From an uncultured Methylococcaceae bacterium (GTDB taxonomy: Bacteria > Pseudomonadota > Gammaproteobacteria > Methylococcales > Methylomonadaceae), in the NCBI GenBank assembly GCA_903927955.1, contig CAIYOW010000070.1:1-54427 (forward strand): a DNA stretch of 54,427 bases. The letters run 5' to 3'. The position numbers were made by a program, and so were the translations under genes. The notes beneath the pieces were generated by a model that was not told where the DNA came from, ran no database searches, and worked only from the letters and a program-made list of their open reading frames with translations. Within the stretch, counting starts at the first letter, position 1; the number at the start of each line of letters is the position of its first letter. Positions 1 through 54,427 of this stretch are shown here, in pieces.

Positions 1-530
1 CGGGCACTTTCGAGTTCTTGTATGAAAAAGGCGAGTTTTATTTTATTGAAATGAACACCCGTGTACAGGTTGAGCATCCCGTCACAGAAATGGTGACCGG
101 TTTTGATATTGTCAAAGAGCAACTACGCATCGCTGCGGGAATGCCGTTGTCAATCACCCAAGATCAAGTGACTATGCGCGGTCATGCCATTGAATGCCGC
201 TTGAATGCGGAAGACCCGCGCACCTTCATGCCTTGCCCCGGAAAAATTGACCAATTCCACATGCCGGGCGGGCCAGGCATACGCTGTGAAACACACATTT
301 ACAATGGCTATAAAGTACCGCCTTACTATGACTCTATGATCGGCAAACTGATTGCCCATGGCGAAGACCGCAAAAGTGCCATTGCCCGCATGAACACCGC
401 ACTGAGTGAAATCATCATCGACGGCATTAAAACCAATATCCCATTGCAGCATGACATCATGAATGACAGCGCCTTTGCTGCGGGCGGGCAGAATATCCAT
501 TATTTGGAAAAGAAACTCGGCCTTTATTGA
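1..530 (+). CDS. accC: Acetyl-CoA carboxylase biotin carboxylase subunit, C-terminal part (5' end outside window)
   Basis: This is the 3' portion of biotin carboxylase, which carboxylates biotin on AccB using ATP and bicarbonate as the first step of fatty-acid synthesis. The reading frame is open from base 3 and begins inside the protein ([18 protein letters not shown]). It carries the ATP-grasp active-site segment [15 protein letters not shown], then the C-terminal biotin carboxylase domain ([23 protein letters not shown]). Roughly the last 175 residues are present and the stop is normal. A perfect stem-loop follows, then prmA, the usual gammaproteobacterial order. The identification is secure; only the truncation by the window edge limits it. 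Confidence 0.97.
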
Positions 531-547
531 CACACCCGCTACATTCT

Positions 548-572
548 GGCTGGTATCAGATTCATACCAGCC
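548..572 (+). terminator. Stem-loop after accC
   Basis: A perfect 9-bp inverted repeat, GGCTGGTAT / ATACCAGCC, with a 7-nt loop lies 18 bases after the accC stop. No T-run follows, so it may be an mRNA 3'-end stabiliser or a weak terminator rather than a classic intrinsic terminator. Confidence 0.5.
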
Positions 573-663
573 GATGAAGTCACAATGGATGGCGTATTTT
601 TCCTATTCTACAACAGGCAGATGCTTCTGACCCAAGCATAAGCCTTCCTGAGCAAATATCACT

Positions 664-1542
664 ATGGCTTGGCAGCAATTTTCCGTCATCACCGATGCAG
701 ACACCGCCCCCGTGCTGGCAGATTTTTTTAGTGATGCGGGGGCTGTTTCCGTCACCTACATGGATGCCGAAGACCACCCCATTTATGAACCAGGCATTGG
801 CGAAACGGTTATCTGGCACAACACAGAAGTTATCGCACTCTTTGAGTCCGATGCCGAACCCGCGTTGATCCGCTCCCTTACCCATCGCCATTTTGATGCC
901 GAGCGATTGCAAAGTTGGCGGCACGAGCAAGTGGCTGACCAAGCTTGGGAACGTGCTTGGATGGCATTTTACCAACCCATGAAATTTGCCGACCGGCTAT
1001 GGGTTTGCCCTACCGGACAGGAACATCATGAAACGGGTTGCGTCTGCCTGACACTCGATCCGGGACTGGCCTTTGGCACGGGTACTCACCCCACCACAGC
1101 CCTCTGTTTAGAATGGCTTGCCAGCCAAGACTTGACCGGAAAGATAGTGGTTGACTACGGATGCGGTTCTGGCATTTTGGCGGTTGCCGCTGTTTTGCTC
1201 GGGGCTAAAGCCGCTCATGCGGTCGATATTGACCCACAAGCATTGACCGCCACCCACGATAACGCAGCAAAAAACAAAGTGAAAGACCGCATACATTGCT
1301 ATCTGCCCGAACACTTCACCCCCTTACAAGCCGATGTAGTGGTCGCCAACATTCTTGCCAAACCCTTAATTGAGCTATCATCATCCATTAGCGGCTTAGT
1401 GTTGGACGGTGGACAGTTAGTCTTATCGGGTATCTTAACGGAACAGGCGGATGCAGTGATGGCAGCGTATGCATCGGCGGTCACATTTGCGCATCCTGTA
1501 CAACAAGAAGACTGGGTTAGGCTGGACGGCAAAAAGCCATAA
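664..1542 (+). CDS. prmA: Ribosomal protein L11 methyltransferase
   Basis: PrmA trimethylates ribosomal protein L11 using S-adenosylmethionine. The 292-residue length is normal for the family. The N-terminal L11-recognition domain (about 1-100) is followed by the linker segment DPGLAFGTGTHPTT (about 132-145), the class I SAM-binding glycine loop VVDYGCGSG (about 162-170), and the NILAKPL motif (about 229), which corresponds to the family's N-[IL]-[LA]-x-x-P motif. The start ATG at 664 gives the expected N-terminus MAWQQ. Its position after accC is conserved in many gammaproteobacteria. Nothing unusual was seen. Confidence 0.96.
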   Translation: MAWQQFSVITDADTAPVLADFFSDAGAVSVTYMDAEDHPIYEPGIGETVIWHNTEVIALFESDAEPALIRSLTHRHFDAERLQSWRHEQVADQAWERAWMAFYQPMKFADRLWVCPTGQEHHETGCVCLTLDPGLAFGTGTHPTTALCLEWLASQDLTGKIVVDYGCGSGILAVAAVLLGAKAAHAVDIDPQALTATHDNAAKNKVKDRIHCYLPEHFTPLQADVVVANILAKPLIELSSSISGLVLDGGQLVLSGILTEQADAVMAAYASAVTFAHPVQQEDWVRLDGKKP

Positions 1543-1702
1543 CTGCACCTTTGGACTGGCCGCATCGCCCGCCAAAATTTCTGACCATCAGAAAATTTCT
1601 TATGACACCAAAACCACAACGGACAGCACGCACTTTTCAGTCATTGTGCCGATGGTGCCAACCACGCGTTAATTGGCTTCTTAAAAATTGCCGCCTACCC
1701 TA

Positions 1703-1719
1703 GTGACACCTTATGTCAC
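1703..1719. repeat. Short perfect hairpin/dyad upstream of rlmI
   Basis: GTGACA-N5-TGTCAC is a perfect 6-bp dyad 33 bases before the rlmI start. It could be an operator or a leader hairpin. A looser AT-rich inverted repeat lies earlier in the same gap (about 1576-1602). No clear promoter was recognised in the 209-base prmA-rlmI gap. Confidence 0.3.
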
Positions 1720-1751
1720 CTTAGCGGTTACATCCACCCCCTATTATTGAT

Positions 1752-2948
1752 ATGGCACATCCCGAGATATACCTAAAAAAAAATGAAGACCGGCGTCTAC
1801 GTAAAGGCCACAGCTGGGTGTTCAGCAACGAAATAGACACACAACGCTCACCCCTTGACAGCTACAATGCAGGGGATTTGGTGCAAGTGACAGGTCACGA
1901 TGGCAAAGCTATAGGCATCGCCTATATCAATCCACAAGCATTGATTTGCGCCCGCTTGTTGTCCAGAAAAACCAATCTGAAATGTGGCGTCAACTTTTTT
2001 AAGGAGCGCCTCACAACCGCATTAACGCTTCGCAACACACTATTTGACAAGCCTTATTACCGGCTAGTTTTCGGTGAAAGTGATGGTCTGCCGGGGGTTG
2101 TGATTGATCGTTTTGGTGCGGTGTTATCCGTGCAAATCACCACAGTGGGCATGGATATCCGCAAAACCAGCTTAATTGAAGCACTGGTCGAATTACTTGC
2201 CCCTAGTGCAATTATCCTAAAAAATGACACTCAGCAACGCCAATTGGAAGGCTTGGAGCAAGAACCTGAAATAGCTTACGGACAACTCCCCGATAAACTC
2301 ATTATTGAAGAAAATGGCGCCCAATTTAGGGTTGATATTTTGGACGGACAAAAGACCGGCTGGTTTTACGACCATCGCGTCAGCCGTGGCCAACTCGCCA
2401 GCCTTGCGAAAAACCAGCGCGTACTGGATTTATTTTGCTATACCGGCGCGTGGGGCATACCGGCGGCAATCGCAGGCGCATCAGAAGTCGTCTGTGTCGA
2501 TGCTTCAGAACCTGCCTTAGTTCTGGCAAGAGAAAATGCGGCGCTCAACAACGTCAGTGAACAAATAAACTTCATCCATAGCGATGTTTTTGAATTCTTA
2601 AAAAACGCCCGTCAGGAAAATCAACTGTTTGACATTGTAGTACTGGATCCTCCCGCCCTGATCAAACGCAAAAAAGATTTTAAAGAAGGCTACGAAGCCT
2701 ACCGACGGCTTAACCATCTCGCCCTGCAAGTTTTAGCAAAAAATGGTATCTTGGTTTCCGCATCGTGTTCGCATCATTTAAGCAGGGAAAATTTACAAGA
2801 AATATTGCGCTCATCAGGCCGCCATATTGACCGCCACTTGGTGTTTTTTGCCAGCGGGGGACAAGGCCCGGATCATCCTATAGACCCTGCAGCACCTGAA
2901 ACCGAATACTTAAAAACCTATTTCTGCTCAGTATCCCCAAGCCTTTAA
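1752..2948 (+). CDS. rlmI: 23S rRNA (cytosine-5)-methyltransferase, RlmI family
   Basis: RlmI makes 5-methylcytosine at position 1962 of 23S rRNA. The protein has 398 residues, close to the E. coli length. It starts with a PUA RNA-binding domain (KKNEDRRLRKGHSWVFSNEI, about 8-27), has a central segment (GESDGLPGVVIDRFG), and ends in a Rossmann-like methyltransferase domain with VLDLFCYTGAWG (about 225), LDPPALIKRKKDF (about 298) and SASCSHHL (about 336), whose Cys fits the catalytic residue of m5C enzymes. It lies between prmA and the metal-binding pair. The family assignment is strong, while the exact rRNA target is inferred from the family. Confidence 0.92.
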   Translation: MAHPEIYLKKNEDRRLRKGHSWVFSNEIDTQRSPLDSYNAGDLVQVTGHDGKAIGIAYINPQALICARLLSRKTNLKCGVNFFKERLTTALTLRNTLFDKPYYRLVFGESDGLPGVVIDRFGAVLSVQITTVGMDIRKTSLIEALVELLAPSAIILKNDTQQRQLEGLEQEPEIAYGQLPDKLIIEENGAQFRVDILDGQKTGWFYDHRVSRGQLASLAKNQRVLDLFCYTGAWGIPAAIAGASEVVCVDASEPALVLARENAALNNVSEQINFIHSDVFEFLKNARQENQLFDIVVLDPPALIKRKKDFKEGYEAYRRLNHLALQVLAKNGILVSASCSHHLSRENLQEILRSSGRHIDRHLVFFASGGQGPDHPIDPAAPETEYLKTYFCSVSPSL

Positions 2949-2967
2949 AACATACGGGCAACGATTT

Positions 2968-3156
2968 ATGCCTGCCGAAAATCACCAGGAAGCCTGCAAA
3001 TTATGTAGCCAAAAAGTTGCCATTAAAGGCTTTACCTTAGTGCTAGCAGGTAAAGAGTATAAATTTTGCTGTGCCGGTTGCCTGTGCATTTTCAGACTGC
3101 TGTATAGCGAAAAACAACACAATAACTATCCACCCAACACAAACAAGGAGTCTTAG
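2968..3156 (+). CDS. Small free-standing cysteine-rich metal-binding protein
   Basis: This 62-residue protein has the pattern of the metal-binding domain that normally sits at the N-terminus of CcoI/FixI-type copper ATPases (Pfam ATPase-cat_bd): an early CKLC pair (C11, C14), a short beta-rich stretch, then KFCCAGC at about 36-42. The family is associated with binding of Cu or another soft metal; here it is free-standing, with no ATPase attached. Only 19 bases separate it from rlmI, and the next gene starts 2 bases after its stop, with the Shine-Dalgarno of that gene (AAGGAG) inside its last codons. The two genes are therefore probably co-translated and may work together. The function is unknown. 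Confidence 0.75.
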   Translation: MPAENHQEACKLCSQKVAIKGFTLVLAGKEYKFCCAGCLCIFRLLYSEKQHNNYPPNTNKES

Positions 3157-3158
3157 AA

Positions 3159-3695
3159 ATGAAAGCCTGTGAAACCTGTTCCAACCGCGTAGATATTGGC
3201 AAAAATTATAAACAAATTTCCTTTACCATCCGCACAGCGGCTATGGCTTTGGTTTATTTGCCTATCCTGACGCTGCCTTTTGTGTTTATCAGCGCCTATT
3301 TGACGTATTACCACTTGCGCATGACAGGTGCCACCAACCTGAAAAAATATAAAGACTTCCTGCCCGACCGCGCCAGCCACCGTTACACGTTGAAAAGCCA
3401 AATCACCATGCACCCCACTTTTAAACCCAGCGTGTCACAGTCCAAATTATTTTGGATATTAAACTGCACATGGTATTGCCCGTACAGCGTGGCCCTATTT
3501 GAATGGCACACTTATTTGGTCAAAGTCGTTGAAAACTGGTGGTGCCCGTTCGGCCATGACAAAAAAGAGGGCTATAGCAACGCACCCATTGACAAGTCAT
3601 TTTGGCATATCTATCCACATGATGCCGCCAAACTGCACGAAGAAGATTTTAACAATCCTATCTGGAATGAAAATACTGACATCAAACCCGACTAA
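3159..3695 (+). CDS. Conserved hypothetical membrane protein with Cys motifs
   Basis: I do not recognise a characterised family. The 178-residue protein begins with MKACETC (C4, C7). It has one or two hydrophobic segments at about 25-52 (AMALVYLPILTLPFVFISAYL), then a polar, aromatic-rich domain with NCTWYCPYS (C103, C107) and NWWCPFGH (C129, H133). Cys and His pairs on both sides of a membrane segment suggest metal or redox chemistry. A strong Shine-Dalgarno AAGGAG lies just ahead, overlapping the end of the metal-binding gene. A strong intrinsic terminator follows the gene. No signal peptide was seen. The protein appears intact, with codon use like that of its neighbours. Confidence 0.8.
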   Translation: MKACETCSNRVDIGKNYKQISFTIRTAAMALVYLPILTLPFVFISAYLTYYHLRMTGATNLKKYKDFLPDRASHRYTLKSQITMHPTFKPSVSQSKLFWILNCTWYCPYSVALFEWHTYLVKVVENWWCPFGHDKKEGYSNAPIDKSFWHIYPHDAAKLHEEDFNNPIWNENTDIKPD

Positions 3696-3756
3696 ATAAA
3701 CGGAAACGACACGACTAGCTTGCATCCCAAGCAACCATAATACTTTCCGTAACAAC

Positions 3757-3793
3757 CCAAAAGCACCCGGCACAGACATCGGGGTGCTTTTGG
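3757..3793 (+). terminator. Intrinsic terminator after the membrane-protein gene
   Basis: A perfect 12-bp stem, CCAAAAGCACCC / GGGTGCTTTTGG, has a 13-nt loop and an A-rich left and T-rich right arm. It separates the metal-binding pair from dusB. It could work in both directions, but both neighbours run on the + strand. Confidence 0.8.
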
Positions 3794-3834
3794 CCATACC
3801 CACCATTTAGCTCATCCTTATTCTACAAGCCATT

Positions 3835-4803
3835 ATGCAGATAGGCGCTTATCGACTGCCCAACAATGTAGTGCTAGCCCCTATGGCCGGCGTAAGCGAC
3901 CGCCCGTTCCGGGAAATCTGCATTCGCTACGGGGCCGGATTGGCAGTGTCAGAAATGGTCGCTTCCAAGCCCGATCTGGCAGGACACAAAAAGACCCTAT
4001 TAAAAGCAGACCATAATGGTGAAACAGGCTTGCGCTCGGTGCAAATTGTAGGCACGGATCCGGCCGAAATGGCAGCTGCCGCCAAAATCAATACCGAACG
4101 CGGCGCGCAGATCATCGACATCAATATGGGCTGCCCCGCCAAAAAAGTCTGTTCAGTGGCGGCGGGGTCTGCCTTGCTAAAAAACGAACCCTTAGTTGAA
4201 CGGATACTGTCCGCCGTGGTCAACGCAGTGGATGTGCCGGTGACGCTAAAAATCCGCACCGGTTGGGACTTACAAAACCGCAATGCCTTGACCATTGCCC
4301 GTATTGCCGAACAAAATGGCATTGCCGCATTGACCGTACATGGCCGCACCCGTGCCTGCAAATTTGCCGGACACGCCGAATATGACACGGTCAGACAAAT
4401 CAAGCAATCAGTCAGCATACCCATCATTGCCAATGGCGATATTGATTCGCCGGAAAAAGCCCGGCAAGTCCTCGCAACAACCGGGGTCGATGCCATCATG
4501 ATAGGCCGGGCGGCACAAGGCAACCCCTGGTTGTTCAAGCAAATCCGGCATTTTTTGGACACTGGCGCCACGCTAGCCGCACCCACCCACACCGAAATCT
4601 ACCCGACATTGCTAGGCCACCTGCAAGCGCTTTACAGCTTTTATGGCAATATAAGCGGTGTTAAAATAGCCCGCAAACATATTGCTTGGTATTTACACCC
4701 ATTGGCACCCGCCATTAGCCAAGACCGCAAAAACCTCATCAACCAAGCAACCACCCCTGCCCAACAAATTGCTCAGGTTAATGCCGTTTTTAATTACTTA
4801 TAA
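3835..4803 (+). CDS. dusB: tRNA-dihydrouridine synthase B
   Basis: DusB reduces uridine to dihydrouridine in tRNA with FMN and NADPH. The 322 residues match the family. The N-terminus has the flavin-binding segment VVLAPMAGVSDRPFREIC. INMGCPAKKVC contains the catalytic Cys at about 100. VTLKIRTGW and LTVHGRTR contribute the FMN phosphate site, and ANGDIDSPEKA and DAIMIGRAAQGNPWLF complete the TIM barrel. It is followed 23 bases later by fis, the classic dusB-fis operon. In this arrangement the promoter upstream of dusB normally drives fis and is growth-phase controlled; that is family knowledge, not seen here. Confidence 0.96.
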   Translation: MQIGAYRLPNNVVLAPMAGVSDRPFREICIRYGAGLAVSEMVASKPDLAGHKKTLLKADHNGETGLRSVQIVGTDPAEMAAAAKINTERGAQIIDINMGCPAKKVCSVAAGSALLKNEPLVERILSAVVNAVDVPVTLKIRTGWDLQNRNALTIARIAEQNGIAALTVHGRTRACKFAGHAEYDTVRQIKQSVSIPIIANGDIDSPEKARQVLATTGVDAIMIGRAAQGNPWLFKQIRHFLDTGATLAAPTHTEIYPTLLGHLQALYSFYGNISGVKIARKHIAWYLHPLAPAISQDRKNLINQATTPAQQIAQVNAVFNYL

Positions 4804-4826
4804 CTTAACACTGTTGTGGAGCATAA

Positions 4827-5096
4827 ATGGACGATACTTTTACTTCAAACATTGAAACCAATCAACCAATATGCCCTCTCTCCGTATTCGTCAGACAAAC
4901 TATCGATGCCCATTTTAGCCAAGCAAATGGCGATGAAATCCAAGGGCTTTACGCAATGGTCATCGGTGCTGTTGAAAAGCCGCTATTGGAAGCGGCACTT
5001 GAGCATTCAGGTCACAACCAAAGCAAAGCAGCCAAAGCATTAGGCTTAAGCCGCAGCACCTTACGGAAAAAAATTGACCATTATGGCTTATCCTAG
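4827..5096 (+). CDS. fis: DNA-binding protein Fis
   Basis: Fis is a small nucleoid protein that bends DNA and activates rRNA and other promoters. The protein has 89 residues, near the E. coli length of 98. The N-terminal arm is followed by helices ending in the C-terminal helix-turn-helix SGHNQSKAAKALGLSRSTLRKKI (about 62-84), the family hallmark. The start ATG is preceded by a GGAG Shine-Dalgarno at good spacing. It is downstream of dusB in the usual operon. Confidence 0.95.
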   Translation: MDDTFTSNIETNQPICPLSVFVRQTIDAHFSQANGDEIQGLYAMVIGAVEKPLLEAALEHSGHNQSKAAKALGLSRSTLRKKIDHYGLS

Positions 5097-5150
5097 CCGT
5101 TAGCAACACCCTCTTATGGCTTACGCCTTTTTATTTGCTATTTCTCTATT

Positions 5151-6710
5151 ATGAACAAAAAAATTACCCGCGCCTTGATCAGTGTTTCCGACAAATCCGG
5201 CATTGTCGATTTTTGTCGTGAGCTTAACCTGTTGGGCGTTGCCCTACTATCAACTGGAGGAACTGCCAAATTATTGGCGGACAACGCCATCCCCGTCACC
5301 GAAGTGTCTGACTATACAGGCTTCCCTGAAATGATGGACGGACGGGTAAAAACCTTGCACCCCAAAGTGCACGGCGGCATTTTAGGCCGTCGCGGTATTG
5401 ACGATGCCATCATGGCAGAAAATGACATCTTGCCCATAGATATGGTCGTGGTCAATTTGTATCCCTTTGCCCAAACCGTCGCCCAGCCTGATTGCAGCTT
5501 TGAGACCGCCATAGAAAATATCGACATCGGTGGCCCCACCATGCTCCGTGCCGCCGCCAAAAACCATGCCGATGTAGCCGTAGTGGTCAATCCTGATGAT
5601 TACGGCCTTGTGCTTGCCGAACTGAAAGGCAGCGGACAGCAACTAAGCGGACAAACCCGCTTTGCTTTGGCCGTCAAATGCTTTGCCCATACCGCAAACT
5701 ACGACACCCAAATAACCCGCTATTTAAGCAGCCTGAACGGTGTGCAATTCCCTGAAACGCTAAACTTACAATTTGTCCACCAGCAAGCTTTGCGTTACGG
5801 TGAAAACCCCCACCAAAGCGCCGCATTTTACCGCGATCCGACCGCCGCCTCCGGCAGCTTGGCTACCGCCCAGCAACTGCAAGGCAAGGAACTGTCTTAC
5901 AACAATATTGCCGATGCCGATGCCGCCCTGGAATGTGTCAAAGCATTCCCTGAACTGCCAACCTGCGTTATCGTCAAACACGCCAATCCCTGCGGTGTGG
6001 CGCAGGCACAAGACATTTTGACCGCCTACGACCGGGCTTACCAAACCGACCCCACTTCAGCCTTTGGCGGCATTATCGCCTTCAACCGCGAGCTGGATGC
6101 CGCCACGGCAGCCGCAATCATTGCACGGCAATTTGTAGAAGTCATTATTGCCCCTACCATTAGCGAAGCGGCACAAACACTGCTTGCCGCCAAAGCCAAT
6201 ATCCGCGTGCTAGCCTGTGGCGCGTGGCCCGAACAATACCCACCGGCGTTCGATTACAAACGCGTTGCAGGCGGCTTGCTGGTACAGGACAAAGACCAAG
6301 GGCAGCTCAACCCCGCCGATTTAAAAATAGTCAGCCAACGCGCCCCAACCGAACAGGAAATGGCCGATATGCTGTTTACTTGGAGAGTCGCCAAATTTGT
6401 CAAATCCAACGCCATTGTGTACGGCAAGAATAGCCAAACCATTGGCGTGGGTGCAGGGCAAATGAGCCGTGTCTACTCCGCCAAAATAGCCGGTATCAAA
6501 GCTAACGATGAAGGCCTGCAAGTGTCCGGTTCCGCCTTGGCTTCGGATGCCTTCTTCCCGTTCCGCGATGGTATCGATGCCGCCGCCGAAGCAGGCATCA
6601 CCGCCATTATCCATCCCGGCGGCTCAATGCGCGATGCCGAAGTGATTGCAGCGGCGGATGAACACGGTATTACTATGGTATTTACAGGAATGCGGCATTT
6701 CAGGCATTAA
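5151..6710 (+). CDS. purH: Bifunctional AICAR formyltransferase / IMP cyclohydrolase
   Basis: PurH carries out the last two steps of IMP synthesis: formyl transfer to AICAR, then ring closure. The 519-residue protein has an N-terminal MGS-like cyclohydrolase domain ([39 protein letters not shown]). The formyltransferase domain carries the catalytic KHANPCG motif at about 276-282, plus the [12 protein letters not shown] and [10 protein letters not shown] segments. The pathway partner purD lies downstream, but the two are separated by an ATPase/DUF4276 pair beginning only 21 bases after the purH stop. The enzyme itself appears complete. Confidence 0.97.
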
Positions 6711-6731
6711 AAAATTTAACAGGAATTGTCA

Positions 6732-7913
6732 ATGCTTTTGCACGAAATAACGCTGACTCATTTGCTGTCGTTTGAAAAAACCAAGCTTGAACTCAAACAG
6801 CTAAATATATTAATCGGGCATAACGGTAGTGGAAAATCCAACCTGATTGAAGCAATTGGCCTCCTGCAATCTGCACCTAGCGGGATTGCCGGGTCAATTC
6901 GGGAAAGTGGCGGCATTGCCGATTGGATATGGCAAGGCACGCCACCTTTCCAACCAACTGGCATTGAAACGGTCGTTGAATATCCGGCAACTTCCCCAAC
7001 AAATATCCGTTACGGCATTGAGTTTTCTGGTATCAATCAGCGCTTGGAAATTCGGGATGAATGTATTGGAAATGAAAACTACATCTTTAAAGCTTCTAAC
7101 CCCAACCAATTCTTCTTTTATTATCGCAATGGTATCCCGTATATAAATTTTAAAGACAATTCTTCTGCTAGCGGTAAAGTACGGCAATTGAGGCGCGAAG
7201 ATATCGATATTGAAAAATCCATCCTCGCACAAAGGCGCGACCCCGACCATTACCCAGAGCTAACCTATTTAGCCGATGTTTTCGCCAAGATACGCATTTA
7301 CCGCGACTGGACTTTTGGCCGGCAAACAGCCCCCCGATTGCCGCAAAAAACCGATCTGCCTTCTGATTTTTTACTAGAAAATTGTCAAAATTTGGGCTTG
7401 GTTCTCAATAAACTAGGCAATATCCCCGCCGCCAAATCAGTCATTGTAGAAGCATTAAATGCCCTTTACCCATCAGTCACTGATTTTGGCGTCAATATAG
7501 AAGGAGGCAGCGTACAGGTTTTTTTGCATGAAGGCCGTTTTCCTATACCCGCCACACGGCTTTCAGACGGCACACTACGCTATTTGTGTTTGCTTGCTAT
7601 TCTTTGCCACCCTAATCCACCGCCATTAATTTGCATCGAAGAGCCAGAATTAGGATTACATCCAGACGCACTCAATCAATTGGCAGATTTGATGAAATTA
7701 GCATCGGAACGCACCCAATTGATCGTCACCACCCACTCGGATTTGCTGGTCGATGCTTTCACAAATAGCCCTGATGATGTGGTGATTTTTGAAAAGGATG
7801 GAGAAGCATCCCATGTCAAGCGTTTAGATGCCACTGAGTTGGGCGTATGGCTTAACAAATACACATTAGGACAAATGCGGCAAAGCGGGCACATAGGCGG
7901 CAACCGATGGTAA
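6732..7913 (+). CDS. SMC/OLD-like AAA ATPase (AAA_21 type), putative defence-module subunit
   Basis: This is an ABC-type ATPase of the SMC/OLD/RecF superfamily. It has the Walker A loop GHNGSGKSN at about 29-37, an ABC-like signature LSDGTLRYL at about 278, Walker B LICIEEPELGLHP at about 299, and the switch-region TTHSD at about 333. The long insert between Walker A and the signature lacks an obvious coiled coil. ATG 6732 was chosen over a TTG at 6726 because AGGA at 6721-6724 sits 7 bases before it. The stop overlaps the DUF4276 gene. Such pairs (AAA ATPase plus a TOPRIM-like protein, compare OLD/AbiL/PARIS-type systems) are associated with anti-phage abortive infection; that role is inferred here. 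Confidence 0.85.
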   Translation: MLLHEITLTHLLSFEKTKLELKQLNILIGHNGSGKSNLIEAIGLLQSAPSGIAGSIRESGGIADWIWQGTPPFQPTGIETVVEYPATSPTNIRYGIEFSGINQRLEIRDECIGNENYIFKASNPNQFFFYYRNGIPYINFKDNSSASGKVRQLRREDIDIEKSILAQRRDPDHYPELTYLADVFAKIRIYRDWTFGRQTAPRLPQKTDLPSDFLLENCQNLGLVLNKLGNIPAAKSVIVEALNALYPSVTDFGVNIEGGSVQVFLHEGRFPIPATRLSDGTLRYLCLLAILCHPNPPPLICIEEPELGLHPDALNQLADLMKLASERTQLIVTTHSDLLVDAFTNSPDDVVIFEKDGEASHVKRLDATELGVWLNKYTLGQMRQSGHIGGNRW

Positions 7914-8509
7914 CAATTTATGTCGAAGGTGGCGCGCCCGGTGCTTTAAAAGCAAGTTGCCGGCAAGGATTTAAGAAGTTTTTCGAAAAGTCGGGATTAA
8001 AAGGAAAAATGCCCAGCGTTGTGGCCTGCGGTAGTAGAAACGATGCCTATAATGACTTTTGCACTGCACTTGCCCGAGCAAAAAATACCGATTTTGTGGT
8101 GTTGCTGGTAGACAGCGAAGCACCTGTTACAGTCAATCAAAACCAAGTTTGGCAACATGTTCGGGAAAAAGATAAATGGCAACAACCCGATGCAGCCAAA
8201 CAAGAGCATTTGCACTTCATGGCAGAATGTATGGAGGCTTGGTTTATGGCCGACAAAGATTACCTAAAAGCCTATTTTGGTCAAGGTTTCGACACCAATA
8301 AGCTGCCTGACCAACCGGATATTGAAAAAATTACTAAAACCGATTTGTACAGTGGCTTGAAAAAAGCCACAAAAAACTGCAAAACAAAAGACGGTTACGG
8401 TAAAGGTCAAGATTCTTTTAAAATTCTTGCCAAGATTGATCCACACAAAGTCATTCAATGCTCGCCGTTTGCCGCCCGACTTTTATCCCATTTAAAGACA
8501 TGCCTATAA
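7907..8509 (+). CDS. DUF4276 family protein (TOPRIM-like), partner of the upstream ATPase
   Basis: The 200-residue protein opens with IYVEGGAPG (E at about 6), has LLVDSEAPV at about 67-75, and contains HFMAECMEAWFMAD at about 105-118. This spacing of an N-terminal Glu and a later D-x-E is the pattern seen in DUF4276 proteins, which are thought to be TOPRIM-like and thus possible nucleases. It overlaps the ATPase gene by 7 bases, so the two are very likely translationally coupled and form one module. The catalytic activity is not demonstrable from sequence alone. The partner ATPase and a position between purH and purD support an acquired accessory function. Confidence 0.8.
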   Translation: MVTIYVEGGAPGALKASCRQGFKKFFEKSGLKGKMPSVVACGSRNDAYNDFCTALARAKNTDFVVLLVDSEAPVTVNQNQVWQHVREKDKWQQPDAAKQEHLHFMAECMEAWFMADKDYLKAYFGQGFDTNKLPDQPDIEKITKTDLYSGLKKATKNCKTKDGYGKGQDSFKILAKIDPHKVIQCSPFAARLLSHLKTCL

Positions 8510-8550
8510 GGTGCAATTGTGCCCCCAAACATTAACCCGAGAACAACCTT

Positions 8551-9828
8551 ATGAATATCCTTATCGTCGGCGGCGGTGGACGCGAACACGCACTAGCCTG
8601 GAAAGCCCGCCAATCCCCCTTGGCAGACACCGTCTTTGTCGCACCCGGCAACCCCGGCACCGCCTTGGAAAACGGCATCCAAAACGTAGCCATCGCAGCA
8701 GATGACTTGCTCGGGCTACTTGCCTTCGCCCAGCAAAATGTAGTGGGGCTAACCATCATCGGCCCTGAAGTGCCCCTAGTCTTAGGCATTGTTGACCAAT
8801 TCCAAGCGGCAGGGCTCAACTGTTTTGGCCCCACCGCCCAAGCGGCACAACTCGAAGGTTCAAAAACCTTTTGCAAACAATTCTTAAGCCGCCACCAGAT
8901 ACCCACCGCAGCCTTCCAAAGCTTCACCGACAAAGCACAGGCAATTGCCTATATCCGCCAACAAGGCGTGCCCATAGTAGTCAAAGCCGATGGCTTAGCG
9001 GCAGGCAAAGGGGTCATTGTTGCCCAAACAGAACAACAAGCCATAAACGCAGTAGAAGACATGCTGGCGGGCAACGCCTTTGGTGAAGCCGGACATCGGG
9101 TAGTCATCGAAGAATTTCTGACCGGAGAAGAAGCCAGTTTTATCGTCATGGCTGACGGTCAACACGCCTTGGCTATGGCCACCTCCCAAGACCACAAAGC
9201 TCGCGACAATGGCGACAATGGTCCCAATACCGGCGGCATGGGTGCCTACTCCCCCGCCCCCGTGGTCACCCCCGACATTCATGCACGGGTCATGCGTGAT
9301 GTCATCATGCCGACCCTGCAAGGCATGGCAGCAGACGGCTTGCCTTACAGCGGTTTTTTGTATGCTGGATTGATGATAACCCAAGACGGGGCGGTGAAAG
9401 TGCTGGAATTCAACTGCCGTTTTGGCGACCCCGAAACCCAGCCCATCATGATGCGCCTGAAATCCGATCTGGTGGCCTTATGCTTGGCGGCTTTAGCGGG
9501 CGAACTGGACAAAACCACCAGTAGCTGGGACGAACGCCCCGCACTCGGTGTAGTATTGGCAGCGGCAGGCTACCCCGATGCCTTCCAAAAAGGCGCGGTG
9601 ATTAGCGGCTTGCCCACCCTACAGCGGGATGATTGCAAAGTGTTCCACGCCGGCACCGCCCAAGCGGGCGGTGATATTGTCACAGCCGGCGGGCGGGTAT
9701 TGTGTGCTTGTGCACTAGGGGCGGACATCAAAACTGCGCAACAGCAAGCCTACCAACTGGCAGGGCAAATACACTGGGACGACCTCTATTACCGTACCGA
9801 TATTGGTTTTAAGGCAATCGACGCTTAA
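8551..9828 (+). CDS. purD: Phosphoribosylamine-glycine ligase (GARS)
   Basis: PurD joins glycine to phosphoribosylamine with ATP, step two of purine synthesis. The 425-residue protein has the N-terminal fold NILIVGGGGREHALAWK, the ATP-grasp loop VVKADGLAAGKGV at about 143-155, the SQDHKARDNGDNGPNTGGMGAYSP segment, and the metal-binding stretch VLEFNCRFGDPETQ. The gene ends in a 4-base tail-to-tail overlap with the glycosyltransferase on the other strand. It normally follows purH directly; here an ATPase/DUF4276 pair intervenes. Confidence 0.97.
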   Translation: MNILIVGGGGREHALAWKARQSPLADTVFVAPGNPGTALENGIQNVAIAADDLLGLLAFAQQNVVGLTIIGPEVPLVLGIVDQFQAAGLNCFGPTAQAAQLEGSKTFCKQFLSRHQIPTAAFQSFTDKAQAIAYIRQQGVPIVVKADGLAAGKGVIVAQTEQQAINAVEDMLAGNAFGEAGHRVVIEEFLTGEEASFIVMADGQHALAMATSQDHKARDNGDNGPNTGGMGAYSPAPVVTPDIHARVMRDVIMPTLQGMAADGLPYSGFLYAGLMITQDGAVKVLEFNCRFGDPETQPIMMRLKSDLVALCLAALAGELDKTTSSWDERPALGVVLAAAGYPDAFQKGAVISGLPTLQRDDCKVFHAGTAQAGGDIVTAGGRVLCACALGADIKTAQQQAYQLAGQIHWDDLYYRTDIGFKAIDA

Positions 9829-10874
9829 ACCGACCGGACAGGCCCGCGCGGTTTAGCGGCAGGGTGCTTGACATGCACCAGATTGCCCTTGAACTGCGTG
9901 GAGCATTTATGCCATGAATATTCTAGGGCATGGTTACGGCAATCTTCGGTTGACAACGCCAGCGCCCCTAAAATCGCCTCTTGTAGATTGTCACGCATAC
10001 AGCCGGTGAGATTGTCCTTCAACACATCCAAAGGCCCCTGCACCGGATAAGCGGCGACCGGCACACCACAGGCCAGCGCGTCCAGCATCACAATACCAAA
10101 CGTATCCGTTTTGCTAGGGAAAACAAACACATCTGCCGCCGCCATGTATTCTGCCAAGGCATCACCGGTCTTAAATCCGGCAAACACCGCATTAGGATAG
10201 GTTTTCTGCAATTTCTCAAACGATGGCCCATCGCCCACCACCACCTTAGTGCCAGGTAAATCCAAAGACAAAAAGTTGTCCAGATTTTTTTCTATCGCAA
10301 CCCGCCCGACATACATGGAAATAGGCCGTGGCAAATCCAAAAAAGTTTTATCCCTAGGCCGGAAACGCTCAGTATCCACACCCCTACTCCAGCGCACCAT
10401 TTTATTGGTGCAAAAACCTCTAGCCACCAAATTGGCCTCAACCGACGGTGTTGCCACCATGACACGGCTAGCTGGGCCGTGAAACCAATTGAGCAGACCA
10501 TAGCCCCAGCTGACCGGCATTTTAAAGCGTAAATTGACGTATTCGGCAAATAAGGTATGGAACGAAGTGGTGAACGCCAACTGATTTTGCAAACAAAACT
10601 TTCTGGCTGCCATCCCCAAAGGCCCTTCAGTAAAAATATGGATATGGTCGGGCGCGAAATGCTCCAACAACTGCCTCACCTTAGGATAACACTTGATGGA
10701 CAGCCGGATAGAAGGATAACTAGGACAAGGGATGGTGTTGAATTGCTCCGGCGTTATCATCAGCACATCCGCACCCTCTTCGCGGAGCGCCCGACAGGTA
10801 TTTTCAATGGTAGTCACCACACCATTGATTTGTGGCTTCCAGGCATCGGTAATGAATGCGATTTTCAAAGTCAT
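9825..10874 (-). CDS. Family 4 glycosyltransferase (MgtA/DgdA-like)
   Basis: This is a retaining GT-B glycosyltransferase of 349 residues. The N-terminal half shows the donor-side motif typical of the GDP-mannose-dependent alpha-mannosyltransferase subgroup (FITDAWKPQINGVVTTI, HIFTEGPLGMAAR, TSFHTLFAEY, RGVDTERFRP). The C-terminal half has MYVGRVAIEKNL, VVGDGPSFEKL and the E/D-rich donor loop PSKTDTFGIVMLDALACGVPVAAYPV. Members act on lipid acceptors such as diacylglycerol or phosphatidyl-inositol-type lipids at the inner membrane; the substrate here is inferred only. It converges on purD with a 4-base overlap. The last 20 or so residues (KPRGPVRSV tail) are unremarkable. Confidence 0.88.
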   Translation of the reverse strand: MTLKIAFITDAWKPQINGVVTTIENTCRALREEGADVLMITPEQFNTIPCPSYPSIRLSIKCYPKVRQLLEHFAPDHIHIFTEGPLGMAARKFCLQNQLAFTTSFHTLFAEYVNLRFKMPVSWGYGLLNWFHGPASRVMVATPSVEANLVARGFCTNKMVRWSRGVDTERFRPRDKTFLDLPRPISMYVGRVAIEKNLDNFLSLDLPGTKVVVGDGPSFEKLQKTYPNAVFAGFKTGDALAEYMAAADVFVFPSKTDTFGIVMLDALACGVPVAAYPVQGPLDVLKDNLTGCMRDNLQEAILGALALSTEDCRNHALEYSWHKCSTQFKGNLVHVKHPAAKPRGPVRSV

Positions 10875-10999
10875 CTGATATGAAGGGTGCTACTGTCTCT
10901 AATGGATCGAGAATAACGCTTTAATGTGAACGAATAATTACAATGTGAAAAGTTGATGAATTTTTGTCGGTGGGTTGTGTAGGCAATATCGGGGGATGC

Positions 11000-11140
11000 T
11001 CAGCCGATGCCATACTTGTGAAAACCTAGGTGTTCGTAGAGGTTGGTAAGCCAATTATCGGAGCTGGACACCATGCTGGCGGTATCGTTAAGCTTTTCGG
11101 TAAGCGGATAGCGGCATAGTCGGTGCATAATTTGCCAGTC
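11000..11140 (-). pseudogene. Possible degraded gene remnant
   Basis: On the minus strand an open stretch reads DWQIMHRLCRYPLTEKLND and continues ASMVSSSDNWLTNLYEHLGF to a TGA at 11000-11002. The composition is protein-like and resembles the C-terminal end of a larger protein, but an in-frame TGA at 11141-11143 blocks extension upstream. If the ATG at 11128 were used, the product would be 42 residues. I do not recognise the family, and no Shine-Dalgarno was seen. A decayed gene or chance are both possible. Confidence 0.3.
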
Positions 11141-11161
11141 TCATATAATCAGCTATCAGGG

Positions 11162-11178
11162 CCCCGACGTAAGCGGGG
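11162..11178. repeat. GC-rich hairpin
   Basis: CCCCG-ACGTAAG-CGGGG forms a 5-bp GC stem about 65 bases after the typA stop (minus-strand sense). It resembles the intergenic imperfect palindromes seen elsewhere in the window. Confidence 0.35.
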
Positions 11179-11205
11179 TCAACACTGGCTAATCGGGCGT
11201 TGTTC

Positions 11206-11233
11206 GGTTGGGGCTCGTTTCCTTACCCCAACC
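11206..11233 (-). terminator. Stem-loop after typA
   Basis: A perfect 8-bp stem, GGTTGGGG / CCCCAACC, has a 12-nt loop and starts 8 bases after the typA stop. No U-tract follows on the minus strand, so this is a candidate weak terminator or 3'-end hairpin. Confidence 0.45.
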
Positions 11234-11241
11234 TACAAATT

Positions 11242-13053
<1,812 letters not shown>

Positions 13054-13156
13054 TTTGAATGTACTCTAATGGTTAAATAAACGGGTTTAGCCAGTCATCA
13101 ATAGTGATCTGGATAAAAAAAGGGGTGTGTGGCCTGCAAAAATACAATGCTACCGG

Positions 13157-13549
13157 TCAGCTTTGTTGCCAAGGCAGCTGTTGGAAACGCCAACCGCCTA
13201 ACTTGCCGCGCTGGTTGTTATCGTCCAAGGGGCCTTCAAAACCGTCAACAATATTGACCAGCAATCGATAACCCACCGCCTCTAGTGCTTTGGCGGCATC
13301 TAATGAGCGTTGCCCGCTTCGGCATAATAATAAAACCGGCGCGTCACAATGTGGGGCCGCTTGTTGTACATGGGCAATAAAGCTGGTGTTGACTTGCCAA
13401 TCGGGCATTTCCTTCCACGGCACATGAATGGAGCCGGGCGGATAGCCGACAAACTGGCGTTCCATGCTAGTCCTGACATCTATCAGGACGGCTTCAGGGT
13501 CGTGTTGCAATAATTCCCAAGCTTGTTGTGGCGGTAAATTTTCTATCAT
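13157..13549 (-). CDS. Rhodanese-like domain protein
   Basis: This is a single-domain rhodanese of 130 residues, a sulfur-transfer or phosphatase-like fold. It has the typical VLIDVRTSMERQFVGYPPGSIHVPW segment and the active-site loop LLCRSGQRS with its nucleophilic Cys at about 76, flanked by Arg and Ser as in active enzymes. The ATG at 13549 was chosen because the family normally begins just before the PPQQAWELL helix. An in-frame ATG at 13609 would add 20 residues of poor quality. No strong Shine-Dalgarno is visible for either. It follows no obvious operon partner, and its in vivo acceptor is unknown. Confidence 0.85.
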   Translation of the reverse strand: MIENLPPQQAWELLQHDPEAVLIDVRTSMERQFVGYPPGSIHVPWKEMPDWQVNTSFIAHVQQAAPHCDAPVLLLCRSGQRSLDAAKALEAVGYRLLVNIVDGFEGPLDDNNQRGKLGGWRFQQLPWQQS

Positions 13550-13715
13550 AACTAAGGTATAGGCCGCACCTACGCTAGCCAATCGGCTCGCTTTGCGGTT
13601 TTTAAGCACAAAATACAGCTATTATGGCATTCCCTTCTGTAGGGTCAAGCAATATACAACACGGATGTTGCCATTTAATGAAACAAACCGCCCGAGTTAT
13701 CCCGCCAAACCGTGT

Positions 13716-14624
13716 TTAATCGCGTGTTGGCATGTTGACACGAGGTTCCAGCCAAACCTGTAAAAAATCCATAAAACGCCTGACTTTGGCGGATAAATAT
13801 TTTCTATGCGGATAGACGGCATAAATGTCCAAGGGCGGCAAAGCATAATCTTCCAACACCACTTTCAGTCTACCTTTTTCAATATCCTTACCCACCACAT
13901 AAGTAGCCAACATCACCAAACCTAAGCCACCGATAGCGGCAGTCCTGATGGCATCCGCCACATTGGCTTGCATCCGCCCGGACACCGTAATGGCGGTGTA
14001 ACCATTTTCGCCTTTAAATTGCCATTTATTACGTGGCGTGCTGGCCCAGTTGACCAAACAACTGTGATTAACCAGATCAGCAGGTGATTTAGGGACACCG
14101 TACTCTTCCAGATAGGCGGGCGAGGCGCAAACAACCAGCGTGGAACTGACCAGTTTTCTGGCCACCATACTGGTATCATTTAAAGCACCCAGATAAATGG
14201 CCAAGTCGATGCCTTCGTCGATCATATCACCGGGAGTGCCTTGCAAAATCAGCTCGACGCTTAAATCGGTATGTATTTTCAGGAACTCAGCAATGGCAAA
14301 GGCAATATGTGTACCGCCAATTACCGGCGGGGCGCTGATTTTTAACACACCGCGCGGTTCGGTCTGCAAATGGGTCACCGCCGCTTCCATCTCTTCAACA
14401 TCCAACAGCACCTGTTGGCAACGCTCAAGGTAAGAGCCGCCCACATCGGTCAGGCTTAGGCTTCGGGTAGTACGGTTGAACAGCCGGGTGCCCAAACTGC
14501 CTTCAAGTTGCATAATATGCTTGGTGGCCATTGCCCGCGAGATACCCAACTCACGCGCACCACCGGCAAAGCTGCCTGCTTTTGCCACCCGCACAAAAAC
14601 ATTCATACTGGTCAATTTGTCCAT
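13716..14624 (-). CDS. LysR-family transcriptional regulator
   Basis: The 302-residue protein has a winged helix-turn-helix at the N-terminus (MDKLTSMNVFVRVAKAGSFAGGARELGISRAMATKHI, about 1-37, continuing to TRSLSLTDVG at about 62). A periplasmic-binding-like effector domain (about 90-292) follows. It resembles the AaeR/DsdC-like group that often has ISRAxATKHI in the recognition helix. It faces a structured 566-base intergenic region containing dyads typical of LysR operators and a small membrane-peptide gene on the opposite strand, so it may regulate itself and that gene. The effector is unknown. Confidence 0.92.
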   Translation of the reverse strand: MDKLTSMNVFVRVAKAGSFAGGARELGISRAMATKHIMQLEGSLGTRLFNRTTRSLSLTDVGGSYLERCQQVLLDVEEMEAAVTHLQTEPRGVLKISAPPVIGGTHIAFAIAEFLKIHTDLSVELILQGTPGDMIDEGIDLAIYLGALNDTSMVARKLVSSTLVVCASPAYLEEYGVPKSPADLVNHSCLVNWASTPRNKWQFKGENGYTAITVSGRMQANVADAIRTAAIGGLGLVMLATYVVGKDIEKGRLKVVLEDYALPPLDIYAVYPHRKYLSAKVRRFMDFLQVWLEPRVNMPTRD

Positions 14625-14665
14625 CTACACACCCACCCTGCCAACTAGAAATTTAATGAAATTAG

Positions 14666-14760
14666 CCTGTTATAAAATAATTGCAAAGCTTGGGCATTGC
14701 CTTAACCTTATTCAAAAATTGAATAATAATGCTTGACACAGAAAATAATTTTATAACAGG
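14666..14760. promoter_or_regulatory. Long inverted repeat around the LysR upstream region
   Basis: CCTGTTATAAAAT at 14666-14678 is repeated exactly in inverted orientation at 14748-14760, a 13-bp match with a 69-base spacer. The two arms flank a LysR-type box. The symmetry suggests paired binding sites serving divergent promoters (LysR gene on the left, small ORF on the right). The function is inferred from arrangement only. Confidence 0.5.
14711..14723. promoter_or_regulatory. Candidate LysR operator (T-N11-A dyad)
   Basis: TTCAA-AAA-TTGAA is a 13-bp dyad fitting the T-N11-A consensus recognised by LysR-type regulators. It is centred 93 bases upstream of the LysR start and midway between the arms of a 13-bp inverted repeat. 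Confidence 0.5.
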
Positions 14761-14785
14761 AAACAATTCGTTTATTGAAAGGCAT

Positions 14786-14814
14786 ATTGTATACAATAAA
14801 TAACCCTGTATAGT
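14786..14814 (+). promoter_or_regulatory. Candidate promoter overlapping a 12-bp palindrome
   Basis: TTGTAT (14787-14792) and TATAGT (14809-14814) are spaced by 16 bases and would transcribe the small gene at 14900. The -35 element lies inside a perfect palindrome ATTGTATACAAT (14786-14797), so a bound regulator would overlap the polymerase site. Confidence 0.4.
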
Positions 14815-14899
14815 AACCTTCAAGTTAGAAGATTATAAAAAGCCTTGATTAATTGTCCGACCATTTTCCCTTTCAACAACGGTAGGTAGGGTAGCAGCC

Positions 14900-15058
14900 A
14901 TGAATAACTTGCATAAAGATTTAGTGATAGGCTCAATATTTATTGCCGGCACTTGGAGCTTCATCTCCGGGCAATTTATTTCCTCAACCATTTTGTTTGC
15001 TATTGCGGCGGTTTACAGCAATATAGCCATGAGATCAAAAAATTCTGATCTCCAATAA
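14900..15058 (+). CDS. Small single-pass membrane peptide (52 residues)
   Basis: ATG at 14900 opens a 52-codon frame reading MNNLHKDLVIGSIF and continuing with a hydrophobic stretch (about 9-43, e.g. SSTILFAIAAVYS). It ends with a short basic/polar tail, RSKNSDLQ. A purine-rich stretch (GGTAGGTAGGGTAG) precedes the start, a promoter-like pair lies 86 bases upstream, and a strong intrinsic terminator lies 68 bases downstream. The promoter-frame-terminator arrangement supports a real transcript. I do not recognise the peptide; a membrane-inserted regulatory or toxin-like role is possible but unproven. It is divergent from a LysR regulator. Confidence 0.6.
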   Translation: MNNLHKDLVIGSIFIAGTWSFISGQFISSTILFAIAAVYSNIAMRSKNSDLQ

Positions 15059-15125
15059 GTTAACAACCTCCTGGTGTTATACCCAACAAGCAGAGACTCC
15101 TCATAATATTCTGCTTGATTTTCAG

Positions 15126-15158
15126 CCCACCCCTTGTATCAAGCGGTGGGTTTTTTTT
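15126..15158 (+). terminator. Strong intrinsic terminator
   Basis: A CCCACC / GGTGGG outer stem and a CTTG / CAAG inner stem close on a TAT loop, and a run of eight T follows directly. This is a textbook rho-independent terminator on the + strand, ending transcription from the small gene at 14900 before the convergent rlmKL gene. Confidence 0.88.
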
Positions 15159-15190
15159 GGCCAAACGCAAGGCAACTTTAAACCGCCCAG

Positions 15191-17398
15191 TCATTTGCAA
15201 ATACGCCAACAATAATGGATTTTGGGGTCGCGGGCAAAATCTTCGGGGATGGTTTGTGCGCTGATGTCCTGCACTTGCAAACTCGCCAATGCCTCGCTGT
15301 CTAATTTAAAGCGTCTGAAGTTGGTGGAAAAATATAAAACACCTTGGTCTGACAATAAAACAACGGCTTTTTTAATCACGTCCGCATGGTGGCTTTGGAT
15401 GTCAAAAACGCTTTCCATACGCTTGGAGTTAGAAAAGGTGGGCGGATCCAGAAATATCAGGTCGTACTGTCTGGGGCTGGTTTGTGCTGCTTCGGATGCT
15501 AACCATTCCAAACAATCGGCCTGAATAAATTCATGTTCGCCTTGCACTTGATTCAATGCCAAGTTATTTTTTGCCCACCCTAGATAAGTATGGGACATAT
15601 CCACCGTAGTGGTCGCCCGTGCGCCACCAACCGCGGCATGAACGGTTGCACTGCCAGTATAAGCAAACAAGTTTAAAAACTGCTTGCCTTTGGCGTGTTG
15701 CTGAATCAGCAGCCGTATAGGGCGGTGATCGAGAAACAAGCCGGTGTCCAAATAATCTTCAAAATTAACCAAAAGCTTGCAGCCCGCCTCTTGCACCGTA
15801 TGAAAATGCCCTGACCCATTGTGTTTTTCATACTGCTCGGTATTGTGTTGTTTGCGGCGTACTTTTAAGGCTATTTGCCCACGGTCAATGCCAAAAATGG
15901 CCGGCAATGCTGCCAATAATGCCGCCAAGCGTTGGTCTGCCTTGTCCCTGTCTATAGTTTTTGGCGGCTCATATTCTTGCACATTTAACCATGTTTGTTC
16001 GCTCTGATAAACATCAATAGCGACCGCATACTCGGGCAAGTCTGCATCGTAGGCGCGGTAACAGCTAATATTGTTTTGGTTGCGCCATTTATTGAGCTTT
16101 TTTAGGTTTTTTCGCAGCCTGTTAGCAAACATCTCGGCACCATCGTCAGCTTCCTGATCTGAGCCACCTACTTCAATTTGCTGGATTTGCACCACCCGTT
16201 CCGCAATGGTTGTGGCTTTGGGCACAAAAAACGCACTTTCTTCAACCGTAAGCCTGAGTAATTTACACTCCAATGCGCCGTTAAACAAGGTAAGTGGTTT
16301 TTGTGAGCGTATGCCCAACCGGAACCCCAGTTCAGGATTGCTGATAATCATAGCGGCTTTCCAGCCAATAAAATACGCCTTTAAAGTGTCGCCAAATTTT
16401 TTATACAGCACGGCGGTTTCTGCTTCATCACCCAAGCGCTCGCCGTAGGGTGGGTTACAGATCAACAAGCCAGGCGGCCAAGTCTCGGCAGGCTTAGCAT
16501 CGGCAATGTCGCGGCGTTCAATGTGTATTTTATGGGCCAAACCCGCGTTGGCGACGTGCTTGAGCGCGGTGTTGACGGTTTGCCGGTCTTGGTCAAAACC
16601 GACGATCACCGGTAATTGGGTCAGACCGATATAGCGGCGCTTTTCCGCTTCCGCAATTAGCTTGCGCCAACTTTCAGCGTCGTGCTGCTTCCAGCCGCTA
16701 AAACCAAAATAATCCCGTAACAAACCAGGGGCATAATCAGCGGCCATCATTGCCGCTTCTAATAATAGCGTGCCAGAACCGCACATAGGGTCAATCAGGC
16801 TACCTTTTTGCTTAGCAATCGCCGGCCAGCCACTACGCAACAACATAGCGGCGGCAAGGTTTTCTTTGATGGGCGCGGCAATATTCACATCACGGTAACC
16901 CCGCCGGTGCAAGCTTTCGCCCGACAAATCCAAGCTAAGTTGTGCTGTTTCGCCCAGTAAATGGACATTAATACGCAGGCAGGGACGTTCGGTGTCAATT
17001 GAAGGGCGTTGGCCATACTTCTCGCGCATTTGGTCAACAATGGCATCCTTGACTTTCAAAGCGCCAAAATGACTGTTGTTGATAACCGCTGAGTTTTTAG
17101 TATTAAACGACACAGCAATGCTGTCTTCAGGGTTGATATGCTCAAACCAGTTGATGTTTTGCACGCCGCGATAAAGATCATCTTGCGAATTTACCGCAAA
17201 TGAACTGAGTGCCAAAAACACGCGGTTAGCGGTTCTCGACCATAAACAAACCCGATACGCAAGCGCCAAATCACCGCTAAAAGCAACACCGGCCAAAGTT
17301 GCCTTATAATCTTGGATGCCCAAAGCCAGTAATTCTTCGGTCAGAATGGGTTCCATCGCCTTAGGCGTGGTGGCAAAAAATGAATGGCTGATTGACAT
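15191..17398 (-). CDS. rlmL: Bifunctional 23S rRNA methyltransferase RlmKL
   Basis: The fused enzyme makes m2G2445 (RlmL part) and m7G2069 (RlmK part) in 23S rRNA. The N-terminus carries a THUMP domain (about 45-155). The first methyltransferase shows LIDPMCGSGTLLLEAA (about 190) and LLICNPPYGERLG (about 310). The second shows DYLDTGLFLDHRPIRLLI, FLNLFAYTGSATVHAA (about 560) and LIFLDPPTFSNSKRM (about 640). ATG 17398 (MSISHSFFATTPKAMEPIL) was chosen over 17449 because it matches the usual family N-terminus; it gives 735 residues. The gene overlaps nothing and is transcribed towards the terminator at 15126. Confidence 0.95.
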   Translation of the reverse strand: MSISHSFFATTPKAMEPILTEELLALGIQDYKATLAGVAFSGDLALAYRVCLWSRTANRVFLALSSFAVNSQDDLYRGVQNINWFEHINPEDSIAVSFNTKNSAVINNSHFGALKVKDAIVDQMREKYGQRPSIDTERPCLRINVHLLGETAQLSLDLSGESLHRRGYRDVNIAAPIKENLAAAMLLRSGWPAIAKQKGSLIDPMCGSGTLLLEAAMMAADYAPGLLRDYFGFSGWKQHDAESWRKLIAEAEKRRYIGLTQLPVIVGFDQDRQTVNTALKHVANAGLAHKIHIERRDIADAKPAETWPPGLLICNPPYGERLGDEAETAVLYKKFGDTLKAYFIGWKAAMIISNPELGFRLGIRSQKPLTLFNGALECKLLRLTVEESAFFVPKATTIAERVVQIQQIEVGGSDQEADDGAEMFANRLRKNLKKLNKWRNQNNISCYRAYDADLPEYAVAIDVYQSEQTWLNVQEYEPPKTIDRDKADQRLAALLAALPAIFGIDRGQIALKVRRKQHNTEQYEKHNGSGHFHTVQEAGCKLLVNFEDYLDTGLFLDHRPIRLLIQQHAKGKQFLNLFAYTGSATVHAAVGGARATTTVDMSHTYLGWAKNNLALNQVQGEHEFIQADCLEWLASEAAQTSPRQYDLIFLDPPTFSNSKRMESVFDIQSHHADVIKKAVVLLSDQGVLYFSTNFRRFKLDSEALASLQVQDISAQTIPEDFARDPKIHYCWRICK

Positions 17399-17526
17399 AA
17401 TGGACAATAAAAAAGCTGAATCTACCCTATAGGTTACCAGATTCACCACACTCAGTTGCTTTTAACAAAAAAAGCAAATTATATCAGTTGGTTGCCATAT
17501 AAAACGGTGTAAGAAGCCCCATGCAT

Positions 17527-17561
17527 GTTGGCTGAGCGTAGTGGAAGCTCCACCTACCAAC
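17527..17561. repeat. Intergenic imperfect palindrome
   Basis: A GTTGG ... CCAAC outer stem encloses an inner hairpin, GTGGA-AGC-TCCAC, in the 202-base gap between the rlmKL start and the membrane-protein stop. The form resembles the dispersed REP-like palindromes found in other gaps of this window. Confidence 0.4.
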
Positions 17562-17600
17562 GCGGGCTAGAAGCTGGCAGGAACGCTTTGGTTTCGATGT

Positions 17601-19040
17601 TTACTTGATTTCAGATATTACCCGATGCTTTTGCCTGTTTTGACTAACTGTTGAAGTCAACACCAGCAGCAGTATTGCTGAAAACATCAACATCGGGGTG
17701 ATATGGCGCTGGTAGCTAAAACCGACAATATAGGGGGCGGCATAGGTGCCGATAAAAAGTAGTTGCCACAGTGCAAAATTGCCTAGTGACCGATGCTGCC
17801 ATAAAGTCTTGATGGCCAGTGCCACGCCGATGAAAAACAATGCCCGCAACAGTACAATCCAAACCATACCTGCAACCAACGAGGTAGGACTATAATCATG
17901 CGGTTCTGTCTCGGGATGGGTGGTTTGCCGAAAAGGGACTTTTCTGGGTTCCACAAAAAACACATAGATTTTCCGTAACGTGAACGCCATTGCATCCGCT
18001 GGATGTTCTTTAACCCATTGTCCGCTTAGCTCTTTAAAATAGTCGTGCCATTGCCATTCGCTCTTGAACGGTGGGTAGTGTTTGGCCCAATTCGGTAAAG
18101 GCAAGTGTTCGCCGTTATCGAGGATCACCTCGCTGGAATCAATTAGCCGGTCAAGGTTAAGTTCTGGATAGACTTGGTAGCTATAGGCGTTTTGTCCGCG
18201 GTATAAGTTTTCGCCGTTATAGGATGAACCTAAGCGCAGCTCACCATGGTAGTTGTAGTTGACGCTTCCCCACCAGACCAAGCTAATGAGAAAAGGCAAA
18301 AAAGCCACTGCTCTGAGCCAGGTCGGCACTTTAATTAGCACTAGCGGTGCCAAGATCAGCACCAAGCTAAAAGCCAGCATCGATGATTTGAGAAAGTACA
18401 ACGAGCAACCCAACAAGAGTAAAAAAGCCAGAATGCCATACTCGGTTCTGGCAAGGGATTGTCCTGACGATTGCCTGACCAGCAATGCGCCTAACAGCAA
18501 AAAATAAGCCGGTAACAAATCAATCAGTAGGCTTTCTTCGTATTGGATGCTGATGGCGTGTTTCAGGTATTGCGGGCCCAAGAACAGGATTGCAGAAAGT
18601 GCAATCAAGCCAAGCCGTTGCACAGGATAACGGGCTAGCGCACGACAAAAATATACCACCGCAAACCACAGTACAGCTGAACACAATAAAGTTTTGGCGA
18701 TAGCCACATGGGTTTGTTGTATGCCCACTACGTTGGCGAGAGCCACATACAAGGCGGGCAGCAACGGCATACGCGTGGCAACGCCGCACATATCTAGCCC
18801 CAGGGCAACGCCGCAGGCATATAATGAGCTATGCTGATAGAGGCTGGTGATGACTGGGCCAAAACCGAACTCCATTTGTAAAATGCTCCGTTCTTGGTCG
18901 CCACCATGCAGTATCAGGAACAATTTAACCAACAGGCTGAGCAGCACTATCCCGGTCAGCAGTCGGCTTGCGCTGTTTACATCAGGCGCAACTTTCTCAA
19001 GCAGGGGTTTGACGGCTTTTGGGAAGACAGGCATGGGCAT
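17601..19040 (-). CDS. Polytopic membrane protein, GT-C glycosyltransferase-like
   Basis: The 479-residue protein has around ten or more hydrophobic segments, starting at about 25-45 (LLTGIVLLSLLVKLFLIL). Two soluble stretches lie between them: an N-terminal loop with two Cys (YACGVALGLDMCGVATRMPLLPALY) and a large loop at about 265-365 containing the RGQNAYSYQVYPELNLD segment. The topology and the early loop with acidic residues near the first helix resemble the GT-C superfamily (ArnT/PMT-like), which transfers sugars from lipid carriers outside the inner membrane. No motif decides this. The gene stands next to sdhE but is not part of that operon in function. The start ATG at 19040 is followed by another Met two codons later. 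Confidence 0.7.
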   Translation of the reverse strand: MPMPVFPKAVKPLLEKVAPDVNSASRLLTGIVLLSLLVKLFLILHGGDQERSILQMEFGFGPVITSLYQHSSLYACGVALGLDMCGVATRMPLLPALYVALANVVGIQQTHVAIAKTLLCSAVLWFAVVYFCRALARYPVQRLGLIALSAILFLGPQYLKHAISIQYEESLLIDLLPAYFLLLGALLVRQSSGQSLARTEYGILAFLLLLGCSLYFLKSSMLAFSLVLILAPLVLIKVPTWLRAVAFLPFLISLVWWGSVNYNYHGELRLGSSYNGENLYRGQNAYSYQVYPELNLDRLIDSSEVILDNGEHLPLPNWAKHYPPFKSEWQWHDYFKELSGQWVKEHPADAMAFTLRKIYVFFVEPRKVPFRQTTHPETEPHDYSPTSLVAGMVWIVLLRALFFIGVALAIKTLWQHRSLGNFALWQLLFIGTYAAPYIVGFSYQRHITPMLMFSAILLLVLTSTVSQNRQKHRVISEIK

Positions 19041-19075
19041 AGGCGTGATAGTTAAAGCGTTTATTTACCAATGGT

Positions 19076-19339
19076 TTATATTATTCCGTGCGGGTTATGG
19101 CGATGGTCGGCGTGGTTTATTTTCTGCACCAGCCTAGCCATAGGCGCCAAATCTGTTGCCAAGCCACCCATCAACAAAGCCAGCAAATAGTCGTCTTCCT
19201 GTTTCAGTAATGCCGCGAACAGGTGCTGTTCTTCCGAGTCTGCAGTAGCGTAACTGTTTTCTAGGTAGCTTTCCAGCAGCTTGTCCAGTTCGCGGCAACC
19301 GCGTCGGCATTGCCATTTAAGGCGGCCTGTGGACATCAT
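19076..19339 (-). CDS. sdhE: FAD assembly factor SdhE (succinate dehydrogenase flavinylation)
   Basis: SdhE promotes covalent attachment of FAD to SdhA. The 87-residue protein has the family's RGxRELD signature as RRGCRELDKLLESYL (about 13-27), with Cys in place of the usual Met, followed by the helical core (LFAALLKQEDDYLLALLMG, LVQKI). The start ATG overlaps the sdhB stop as TAATG, and a second ATG follows at once, so translation is probably coupled to sdhB. It is the last gene of the sdh operon. Confidence 0.92.
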   Translation of the reverse strand: MMSTGRLKWQCRRGCRELDKLLESYLENSYATADSEEQHLFAALLKQEDDYLLALLMGGLATDLAPMARLVQKINHADHRHNPHGII

Positions 19340-20124
19340 TATCCGAGTTTTCTTTGCACCAATAATTTTTTGGTTTCAGCTATCGCTTGGGCGGGGTTCA
19401 GGCCTTTTGGACAGGTGTCGGTGCAATTCATAATGGTGTGGCAACGGTATAACTTGAACGAATCATCCAGCGCGTCCAGCCGCGCCCCCGTGTTTTCGTC
19501 GCGGCTGTCCACCAGCCATCGGTAAGCTTGCAATAACACCGCCGGCCCCAAATAACGGTCGCTGTTCCACCAATAGCTGGGGCAGCTGGTCGAGCAGCAA
19601 GCACATAATACGCATTCGTACAAACCATCCAATTTGGCGCGTTCTTCTTTGCTTTGCAGACGCTCAGAACCAGCAGGGGCAGGTGTTGAGGTTTCCAACC
19701 AAGGCTTGATGGAGGCGTATTGTTCGTAAAAATGGGTCATGTCCGGCACTAGGTCTTTGACGACTTGCATGTGCGGCAGCGGGTAAATTTTGATGGTGCC
19801 GGGGTAGGCATCTATCGCTTTAGTGCACGCCAACGTATTTTTGCCGTTGATATTCATGGCACAAGAGCCGCATACCCCTTCGCGGCAAGAACGGCGGAAA
19901 GTCAATGAGCTGTCAATGTCATTTTTAATTTTAAGGATGGCATCCAAAATCATAGGGCCGCAGTCGTCAATATCCAGCTCAAAGCTATCGATACGAGGAT
20001 TTTCGCCGCTGTCCGGATCCCAGCGGTAAATTTCAAAACGGCGGATATTTTGTGCGTGCAAGGGGGCTTGGAAGGTTTTGCCCTCGGTGGGTACAGAATT
20101 TTTAGGTAGGGTAAATTCAGCCAT
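19339..20124 (-). CDS. sdhB: Succinate dehydrogenase iron-sulfur subunit
   Basis: SdhB carries electrons from the flavin of SdhA to quinone through three Fe-S clusters. The 261-residue protein shows the [2Fe-2S] ligands in CREGVCGSC with a later TLAC (about 70-90). The C-terminal ferredoxin-like domain carries [17 protein letters not shown] (about 166-182) and [17 protein letters not shown] (about 228-244). It is cotranscribed with sdhCDA and followed by overlapping sdhE. The 83-base gap before it is unusual for this operon and holds a small GC hairpin. Confidence 0.97.
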
Positions 20125-20158
20125 GGAGAAAATCTCGGGTTGATAGGGTTGGGCATCA

Positions 20159-20174
20159 CCCCCGTCCTTGGGGG
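20159..20174 (-). repeat. GC hairpin in the sdhA-sdhB gap
   Basis: CCCCC-GTCCTT-GGGGG forms a compact 5-bp stem within the 83 bases between the sdhA stop and the sdhB start. It could be a processing or stability element within the operon mRNA. No T-run follows it. Confidence 0.35.
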
Positions 20175-20207
20175 CGGTATAATTTTGTGCAAGTGCGGCG
20201 GAACCGC

Positions 20208-21992
20208 TTAATAGACCCGCTCTTTAGGCGGAATAACCGCCACATCATCCGTCAGGGTGTACATGTGCACCGGCCGGTAAGCGATATTGACCTTGCCATT
20301 ATCCAGCCAAGTGAGGGTATGTTTCATCCAGTTGGCATCATCACGCTGTGGAAAATCCTCGCGGGCATGACCGCCACGGCTTTCAGTACGGTTGCCCGCC
20401 GCGTTGATGGTGACTTGCGCTTGCGCTAATAAATTCTCCAATTCCAAGGTTTCCACCAGATCAGTGTTCCAAATTAAAGATTTGTCTTTAACGCCCACAT
20501 CGGCAAACGATTGGCTAATGTCCGCCATGGATTGAATGCCTTCTTGCAACGTGCGGTCAGTGCGGAACACTGCCGCTTGTGCTTGCATGACCCGCTGCAT
20601 AGCTAAACGGATGTCGGCACAACTGCGGCTGCCACGGGCGTTGCGGATGCGGTCGAAGCGGGCCAAAGCCTTATCGCAAGCGTCTTTATTAAGCGGTTTA
20701 TGGGGACTACCAGGTTGTACCAGTTCGGCACAGCGGATAGCAGCGGAGCGGCCAAAAACCACCAAATCCAGCAAAGAATTAGAACCCAGCCGATTAGCGC
20801 CATGCACCGACACACAGGCCGCTTCGCCAATGGCCATTAAACCAGGAATCACCTTGTCGGGGTTGTCGCCTTCTAGTGTCACCACTTCGGCCTTATAGTT
20901 GGTGGGGATGCCGCCCATATTGTAATGGACGGTCGGCAGCACCGGAATAGGGGCTTTGGTGACATCAACCCCGGCAAAAATTCTGGATGTTTCGGCAATG
21001 CCCGGTAAACGTTCGTGGATAATCGCCGGGTCAAGATGTTCAATATGCAGATAAATATGGTCTTTCAGTTTACCTACGCCACGGCCTTCGTTGATTTCGA
21101 TGGTCATGGCGCGGCTGACCACATCCCGAGAAGCCAAGTCTTTTGCCGACGGAGCGTAGCGTTCCATAAAACGTTCGCCTTCGGAATTGGTCAAGTAACC
21201 GCCTTCTCCTCTGACCCCTTCAGTGATCAGGCAGCCAGAACCATAAATGCCTGTGGGGTGGAACTGGACAAACTCCATATCCTGCAAAGGCAGCCCCGCA
21301 CGCAACACCATAGCGTTGCCATCACCCGTGACGGTGTGGGCAGACGTGCAAGAAAAGTAACTGCGTCCATAACCGCCGGTAGCCAGCACGGTTTGCTGTG
21401 CTTTGAACAAATGCAAGGTGCCATCGTCGAGCCGCCAAGCCAACACGCCACGGCATTCGCCATCTTGCATAATCAAATCTAGCGCGATGTACTCGATAAA
21501 AAATTCGGCATGATGCTTAAGCGCTTGTTGGTACAAGGTATGTAGGATGGCGTGTCCGGTTTTGTCGGCGGCGGCACAGGTGCGTTGTGCTTGGGCTTTG
21601 CCGTAATGGGTGGACATGCCGCCAAAAGCGCGTTGGTAAATTTTGCCGTCCGCTGTCCTTGAGAACGGCACGCCGTAATGCTCCAGCTCAAGAACCGCCG
21701 GGATTGCCTCGCGGCACATATATTCTATGGCATCCTGATCCCCTAGCCAGTCGGAACCTTTCACTGTGTCATACATGTGGAAGCGCCAGTCATCCTCGCC
21801 CATATTGCCCAGTGCCGCGCTGATACCGCCTTGCGCCGCCACGGTGTGGCTACGGGTGGGGAACACTTTGGTTAGGCAGGCGGTTTTCAGCCCCTTTTCC
21901 GCCATGCCAAAGGTTGCCCTAAGACCCGCGCCACCCGCACCGACCACCACCACATCGTAACTATGTTCAATAATCTCGTATCCTTTAGTCAT
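20208..21992 (-). CDS. sdhA: Succinate dehydrogenase flavoprotein subunit
   Basis: SdhA oxidises succinate to fumarate in the TCA cycle, using covalently bound FAD. The 594 residues are full length. Visible features are the FAD-binding [18 protein letters not shown] (about 16-33) and the [17 protein letters not shown] segment (about 47) with the His that carries [25 protein letters not shown] and [23 protein letters not shown] supply the active site, and [20 protein letters not shown] lies towards the C-terminus. AAGGATAAGG precedes the ATG. sdhD ends 3 bases upstream. Flavinylation helpers are encoded at both ends of this operon. Confidence 0.98.
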
Positions 21993-21995
21993 GCC

Positions 21996-22376
21996 TTATC
22001 CTTTTGAAATGATGCGGAACACTGCCAGCAGTGCTGCCAGGGCCAGAAACAGGAAGGTCAAGTTGACCGTCCAAAGGGCGATAATTTTTTGGCCTGGGGC
22101 GGCAATATAGTCTTCAATCACCACTTGCAGACCCAAGGCTGCGTGGTAAAACACCGCCACTATCCAAGCTACAATACACGCGCTATTAAAAGGCTGCTGT
22201 AACCAGCCCAAGGTTTCCGGGTAAGGTGCGTTCAGGCACATATCCAATAGGGTGATGGCCCAAAAAGATAACGGTAGCAAAGCAACGGCGGTGACCCGTT
22301 GCAGCCACCAGTGATGGGTGCCGGGGTGGCTGGCATGGGCTTCCTTGGCTGCGGTGGGCGATGATTGATAAGCCAT
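21996..22376 (-). CDS. sdhD: Succinate dehydrogenase membrane anchor subunit
   Basis: SdhD is one of two hydrophobic anchors that bind haem b and quinone. The 126-residue protein has three predicted membrane helices (VTAVALLPLSFWAITLL, SACIVAWIVAVFYHAALGLQ, LTFLFLALAALLAVFRII). The middle helix carries the haem-ligand type His in FYHAALGLQVVIEDY, the clearest family mark. It lies between sdhC and sdhA in the normal order. Confidence 0.93.
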   Translation of the reverse strand: MAYQSSPTAAKEAHASHPGTHHWWLQRVTAVALLPLSFWAITLLDMCLNAPYPETLGWLQQPFNSACIVAWIVAVFYHAALGLQVVIEDYIAAPGQKIIALWTVNLTFLFLALAALLAVFRIISKG

Positions 22377-22388
22377 GAAATTCTCGGT

Positions 22389-22766
22389 TCAGATAAAAAT
22401 TAAGGTGAGTAGGGTCAGCAGCAAAGAGGCGATCAATTCCAATTTTGCATAATGGTCTAGTGTTTCCAATGCGAACGTTTTGCCTGCATCCCAGAGCAAA
22501 TGGCGGACACCGTGGCACAAGTGGAAAAACAATGCATAGACAAAACCATAATAAACCAAACGTAGCAGCCAGTTACCCCATAAAGCTTGCATGGCTTGGT
22601 AGTCGGTGCTGCCGCTGGCGAGCGCCGATAACAGGACGACAAACAGCAACAATCCCACTGACAACAGTACGCCGGTGATGCGGTGGCTGATAGAAATCAG
22701 ACCCGTGAGGGGTAATTGGTATACCTGTAAATGTGGGGAAGTGGGTCTATTGGGGTGCGTTGCCAT
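22389..22766 (-). CDS. sdhC: Succinate dehydrogenase cytochrome b556 subunit
   Basis: The 125-residue anchor begins with the family pattern RPTSPHLQVYQLPLTGLISISHRITGV (about 6-32), which includes the quinone-site SxxHRxTG motif. It has three membrane helices; the third region shows HLCHGVRHLLWD, supplying the haem b His ligand. An AGGA Shine-Dalgarno sits 7 bases before ATG 22766. It follows the small SDHAF4-like gene by 23 bases, which makes the latter the first gene of the operon. Confidence 0.95.
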   Translation of the reverse strand: MATHPNRPTSPHLQVYQLPLTGLISISHRITGVLLSVGLLLFVVLLSALASGSTDYQAMQALWGNWLLRLVYYGFVYALFFHLCHGVRHLLWDAGKTFALETLDHYAKLELIASLLLTLLTLIFI

Positions 22767-22789
22767 TATCGTATCCTATTGTCCATCAA

Positions 22790-22957
22790 TCAAAAATCAA
22801 TACAACGGCCATTTTTTTCCCAATCGCCATAACGGGTGGGTTCCGGGCCGGCAAAGCCACCCGTTTCTATAATGGGCATAGGCGCGGGGGCCGTGTCGGT
22901 ATGGGGCGGTATTTGCACCGAATCGGTGCTAGTCGGGGTGTTTTTGGTAGTTTGCAC
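22790..22957 (-). CDS. SDHAF4 / DUF1674 succinate dehydrogenase assembly factor (55 residues)
   Basis: On the minus strand a 55-codon frame ends in GGFAGPEPTRYGDWEKNG followed by RCIDF and a stop. This G-P-E-P-T-R-Y-G-D-W-E-x-x-G-R-x-x-D-F block is the conserved core of DUF1674/SDHAF4, which binds flavinylated SdhA and shields it during assembly of complex II. The N-terminal half is Pro/Thr-rich and variable, as usual. GTG at 22957 is the first possible start after an in-frame TAA; ATG at 22879 would give a 29-residue core-only protein. Neither has a clear Shine-Dalgarno. It lies 23 bases before sdhC, so it is probably the first gene of the sdh operon. Confidence 0.85.
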   Translation of the reverse strand: MQTTKNTPTSTDSVQIPPHTDTAPAPMPIIETGGFAGPEPTRYGDWEKNGRCIDF

Positions 22958-23103
22958 AGTTTTTTACCAGTAAACTTTAGCTTTTGATAAGTCTAAACTA
23001 ATTCTGCCTAATACTGGTGAATATTTGGGGTTTTATTTATTTTATATTGGGAAACAATCTATCTATGGCTTGTTACATATAGGGGCATCGTACGTTAATG
23101 CGT

Positions 23104-23163
23104 ACTCTTAGCCAATTTTCTTTAGTGTGGGCATGAAAAGCTTGCCTACCCTAGCGGGCTTTT
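23104..23163 (-). terminator. Possible hairpin after the large glycosyltransferase gene
   Basis: AAAAGC (23136-23141) and GCTTTT (about 23157-23162) can pair around a GC-containing centre (GCCTACCCTAGCGGGC) just after the glycosyltransferase stop. The structure is imperfect and could act as a weak bidirectional terminator separating that gene from the sdh operon. The rest of the 22958-23163 spacer should hold the sdh promoter, but no confident -35/-10 pair was identified. Confidence 0.3.
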
Positions 23164-25011
23164 TTACCGATTTGAATCCATGACTCGTTTACGCGTTGTG
23201 TTATAGTTGGTTTCAATATCAAGTAGAATGTTTTTTAAGTCACACTGCCTAATCAGGCGTTGCATTTCGGCGGAAATGTTTGCACAGTATTTTAAAGCCG
23301 ACAAATCAGGCACATCAGAAAATTTTTGCCCAAATTTAGTCAACGTCTTCTTTGTATTGCCGTCACCATGCCCCCTGCCCATTTTAATAAGGTATTCCTC
23401 CTCCGATTTACTGATGTAGTGGTTGACCTGTGCCTGTGAACCATCTGCTTTAATGGCATGTGCGGGATTATGCCCTTCAAGATAAAACGCAGGATAAAAA
23501 TCACCCGAGGCATTGACGTACACAACATCACTGTTAATGAATACTGGGGTATGACAGCCAGAACTGATGACCTTATTGGGCCTAAACATGGATTTGACAT
23601 GCTGGTTATATGTTTTTCCGGCTTGGGTGAAGCGTTCTGTGACCAGTCCATCAGTCCTTTCCTGATGACCTGACGTACCAAACATGCGCCAGTTTATGGC
23701 AATTGCATCTGCGTGTGCAAAACAAGGGGATTTAATATAATCTTGGACAGTTTGCCAGTGGTGCAGCACCAAAAACTCATCGGCATCGACAATCAATAAC
23801 CATTCTAAAGAAATGGCTTCCTCAAGAAAGTTAAGCGCGTGTCCGTAAGCCTTAAACTGAGGCCGTGCCGAATCGGAACAAATACTATTACACCAAGTGA
23901 TAATGCCATTTTTCGCCAATGCTTCGAGCAGGGTGTCGGAACCGTCACTGTTGTCATTGCTGTAAATAATAATCCTGTCAAATCCCAACAACCGGTAATG
24001 GGCCACCCACTCTATAAGCCAAGCCCCTTCGTTTTTAAAAGTCGCCAATACCCCAATACCTTGATAGGTTTGCCGCTCAGTTCGCTTAGCAAGATGGCAG
24101 CCCGATAAGACCCTGTTGGTGTTTTTTAGCCCTACATTACGGCTTTTGAAAAAATTGGGGGCGGATAAAAAATCAAAGGCTTCCCCAACAACTTTAGGTG
24201 CGTTGCCTGGTTGTGATGGCTGGCGGCATGGGCTGGCATCACTAGCGCGTAAATAGTCATGCCAAAAATTCTCACCCTCACAAAGCGAATCAAGTTTGGC
24301 TTGGTCATGTTTTAATGTGGCAATTATTAAATCTAGTGGTTTGTTATCACTATAGCTGACATGCTGGGTATTGATAACGCTTCTTGCGGCATCAAACAAT
24401 CTCATTGAAAAAAGAGACGTTATTTTTTCTAGTGTGGAGTCATTTTGTAAATCCCGAATTGTTTTAAAAGGATTGTCCCCTGACGCTAGACCTGCCGCTG
24501 ACCAGATTGCCAATAATTGGCAGATAAATCCAGCGGTATCAATGGGTGATATGTAGTCTTGTTTATCAGTAAAAAAATACTGGGTGACGGCACATAAAGC
24601 AAACCTCTCCCATAGACGGGGTGATTGCCTGTCCCATACAATTTCACCTAAGCCATCTTCTTCTTGCATGGGCGTGGCGCTACAGAAGAACAAGCATCCC
24701 TGTTCATTTGGACGCAATGCAATAGCATTGGGTCTGGTTTGTATGGCGACCTCCAGTAGAGGTGAATGTTTGCGTCCAGATTGGTCTATGTAGATGAAGT
24801 CATTTGGGCTATTACTGTGACAAAACAGGTATCCTGTGTCGCACAACTTGCTCCAAACCAGCAGCATCGGAACGTATCTGCTTTGGCTGGCACATAACTT
24901 AAACGTAACATGGCAAATGCGTTTATTTATAACATCGCAACATAGAATACTGTTATGGGATGTCAATAAATAATTAAAGGATAAATCTTTGTTGGTGGCA
25001 GGAAGGTTCAT
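23164..25011 (-). CDS. Glycosyltransferase, family 2/92-like, with a long N-terminal domain
   Basis: The C-terminal half is a GT-A glycosyltransferase of the Glyco_tranf_2_4/GT92-like type: GVLATFKNEGAWLIEWVAHYRLLGFDRIIIYSND (about 322-355), then LEWLLIVDADEFLVLH with a DxDEF metal-binding motif (about 412), and later NWRMFGTSGH and VKSMFRPNKV. The first 280 residues form a separate domain with several Cys (CCDVINKRICHVTFKLC), which I do not recognise. ATG 25011 was chosen, since 25014 is a TTG. The gene diverges from relA. Its acceptor is unknown; surface glycan or glycoprotein modification is likely. Confidence 0.8.
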   Translation of the reverse strand: MNLPATNKDLSFNYLLTSHNSILCCDVINKRICHVTFKLCASQSRYVPMLLVWSKLCDTGYLFCHSNSPNDFIYIDQSGRKHSPLLEVAIQTRPNAIALRPNEQGCLFFCSATPMQEEDGLGEIVWDRQSPRLWERFALCAVTQYFFTDKQDYISPIDTAGFICQLLAIWSAAGLASGDNPFKTIRDLQNDSTLEKITSLFSMRLFDAARSVINTQHVSYSDNKPLDLIIATLKHDQAKLDSLCEGENFWHDYLRASDASPCRQPSQPGNAPKVVGEAFDFLSAPNFFKSRNVGLKNTNRVLSGCHLAKRTERQTYQGIGVLATFKNEGAWLIEWVAHYRLLGFDRIIIYSNDNSDGSDTLLEALAKNGIITWCNSICSDSARPQFKAYGHALNFLEEAISLEWLLIVDADEFLVLHHWQTVQDYIKSPCFAHADAIAINWRMFGTSGHQERTDGLVTERFTQAGKTYNQHVKSMFRPNKVISSGCHTPVFINSDVVYVNASGDFYPAFYLEGHNPAHAIKADGSQAQVNHYISKSEEEYLIKMGRGHGDGNTKKTLTKFGQKFSDVPDLSALKYCANISAEMQRLIRQCDLKNILLDIETNYNTTRKRVMDSNR

Positions 25012-25249
25012 CAAATAGTATCGTTATAGTCTAGGTATAAGCCCGATGAGCAACGTTTTAATGTTTGCTGTCTGATTCGTGACCCACTCATCCTCATCCG
25101 GCAGAGTTGCCGTAAGTAGTTTAGCGTAAAAGGTGGCATCCAATCCACAAAACTTCCGATTCCGAATTGTCATCCGGGCTACCCAGCTTTGGCAACAAGG
25201 TATTGCTTTATAATGGCAACACAATTTATTGCAACCCACTTTAAAAAAC

Positions 25250-27364
25250 ATGCACAAATCGGCAAGCTTTGATATGGCGCTGTTCAGCGAGTTCTCCCAG
25301 CAAGACCAAGCGCAGATAGGTCGGGCAATGGCCATTATTGCGTTGATACCCGATGACCCAGATTATCACCGTCCTAAAGGCTATGAGGTGGCGGCGATAT
25401 TAAAGGGCTTGGACGTTGACCTACAAACTATTATTGCCGCCCTATTAAGTGACCCGCGTTTGCAGCAAGTGCAGCCGCCAGTCGATATCAAGGGCTTATT
25501 TGGTCAAACAGTCGCCACCTTGGTCAAAGATGTCAATTGGTTGAACAAAGTCGCTGTTTATACCTTGGCAATGGCGGAACAGCCCAACCAGGCGGAAACT
25601 TTGCGGCGCATGTTGTTGTCGATGACTCATGATGTCCGTGCCGTACTGATCAAATTGGCCTACCGCATCAAACGACTGCATGGATTAGCCAAAGAAGCGC
25701 ATGACATGCGCCATTTTATCGCCCAAGAAACCTTGGATATCTACGCACCCATTGCCAACCGCATGGGCATACACCAATTGAAATGGGAATTGGAGGACTT
25801 GGCATTCCGGATGCTGAACCCTGCCATGTACCGCCACATAGCCCAATCGCTGAATGACAAACGCGGCGAACGCGAAGCCTGTGTTAGCCGCTTCACGTTC
25901 CAATTGGCAAATGGATTAAAGGAACACGGCATTGGCTGCGAAGTGTATGGTCGCCCTAAACACATCTATAGCATTTGGAAAAAAATGCAACGCAAACAAG
26001 TGGACATCGACGGGCTTTATGACTTGCTGGCAGTGCGTGTCATTGTAGACAACCTTAACCATTGCTACAGCACATTGGGCGTTGTCCACAGCCTTTGGCA
26101 AAGCATCCCTAGGGAATTTGACGACTACATCGCCAACCCAAAAGAGAACGGTTACCAATCCTTGCATACCGTTGTTATTGATGGCGGCGGCAACCGCATT
26201 GAAGTGCAAATCCGCACCCATGACATGCACGAATTTGCCGAGCGCGGCGTGGCGGCCCATTGGGCCTATAAGGAAGGTGGCAAGCACGATGCCGCCATCG
26301 AAAAAAACATCAATACCTTGCGTCAATATTTGGCGGAAAAAGGCAATGATGATATTGGTGGCGAAGATTTTCGTAATGAATTGTTTAATGACCGGGTTTA
26401 TGTGCAGACACCCGCCGGGCAGTTGGTGGATTTGGTCAAAGGCGCAACACCCTTGGATTTTGCCTATGCCATCCATAGCGAAGTGGGGCATCGTTGTCGT
26501 GGGGCTAAAATTGACGGGCGCATTGTGCCGTTGACCTATACCCTAAAATCCGGCGAAAAAGTGGAAATACTCACCATTAAAGCAGGTGCACCCAACCACA
26601 ACTGGATAGACCCTAACCTAGGCTATTTAAAAACCTCCACGGCTATTAGCAAGGTCAAAAGTTGGTTTAAAAACCAGCAGCAAAGCCATAATATTGCCGC
26701 AGGAAAAAACTTATTGGACAAAGAAAGCAAACGCTTAGGGATTAAAGCGGTTGATCTGGAAGAATTGGCCAAATATTTTAGGCAAGCCAACGTGGACAAA
26801 TTGTTGGAAGCGATGGGCCGGGGCGACATCAACGTCCGTCAGTTGGCCGGATTTTTTAAATTGCCGGAAGCGGAAGCACCGCAGCAGTATCCAACATTGG
26901 TGGCGGCAAAGACCGCAGGCAAATCAGCTGTATTTGTTGATGGCATAGACAATGTGCTGACTAGCTTGGCCAGTTGTTGCTCCCCGGTGCAGGGCGACGC
27001 GATTATTGGTTATATTTCACCCCTTAATGGCGTGAAGGTACATCATAAAAACTGTGCCAACATTGCCAAGCTAAGCCCGCAAAAACAAAACCGCTTGGTC
27101 ACGGTCAGCTGGGGGGTGCAGAAAAACCGCTATCCCGTGCCCATTGTTGTGCAGGCGTTTAGCCCGCAAAATTTGCTCAATCAAGTCAGCAATGTTTTGG
27201 CGCAAGGCAAAATTCATATTGCCAACGCCCTGCTGGCGACCCACCCCGATTGTTCTGCCACGCTTAATTTGACCATTGTGGTGGAAAATGCCGACCAATT
27301 GCAGCAAGTGCTATCTAAAATAAGTTGCTTGCCTAATATTGTCGAGGCTAGGCGGGCGGGTTGA
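25250..27364 (+). CDS. relA: GTP pyrophosphokinase (RelA, stringent response)
   Basis: RelA makes (p)ppGpp on starved ribosomes. The HD hydrolase domain is degenerate: the position of the HDxxED motif reads AALLSDPRLQQ at about 63-73, so hydrolysis is not expected. The synthetase domain is intact (RPKHIYSIWKKM, DLLAVRVIV) and has the RelA-type EFDDYIANPKENGYQSLHT at about 288, with an acidic EFDD where SpoT enzymes have basic residues. TGS (VYVQTPAGQLVDLVKGATPLDFAYAIH), the LASCCSPVQGD Cys segment and an ACT domain follow. ATG 25250 was chosen over a TTG at 25229. It is convergent with maeB. Confidence 0.94.
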   Translation: MHKSASFDMALFSEFSQQDQAQIGRAMAIIALIPDDPDYHRPKGYEVAAILKGLDVDLQTIIAALLSDPRLQQVQPPVDIKGLFGQTVATLVKDVNWLNKVAVYTLAMAEQPNQAETLRRMLLSMTHDVRAVLIKLAYRIKRLHGLAKEAHDMRHFIAQETLDIYAPIANRMGIHQLKWELEDLAFRMLNPAMYRHIAQSLNDKRGEREACVSRFTFQLANGLKEHGIGCEVYGRPKHIYSIWKKMQRKQVDIDGLYDLLAVRVIVDNLNHCYSTLGVVHSLWQSIPREFDDYIANPKENGYQSLHTVVIDGGGNRIEVQIRTHDMHEFAERGVAAHWAYKEGGKHDAAIEKNINTLRQYLAEKGNDDIGGEDFRNELFNDRVYVQTPAGQLVDLVKGATPLDFAYAIHSEVGHRCRGAKIDGRIVPLTYTLKSGEKVEILTIKAGAPNHNWIDPNLGYLKTSTAISKVKSWFKNQQQSHNIAAGKNLLDKESKRLGIKAVDLEELAKYFRQANVDKLLEAMGRGDINVRQLAGFFKLPEAEAPQQYPTLVAAKTAGKSAVFVDGIDNVLTSLASCCSPVQGDAIIGYISPLNGVKVHHKNCANIAKLSPQKQNRLVTVSWGVQKNRYPVPIVVQAFSPQNLLNQVSNVLAQGKIHIANALLATHPDCSATLNLTIVVENADQLQQVLSKISCLPNIVEARRAG

Positions 27365-27442
27365 TCAGGGCTATATCCATCGGCTGCTTGACTGGCAGGG
27401 GATTAAGGATATTGATGTTCACTGCTAGCCAAACCGCCATGA

Positions 27443-29752
27443 CTAACGCTCATCAGTGGCATCCACCACACATAACGCAGTCATATTGACAATGCGGCGC
27501 ACGGTTGCTGATTCGGTCAATATGTGTACCGGTTTGGCGCAGCCCAATAGCACCGGGCCAATGGCAACACCATTGCCCGCCGCCACTTTCAGCAGGTTAT
27601 AGGCAATATTGGCGGCATCGATATTGGGTAGCACCAATAAATTAGCGCAGCCTTTCAGCACGGTATCGGGCATGGTCTTCTTTAATAAGTCATAATCCAA
27701 TGCTTTGTCGCCGTGCATTTCACCATCCACTTCCAATTCAGGCTCTTTGCTTTTGACGATAACTAAAGCATCGCGCATTTTTTGGGCAGATGCGCTGTTG
27801 CTGGAGCCAAAATTGGAATGCGACAATAATGCCACACGGGGTACCAAGCCAAACAGGCGCAATTCTTGCGCTGCCAATAAGGTAATTTCGGCAATTTGTT
27901 CGGCAGTGGGGTTTTCGTTGATATGGGTATCGACCAGGACAATTTGCCGGTCGGTCAGCACGAGGCAGTTCATGGCGGCAAACACGCTAACGCCTTGGCG
28001 CTTGCCAAACACTTGGTCGATGTAATGCAAATGCAAGCTAAAAGTGCCGAAGGTGCCACAGATCATACCGTCGGCAAAGCCTTTATGCACCATCATGGCA
28101 CCTATTAAGGTGTTGCGTCGGCGCATTTCCAGTTTGGCATATTGCTCAGTGATGCCTTGGCGCGCAGTCATGGTGAGATAGCTTTGCCAAAAGTCAGTAT
28201 AGTGGTCATCGGCTTCGGGGTTGACCACCTGAAAATCCACATTGGGCTGGATACGCAAGCCGAATTTTTCAATTTGGTTTTGCAACACTAACGGACGACC
28301 GATTAAGATAGGTTCAGCAAGCTGTTCGTCAACAATGATTTGTACGGCACGCAGCACCCGCTCATCTTCACCTTCGGCAAACACGATGCGTTTGCGGGAT
28401 GCCAAGGTTTTTTTGGCGTTTTGGAAAATAGGCCGCATAAAGGTGCTGCTGTGATAAGCAAACTGTTGCAGTCGTTCGATATAAGCCGCAAGGTCGGTAA
28501 TGGGGCGGGAGGCCACACCGGACAATTCGGCGGCTTTAGCCACTGCAGGGGCAATTTGCACCATCAGGCGGGGGTCGAAGGGTAGCGGAATGAGGTAATC
28601 GGGGCCGAACGACAAGTTGCTGATCCCGTAAGCCCGGGCGACTATATCGGATTGTTCGGCTTTTGCCAAATCCGCCAAGGCATGGACGGCGGCAATTTCC
28701 ATTACCCGGTTGACCGTAGTGGCGCCACAATCGAGTGCCCCCCGAAAAATATAGGGGAAACACAAGACATTGTTGACTTGGTTGGGGTAATCGGAACGTC
28801 CGGTGGCGACAATGGCATCCTGACGCACGGCTTTGACGGCTTCCGGTAGAATTTCAGGGGTAGGGTTAGCCAAAGCCAACACCAGTGGGTTTGCCGCCAT
28901 TTTCTTAACCATTTCTGGCTTCAGTACACCACCGGCTGATAGTCCCAAAAACACATCGGCATCGGTGATGATTTCCGCTAGCGTTCTGGCGGGGGTGTCT
29001 TGGGCAAAACGGGCTTTTTCGTCATCCATCAATTCATGGCGGCCTTGATAGACTACTCCTGCCAAGTCGGTGACAAAGATATTGGCTAACGGAAAGCCCA
29101 GATCAACCAATAAATCCAGACAGGCCAATGCCGCTGCGCCTGCACCCGACACCACCAGCTTGCATTGGGCGATGTCTTTGCCGACGACTTCCAGGCCATT
29201 TAGGATGGCGGCGCCAACAATAATGGCGGTGCCGTGCTGGTCGTCATGGAATACCGGTATGGTCATACGTTCGCGCAATTTGCGTTCGATATAAAAACAT
29301 TCCGGCGCTTTGATGTCTTCCAAGTTGATGCCACCAAAGGTGGGTTCCAAGGCGGCGATAATGTCACACAGCTTGTCCGGGTCAGTCTCGTTGACTTCTA
29401 TGTCAAACACGTCAATGCCAGCAAATTTTTTAAACAAGACTGCTTTGCCTTCCATCACCGGTTTGGCCGCCAATGGGCCAATATTGCCCAAACCTAACAC
29501 CGCTGTGCCATTGGTAATCACCGCCACCAAGTTGCCACGGGCGGTGTAGTTGAAAACGCGGGCAGGGTCGCTGACAATTTCTTCACAAGCCGCCGCTACA
29601 CCGGGTGAATAGGCCAATGCCAAATCGCGCTGGTTGGCCAATTGTTTGGTGGGTGCAATACTGATTTTGCCGGGTACGGGGAATTCGTGATATTCCAAGG
29701 CCGCTTGCCGCAATTGTTGGCGTGCGTCTTGATCATTTTCAGTTGCGCTCAT
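27443..29752 (-). CDS. maeB: NADP-dependent malic enzyme with phosphotransacetylase-like domain
   Basis: MaeB decarboxylates malate to pyruvate and makes NADPH. The 769-residue protein is the long form. The catalytic part (about 1-425) has [34 protein letters not shown] with metal and substrate residues, and the Rossmann loop [16 protein letters not shown]. The C-terminal phosphotransacetylase-like domain (about 440-765) begins [15 protein letters not shown] and acts as an acetyl-CoA-sensing regulatory domain in relatives rather than as an active Pta. It converges on relA with a 78-base gap, and its start lies 3 bases after the end of rnd on the same strand. Confidence 0.95.
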
Positions 29753-29755
29753 GAT

Positions 29756-30931
29756 TCAAGCCTGTTGTTTGTGTATGATAGCCAATTTGTCAGATTCTAT
29801 GCCCAAGATCAGTTCGCCTTGTAATAGGCCAACCAATTCATGGCCAGCCATGGCAAAACGCCAACCGTGCAGCAATGGGCAATCGTCCGCTTCATTTTCA
29901 TTGTCATTAAACAGCAATACCTCCAAGTCTTTGCGTGTGGCGAGGATGCTAGGGTTTAGCGAGTTTTCTTCGGCCCTGATCCGCACCAAGGCGGTCAGTA
30001 TGTCCAGTATGGCTTCTTGCTGTTGGCTTTTTTTGGCAGGGCGGCCTTTTTCATTGATCGGCAAAGGCGGTCGGTTTTTGGCGTCATTGATCAATTGGCA
30101 CAACTCCTTGCCATATTTATGCACCACCCGTTCATTAATGCCACGTATGGCGGCCAATTCTGCCAGTGAAGCGGGTTGTAGCTTAGCCAAATCAAAAATC
30201 AGTTCATCGCGCAGCAACCAACTTTTCGGACGGTTTTCGGTTTGTGCATGATGCTCACGCCACTGGGTCACTGCTTGGACAATGGACAGTTGCTTGCCGG
30301 TCAATTTGTTCTTGCCCTTAATTTTCAACCACGCCTTTTCTGGATCAACTTCATAAAGCATGGGGTTGGACAATTCGGCAAAATCATGTTTTAGCCAATC
30401 AGTGCGTCCCAGTTCATCAAGCTTTTGGGTGATAATCTGATAAATCTGGCACAAATAAATCACATCATCGGCTGCATATTCTATTTGCGCCTCGGTTAGT
30501 GGGCGTTTGCTCCAATCCGCGCGGGTATGGGCTTTGTTAAGGTTGATATTTAAGAAGCTGGACACCAGCATGGCATAACCCGGATTATCCTGAAACCCCA
30601 GCAAAGGCGCAGCGACCTGGGTGTCAAAAATCGGCTCGGGCAGCTTGCCGGTCAGTTGGTAAAATATTTCCAAATCCTGCCGACAAGAATGGAAAACTTT
30701 AATGATGTTAGGGTTATAGATAGATGCAAACAGTTTGTCCAGTTGGGGCAGGGCAATGGGGTCAATGCACGCCACCCAGTCGGGTGTGGCTATTTGCAGC
30801 AGGCAAAACATTGGGTAGTAGGTTTTTTCCCTGAGGAACTCAGTGTCCAACGCAAGCCACGGCGCGTTGTCTATTGCCAAGCAAAGCGCGTCCAATTGTT
30901 CAGGAGTATTTACGTAGTTGATTGATGTCAT
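29756..30931 (-). CDS. rnd: Ribonuclease D
   Basis: RNase D trims tRNA and other small RNA 3' ends. The 391-residue protein shows the DEDD-Y exonuclease motifs: WLALDTEFLREKTYYP (Exo I, about 30), the VFHSCRQDLEIFY segment (Exo II, about 97) and YAADDVIYLCQIY (Exo III, about 172). One HRDC domain (about 210-290, e.g. LRDELIFDLAKLQPASLAELAAI) and a second HRDC-like region follow. The stop lies 3 bases before the maeB start, so the two genes may be cotranscribed. Confidence 0.94.
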   Translation of the reverse strand: MTSINYVNTPEQLDALCLAIDNAPWLALDTEFLREKTYYPMFCLLQIATPDWVACIDPIALPQLDKLFASIYNPNIIKVFHSCRQDLEIFYQLTGKLPEPIFDTQVAAPLLGFQDNPGYAMLVSSFLNINLNKAHTRADWSKRPLTEAQIEYAADDVIYLCQIYQIITQKLDELGRTDWLKHDFAELSNPMLYEVDPEKAWLKIKGKNKLTGKQLSIVQAVTQWREHHAQTENRPKSWLLRDELIFDLAKLQPASLAELAAIRGINERVVHKYGKELCQLINDAKNRPPLPINEKGRPAKKSQQQEAILDILTALVRIRAEENSLNPSILATRKDLEVLLFNDNENEADDCPLLHGWRFAMAGHELVGLLQGELILGIESDKLAIIHKQQA

Positions 30932-30970
30932 AAGTCACTTAAGGATAATCGTAAAAGGGAAGGGCCGTTG

Positions 30971-30993
30971 CTTGCCTAATGGGTCTAGGCAAG
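30971..30993 (-). terminator. Stem-loop between the RNA-binding-protein gene and rnd
   Basis: A perfect 8-bp inverted repeat, CTTGCCTA / TAGGCAAG, with a 7-nt loop lies 28 bases after the stop of the DbpA-domain gene. No U-tract follows, so it is either a weak terminator or a 3'-end stabiliser. Confidence 0.45.
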
Positions 30994-31021
30994 GCGCTCG
31001 GCAATCTGCAACAGCGGCTGT

Positions 31022-31627
31022 TCAGATGGCCTTACTGATGGGTTGGTCGGCCTTGCTGTGCAGCACCTTACTGGTGGCAGTGGCCAGTTTGTTGCCTTGG
31101 CCCCGTGCTTTCGCACGTTTTTTATTACGGCTCTTGACCCGTTTTATATCAAGCTGACGTCCGTTGATCTCCACCCATTTCAAATGTTGAAAAATATCTT
31201 GGGGCATCGCATCAGGCAAATCAATTAACGTGTACAAGCCGTGGATATTGATATTGTTGATATTGTTTTTATCAACCCCGGATTCTTCCACCAATACTTT
31301 CTTTAAGGTTTCCACGTCGAGCTGATGACGGTTGCCGATGTCCAAGCGATAACGCACCATTTTTATGGCTGGCTTAATGCCAGTGGGCATAACGGGCTGG
31401 GCAGACCTACCAGAAGCGGCGGGTGCTTTATCAGTAGCCTGTTGCAGAAGCTGCAGCAAAGCGGCAGCGCAATCCAGCACATCCACCTGCAGTTCTTCAG
31501 CAAGCGCGCCTATTTGTTCCCGATGATCCGTTAACCCGCCTTGATCTAAGGCTATCCGCAAGCGTTGGGCCAAGCGCGAACGGTTAGGGTCGGCAAACTG
31601 TCCGACTGGGTTAGGGTTAATATCCAT
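31022..31627 (-). CDS. Free-standing DeaD C-terminal / DbpA RNA-binding domain protein
   Basis: The 201-residue protein resembles the C-terminal part of DEAD-box helicases of the CsdA/DeaD type without the helicase core. Residues about 15-65 (QIGALAEELQVDVLDCAAALLQLLQ) match the helical region that follows the helicase in DeaD. A linker follows, then residues about 90-165 form a DbpA RNA-binding (RRM-like) domain (MVRYRLDIGNRHQLDVETLKKVL, FQHLKWVEINGRQLDIKRV). The tail is Lys/Arg-rich. ATG 31627 was chosen because AAAAGGAAGC precedes it; an ATG at 31654 would lie upstream of that Shine-Dalgarno. It probably binds structured RNA, perhaps rRNA. Two hairpins lie just upstream. Confidence 0.82.
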   Translation of the reverse strand: MDINPNPVGQFADPNRSRLAQRLRIALDQGGLTDHREQIGALAEELQVDVLDCAAALLQLLQQATDKAPAASGRSAQPVMPTGIKPAIKMVRYRLDIGNRHQLDVETLKKVLVEESGVDKNNINNINIHGLYTLIDLPDAMPQDIFQHLKWVEINGRQLDIKRVKSRNKKRAKARGQGNKLATATSKVLHSKADQPISKAI

Positions 31628-31650
31628 GCTTCCTTTTAAAATATCGTGGG

Positions 31651-31669
31651 GCAACCAGTAAAGGGTTGC
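31651..31669 (-). promoter_or_regulatory. 5'-leader hairpin 1 of the DbpA-domain gene
   Basis: A perfect 6-bp stem, GCAACC / GGTTGC, with a 7-nt loop lies 24 bases upstream of the chosen start and close to the Shine-Dalgarno. It could modulate translation or be part of a terminator pair with the next hairpin. Confidence 0.4.
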
Positions 31670-31671
31670 GA

Positions 31672-31691
31672 AAAAATTCTCTGGAATTTTT
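31672..31691 (-). terminator. AT-rich hairpin between surA and the DbpA-domain gene
   Basis: AAAAATTC-TCTG-GAATTTTT forms an 8-bp stem with a tetraloop, running straight into hairpin 1. On the minus strand the right arm ends in a T-run, so it may be a partial terminator after surA or a leader attenuator for the RNA-binding protein. Confidence 0.45.
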
Positions 31692-31797
31692 CTCTGCTGT
31701 CACCTGAATTTTCCAGCGGAGCAACTGTTTTGCCTGCTACTCCACCACTTATTTCCGAATAACTGCCGCTTTATCACTGATGCGCCATTAATGGCCA

Positions 31798-33123
31798 TTA
31801 CAATTTGCTTTCGTTGATCTCAACATAGGCTTCATCGCGTAAGCGTCTAATCCATAATTCGGTTTCTTCCTCAATTTTACGCTTGCGGATGGCATCTTTA
31901 ATCAAGTTCTTTTTGTAGTCTTGGCTATTGTCTTTGTTTTCCCTGTCCAATACTTGTATTAAATGCCAACCGAACTGGGTTTGTACCGGTTCGCTGATTT
32001 CATTAATGGTCAGTTTGTTCATGGTCTCTTCAAAAGGCTTGACCAAATCGCCTGGCCCTACCCAATCGAGCGAGCCACCTTTTAATGCTGATCCTTTGTC
32101 ATCAGAATTGGCGCGTGCCAAGATGCCAAAATCCTCCCCGGCACTGATGCGGGCCCTAATCGCCAACAGGCGTTTACGCGCCTCGTTATCGTCAACCAAT
32201 TCATTAGTTTTTATCAGTATATGCCGAACTTTAGTTTTGGTGATGACATGATTATCCAAACCTTTGATGGCCAACATTTTAATGATATGGAATCCGCTTG
32301 GGCTACGGATAGGGTCTGAAACATCACCCTTAGCCATGTGTACCACAACATCAGAAAATAACGACGGGATATTGCCCTGTGTGCGCCAACCCAAATCGCC
32401 GCCCTTAAGGGCGTTATTATCATTGGAAGAGCTAATGGCGGTTTGCGCAAAATCCTGTCCGGCACGGAGTTTTTTAACGAGCGCGTCGGTTTTTTTCTGG
32501 GCTTCTTGTATTTCGGTGGCAGATGCCGCTTCTTTGACGGCTATCAGGATATGCCCCAAATGATATTGCACTGCCTCCTCGCCAATTTTTTCTTGGGTTT
32601 CCTCATAATGCTCCACCTCTTTGTCGCTTACCTTGATGCGGCCGCCAATTTCACGCCCACGTAACTGGTTCACGCTAATTTCGTTACGCATATTTTCCAA
32701 AAAAGTCGGGAAGGCTATGCCTTGCCGGTCCAGTTCGGCACGAAACTCATCAAGGCTCATGTTATTGCGCTGGGCGATGTCTGCCACCGCGCTGTTCAGC
32801 ATTTCATCACTGACACTGATGCCCGCCCTTTCCGCCAATTGCCGCTGCAATTTTTCTACAATCATTTTTTCCAGCACTTGCTTACGCAGCACATAGTCTG
32901 GCGGCATTTGTGTGCCGCTGGCCTCAATCCTTTGTTTAATGGTTAGCATTTCTTTACGCAGTTCGCTGCTCAGAATCACATCATCTTCGACAATGGCAAC
33001 CACTTCATCCAGTATTTCGGCATGAAGATTGACGCTACCGAAACCACTTAATGCCAGTAAAATTGCCAGCACTGTAACACGGGTGAAAATCCCAAGCTTA
33101 TTGTTAAGATTTTTCGTAACCAT
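31798..33123 (-). CDS. surA: Periplasmic chaperone / peptidyl-prolyl isomerase SurA
   Basis: SurA escorts outer-membrane proteins, including LptD, across the periplasm. The 441-residue protein begins with a signal peptide (hydrophobic FTRVTVLAILLALSGFGSV, cleavage near HAEI). The N-terminal chaperone helices contain LDEVVAIVEDDVILSSEL. Two parvulin domains follow (QYHLGHILIAVKE at about 180, KVRHILIKTNEL at about 291), then the C-terminal helix. The ATG at 33123 has an AAGGAG Shine-Dalgarno 6 bases upstream and overlaps the lptD 3' end by 20 bases, showing tight coupling to its main client. Confidence 0.95.
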   Translation of the reverse strand: MVTKNLNNKLGIFTRVTVLAILLALSGFGSVNLHAEILDEVVAIVEDDVILSSELRKEMLTIKQRIEASGTQMPPDYVLRKQVLEKMIVEKLQRQLAERAGISVSDEMLNSAVADIAQRNNMSLDEFRAELDRQGIAFPTFLENMRNEISVNQLRGREIGGRIKVSDKEVEHYEETQEKIGEEAVQYHLGHILIAVKEAASATEIQEAQKKTDALVKKLRAGQDFAQTAISSSNDNNALKGGDLGWRTQGNIPSLFSDVVVHMAKGDVSDPIRSPSGFHIIKMLAIKGLDNHVITKTKVRHILIKTNELVDDNEARKRLLAIRARISAGEDFGILARANSDDKGSALKGGSLDWVGPGDLVKPFEETMNKLTINEISEPVQTQFGWHLIQVLDRENKDNSQDYKKNLIKDAIRKRKIEEETELWIRRLRDEAYVEINESKL

Positions 33124-35842
33124 AAATACTCCTTTGAAAAAATCTGTCCAATTTCTCGCCCACGCCGCTCAGGCCTTTAAATTCAATTTGAAAAAACACA
33201 CCCGTCTGGGAGGTGCCGGTGACCTGATTGACACCGTCAATGGTAGTGGTGTTAAGGCTGTATAGATAATTCCTGACCATGACGCGGAAACGCCAGCAGC
33301 AATTCTCTTTTTCCAGCCCCAAAAAACCATCTTGTGTTTTATGGTAAAGCCACGAGTATTGCCAACGCCCCACCACCGACCACTGTTGGGTTATTGGCCA
33401 ATGGGTGGAAAAATCGGTTTGTGTAATGTCGGTGCTATGGTCTGGGATCAATGGGTTTTTACGGTACAAATAACCTAGATTGATCACTTCGCCGGGTTGC
33501 CTGACAAAATGCACGGTGGCCTTGCTACGGACGAATTCTTTGCTTTGTGGATCCCATTGTAAGCCGGAATCGATTGCTATGTGGTTATTGATTTGGCTGC
33601 TTAATTCTCCCACCAATGGCGAATAGGCACTGGTTTCAATGGGGCTTTGCTTAAGCACGCCATTGGCAAAATAAGGCGCGGTCACGTCGCGGTTTTGGAA
33701 ATAGAAAATCTCGCCGATGTTGAGTTTCAGTGTTTCCAAACCGGTGGCCGGGTCTATCAGGCGCGAAGTCAACGCAGCACTGACTTGGTTGGCATCTTGT
33801 ATCCGATCCATACCGCTAAAGCGATTTTCCCTAAATAGGCTTGCGAACCAAAAATCGTATAATGAACTGTCGAAAACCGGTATATTGCTTTGGTTTTGCC
33901 TTGGCACATATAAATAAAACAACCGTGGCTCTAGGGTATGGATTTTTTTCGCCCCATCCCAGCTAACATCGCGATCAAATTGCATGCCGCTATCAACAGA
34001 AAAAATGGGCAATGTGCGTGTGTATTGGTCTGGCTTCCCTGCCGCTTGATTGTTCAGAAAGTATTCGGAATGTTGCACAGACACTTTAGGTGTCATATAA
34101 GTGCCGGCCGTTTTTAACGGGAAGCTCAGTGACGGTCTTAAGTTAATGCGCTGGCCTTGCACCAGATTAGCATGTTGAAAATTGACCGTCTCTGTATCCA
34201 AAGACGCATAAACGGGCATATTTTCAAAGGCATGGTTAAGGTTCAGATTCACTTGCGGCAATTTTGTGTAGGGCAAGGCAAAACCTGTCAAGGTGGAATT
34301 AAGCGACTGGTAAGTTTCAATACGAGTAGTTAAAGCCAGGCCTTCGCGGACATAATTGGCATCAGCGGAGCTTTTTACAAAACTGGAATAGGGTGAAATA
34401 AGCGCATTACCCAATTCACTGAAGAAGTTGTTATCGGACACATAATTCAAATCCACATTGGTATAGAGGTTGGGGGTAAATCGGGTGCTGTTTTTAAGCC
34501 CGCCCAAATACCGTGATTTTTTCAGGATAGTGTCATCGGGCAAATACTCAAGGTTAACCGCACCATTAGTCATTTCGCTGATATAACGGAAATTACCGGT
34601 CATCAACAGCCCCCTTTTGGCAAAATAGCGGGGGGTCAGCGTGGCATCATAATTAGGGGCGATATTCCAATAGTAAGGCAACGACGCATTGAAGCCGCTG
34701 ATTTGCGTGGTGCCGTATGAGGCCGACAAAAAGCCGGACTGCCTTCGGCTATCGGTGGGGAAAGACAGGTAAGGCGAATAGAAGACGGGCGCGCCCTTAA
34801 ACTCCAGCCAGGCATTTTTTGCCACGCCCCGCCCCGATTCTTTATTGAGCTTCAATTCGGAAGCATGGATTGCCCAATCTTGGTTGCCCGGACGGCATCC
34901 GGTGTAAGTGACACCTTGGTAGCGGGACAAAAATTTATTGTCGCGAAAATATGCCTTGGCAAAACCGCGCAGCGGCGTTTCCGGCACGACAAACAGGGTA
35001 TCCCTTAACAGGGCTTGGTCAGATGCCATTTTGATGGTCGCAGTGTCGCTATGCACTGCCAAATCGTTTTCGCTGTAATAAACATTACCATGCAGCTCCA
35101 AGGTTTGAGTGACGCTGTCGTAATTTGCGGTGTGCGAGGAAGCCCGTTGGTCAGCCCGTTGCATTTCCACGTCACCGTAGTAATTACCGATTTCGCCGTC
35201 GAATATTTCCGAATAATCTGATTTGACATCAAGCGGCGAAGTTTGGCGATAATTTTCGGCAGATGCCGGGCGAATATTCTTACTGCGCCTAACCAAACAA
35301 TTGCGCCAAGGGTCTGCCTTAAAACGGGTGGTCAATTGACGGAAAATAGTTTCTTGTTCAGGCTGGAAAGCGGGGGACAATAGGCTTACGCCAAACAGTC
35401 CTTTGGTCTCTTGTTCGTTATTATTACTGTCAGATTGCGGCGGGCAACCGCCCTGTGCACAGGCTTGCCCAAGTGCTTGGACGGCAGCGTCCTTGGTAAC
35501 TGGCGGGGCTTGTTCGGGCGATTGCAGGTCACTATCCTTGGCGACGGGCACTTGTGTAGATGGCTTGGGTGGTTGCGGCTCTGGAGCGGTTGGTGTAAAA
35601 AAAGACGGTGGCTGCTGCCGGGCTTTCACTACGGGTTGGTTGTCCAAAACTGGCGGGGCAGGGGCTGGCTCAGATTCGGCCGGGTTTGCTACCGTAGCGG
35701 ATGGGCTAGCTGCTTGTGCATCACCCAGACAAGTCCATTGTTGGGTGCGTTGATCTTGTCGGCAGTTCCATGAGCTATCGTCGGCAAAACTGACAGATTC
35801 GCTAAGTATAGGCAAAAAAGCCAGAAATAGGCGGCGAAACAT
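33104..35842 (-). CDS. lptD: LPS-assembly protein LptD
   Basis: LptD inserts lipopolysaccharide into the outer leaflet of the outer membrane with LptE. The 912-residue protein has an N-terminal signal peptide (about 1-20), a mature N-terminus with two Cys (NCRQDQRTQQWTCLGD), and a Pro/Ala-rich low-complexity linker at about 45-125, longer than in E. coli. A periplasmic OstA beta-jellyroll (about 205-320) and a large 26-strand-type barrel follow. The C-terminal KENCCWRF contains the Cys pair that forms the interdomain disulfides in homologues. Overlapping surA follows on the same strand. amgK diverges upstream. Confidence 0.95.
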   Translation of the reverse strand: MFRRLFLAFLPILSESVSFADDSSWNCRQDQRTQQWTCLGDAQAASPSATVANPAESEPAPAPPVLDNQPVVKARQQPPSFFTPTAPEPQPPKPSTQVPVAKDSDLQSPEQAPPVTKDAAVQALGQACAQGGCPPQSDSNNNEQETKGLFGVSLLSPAFQPEQETIFRQLTTRFKADPWRNCLVRRSKNIRPASAENYRQTSPLDVKSDYSEIFDGEIGNYYGDVEMQRADQRASSHTANYDSVTQTLELHGNVYYSENDLAVHSDTATIKMASDQALLRDTLFVVPETPLRGFAKAYFRDNKFLSRYQGVTYTGCRPGNQDWAIHASELKLNKESGRGVAKNAWLEFKGAPVFYSPYLSFPTDSRRQSGFLSASYGTTQISGFNASLPYYWNIAPNYDATLTPRYFAKRGLLMTGNFRYISEMTNGAVNLEYLPDDTILKKSRYLGGLKNSTRFTPNLYTNVDLNYVSDNNFFSELGNALISPYSSFVKSSADANYVREGLALTTRIETYQSLNSTLTGFALPYTKLPQVNLNLNHAFENMPVYASLDTETVNFQHANLVQGQRINLRPSLSFPLKTAGTYMTPKVSVQHSEYFLNNQAAGKPDQYTRTLPIFSVDSGMQFDRDVSWDGAKKIHTLEPRLFYLYVPRQNQSNIPVFDSSLYDFWFASLFRENRFSGMDRIQDANQVSAALTSRLIDPATGLETLKLNIGEIFYFQNRDVTAPYFANGVLKQSPIETSAYSPLVGELSSQINNHIAIDSGLQWDPQSKEFVRSKATVHFVRQPGEVINLGYLYRKNPLIPDHSTDITQTDFSTHWPITQQWSVVGRWQYSWLYHKTQDGFLGLEKENCCWRFRVMVRNYLYSLNTTTIDGVNQVTGTSQTGVFFQIEFKGLSGVGEKLDRFFQRSIYGYEKS

Positions 35843-35948
35843 AGGATATATAAGTTTATTGGCGGATTAGGTCAACTATCGATAGAATGCAAGTCAGACA
35901 TTCTACCTTAAAATCAACCTACCATTATAACTAATCTGTCCGGACACA

Positions 35949-37615
<1,667 letters not shown>

Positions 37616-37631
37616 GGCAACTAAAAAGCCT

Positions 37632-38687
37632 TCAGGGGCAAAAACCAATATAGCGGCGATAGGGCGAGTCCTGCTTCCAAGTAATGGCTTCGGTGTAATA
37701 ATGCAACAATCCCAAATAACCCAACAAGCCAACCGTGGCGACTTTACGCCAAGTTATGCCAAAAAGATGCTGGCTGAAAAAATTGATCACCGTATCGCCA
37801 TAAGCCTGCAAAAGGAATGCCGATGCAAATGTAAATAACGGCAACACCAGCACAATCGGTAACTTGCACGCGGCTGCCCAGCGATAAAAGATATTTTGTG
37901 GTGCGCCGTTGTGCTTGTTGTAATCATGGGTGACATAAAACGAATAGGCCGTTGCATCATGCACCCAACGCGGCACCAAAATTGCTAAAAAATAGTATTG
38001 ATGCACATACAGATAATAACTGCTGACCACCAAACCAATATTAGCCCACAAAAACCACTTGGCAAAAGCCGTATCGGCATAACGCTGGCACACCAAGCCA
38101 CTGACCAGCAAGGCGGCACACAACACACCGGCAACTTGCCGGATAGTGGCGGCCTGTCCTGCATCCAAGCTTTGGTTAAGGAAAATGCCAATATAAATAA
38201 AAATGCCCGCTGCCACGCTTAACCATAACAACAGCCTGAAAGCCCATTCTGGCAAACGGCACACCCCCCGCGCCACACCATGCTGTTGTTTTAAAACATG
38301 CAACACCGTCCAACAAGCAACCGCTATATAAAGCACCCGATAAGGGATAAACAGGCTGCCCACACCAAACACCACCGCCACCACCGCAGTCATCCACAAA
38401 ACCTTGCGCCGGAAATGCCGGAAATAATCGCCATTGGTCACCAGTAAGGTGGCACTAGCGATAATATGCGGTGTGCCGAACATAATTTGGAACAGCAGAA
38501 AATGCGTAGGGCTACTGGGCAAGTTTTCGCGCAAATAATTATGCCAAAACCCGCCGTCCATCCCTTGCAGCAACAAGCAAACAGGGATGATCAAATACAG
38601 CCCCAGTAACCAACGGAACGAAACCAATAATTTGCGCCGCCCCAACCCGCCATCGGGTGCGGGAACGGAAAATGTTTGAGCTGACAT
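37632..38687 (-). CDS. Uncharacterised multi-pass membrane protein with conserved-looking His clusters
   Basis: I do not recognise a named family. The 351 residues contain about eight to ten hydrophobic helices. Polar, His-bearing motifs sit at their edges: GTPHIIASATLL (about 71), VLHVLKQQHGVARG (about 130), RWVHDATAYSFYVTHDYNKHNG (about 240-261) and LHYYTEAITWKQDSPYRRYIGF near the C-terminus. Such clusters suggest a di-metal or haem-type membrane enzyme (compare Brp/Blh-like or desaturase-like folds), but no exact signature matches. It is convergent with murU (16-base gap) and divergent from the HIT gene. A hairpin AAGGC / GCCTT at the murU end could terminate either gene. Confidence 0.7.
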   Translation of the reverse strand: MSAQTFSVPAPDGGLGRRKLLVSFRWLLGLYLIIPVCLLLQGMDGGFWHNYLRENLPSSPTHFLLFQIMFGTPHIIASATLLVTNGDYFRHFRRKVLWMTAVVAVVFGVGSLFIPYRVLYIAVACWTVLHVLKQQHGVARGVCRLPEWAFRLLLWLSVAAGIFIYIGIFLNQSLDAGQAATIRQVAGVLCAALLVSGLVCQRYADTAFAKWFLWANIGLVVSSYYLYVHQYYFLAILVPRWVHDATAYSFYVTHDYNKHNGAPQNIFYRWAAACKLPIVLVLPLFTFASAFLLQAYGDTVINFFSQHLFGITWRKVATVGLLGYLGLLHYYTEAITWKQDSPYRRYIGFCP

Positions 38688-38757
38688 ACAATAACCTTAT
38701 ATTATTATTTTTTTAGATTACATTAAACCCATTCCCTAGGCTTAAACCCACGTCATC

Positions 38758-39174
38758 ATGAACTTTCAACTACATCCCAAGCTTGAACAGGACTGTATCA
38801 CCGTTGGCAATTTTGCATTATGCCGATTACTGATGATGAATGACAGCCGCTATCCGTGGTTTATCCTAGTGCCGCAATTATCCGGTATTAAGGAAATTTA
38901 TCAACTTAATCGCCAGCAACGCAACCAGTTGACGGAAGAGTCTTGCCAGCTTGCCGAACAGCTGGCGCACCTGTATCAAGCCGATAAAATGAACATTGCC
39001 GCCATTGGCAATATCGTGCCACAACTGCATATACACCATATTGTACGCCACCAGACCGATAGTGCTTGGCCCGCGCCGGTGTGGGGGAAATTTGACCCGA
39101 CCCCTTACACTGCCGAAGCTATTAGCACACAGCTTGCACGTCTGCGTGGGCAACTCAATTTAAACGCCCAGTAA
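38758..39174 (+). CDS. HIT-family protein (nucleotide phosphohydrolase-like)
   Basis: The 138-residue protein has the pattern of the short proteobacterial HIT group: YPWFILVPQLSGIKEIYQL (about 32-50), then VPQLHIHHIVRHQTDSAWPAPVWGKFDPTPY (about 83-113). The His triad reads HIHHI, so the two residues needed for the leaving-group site and nucleophile are present. The third His of the classical HxHxH is replaced, as in close relatives that have HVHVI. Substrate is probably a dinucleoside polyphosphate or nucleotide adduct, but this is inferred. The next gene (xseB) lies 88 bases downstream. Confidence 0.85.
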   Translation: MNFQLHPKLEQDCITVGNFALCRLLMMNDSRYPWFILVPQLSGIKEIYQLNRQQRNQLTEESCQLAEQLAHLYQADKMNIAAIGNIVPQLHIHHIVRHQTDSAWPAPVWGKFDPTPYTAEAISTQLARLRGQLNLNAQ

Positions 39175-39219
39175 GCTTTGATTATGCCGCTAAATGCCCA
39201 CTTTGCCATAAAATTCATA

Positions 39220-39225
39220 TATAAT
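39220..39225 (+). promoter_or_regulatory. Candidate -10 element upstream of xseB
   Basis: A perfect TATAAT box lies 37 bases before the xseB start in an AT-rich stretch, but no good -35 at 16-18 bases was found. It may start the xseB-ispA-dxs transcript. Confidence 0.35.
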
Positions 39226-39262
39226 TGTCCGTTGGCTGCACAGTAATTGACCGTTAACGCAC

Positions 39263-39493
39263 ATGGCAAAAAAGAAAAACCTAACTTTTGAAGACTCGCT
39301 AGCCGAACTTGAACAAATTGTCTCCCGACTGGAACAAGGCGATATCCCACTAGAAGAATCATTACAAGCTTTCGAACACGGTGTCAACCTGACCCGCATT
39401 TGCCAAAAAGCCTTGCGTGAAGCTGAGCAAAAAGTCCAAATCCTTACCGAACAAAACGGTCATCAAAGCCTGGAGCCTTTCACCGATGAGTAA
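39263..39493 (+). CDS. xseB: Exodeoxyribonuclease VII small subunit
   Basis: XseB is the small subunit of ExoVII, a single-strand-specific exonuclease. The 76 residues are standard. [45 protein letters not shown] is the full family signature, a coiled hairpin of two helices. It overlaps ispA by 8 bases, the classic xseB-ispA-dxs operon that links it to isoprenoid genes. The large subunit is not in the window. Confidence 0.96.
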
Positions 39494-40388
39494 CACATCA
39501 GCCCTAAAAACATACCTCAGTGTTTGCCAAGCCCGCGTCGAAATCGCCTTACAAAACCGGCTGCCCGAAGCACACATCTTGCCACAAACACTGCACCAAG
39601 CGATGCGTTATTGTGCATTGGATGGCGGCAAACGCACCCGCCCGCTGCTCACCTACTGCACCGGCAAAACCTTGGGGCTTGCCCCCGAAGGTCTGGACGG
39701 CTTGGCTTGCGCCGTTGAATTCATCCATGTTTACTCCTTAATCCATGACGACTTGCCCGCCATGGACGATGACAACTTACGGCGCGGCAAGCCCACTTGC
39801 CATGTCGCCTTTGACGAGGCCACTGCCATTCTGGCGGGCGATGCCTTGCAAGCTTTGGCATTTGAAGTGTTGGCACACGATGCCACCATTGATGCCAGCG
39901 CCGCAACCCGCCTAAAAATGATTGCCATGTTAGCCAAAGCCAGTGGCTCACAAGGCATGGTTGGCGGTCAAGCTATCGACTTGGCGGCAGTCGGCAAACA
40001 ATTGAATCTGGCTGAGTTGGAAAACATGCACATCCACAAGACAGGGGCGCTCATCCGTGCCAGCGTCAACTTGGCAGTGCTGGCAAAAGCTGACCTTGAT
40101 CCTGCCATTGCCCATAATTTGGATCACTATGCCAAATGCATAGGCCTTTCTTTCCAAGTGAAAGACGATATTCTTGATGAAGAAAGCGACACTGCCACCT
40201 TAGGTAAAACTCAAGGCAAAGACAAAGACAACAATAAACCAACCTATCCGGCACTATTAGGTATGGCGGGTGCCAAACAAAAAGCCCGCGAACTGCATGA
40301 CATGGCGATACAAAGCTTGTCAGCGTTCGGCAGTGAAGCGCAATTGCTTCGTGATTTATCGCTGTATATTATTGAACGCAGCCATTAA
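39486..40388 (+). CDS. ispA: Farnesyl diphosphate synthase
   Basis: IspA condenses dimethylallyl and isopentenyl diphosphates to farnesyl diphosphate. The 300-residue protein has the GGKRTRPLL substrate loop (about 44), the first Asp-rich motif [20 protein letters not shown] (about 82-101) and the second Asp-rich motif [11 protein letters not shown] (about 224-234). ATG 39486 was chosen because it lies inside the xseB end (8-base overlap) and gives the normal family length. An upstream ATG at 39417 would add 23 residues encoded inside xseB. It precedes dxs. Confidence 0.96.
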
Positions 40389-40482
40389 ACGCCAGCAAAA
40401 ACCTACTTGCTAGCTCAAGAATTAATTAGGATAATTGCCCCGCTATTTGCCCGCAATGCCGACTAAAGGAATCGACCCCACC

Positions 40483-42345
40483 ATGAACAACCCAACAGCC
40501 TGCCCTCTTTTGGACACCATAGCCAGCCCGGCCGATGTCCGCGAACTGCCTAAAGAGCTGCTCAAACCCTTGTGCAAAGAACTCAGGGAATTCCTTACCC
40601 ACACCGTCAGCGTCTCCGGCGGGCATTTCTCGGCGGGTCTTGGCACAGTAGAGCTGACGGTGGCCCTACATTATGTATTTGACACCCCCACCGACCAACT
40701 GGTTTGGGATGTCGGACACCAAGCCTACCCGCATAAAATACTGACCGGGCGCAAAGACCGGATGACCTCCATCCGCACAATGGGTGGCGTTTGCGCTTTT
40801 CCAAGCCGTAGCGAAAGTGCCTACGATGCGTTTGGCGTGGGCCACTCCAGCACCTCAATCAGTGCCGCATTGGGCATGGCGGTTGCCTCCGAATTAAAGG
40901 GCGAACAAAAACAAATGGTGGCCATTATCGGCGACGGCAGTATCACCGGCGGTATGGCTTTTGAAGCCATGAACCATGCCGGTGCCATGGATGCCAATTT
41001 ATTGGTTATCTTAAATGACAACGATATGTCCATCTCGCCCAATGTCGGGGCGATGAACAACTACTTGTCGAAAATTTTGACCAGTCGCCTGTATTCGTCA
41101 GTGCGCGAAGAAAGCAAAAAAGTGTTAGGCAAAATGCCTAGCGTATGGGAATTGGCCCGCCGCACCGAAGAACATGTCAAGGGCATGATTGTACCGGGCA
41201 CATTGTTTGAAGAATTGGGCTTCAATTACATTGGTCCGATAGACGGGCATGATATTGACATGCTGGTATCCACCTTAGAAAGCCTTAAACATATCTCCGG
41301 CCCGCGCTTCCTGCATATCGTCACCAAAAAAGGCAAAGGCTACCCGCCCGCCGAAAAAGACCCGCTTGCCTACCACGGCGTACCCGCTTTTGACCCAGCA
41401 TTAGATAGCTTGCCCAAAGCAGCCCCCTCAGCCCACCCAACCTATACCGAAGTGTTCGGCAATTGGTTATGTGATATGGCGGCGGCAGACGATCGCCTGC
41501 TGGGCATCACCCCTGCTATGCGTGAAGGCTCGGGGTTAGTAAAATTCTCCGAACAATACCCAAAACGCTATTTTGACGTAGCGATTGCCGAACAACATGC
41601 CGTGACACTGGCGGCGGGCATGGCTTGTCAAGGTGGCAAGCCCGTGGTGGCCATTTATTCCACCTTTTTACAACGCGCCTACGACCAACTGATCCACGAT
41701 GTCGCTTTGCAGGATTTGGATGTATTGTTTGCCTTAGACCGTGCGGGCTTGGTTGGCCCCGATGGCCCGACCCATGCCGGGAGTTTTGACCATTCTTATC
41801 TGGCCTGTATCCCTAACATGGTCATTATGGCCCCGGCGGATGAAGACGAATGCCGCAAAATGCTGACTACTGGCTACCATTATCCCGGGCCCGCATCAGT
41901 GCGCTACCCGCGCGGCAAAGGCCCCGGCAGCACCGTAAGTGCCAGCTTGGATAGCCTGCCCATTGGCAAGGCAGAAATACGCCACCAAGGCAGCCGCATT
42001 GCTATTTTGGCATGGGGCAGCATGGTCAGCCCTGCTTTAACCGTTGGCAAACAACTGGCGGCAACCGTCGTCAATATGCGCTTTATCAAGCCATTGGATG
42101 AAGCACTGATACTGGAACTGGCAAAAAGCCATGAAGTCTTGGTCACTGTGGAAGAAAACGTGCTGGCGGGTGGTGCGGGCAGCTTGGTCAATACCTTCTT
42201 GCAACAACAACGTATCCTCATGCCAGTGCTGAATATTGGCCTGCCAGATAGCTTTATTGAGCAAGGCACACGCGAACAGCTATTGGCAATCTGTGGTCTG
42301 GACAACGCCAGTCTGCTGCAAAAAATAGAAGCTTTTTGCGCCTAA
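40483..42345 (+). CDS. dxs: 1-deoxy-D-xylulose-5-phosphate synthase
   Basis: DXS joins pyruvate and glyceraldehyde-3-phosphate with thiamine diphosphate, the entry to the MEP pathway. ATG 40483 ([13 protein letters not shown]) gives 620 residues, the same size as E. coli; AAGGA sits 12 bases before it. Other in-frame starts exist at 40456 (ATG) and 40435 (TTG). Motifs are [20 protein letters not shown] (about 46-65), the ThDP site [18 protein letters not shown] (about 150-167) with [15 protein letters not shown], and [16 protein letters not shown] (about 366). The gene runs directly into apt. Confidence 0.95.
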
Positions 42346-42372
42346 TTGACACATTACAAAGCTGAGGCCAAC

Positions 42373-42888
42373 GTGGACAGGTTAAGAAACAAAATCCGTG
42401 ACATCCCTGACTTCCCCAAGCCGGGCATAATCTTTAAGGACATCACCCCGCTAGTCAAAGACCCTGCCACCCTTAGGCTTGCCGTACACCAATTGCTATA
42501 TCCCTTTTTAGGAAGGGATATCAATGCCGTGGCGGGCATGGAAGCACGCGGCTTTATTTTTGGCTCGCTGGTGGCATGGGAATTGGGTTTGCCATTTATT
42601 CCGCTCAGAAAACCAGGCAAACTGCCCTACGACGTGCAAAGCGTCGCCTACGATTTGGAATACGGCTCAGCCATATTGGAAGCCCATACAGATGCCTTCA
42701 ACGCGGGTGACAAAGTGTTGGTGATTGATGATCTGCTGGCTACTGGCGGCACAGCAAAAGCCAGCTGCGAACTGATTGAAAAACTAGGTGGCACAGTAGA
42801 AGCTTGCGCGTTTGTGGTGGAACTGGATTTTCTGGCCGGACGGGGAAAACTGCAAGATTACCAAGTGCATTCATTGCTACGGTTTTAG
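42373..42888 (+). CDS. apt: Adenine phosphoribosyltransferase
   Basis: Apt salvages adenine to AMP with PRPP. The 171 residues are standard. RDIPDFPKPGIIFKDITPLV lies at about 9-28, MEARGFIFG at about 56-64, and the PRPP loop VLVIDDLLATGGTAKA at about 115-130. The start is GTG 42373, preceded by a GAGG Shine-Dalgarno at 42364. The alternative TTG at 42346 abuts the dxs stop and lacks a ribosome site. The gene begins 27 bases after dxs, so it may be in the same transcript. Confidence 0.95.
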   Translation: MDRLRNKIRDIPDFPKPGIIFKDITPLVKDPATLRLAVHQLLYPFLGRDINAVAGMEARGFIFGSLVAWELGLPFIPLRKPGKLPYDVQSVAYDLEYGSAILEAHTDAFNAGDKVLVIDDLLATGGTAKASCELIEKLGGTVEACAFVVELDFLAGRGKLQDYQVHSLLRF

Positions 42889-42896
42889 CAATGTAG

Positions 42897-42941
42897 GTCG
42901 GGTTTACCCTGAAGGGCATAAAAGTGATAGCGTAACCCGAC
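42897..42941. repeat. Intergenic imperfect palindrome (REP-like)
   Basis: GTCGGGTT (42897-42904) and AACCCGAC (42934-42941) pair perfectly around an inner CCCT / AGGG stem. It lies in the 60-base gap between the convergent apt and Nudix genes, the usual place for dispersed palindromes. It could also act as a bidirectional terminator. Confidence 0.55.
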
Positions 42942-42948
42942 GCACGCC

Positions 42949-43392
42949 CTACCCAACACCCCGCAACGGCGCCACTTGCCCACACTCACGGAACAACCGG
43001 TAATCCGCCAACACTTGGGCATGGTCAAAGGCCAACAGCGTAGGCAATTCCGCCAGCGTAAAAACAGCACAATTTTTAGCATCATCCGCCGCTTTAGGCA
43101 AACCATGCGCTTCCGCCACATACACCGCTGTTACGGTATGCCCACGGGTATCACGGCTAGGGTCAGAATACATGCCCAGCAATGCCGTTAAACGTACATC
43201 CAAGCACACTTCCTCGCGGGCTTCGCGAACAGCGGCAACTTCCAGCCATTCGCCCACATCGACAAAACCACCGGGCAAAGCCCAGCCGTAAGGCGGATTG
43301 GCACGTTCAATCAACACAATAGGGCGGTCAGGCAGGTCAAGCAATTCTATAATAGTATCTGCCGCCAACAATGGCGTAATCGGTTTTGGCAT
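42949..43392 (-). CDS. Nudix hydrolase (YjhB/ADP-ribose pyrophosphatase-like)
   Basis: The 147-residue protein carries a full Nudix box at about 37-59: G-F-V-D-V-G-E, then seven residues, then REAREE and V. This is the metal-binding GX5EX7REUXEEXGU pattern, with C where the last G normally sits. The segment before it ([18 protein letters not shown]) is typical of ADP-ribose/NADH-type or housecleaning members. The ATG at 43392 was preferred over a TTG at 43404. It converges on apt over a palindrome and follows the LplT-like gene by 45 bases on the same strand. Its substrate is not identifiable. Confidence 0.88.
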
Positions 43393-43437
43393 GGCGTTAT
43401 TCAAAAAAGGGATATTAAAGCGATTTAAAGCAGCAGC

Positions 43438-44673
43438 TTAAGGGGCGGGTACAGGGTCTTGCAAGTGTTTTTTGGTCAGCCACGCCATAAAAAAGCACAC
43501 TGCCAAGCCAAACACAACCAGAATGGTGCGTACTGGCATGTCGGCTTCAACCAGCAAGGCATATATCCCTAGAAGCAATAAGATGGCGACATTTTCGTTA
43601 AAATTTTGCAAGGCAATAGAATGCCCCGACCCCATTATCTGATGCCCCCGATGTTGCAATAAGGCATTCATCGGGATCAAAAAACCACCCGCCAAAATAC
43701 CTATTATCACCAACACCACCAGCGCAAAACGCCAGTCAGACACCCAACTCATACAGATAATCATACCTCCCATTGCCACGCCCAATGGCAGCACCTTAAC
43801 GGCATTCTGCAAAGGCACATATTTAGCGGCAATAACCGACCCTATAGCCAGACCGACAGCTACCACCGCAGTCAACTGGGTAGCTTGTTCCAAACCAAAA
43901 TTAAAAGCCACCGCCGCCCAACTGAGGATAAGGAAGCGCAAGGTAGTGCCCACCCCCCAAAACAGCGATGTGACCGCTAAAGATACATAGCCTAACGGGT
44001 CTCGCCATAACGCTATAAAACTATGCCAAAAATCGACACATAAGGTGCTAAGGGAGCGGCTTTCCAGGCGATGCTCAATGGGTAGCTTAGGAATAAACAG
44101 ATTAAACACCGCCGCCAGTGCATACAGCAGCAAAATAATCAGCACGGCCAATTTAGGGGCGGTATCAATACCAGCATTGAATGGCACGGTATCTAAAAAT
44201 CCGACCATTAACTGCCTAAATTGCTCACCAACCAACAAACCACCGACAATAGCACCTAAAATGACCGAAGTGACCGTAAGCCCTTCCATCCAACCATTCG
44301 CCCACACTAAACGGTTTGCGGGCATACATTCGGTTAAAATACCATATTTGGCGGGGGAGTAGAGCGCGGCGCCAATACCGACAATGCCATAAGCAAACAA
44401 AGGATGCAGACCCAATAGCATGGCAACACAGCCAGCCACCTTAATGGCGTTACTGATAAACATCACCTTGCCTTTGGGCATGGCATCCGCATAAGTGCCG
44501 ACAAAAGGTGCCAACACAATAAAAGACACCACAAAAAATTGTTGCAGGGCAGGGGTCTGCCAATCCGGTGCGGACAAATCCTTGAGCAGTTCAATAGCGG
44601 CAAATAACAGCGCGTTATCGGCTAGGGACGAGAAAAACTGTGCGGCAAGAATAACAAAAAAAGCCTTGCTCAT
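43438..44673 (-). CDS. lplT: Lysophospholipid transporter LplT-like MFS protein
   Basis: LplT flips lysophospholipids inward for re-acylation in the phospholipid repair cycle. The 411-residue protein has twelve hydrophobic segments. The opening FFVILAAQFFSSLADNALLFAAIELL, FVVSFIVLAPFVGTYAD and ALYSPAKYGILTECMPANRLVWANGWMEG (about 98-126) are characteristic of the LplT group. The acyltransferase partner (aas) is not nearby. A GGAT Shine-Dalgarno lies ahead of ATG 44673. The name is given on family resemblance. Confidence 0.87.
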   Translation of the reverse strand: MSKAFFVILAAQFFSSLADNALLFAAIELLKDLSAPDWQTPALQQFFVVSFIVLAPFVGTYADAMPKGKVMFISNAIKVAGCVAMLLGLHPLFAYGIVGIGAALYSPAKYGILTECMPANRLVWANGWMEGLTVTSVILGAIVGGLLVGEQFRQLMVGFLDTVPFNAGIDTAPKLAVLIILLLYALAAVFNLFIPKLPIEHRLESRSLSTLCVDFWHSFIALWRDPLGYVSLAVTSLFWGVGTTLRFLILSWAAVAFNFGLEQATQLTAVVAVGLAIGSVIAAKYVPLQNAVKVLPLGVAMGGMIICMSWVSDWRFALVVLVIIGILAGGFLIPMNALLQHRGHQIMGSGHSIALQNFNENVAILLLLGIYALLVEADMPVRTILVVFGLAVCFFMAWLTKKHLQDPVPAP

Positions 44674-44685
44674 TATTTCATCCGA

Positions 44686-44726
44686 ATGGGTAGGCGTAGG
44701 GTGGTCAAGCCGTTATGCCCACGCAG
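44686..44726. repeat. Dispersed repeat, degenerate member
   Basis: GGGTAGGCGTAGGGTGG is followed by TTATGCCCACGC. The right part matches the TTTATGCCCACGC end of the 45597 repeat and the left part resembles its GGTAGGGAGGGC arm. It lies between the LplT and LpxH-like genes. Confidence 0.4.
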
Positions 44727-44734
44727 GAATCTGC

Positions 44735-45541
44735 TCAATTGCCCTCAACTATCTGGGCTTGCGTGGTGGCTTCAGGCACAGCAAGCGCTTGGATTTTATC
44801 CCAATGGATCAACTCCAACTCACCATTAAAATGCTCTACAATCGCCGTGCAGCTTTCCACAAAATCACCCGTGTTGACATACAAAAAGCCGCCAATATCT
44901 TTTATTTCCGCATGATGGATATGGCCACAAATTACCCCATCAACGCCTTCGTTGCGGAGCGTGTTGACAATGCTTTCTTCGTAATCAGAAATAAACTGGA
45001 CAATATTTTTGACTTTAAACTTGATGAAAGCCGCTAAAGAAAAATGCGATTTAATGCCAAAAAACCGCCGCACAACCCTTAAAAAACGGTTGATTTCTAA
45101 TAGAAAATCATAGCCAGAACTACCCAGCTTGGCTATCCATTGGTGGTATTTGGCAATAGTGTCGTACTCGTCACCATGCACAACCAAAAAACGCTTGCCA
45201 TTGGCGGTGGTATGGACAACCGAATTTTTAACGACAATATCACCAAACACATAATTGTCATATTCCCTGACATTTTCATCATGGTTGCCGGGTACATAAA
45301 TGACTTTAGTCTGATGCCGTGCTTTACGCAGGATTTTTTGGATAACAGTGTTATGGTCACGCGGCCAATACATTTTTTTCGACAACGACCAAAAATCAAT
45401 GATGTCACCCACCAAATACAGTGTTTCGCTATCATTGAATTTAAGGAAATCGAGCAAAATATCCGCCTGACATTGGGTAGAACCCAAATGCAAGTCAGAA
45501 ATCCAGATGGTCCGATAAGATTTATTGTTATTATTGTCCAT
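44735..45541 (-). CDS. LpxH-like metallophosphoesterase (UDP-2,3-diacylglucosamine diphosphatase family)
   Basis: The 268-residue calcineurin-like phosphoesterase has all five metal-site motifs: ISDLHLG (about 14-20), VGDIIDFW (about 44-51), PGNHDE (about 85-90), VVHGDEYD (about 119-126) and CGHIHHAE (about 199). The spacing and the DYEESIVNTLRNEGVDGVICGHIHH region fit the LpxH/YbbF group that cleaves UDP-diacylglucosamine in lipid A synthesis. It is longer than E. coli LpxH (240), and this subgroup often works on other substrates, so the gene symbol is withheld. It lies downstream of the polysaccharide locus across a repeat-bearing gap. Confidence 0.82.
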   Translation of the reverse strand: MDNNNNKSYRTIWISDLHLGSTQCQADILLDFLKFNDSETLYLVGDIIDFWSLSKKMYWPRDHNTVIQKILRKARHQTKVIYVPGNHDENVREYDNYVFGDIVVKNSVVHTTANGKRFLVVHGDEYDTIAKYHQWIAKLGSSGYDFLLEINRFLRVVRRFFGIKSHFSLAAFIKFKVKNIVQFISDYEESIVNTLRNEGVDGVICGHIHHAEIKDIGGFLYVNTGDFVESCTAIVEHFNGELELIHWDKIQALAVPEATTQAQIVEGN

Positions 45542-45596
45542 ACTTAGCCAACTTTCATTAAGAGTAAAACCACCCCATTACCGTAGCAGCGGCAGG

Positions 45597-45627
45597 GGTA
45601 GGGAGGGCATGCTCTTTATGCCCACGC
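45597..45627. repeat. Dispersed repeat copy A (hairpin-forming)
   Basis: GGTAGGGAGGGCAT is followed by a 7-nt loop and ATGCCCACGC; GGGCAT / ATGCCC form a 6-bp stem. A near-identical copy lies 106 bases downstream. The gap 45542-45756 contains these two copies and no reading frame I can support. Confidence 0.65.
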
Positions 45628-45702
45628 ACCAACATAAATGTGAGAATTGTAAATAAACTACATGAAAGTTACATGACAAACAGAAATGTAGCTGCTATGG
45701 AA

Positions 45703-45733
45703 GGTAGGGAGGGCATATTTTTTATGCCCAAGC
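45703..45733. repeat. Dispersed repeat copy B (hairpin-forming)
   Basis: GGTAGGGAGGGCAT is identical to copy A for the first 14 bases, followed by a 7-base T-rich loop and ATGCCCAAGC with the same 6-bp stem. The loop sequence differs while both arms are kept, which suggests selection on, or mobility of, the hairpin unit. Confidence 0.65.
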
Positions 45734-45756
45734 GGAAATTTCGCGCATGATACCAG

Positions 45757-46347
45757 TCACTTATTACGCAGACGGCGCTTATGCAAAAAATGCGCTTCCA
45801 TTTTATGGAAATAAGCGGCTATGCCCCAAATCAGCAAACCGGCAATTGGCAGGGCAAAATACCAATGCGCCTTAGCAACCGCTATCGCTTCCAACAATTG
45901 CTCGCCAAAAAAATAAGCCGGAGTCACCGTAATAGCCGCCCAAACCCAAGCGCTCAACAAATTGATGATGGCAAATTTCTTGGCAGAATACTTAGTGATA
46001 CCAATGGACATCGGAATAGCCGTGCGCAAACCGTACAAATAACGTTGCACAAAAATGATAGGCCAACCGTATTTTTTTAACAACAAATGGGCAATGGCAA
46101 ACTTAAGCCGCTGCTTATGTAACTTTCGCTGAATGTAGCCCTTGTTGAAACGGCCGATATAGAAATATATCTGGTCACCGGTAAAGCCGCCTAACCCCGC
46201 TATAAACACCGTCATAAAATAGTTCATATCACCGGTATGGACGAGAATGCCGCCCATAATCAACCCCAACTCACCTTCTAGGATGCTCCAGATAAATAAG
46301 ATGATGTAGCCGTATTCTTTAAGCCAACTGACTAATAGTTCTTCCAT
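45757..46347 (-). CDS. DedA-family membrane protein
   Basis: DedA proteins are inner-membrane proteins, some of which recycle undecaprenyl phosphate or polar lipids across the membrane. The 196-residue protein shows the family motifs GELGLIMGGILVHTGDMNYF (about 30), GGFTGDQIYFYIGRF (about 55-69) and RYLYGLRTAIPMSIGITKYS (about 105), with its conserved Arg residues, plus about four hydrophobic segments. ATG 46347 (MEELLVSWL) was chosen over 46377 because it gives the usual N-terminus and avoids overlapping the beta-helix gene, which ends 5 bases away. Lipid-carrier recycling would suit its place after a polysaccharide locus. Confidence 0.9.
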   Translation of the reverse strand: MEELLVSWLKEYGYIILFIWSILEGELGLIMGGILVHTGDMNYFMTVFIAGLGGFTGDQIYFYIGRFNKGYIQRKLHKQRLKFAIAHLLLKKYGWPIIFVQRYLYGLRTAIPMSIGITKYSAKKFAIINLLSAWVWAAITVTPAYFFGEQLLEAIAVAKAHWYFALPIAGLLIWGIAAYFHKMEAHFLHKRRLRNK

Positions 46348-46351
46348 ATTG

Positions 46352-48493
46352 TTATTTTTCGGCAGGTTGCAAGCCAATATCTGAAGGTATATTTTTAAAC
46401 CCTATTAGCTTGCGAGGTGAATTGTCACAGAAACTGACTTTGTTGCTTTGTATTGTTGCACAGGGATCAGCTTTTATGCTGTTTTTTTCAAGACCGACTG
46501 AAAGCCATTGTTCCCATTTGCTGGATGATGTATTTGATAAGTTATTGTTGGGTCTATCTAAAATTTTCCAGCTAATATTGACATTTTCGTTGGTATTCCA
46601 TACCATATTACTATTTATGGTGCTGCTTTCAAAAGGAAATATGTATTTTAATAATATATTTCCAATAGTAGAGGAGGAAATAATAATGTTATTTGTGATA
46701 GTGTTATTTTCTGGCCATGTTATATGATAAATTGGAGTTGTTAGGTTGGGGTAAGCTGAAATCCATTCATTATTTCTATAGGGTGATTTATATAAAGTAT
46801 CTGCTAATTTTAACCGAATTAAAGAGTCTCCTCTATTGTGCAAGTATATCCCATAAAACTCAGTCATTATAATGTTATTCTTTAATAGATTATCTCTTCC
46901 TCCCCCAATCAAGATGGCCACTGTTCCTGCATTTTTGAATATATTGCCTATTATGTTAAACCCAGATAAGCCGTCATCCAAATAAATACCTTCAACAGTA
47001 TCAGTGGATAAATCAGAGCTATATTCAATTATATTATTAGCCACATCAACTTTTTTTAATCCATAGCCTGAAATGTCGTGAAAGTTATTGTTTTTAATGG
47101 TATTGCCACGCCAAGCCCAGCTTCTGCCGGCATAAAAAGCACCACAGTCAGCACATTCTTTACAAACATTACGGATTTCGTTTTTTTCAAAAACATGATT
47201 ATTGCCGCTCATGGTTACTGCATTTCCAGCACCATCTTCTATCAGATTGTTTATTGTCAAAGTGCCTACTCCACCGACATTAATGGCTGGTGAGTAGGTT
47301 TTTATAATACTGCCGAAATTATTGAAATAGTTGTTTTTAATAAGATTACCAGATGCTTTAAGTTTGATTATATCTCCACCATTCATCTGAACACCTGATG
47401 TGCCAGTATCAAAAATATGGCTATTAGTTAATTTGATAGACGTACTATTATTAGCAATTAAAGCATTGGTATCAACATTGCCAATTTCAATTTTATCGAA
47501 GGCAATTTTTTCAGAATCATTAATTGTAATAGCTGTACCAATGCTATTTTTAAAAGTTATGTTTCTAAAAACAAGGTGGTCGGCATGGTTAATTTCTAAC
47601 AGATGACTCAAAGATGACACAACAATAGTATCTGGTTTTAATGTGCTGATGGGTGGGATAAATGAAATAGTGGCTTCCGCTTCATTAAAAAACCATTCTC
47701 CCGGAGCATCTAATTGGGATAAAATGTTTTGGATGTAAAAACGTGCTCCAGGTACCAGTGGATAACTGGGTTTTCCGTCTAGCGTAATTATTTGCTGCTT
47801 GGCGGATTGGCTTTGAGCTGGAAGATACTGGTCAATCCAATTATTGCCAGGATAAATATGCACTTGAACATGTTCCGCCTCTGCTTCAAAATTAGGTATA
47901 GACTCAAATGTATTGAAGTTATTTTTTTCTGGATAAACAGTTTTTACATGCACCCAATCCGTATTAGGCCAACGCGCCAAATGCATTCTTGTACCATTTA
48001 TAAATAAATTAAAATTGGTAATATGATGACCTTGTAATCGACCACTATTTGAATTAATTGTAGACAAAGCCAAATCCTTCACGGAGCAAGTCCATAAGGG
48101 TTTGGAGGTTTCTTTTTGCTGGCAGTGTGTTAATGGCTTGCCGCCACTAATAATTGCGGCATTACTGCTACTGTCAGATTGCCAAACAATATTATGATCT
48201 TGTGAACCAGAGTCCTCACTGTTAAAAAGCAATGGCTGTGCCAGTTTATATAGTCCGGGGGCAATATGTACAGTAATCGGTGAAGTAATTGGATTTAATT
48301 TTTTTAATTGCCTTATGGACTGCTGAGCTTTGTTCAGTGACAGAAAAGGGCCATTACCGCTTGAGGTATCGTACTCAATTGATAAGCCATTATATGAATC
48401 ATTGCCTTTGGTCGAAACATAAAAATCTATTGACCAACTAGGTGTGTAATAATTACATAGGAAAATAGCGATTATGAATTTTAGCCTTTTCAT
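46352..48493 (-). CDS. Secreted right-handed parallel beta-helix protein
   Basis: The 713-residue protein begins with a signal peptide (MKRLKFIIAIFLCNYYTPSWS, cleavage near SWS-ID). The first mature segment, FYVSTKGNDSYNGLS, is the common opening of extracellular beta-helix proteins. From about 290 to 590 the sequence is a run of short Asn/Ile-rich coils (NNYFNNFGSIIKTY, GNNHVFEKNEIRN, NTIKNNNFHDISGYGL, NIIGNIFKNAG, LLKNNIIMTEFYGIYLHN), a right-handed helix of the pectate-lyase/epimerase kind. Such proteins often cut or epimerise polysaccharides; no catalytic residues can be assigned. The DNA is visibly AT-richer than the core genes, suggesting transfer. It lies at the end of the polysaccharide locus. 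Confidence 0.85.
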   Translation of the reverse strand: MKRLKFIIAIFLCNYYTPSWSIDFYVSTKGNDSYNGLSIEYDTSSGNGPFLSLNKAQQSIRQLKKLNPITSPITVHIAPGLYKLAQPLLFNSEDSGSQDHNIVWQSDSSSNAAIISGGKPLTHCQQKETSKPLWTCSVKDLALSTINSNSGRLQGHHITNFNLFINGTRMHLARWPNTDWVHVKTVYPEKNNFNTFESIPNFEAEAEHVQVHIYPGNNWIDQYLPAQSQSAKQQIITLDGKPSYPLVPGARFYIQNILSQLDAPGEWFFNEAEATISFIPPISTLKPDTIVVSSLSHLLEINHADHLVFRNITFKNSIGTAITINDSEKIAFDKIEIGNVDTNALIANNSTSIKLTNSHIFDTGTSGVQMNGGDIIKLKASGNLIKNNYFNNFGSIIKTYSPAINVGGVGTLTINNLIEDGAGNAVTMSGNNHVFEKNEIRNVCKECADCGAFYAGRSWAWRGNTIKNNNFHDISGYGLKKVDVANNIIEYSSDLSTDTVEGIYLDDGLSGFNIIGNIFKNAGTVAILIGGGRDNLLKNNIIMTEFYGIYLHNRGDSLIRLKLADTLYKSPYRNNEWISAYPNLTTPIYHITWPENNTITNNIIISSSTIGNILLKYIFPFESSTINSNMVWNTNENVNISWKILDRPNNNLSNTSSSKWEQWLSVGLEKNSIKADPCATIQSNKVSFCDNSPRKLIGFKNIPSDIGLQPAEK

Positions 48494-48588
48494 ATAAAAC
48501 GGTTATTTATGAAAAAGTGACCTAAGTTTTTTCCACAGATATTAAACAAATTAACCTCTTGTATTCAAGTTTCGTAAAGCTTATCGGC

Positions 48589-48603
48589 GTACTGAAACAG
48601 TAC
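48589..48603 (-). repeat. Small perfect hairpin
   Basis: GTACTG-AAA-CAGTAC is a 6-bp stem with a 3-nt loop sharing its last base with the adjacent larger stem at 48603. It lies in the 147-base gap between the beta-helix and 48641 genes. Confidence 0.45.
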
Positions 48604-48634
48604 GGTTGGCATTAATATTAAATAATGCCAACCG
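48603..48634 (-). terminator. Long stem-loop after the 48641 gene
   Basis: A perfect 12-bp stem, CGGTTGGCATTA / TAATGCCAACCG, with an 8-nt AT loop starts 7 bases after the stop of the upstream minus-strand gene. No U-run follows on the minus strand. Together with the adjacent 6-bp hairpin it may separate the beta-helix gene from the rest of the locus. Confidence 0.55.
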
Positions 48635-48640
48635 CTTCGG

Positions 48641-49504
48641 TTATTTTGACCAGTATTGGTCAACAAGTTCACGAGTTGAACGGATGTTACCTTTGCTGGA
48701 TGCACCGAAAACAATAGACTCGATATTAGGTTGCTGACAAACCCATTCAATAGCTTCGCGTGGTGAGATAGCACCAGATGCAAATACGGACATAGCAATA
48801 GCCCTAAATTTCTTTTCTTTCAAAGCCTTCTCATAAGCTTCAAAGCCGCCAGACATTCTAAAGCCCACTTTATTTATATTAGAACAAATAATCGGATTTT
48901 CAATGCCAAGAGACTCTAATACATCAAGCAATTTAGGCATGTTCATAGTAATAAAGCCCGGTTCAGCACCATACCTTACTTTGACATGATTGGCGAAGAT
49001 ACGGAAAGCTTCATTAAAGCCAAGGCCTAATAAAAAATCTACCACTACGTTTTGAAGAAAAATAACGGGGGTTTTTAAGCCCGAAAACATCTTCATTTCC
49101 GCATCAATCAACAAAGTGGTCATGCCTTCGATGTCCTTTTTTGCCAAAGACATACCGCTGCGCATGGCAACATCAAGAAAACCTTCTTCAGGAAGAAAGT
49201 GTTTTATAGCACCCAACATACCGTGGTCGGTCATTGCATTCGCGTACTTGTGCGCGTAAGGCATACAAGGCATAAATTGGTAATCCGCATAACGCTCAGG
49301 GTTGGCACGCATGTGATTACACACTAGCTCGATACGCTCATGGGTTGTACACATAAAGGTTTTAATACCTTCATCATAAGCATTATCAAGTACTTCGATA
49401 ACGGTATTGATGTCTTGAAAGCGCATAGCTTGGCTACGGGCTTTTTCTTCCGACATGTGATTAACACCGAAGAATTGATTGTCTCCAAAAAGCAAGTTTT
49501 CCAT
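48641..49504 (-). CDS. Conserved protein of unknown function, possible TIM-barrel (aldo-keto reductase-like)
   Basis: The 287-residue protein begins MENLLFGDNQFFGVNHMSEEKA. Alternating hydrophobic strands and helices (TVIEVLDNAYDEGIKTFMCTTHE, ENPIICSNINKVGFRMSGG, KKFRAIAMSVFASGAISPREAIEWV, NIESIVFGASSKGNIRSTRELVDQY) suggest a TIM-barrel fold. The last segment resembles the final strand of aldo-keto reductases, where the I-V-F-G-A-S sits near the phosphate site, but the catalytic Tyr/Lys cannot be identified. It sits 47 bases after a Gfo/Idh/MocA gene, so both may act on one sugar. No signal peptide. GGAA precedes the ATG. Confidence 0.65.
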   Translation of the reverse strand: MENLLFGDNQFFGVNHMSEEKARSQAMRFQDINTVIEVLDNAYDEGIKTFMCTTHERIELVCNHMRANPERYADYQFMPCMPYAHKYANAMTDHGMLGAIKHFLPEEGFLDVAMRSGMSLAKKDIEGMTTLLIDAEMKMFSGLKTPVIFLQNVVVDFLLGLGFNEAFRIFANHVKVRYGAEPGFITMNMPKLLDVLESLGIENPIICSNINKVGFRMSGGFEAYEKALKEKKFRAIAMSVFASGAISPREAIEWVCQQPNIESIVFGASSKGNIRSTRELVDQYWSK

Positions 49505-49551
49505 GATTTAATTCCAGAATCCAACAGGGTGGTCAATATTGAAAATGTAGG

Positions 49552-50649
49552 TTAATTGGCGGACAGAAATGGAAAAAAACCTTTCCTTCTCTCACGCGTT
49601 ATCGGTACGGCTTTATCACCGGTAACGGAAGCACCTTTGGCTGCGTCGGCAATCATCATTTCAATCACCTTATCAGTCATAGCGGCGTTAGAGAAAGAGT
49701 TAACGTTATCCAGCTGCTTTTCCTCAATACACTTAACAAAATAATCAAGCTGGGCAGAATACTCCTCACCACGCACATAAAACCAAACTTCTTCAGTCAA
49801 TTCGGTAATATTGCGTACATTCCAGCCTTGCAGATAGCCTTCAGGAATTTTGGCCGTATCCCTTAAATAAACTTGCATTTCTTGGCGATCGGCAATGATA
49901 CGGCCTGCAGAACCCCAAATGCTTATTTTGGCACTCATTTTACGGTAAGACTCATCACTCCAGTTCACAGAAACCTGACAGCTTTGACCACCCTCAAAAT
50001 ACAAGCTGCCAAACACTTCGTCGTCTGTTTCCTTAGAGAAAATGCTGTTTAAAACAGAACCACCTACTCCATAAGGCATACCCAGATACCAATTAACCAA
50101 ATTGATAGGATGGGCAGCATAATCATAAAGACAACCGCCGCCAGCATCCCTTTGTGAACGCCAAGTGCTGCCTTTGGGGCGCATAACAACCGGGCCGTAG
50201 GCTTCAGCTAAAACATGTGAAATATCGCCAATGACACCCGCATCCAAAAGACGCTTGACTTCTTGGAAAGTGCCGACAAAACGGTAGTGATAGCCCACTT
50301 GGTTAACCAGCTTTTTTTCATCAGCCAAAATGGCTAATTCACGCGCTTCTTCTGCATTAAGATTGAAAGGTTTTTCGCAAAACACATGAATGTTTTTATC
50401 CAGTGCTGCTTTTACCATAGGACCATGCATACCTGACGGTGTTGCAATGATAATGGCATCAAGTTCCACCTCACGTAACATGGCATCAAAATCAGAAAAT
50501 GTAGGAACGCCAGTGTACTTGTTTAAAACATCCAGCACATATCCAGTCCTGTCGCAAATAGCCGCTAATTTAACACCAGGATGGGCATTAATTATTGACT
50601 GGTGCGACAACCCCATTTTACCAAGACCTACAACAGCAATACGAATCAC
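49552..50649 (-). CDS. Gfo/Idh/MocA-family NAD(P)-dependent oxidoreductase
   Basis: The 365-residue protein is a sugar or nucleotide-sugar dehydrogenase. The N-terminal Rossmann fold shows IRIAVVGLGKMGLSH (about 2-16) and IIATPSGMHGPMV, and HVFCEKPFNLNAEEA carries the conserved EKP at about 89. The C-terminal domain contains GGCLYDYAAHPINLVNWYLG, a typical substrate-site motif with a His. The start is GTG 50649, since AAGGAG lies 7 bases upstream; an ATG at 50682 would overlap the previous gene and lacks a ribosome site. It is likely to make an oxidised or keto sugar for the surface polymer. Substrate unknown. Confidence 0.9.
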   Translation of the reverse strand: MIRIAVVGLGKMGLSHQSIINAHPGVKLAAICDRTGYVLDVLNKYTGVPTFSDFDAMLREVELDAIIIATPSGMHGPMVKAALDKNIHVFCEKPFNLNAEEARELAILADEKKLVNQVGYHYRFVGTFQEVKRLLDAGVIGDISHVLAEAYGPVVMRPKGSTWRSQRDAGGGCLYDYAAHPINLVNWYLGMPYGVGGSVLNSIFSKETDDEVFGSLYFEGGQSCQVSVNWSDESYRKMSAKISIWGSAGRIIADRQEMQVYLRDTAKIPEGYLQGWNVRNITELTEEVWFYVRGEEYSAQLDYFVKCIEEKQLDNVNSFSNAAMTDKVIEMMIADAAKGASVTGDKAVPITRERRKGFFPFLSAN

Positions 50650-50668
50650 AATGTTACTCCTTAATAAT

Positions 50669-51427
50669 TTAATTTTTGTCACTTATGCGTTGCAGAATCC
50701 CTGCTATAGCGGCTTCAACAACAAACACGAGTGACCACCAATAACGCTTTGCACGTATTTTAGGTTGGATAATTAAGCGGAACAACCACTCTAATCCCAA
50801 CGAACGAATCCACTCGGGCGCCCAAGGCACTGCTCCCGAGTGGTAATCGAACGATGCGCCAACACCAACCATCCAAGGGGCGTTTACCCTGTTAAGATGC
50901 TTGGCAATCCACGCTTCTTGTTTAACCAAGCCCAACCCAACCCAAACAAAGTCAGGACGGGTATCGTTAATTAATTTAACAATAGCCTTATCTTCTTCAT
51001 CGGTCAGATCGCGAAATGGCGGGCAGTAAGTGCCTACCACCTGCAATTGTGGAAACTGTTCCTTTAGCTTTTCTGCCATCAATTCGGCAACACCTTCTTT
51101 GCCGCCATAAAAAAAATGCCGCCAACCTTTGGACTCGCCAACTTGGCTACAATCCAATTGTAAAATAGGGCCGTTGTAGCGGTTGATTTTTAATCCCCAA
51201 AAATAACCAGCAAGAATGACCCCCACCCCGTCACACAAAGAAAAGTTAGCGTTTTGGATAAAATGCATGTGTTCCGGTATGCGTAAGGCATGATACATTG
51301 ATTCAGTATTGGTGATGGAGATATATCCCCCTGCCTCGCCTTCCACAATACGCTTGTCAATTGCATCCAGTACATCAGCGTGACTACCCGAATAGACAGG
51401 AATATTTAATATGTTATCTGTTTTCAT
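50669..51427 (-). CDS. WecG/TagA/CpsF-family glycosyltransferase
   Basis: The 252-residue enzyme belongs to the GT26 family that adds a sugar (ManNAc or similar) to a lipid-linked acceptor at the inner membrane. It shows NTESMYHALRIPEH (about 40), LCDGVGVILAGYFWG (about 64-78), the FFYGGKEGVAELMAEKLKE segment, and DFVWVGLGLVKQEAWIAKHL followed by VGVGASFDYHSGAVPWAPEWIRSLGLEWLFRL (about 187-218), the strongest family block. The C-terminus has hydrophobic stretches (WWSLVFVVEAAIAGIL) expected for membrane association. It is the clearest marker that this is a polymer-biosynthesis locus. Confidence 0.93.
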   Translation of the reverse strand: MKTDNILNIPVYSGSHADVLDAIDKRIVEGEAGGYISITNTESMYHALRIPEHMHFIQNANFSLCDGVGVILAGYFWGLKINRYNGPILQLDCSQVGESKGWRHFFYGGKEGVAELMAEKLKEQFPQLQVVGTYCPPFRDLTDEEDKAIVKLINDTRPDFVWVGLGLVKQEAWIAKHLNRVNAPWMVGVGASFDYHSGAVPWAPEWIRSLGLEWLFRLIIQPKIRAKRYWWSLVFVVEAAIAGILQRISDKN

Positions 51428-51516
51428 CTTTATATGGTTTAGCTCTAAAAAAAGGGAAGCTAATAAGTGTTTACTTTTTTTAGTGTCAGTAAGTTTTACA
51501 AGGTCATGTTAATAAA

Positions 51517-52647
51517 CTAAATTGATAGGGATTTACAAATACCATCAACAAAATTATCTATCATATTATCTAGTGTATAAACATTAGCATCTTCGAATGC
51601 GGCGGTTTTAATCATATTTAATTTTCTAGGGTCTTGGATCAAAGCCAATACATTTTGTGCATATTCCTCGACACTGTTTCCTGTCATGATGCCATTAATG
51701 CCATTTTTCAAATAGGCAATTTCAGGGCTGTGCTTTGCGCCAGATGTGGTTACCATTACTAAGCTGGCACAAAAAGCATCAACAATGTGTAAGCCAACTA
51801 AGCCGGGGTTTAACATAAAATCGGCAAGTCTAAAATACAAAGCTTTTTTAGCGCCCTTAGTTACGCCTAGCAGATGCAGCCAAGGGCGAGTAGTAGCGGC
51901 ATCTTGCATGTATGGCATTGAAGGGCCATCACCTAAAACAATACAATGAAAATCAGGTGATTGCGCATAGATTTTATCAATTGCAGCAACCAAAAAATCT
52001 AATTGCTTATCTGGGTAAAGCGAACCGCAAAAAATGCCTATTGGCGCATTTTTAGTGATATCTAAGGCATCACGGGCAGTTCCTAAATCATCTACTGATA
52101 TCGAAGCTAATTCCTCCCTAAAAGCATTTGTGTCAATTGCGTTATTTAGACAAGTAATTTGATTGCTCGGATAACCAGAGTTTTTAAGGATTTCAACTGT
52201 TGTTTGAGTATAGGCAAACCACCAGTCAACTTTGTTAAGCAATAGACGCTTCCATTTTTCTTTTAAGCCATTTGGATAATCGCTCTGAAAATTAACCCCA
52301 TGCCCCCAATAAGCCAATTTTTGCTTAGACCATAAGCGATTTAATAATAACGGGTAATTAGATAGCAAGCGGTTTTCCTGCATCATCACCACTAGCTCAG
52401 CATCTCGAAGCGTCGAAGGAAAAGGTTGCCATACCCAGTCGCGCTCTTTAACTTCAATGTAGTGATTTTTCACAACGCTTGCCCAAGAAAGCACCCCAGT
52501 ATCATTTCTTATTAACTCTCTACGAGTTGCTTGACCATGAACCAGATGTAAATCAATTCCCTGCAAAATACATTTATTACGCAACAATTCAAATAAACCA
52601 GTGCGATAATGTAATAGTCGATGTTGAAGTATAACAACTTTTTTCAT
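51517..52647 (-). CDS. Family 4 glycosyltransferase
   Basis: The 376-residue GT-B enzyme begins KKVVILQHRLLHYRTGLFELL. The acceptor half contains LAYWGHGVNFQSDYPNGLKEKWKR (about 118). The donor half contains APIGIFCGSLYPDKQLDFLVAAI (about 210), IVLGDGPSMPYM and the loop LNPGLVGLHIVDAFCASLVMVTTSGAKHSPEIAYL (about 290-325), with the Glu residues expected for a GT4 donor site partly replaced by HIVDA. ATG 52647 overlaps the acyltransferase stop by 4 bases. Substrate is unknown; it presumably extends the polymer repeat. Confidence 0.85.
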   Translation of the reverse strand: MKKVVILQHRLLHYRTGLFELLRNKCILQGIDLHLVHGQATRRELIRNDTGVLSWASVVKNHYIEVKERDWVWQPFPSTLRDAELVVMMQENRLLSNYPLLLNRLWSKQKLAYWGHGVNFQSDYPNGLKEKWKRLLLNKVDWWFAYTQTTVEILKNSGYPSNQITCLNNAIDTNAFREELASISVDDLGTARDALDITKNAPIGIFCGSLYPDKQLDFLVAAIDKIYAQSPDFHCIVLGDGPSMPYMQDAATTRPWLHLLGVTKGAKKALYFRLADFMLNPGLVGLHIVDAFCASLVMVTTSGAKHSPEIAYLKNGINGIMTGNSVEEYAQNVLALIQDPRKLNMIKTAAFEDANVYTLDNMIDNFVDGICKSLSI

Positions 52648-53273
52648 ATATTTTCCTTGTAAATACCTGGCTTAATGACACATTCATCAAATCCTAGCTC
52701 CGAAAAACGAAAACTCCCTTGCTGAATAGCTAGCTCATGTGCATTAATGACTTCAGGATCGTTAAAACGCTTTCCAATTGGTTTTGCTGGTACTCCTGCA
52801 ACAATTGTATACGCTGGCACGTCGTGCGTGATTACACTATTAGCCGCTATAATACAACCTTTGCCAATAGTTACCCCCGTAAGTATTGTTGCACCATAAC
52901 CCACCCAGACATCATCACCAATAACAGCTGTCTCATTGATAAACGGGCTAGGTAGCTTTTGACTTGCAATCCAAGGAGAAAAACGGACTGGATACCCTAC
53001 GGCAGAAAAATCATGGTCATGTCGGCCAATAATGGCGACACGGTTGGCTATAAGGCAAAAATCGCCAATGATGCAATTGGCTTCAATATGAACGTGTTTG
53101 CCGATATAAACAAAATTACCAATTTTTAATTGTTTGGGTGCCCAAAGTTTCGTGTCTTTACCTATATGTAAATCCCGACCATATGTTAGATAAGAAGATT
53201 TTCCTGCTACTGCAAGCCGTGTCTGCAGTTGCCGTAGAGTCGCCAGAAGCTGTTTTAAGATATTTTTCACCAA
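52644..53273 (-). CDS. Hexapeptide-repeat (LbetaH) acyltransferase
   Basis: The 209-residue protein is a left-handed beta-helix acetyl/acyltransferase of the CatB/WcaF/NodL kind. It has [IV]-G-x4 hexapeptides (LKIGNFVYIGKHVHIEANCIIGDFCLIANRVAI, and ETAVIGDDVWVGYGATILTGVTIGKGCIIAANSVI) with the catalytic His in GRHDHDF at about 84, and the acetyl-CoA segment VAGVPAKPIGKRF. It probably O-acetylates the polymer or a sugar precursor. It overlaps the neighbouring genes by 4 and 7 bases, so translation is coupled. Confidence 0.9.
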   Translation of the reverse strand: MVKNILKQLLATLRQLQTRLAVAGKSSYLTYGRDLHIGKDTKLWAPKQLKIGNFVYIGKHVHIEANCIIGDFCLIANRVAIIGRHDHDFSAVGYPVRFSPWIASQKLPSPFINETAVIGDDVWVGYGATILTGVTIGKGCIIAANSVITHDVPAYTIVAGVPAKPIGKRFNDPEVINAHELAIQQGSFRFSELGFDECVIKPGIYKENI

Positions 53274-54139
53274 TACGCCCCATTATCGACTTTATTGGCA
53301 TCAGCAGGAATGTCTTCAGGGGCGGGACGAACCCAATGTTCGTTGTACAATCGCGAGATTAAAGGTCTATCATCCCAGCGGCGTCCTTTAATTCCGAATA
53401 ATATTTGCGTAGCCCCCCCTAGGTGTATTGCTTTCTTACCCATGCGTTTAACATGAGCCGCTAATGGGAAACCATAGGCACCGCAGCCGATGATTGCAAC
53501 ATCGTAATCTTTTGAATCTATAGAGGATTTCATGGAATCCAATGCTTCAAACCAATCGTTAAATTCTGATTTATTGCCGGCAGCGGTTTGTACGGCTTTA
53601 ATGGTTTGCAGGGATTTAAACTTAGGCAGCATTTTAATGTCGTTGAAAAGCAGCGTTCTGTTTTCATGGTATTGCCGTTCGATGGTTGTATTGAAGGGGT
53701 GTACTACTAAAACCCTAAGATTTTCTAGATGCTCAGTCCATGGATTTTCAGAAAGGTAAGGTTCAAGCCCTCTCAACTCAATTCTAATGGCATCCGGGAA
53801 ATTTTTTAAAACCAGTAATTCTTCAATGCGCCAAGAACCAAGAACATCTAACTGCTTCATGTCATCGAACATAAGTTTCGAAAACTTTTCAATTGCCTGA
53901 TCCGAAACAGGAAAAAAACCCGAAAGATCGCGAATTGAATGATGGACTCTTTTTCTAAGTGGAAATCTAGCAAAGTTAGGTAAAAGGGGATACAGTAAAG
54001 CTTGGAGTTCTGTTGATCCAAACCTTGCTATCATAGACGGCTTGTCTTTTTGAAGTTCTGAACGAATAATGGACGAACAAGCTTCACCTGATATTGGTGA
54101 TGGGTAAAGTAATTTTGTCAGTGATTTGTTTAAATTCAT
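53267..54139 (-). CDS. GT-D-fold-like glycosyltransferase (putative), first gene of the polysaccharide cluster
   Basis: The 290-residue protein resembles GT-D-like (DUF1792-related) proteins of polysaccharide loci. The N-terminal part has PSMIARFGSTELQALLYPLL at about 34-53, in the place of the family's RFGDGE motif, with the Asp replaced by Ser. The C-terminal part has YDVAIIGCGAYGFPLAAHVKRMGKKAIHLGGATQILFGIKGRRW at about 212-255, which recurs in proteins of surface polymer clusters. ATG 54139 was chosen over a TTG at 54157. The assignment is tentative because the metal-binding residue differs. It overlaps the acyltransferase by 7 bases. Confidence 0.65.
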   Translation of the reverse strand: MNLNKSLTKLLYPSPISGEACSSIIRSELQKDKPSMIARFGSTELQALLYPLLPNFARFPLRKRVHHSIRDLSGFFPVSDQAIEKFSKLMFDDMKQLDVLGSWRIEELLVLKNFPDAIRIELRGLEPYLSENPWTEHLENLRVLVVHPFNTTIERQYHENRTLLFNDIKMLPKFKSLQTIKAVQTAAGNKSEFNDWFEALDSMKSSIDSKDYDVAIIGCGAYGFPLAAHVKRMGKKAIHLGGATQILFGIKGRRWDDRPLISRLYNEHWVRPAPEDIPADANKVDNGAYW

Positions 54140-54157
54140 AAGTATTATATACTCCAA

Positions 54158-54286
54158 GTTTTCAAAAAAAGACCTATAAATAGATATTAAAAGTGAATAA
54201 TTGACTACCTAGAATAGTAAGGTAGGACAAAAATGTAAGCTACCAATTCATATCAAGTGTAAGTGTGGTTTATTACAAAAATTATT
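54158..54286. other. Upstream region of the polysaccharide cluster, up to the IS boundary
   Basis: These 129 AT-rich bases should hold the promoter of the minus-strand cluster. No reliable -35/-10 pair was chosen. The candidate left end of an insertion sequence (GGTAGTGG at 54287) lies immediately to the right. Confidence 0.35.
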
Positions 54287-54427
54287 GGTAGTGGTTGAAT
54301 CTTGACTGTTTTGTGTAAAATGCACGTCATGATAACAGAAACCCATACTTGCACCCGCTGCGGAAGTGATCACCTGACCCGTAACGGAAAAACCAAAGCG
54401 GGGAAACAAAAATTCCGCTGCCACGCC
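54287..54427 (+). mobile_element. IS1-type insertion sequence, left end (continues past window)
   Basis: The element is inferred from the transposase fragment at 54320. The GG-starting sequence GGTAGTGG (54287) is a plausible left inverted-repeat tip for the IS1 family, but the right end and target duplication are outside the window, so the boundary is a guess. Confidence 0.5.
54320..54427 (+). CDS. IS1-family transposase N-terminal zinc-ribbon (InsA-like), truncated by window end
   Basis: Thirty-six codons are visible, starting at ATG 54320 (MHVMITETHTC) or, in the same frame, at ATG 54329. The pattern C-T-R-C-x5-L-T-R-N-G-K-x2-A-G-K-Q-K-F-R-C is the zinc-ribbon that opens IS1 InsA and related transposases (compare CPSC...RNGKSTAGHQRYLC). 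In IS1, InsA binds the inverted repeats, and a -1 frameshift joins it to InsB; the rest is outside the window. It lies upstream of the polysaccharide cluster, in the opposite direction. Confidence 0.82.
   Translation, partial: MHVMITETHTCTRCGSDHLTRNGKTKAGKQKFRCHA

Follow-up and report, generated by a model that had tools for sequence, protein, structure and literature searches.

The window, i.e. the whole stretch of 54,427 nucleotides analysed here, belongs to an uncultured Methylococcaceae bacterium and probably carries, in an exchangeable gap within its purH-purD operon, a settled copy of the anti-phage candidate module HEC-01. The host genome encodes one pmoA-type protein (Pfam AMO, 432 bits) and is thus that of a methanotroph. 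The evidence comes from the identity of the two genes, from the predicted structure of their products, from the variable content of the same gap in relatives and from the presence of the same system in other housekeeping operons.

Gene content of the purH-purD interval

The interval between purH and purD consists of a gene for a 393-residue SMC/ABC-type ATPase and a gene for a 200-residue DUF4276 protein, all four genes being on the forward strand. Both flanks are intact: purH (positions 5151–6710) matches Pfam AICARFT_IMPCHas (AICARFT/IMPCHase, E 2e-125) and MGS, and purD (8551–9828) matches GARS_A (E 1.2e-78), GARS_N and GARS_C. A 21-base spacer (6711–6731), in which an AGGAA ribosome-binding-like motif is visible by eye, leads to the ATPase gene HEC-01A (6732–7913; Pfam AAA_21, E 3.9e-38). 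An in-frame TTG lies at 6726, six bases upstream of the ATG at 6732; the ATG is more likely to be the start, with AGGAA ahead of it. The ATPase carries a Walker A motif (GHNGSGKS, residues 29–36, positions 6816–6839), an ABC signature (LSDGT, residues 277–281, 7560–7574), a Walker B motif (ICIEEPE, residues 300–306, 7629–7649) and the motif TTHSD (residues 333–337, 7728–7742). Its gene overlaps the partner gene HEC-01B (7907–8509; DUF4276, E 7e-23 over residues 14–196) by the seven bases ATGGTAA (7907–7913), an arrangement that recurs in 9 of 10 relatives, the overlap being four bases in locus L005. The domain scores of the four genes leave chance no room. A spacer of 41 bases (8510–8550) separates HEC-01B from purD, and its end (CCCGAGAAC) resembles the sequence ahead of purD in six of the seven other cargo-bearing genomes of the genus, G016 being the one that differs. 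The first-pass annotation, made from the letters of the window, had described these coordinates, spacers, overlap, flanks and ATPase motifs, all of which are correct.

The pair is not new and is already catalogued in PADLOC as the candidate system HEC-01. The ATPase matches the HEC-01A model (PDLC04177) over residues 1–393 with an E-value of 2.1e-161, and the partner matches HEC-01B (PDLC04201) over residues 2–198 of 200 (E 6.4e-77), each being by far the best match; the two are adjacent and on the same strand, and both models are covered almost end to end. HEC-01 stands for Hma-embedded candidate 01, and the window copy differs from that setting by lying in a metabolic operon rather than within an immune system. 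Several HECs, of which HEC-06 is the one named, are active against viruses according to the available text of one paper (PMC12988326), and HEC-01 figures among the DefenseFinder predictions in Desulfovibrio piger in the accessible part of another (PMC12724379). A third paper speaks, in the portion available, of systems embedded in systems only (PMC12255303). Narrow literature searches found neither a published phage assay of HEC-01 nor literature on DUF4276. A comparison with NCBIfam produced no match of HEC-01B, and the best 25 of 59 NCBIfam families compared with HEC-01A all scored under their cut-offs. A search of plasmid sequences gave no HEC-01B match, and a search of phage records gave four distant HEC-01A matches (26–33% identity).

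Two further loci of the same genome may be mentioned. In the window, a 178-residue ORF (3159–3695, forward strand) matches no Pfam family at E 0.1 or below. On another contig (C24, locus L002, 886–2681), a further ATPase gene with 27% identity to HEC-01A overlaps a gene for 217 residues in which a Toprim-like 'SVEG' motif was recognised by eye; these are possibly another ATPase-Toprim pair.

Predicted structures and comparison with known systems

The AlphaFold2 model of HEC-01B (pLDDT 93) looks like a Toprim-like protein, in which the set E / DxE / E is invariant. With VIA-align 2, the model aligned with OLD structures (6njv, Z 8.8, 160 residues aligned, rmsd 3.8; 6njx, Z 8.7; 6p74, Z 8.2), with chain 8ux9_A of the PARIS complex (Z 8.0, 166 residues aligned, rmsd 4.2), with an uncharacterised Pyrococcus protein (Z 6.1) and with retron Eco8 (9lpa_B, Z 5.1), every row from rank 7 down having a Z of 4.7 or less. 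Of the top six rows, all but the Pyrococcus protein are Toprim-bearing and come from OLD or OLD-like defence systems. The best Foldseek hit, which was the C-terminal region of OLD, had an E-value of 0.24 and was not significant, so that VIA-align 2, the residues and the families concerned are the basis of the Toprim reading. Searching the sequences of solved structures with HEC-01B yielded nothing at E 1 or below. The residues E7 (7925–7927), D69 (8111–8113), E71 (8117–8119) and E110 (8234–8236), all encoded on the forward strand, are invariant in 18 of 18 HEC-01B homologues and are candidate metal ligands; in the model, E7 directly follows strand 1, D69-x-E71 directly follows strand 3, and E110 is where a helix begins. 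They were matched, by order and secondary structure rather than by superposed coordinates, to E400, D455/D457 and E508, which are given as metal ligands of Bp OLD in the available text of its description (PMC6755086). No counterpart of E404, the metal-B residue of Bp OLD, is evident in the protein of the window (EGGAPG), and several relatives have an aspartate nearby. The fold comparison and the invariant residues bear out the earlier suggestion that the partner is Toprim-like.

The HEC-01A model (pLDDT 78) has the heads of Rad50, SMC and PtuA as nearest solved folds (Z 18–21). Its last 15 residues, ending in GGNRW, were modelled with low confidence, and G380, G386, G389, G390, R392 and W393 of this tail are invariant in 11 of 11 aligned sequences. 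An invariant yet low-confidence tail would be in keeping with a peptide that takes its fold on the partner protein, and part of the conservation may be due to the overlap with the HEC-01B gene. In genome G160 (L013, 2097–3122), the HEC-01A frame seems to be cut at its N-terminus, 341 residues being open with a stop in the longer stretch; HEC-01B is open, and this HEC-01A is possibly a decaying copy.

The first-pass annotation had suggested that the pair may be a less-studied ATPase-TOPRIM member of the abortive-infection systems. The resemblance to OLD- and PARIS-type defence systems is supported; the pair is already catalogued as HEC-01. Among the known systems, class 1 and class 2 OLD nucleases have a Toprim-like fold and an acidic set that the HEC-01B model appears to share, with DxE instead of DxD; OLD proteins unite ATPase and Toprim on one chain, whereas the window encodes them in two ORFs. 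The AriB-type Toprim protein of PARIS is DUF4435. PARIS is closer in layout, since its ATPase AriA and its Toprim protein AriB are encoded by separate genes, as in the window (PMC10568477, in the part available). The AriA model (PDLC02980) also matched the window ATPase (E 3.3e-37), more weakly than five HEC-01A models did, and the partner had no AriB match, its only matches up to E 0.1 being DUF4276 in Pfam and HEC-01B in PADLOC. PADLOC includes an AbiLii model as well, which did not match the partner at E 0.1 or below; the AbiLi model matched the ATPase (E 2e-25), far more weakly than HEC-01A. The profile comparison proposed with the first-pass annotation thus led to the HEC-01 models for both proteins, with AriA and AbiLi as weaker matches of the ATPase. 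The HNH partner or the reverse transcriptase of Septu and retron ATPase effectors is absent, the DUF4276 gene alone sharing the window gap with the ATPase.

In the proposed mechanism, HEC-01A would dimerise on ATP and hold its Toprim partner, perhaps via the conserved C-terminal tail. A signal of infection would release or activate HEC-01B, which would then cleave nucleic acid with Mg2+ and abort the infection, in the manner of OLD- and PARIS-type systems.

Variability of the purH-purD gap

purH and purD were considered linked when found near each other on the same contig and strand, which was the case in 112 genomes of the family among the matches listed. These come from 113 listed pairs on one contig and strand, G195 (928 kb apart) having been left out; in 63 genomes the two genes are apart, on different contigs, or one was not among the matches listed. 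Among the matches listed, gaps of more than 1 kb occur in 6 of 15 genomes of the window's genus and in one of 97 genomes of 19 other genera (G026, 2846 bases), with a Fisher p of 1.4e-5; this value, like the one given below for cysD-cysN, is optimistic because species counts ignore common ancestry. In a quick tree from purH and purD, the six long-gap genomes fall with G006 and G018, which have cargo on split contigs, in a clade of 12 rows (SH-aLRT 98). The other four rows have a gap of 556 bases without any 70-residue ORF (G007), a gap of 186 bases (G014), an unassembled gap (G009) and, in a poorly filled row, a gap of 20 bases (G002).

The comparison of the interval across relatives, which had also been proposed at the outset, showed that the gap is variable in the genus and that the cargo differs between genomes. 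HEC-01 is the cargo of the gap in the window (G000). The gap of G017 encodes an Mrr-type endonuclease, and that of G016 the same by 80% DNA identity; G008 has a weak DUF4365 match under the curated cut-off, G018 has DUF6884 and PDC-M57B, G006 has matches to a C5-methylase and a BsoBI-type endonuclease in two shortened frames, and G011 and G019 encode unnamed proteins. On the purD side, DUF1902, which we take to be HicB-like, is recurrent, in some cases together with PIN and, by eye, an AbrB-like gene. In all eight cargo genomes of the genus, the main cargo ORFs have the orientation of purH and purD. The gap of G026, outside the genus, contains a nucleotidyltransferase/HepT pair and a WYL regulator in the opposite orientation. 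In G001, purH and purD lie on separate contigs (L077 and L078) amid unrelated genes.

The junctions could be located in one pair of genomes. G014 and G016 are 96.4% identical up to one base past the purH stop codon and 96.3% identical from one base before the purD start, and their gaps of 186 and 1069 bases have no mutual match. In the nearest relative, G009 (purH 93% identical), the contig ends eight bases past the last purH codon, stop included, and purD was not found. The gene upstream of purH is fis in G000 (the window's genome), G009, G011, G015 and G018, the rest of those examined having other or no clear ORFs; as this gene is not constant in the genus, it was unusable as a control junction.

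Elements of 75–80 bases that match each other in both orientations occur in the gaps of G008, G011, G017, G018 and G019, near the left end of common right-hand modules (L070, L074, L068, L075, L069). They are possibly MITEs or a recombination site.

A classical mobile-element target, to which cassettes came with an integrase or a transposon that has since been lost, would account for such elements and for the contig breaks at the gap in G018, G006 and G009, as repeats would cause. The window gap contains the ATPase and DUF4276 genes only and no integrase or transposase gene, and a scan of part of the cargo ORFs of relatives named no such family. The junctions of G014 and G016, moreover, coincide with stop and start codons, and exchange retains the site across genera. 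An origin of this kind is rather unlikely, and an exchangeable gap within the operon is preferred.

Core-gene hotspots of defence exist in E. coli. The purH-purD site is a hotspot in the sense that variable, largely defence cargo lies between conserved flanks. The available parts of two papers describe core-gene-flanked or phage-borne hotspots with, likewise, variable defence cargo between conserved neighbours (PMC9122126; PMC12629846). The site differs from them in that its flanks are consecutive, co-directional genes of one metabolic operon, in that no integrase was named and in that the junctions are gene-exact in the one pair compared.

Distribution of HEC-01 and other housekeeping sites

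HEC-01 is patchy. A HEC-01B homologue was found in two of 61 relatives, the window counted, and a profile search retrieved it from 17 of 311 genomes of the order, in 12 of 50 genera. Only the window's own genome, among 20 of the genus, has one, by which a conserved host operon gene was ruled out; conservation of the pair at this position in all relatives, which the first-pass annotation had named as evidence against a defence module, is thus contradicted. The same patchiness bears on a host maintenance role of the OLD-like ATPase in DNA repair or the cell cycle. A maintenance function was reported for the archaeal OLD-like ATPase Cran1 in the accessible part of its description (PMC12796447), and repair proteins are among the Rad50, SMC and PtuA heads that the HEC-01A model resembles. 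An essential maintenance role would not be expected of a gene found in one of the 20 genus genomes and in 17 of the 311 genomes from the order, and this reading is very unlikely.

Most copies found in the order occupy other addresses than purH-purD, for which the window is the sole example (1 of 17). Eight of the 17 genomes carry HEC-01 between cysD and cysN (all of loci L006–L013, the flanks being named by profile in L010 and by eye in the other loci) and two between gatA and gatB (G200 and G122). Three copies lie near cysQ: between lipB and cysQ in G260, beside a gene that is cysQ-like by eye in G258, and at a position deduced from the neighbour in G261. Two lie in BREX-type loci, with a BREX-3 PglZ (G054) and with PglX (G240), and one, in G281, lies upstream of a gene that is ggt-like by eye, its left side being cut by the contig end. 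The two gatA-gatB loci (L152, 1032–3460; L153, 2578–5031) belong to two genera, the gene after HEC-01 being a member of the Uma2 family in L153, by scan, and a similar one in L152, by eye.

The cysD-cysN, gatA-gatB and cysQ positions indicate that the common factor is a housekeeping operon and not purines. The idea that the site would link nucleotide supply to defence, put forward in the first-pass annotation, found no support in this comparison, and a specific purine link was rejected since other operons carry the same system. More broadly, the placement might tie the pair to nucleotide supply by function or by regulation, and the shared direction, the tight spacing and the absence of a forward-strand promoter-like or terminator-like site do make co-expression plausible. 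Relatives nevertheless have the system between genes for sulfate activation (cysD-cysN), between genes for tRNA amidation (gatA-gatB) and at lipB/cysQ, and other types of cargo occupy the same purH-purD gap, so that purine-linked defence is highly improbable.

The cysD-cysN gap was surveyed in 131 genomes of the family with both genes on one contig and strand among the matches listed, 12 having been set aside. Among these matches, the gap is at most 200 bases in 68 genomes, 201–1000 bases in 38 (9 of which were inspected) and more than 1 kb in 25. It is short in 10 of 11 genomes of the window's genus among the matches listed; the purH-purD and cysD-cysN sites thus differ by clade. Outside the family, the gap never exceeds 118 bases in 26 genomes of the class (3 of 29, G435, G455 and G429, having been set aside; Fisher p 0.015 against the family, among the matches listed), these gaps being upper limits because some cysN matches start inside the query.

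Among the matches listed, 17 of the 25 long gaps contain matches to defence models. HEC-01, assigned by BLASTP to the window pair, is present in six; HEC-02, identified by profile scan in G135 and elsewhere by BLASTP (58–66% for the ATPase, 30–41% for the partner), is present in eight others and in one of the six. A GmrSD/HEC-06-like gene, type II restriction-modification genes and a PD-DExK/PtuA-like/PIN set occur in one gap each. As for the rest, two gaps contain an unnamed pair, four contain toxin-antitoxin-type and small genes only (G080 being truncated) and two contain neither (G007, G030). All 25 long gaps have their main cargo ORFs in the direction of cysD and cysN.

The unnamed two-gene module was found in the cysD-cysN gaps of G034, G068 and G131 (L121, 222–1345, reverse strand; L118; L140). 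Its first gene encodes about 190 residues that match Mrr_cat weakly (E 0.0012); its second encodes about 185 residues with Toprim-like motifs recognised by eye (VVEG, FFFD). No PADLOC model matched the G034 copies, and the module is a candidate new defence pair. In the 4520-base gap of G131 (L140), the unnamed pair, HEC-01 and HEC-02 are stacked.

Toxin-antitoxin-type genes recur in the same gaps (DUF1902, PIN, Fic/Doc, HicA/HicB and nucleotidyltransferase/HepT), and the Pfam family of the window ATPase is named AbiEii/type IV TA. HEC-01 might accordingly be a selfish module of toxin-antitoxin type, in which the ATPase restrains a Toprim toxin and addiction, rather than action against phages, maintains the pair. 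The best models of both proteins are, however, candidate defence and not toxin-antitoxin models, and two HEC-01 relatives lie within BREX-type loci; addiction and abortive defence can also coexist. Pure addiction is an unlikely account of the pair, for which anti-phage defence remains the preferred reading.

Proposed exchange and expression of the cassettes

In the HEC-01 tree, each site label with at least two copies occupies one side of a branch, and the seven labels require six changes, the minimum. Within the cysD-cysN copies, clades for g16 (three rows) and g33 (two rows) were rejected with AU p values of 0.021 and 0.0027, which are optimistic because the discordance was tested with the first tree already known. 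The cysN tree keeps g16 and g33 as clades (98/99 and 100/100). At cysD-cysN, HEC-01 thus conflicts with genus while cysN does not, the simplest reading of which would be exchange between genera at the same address. cysD is at least 90% identical in most rows among the matches listed, and on the same simplest reading conserved flanks such as cysD would be the handles for this exchange. The discordance could also come from older copies lost in some lineages. In the mechanism that we propose, cassettes would be exchanged in place by homologous recombination via the conserved flanking genes, without an integrase. The G+C content of HEC-01A (45%) and HEC-01B (42%) is below that of purH (54%) and purD (56%); it lies within the spread of the 30 ORFs of the window (48 ± 5%), so that recent arrival is not proven by composition.

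A consensus scan of the purH-purD gap found no promoter-like or terminator-like site on the forward strand, and it is weak evidence either way since the sites it reported are no more numerous than in shuffled sequences. Together with the spacers of 21 and 41 bases, this suggests that the pair is read from the purine promoter, and its co-expression with the purine genes is possible. The HEC-01 module would then be transcribed, in the proposed mechanism, from a housekeeping promoter.

Implications for defence gene discovery

A more general proposal, to which we would give even chances, is that the purH-purD, cysD-cysN and gatA-gatB gaps of the family are docking sites for compact, apparently promoterless immune modules that are swapped by homologous recombination. 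A narrow literature search found nothing on defence hotspots in housekeeping operons or at cysD-cysN or purH-purD, and the idea may already be in print. If docking is true, the modules acquire a housekeeping promoter and are shielded from loss, because a deletion that extends to the flanks would come at the price of an essential pathway, and the sites form an integrase-independent, operon-internal class of defence hotspot. Most discovery of defence systems searches islands, prophages and the surroundings of integrases. If modules are traded in the gaps of biosynthetic operons, cysD-cysN and purH-purD would be simple search windows for new systems; the scan of core-gene pairs yielded HEC-01, HEC-02, a GmrSD/HEC-06-like gene, restriction-modification genes and the unnamed two-gene module. 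Overall, the analysis suggests that housekeeping operons can serve as swap sites for immune genes in this family, and it makes testable whether ordinary homologous recombination, using the housekeeping flanks as handles, can exchange such genes.
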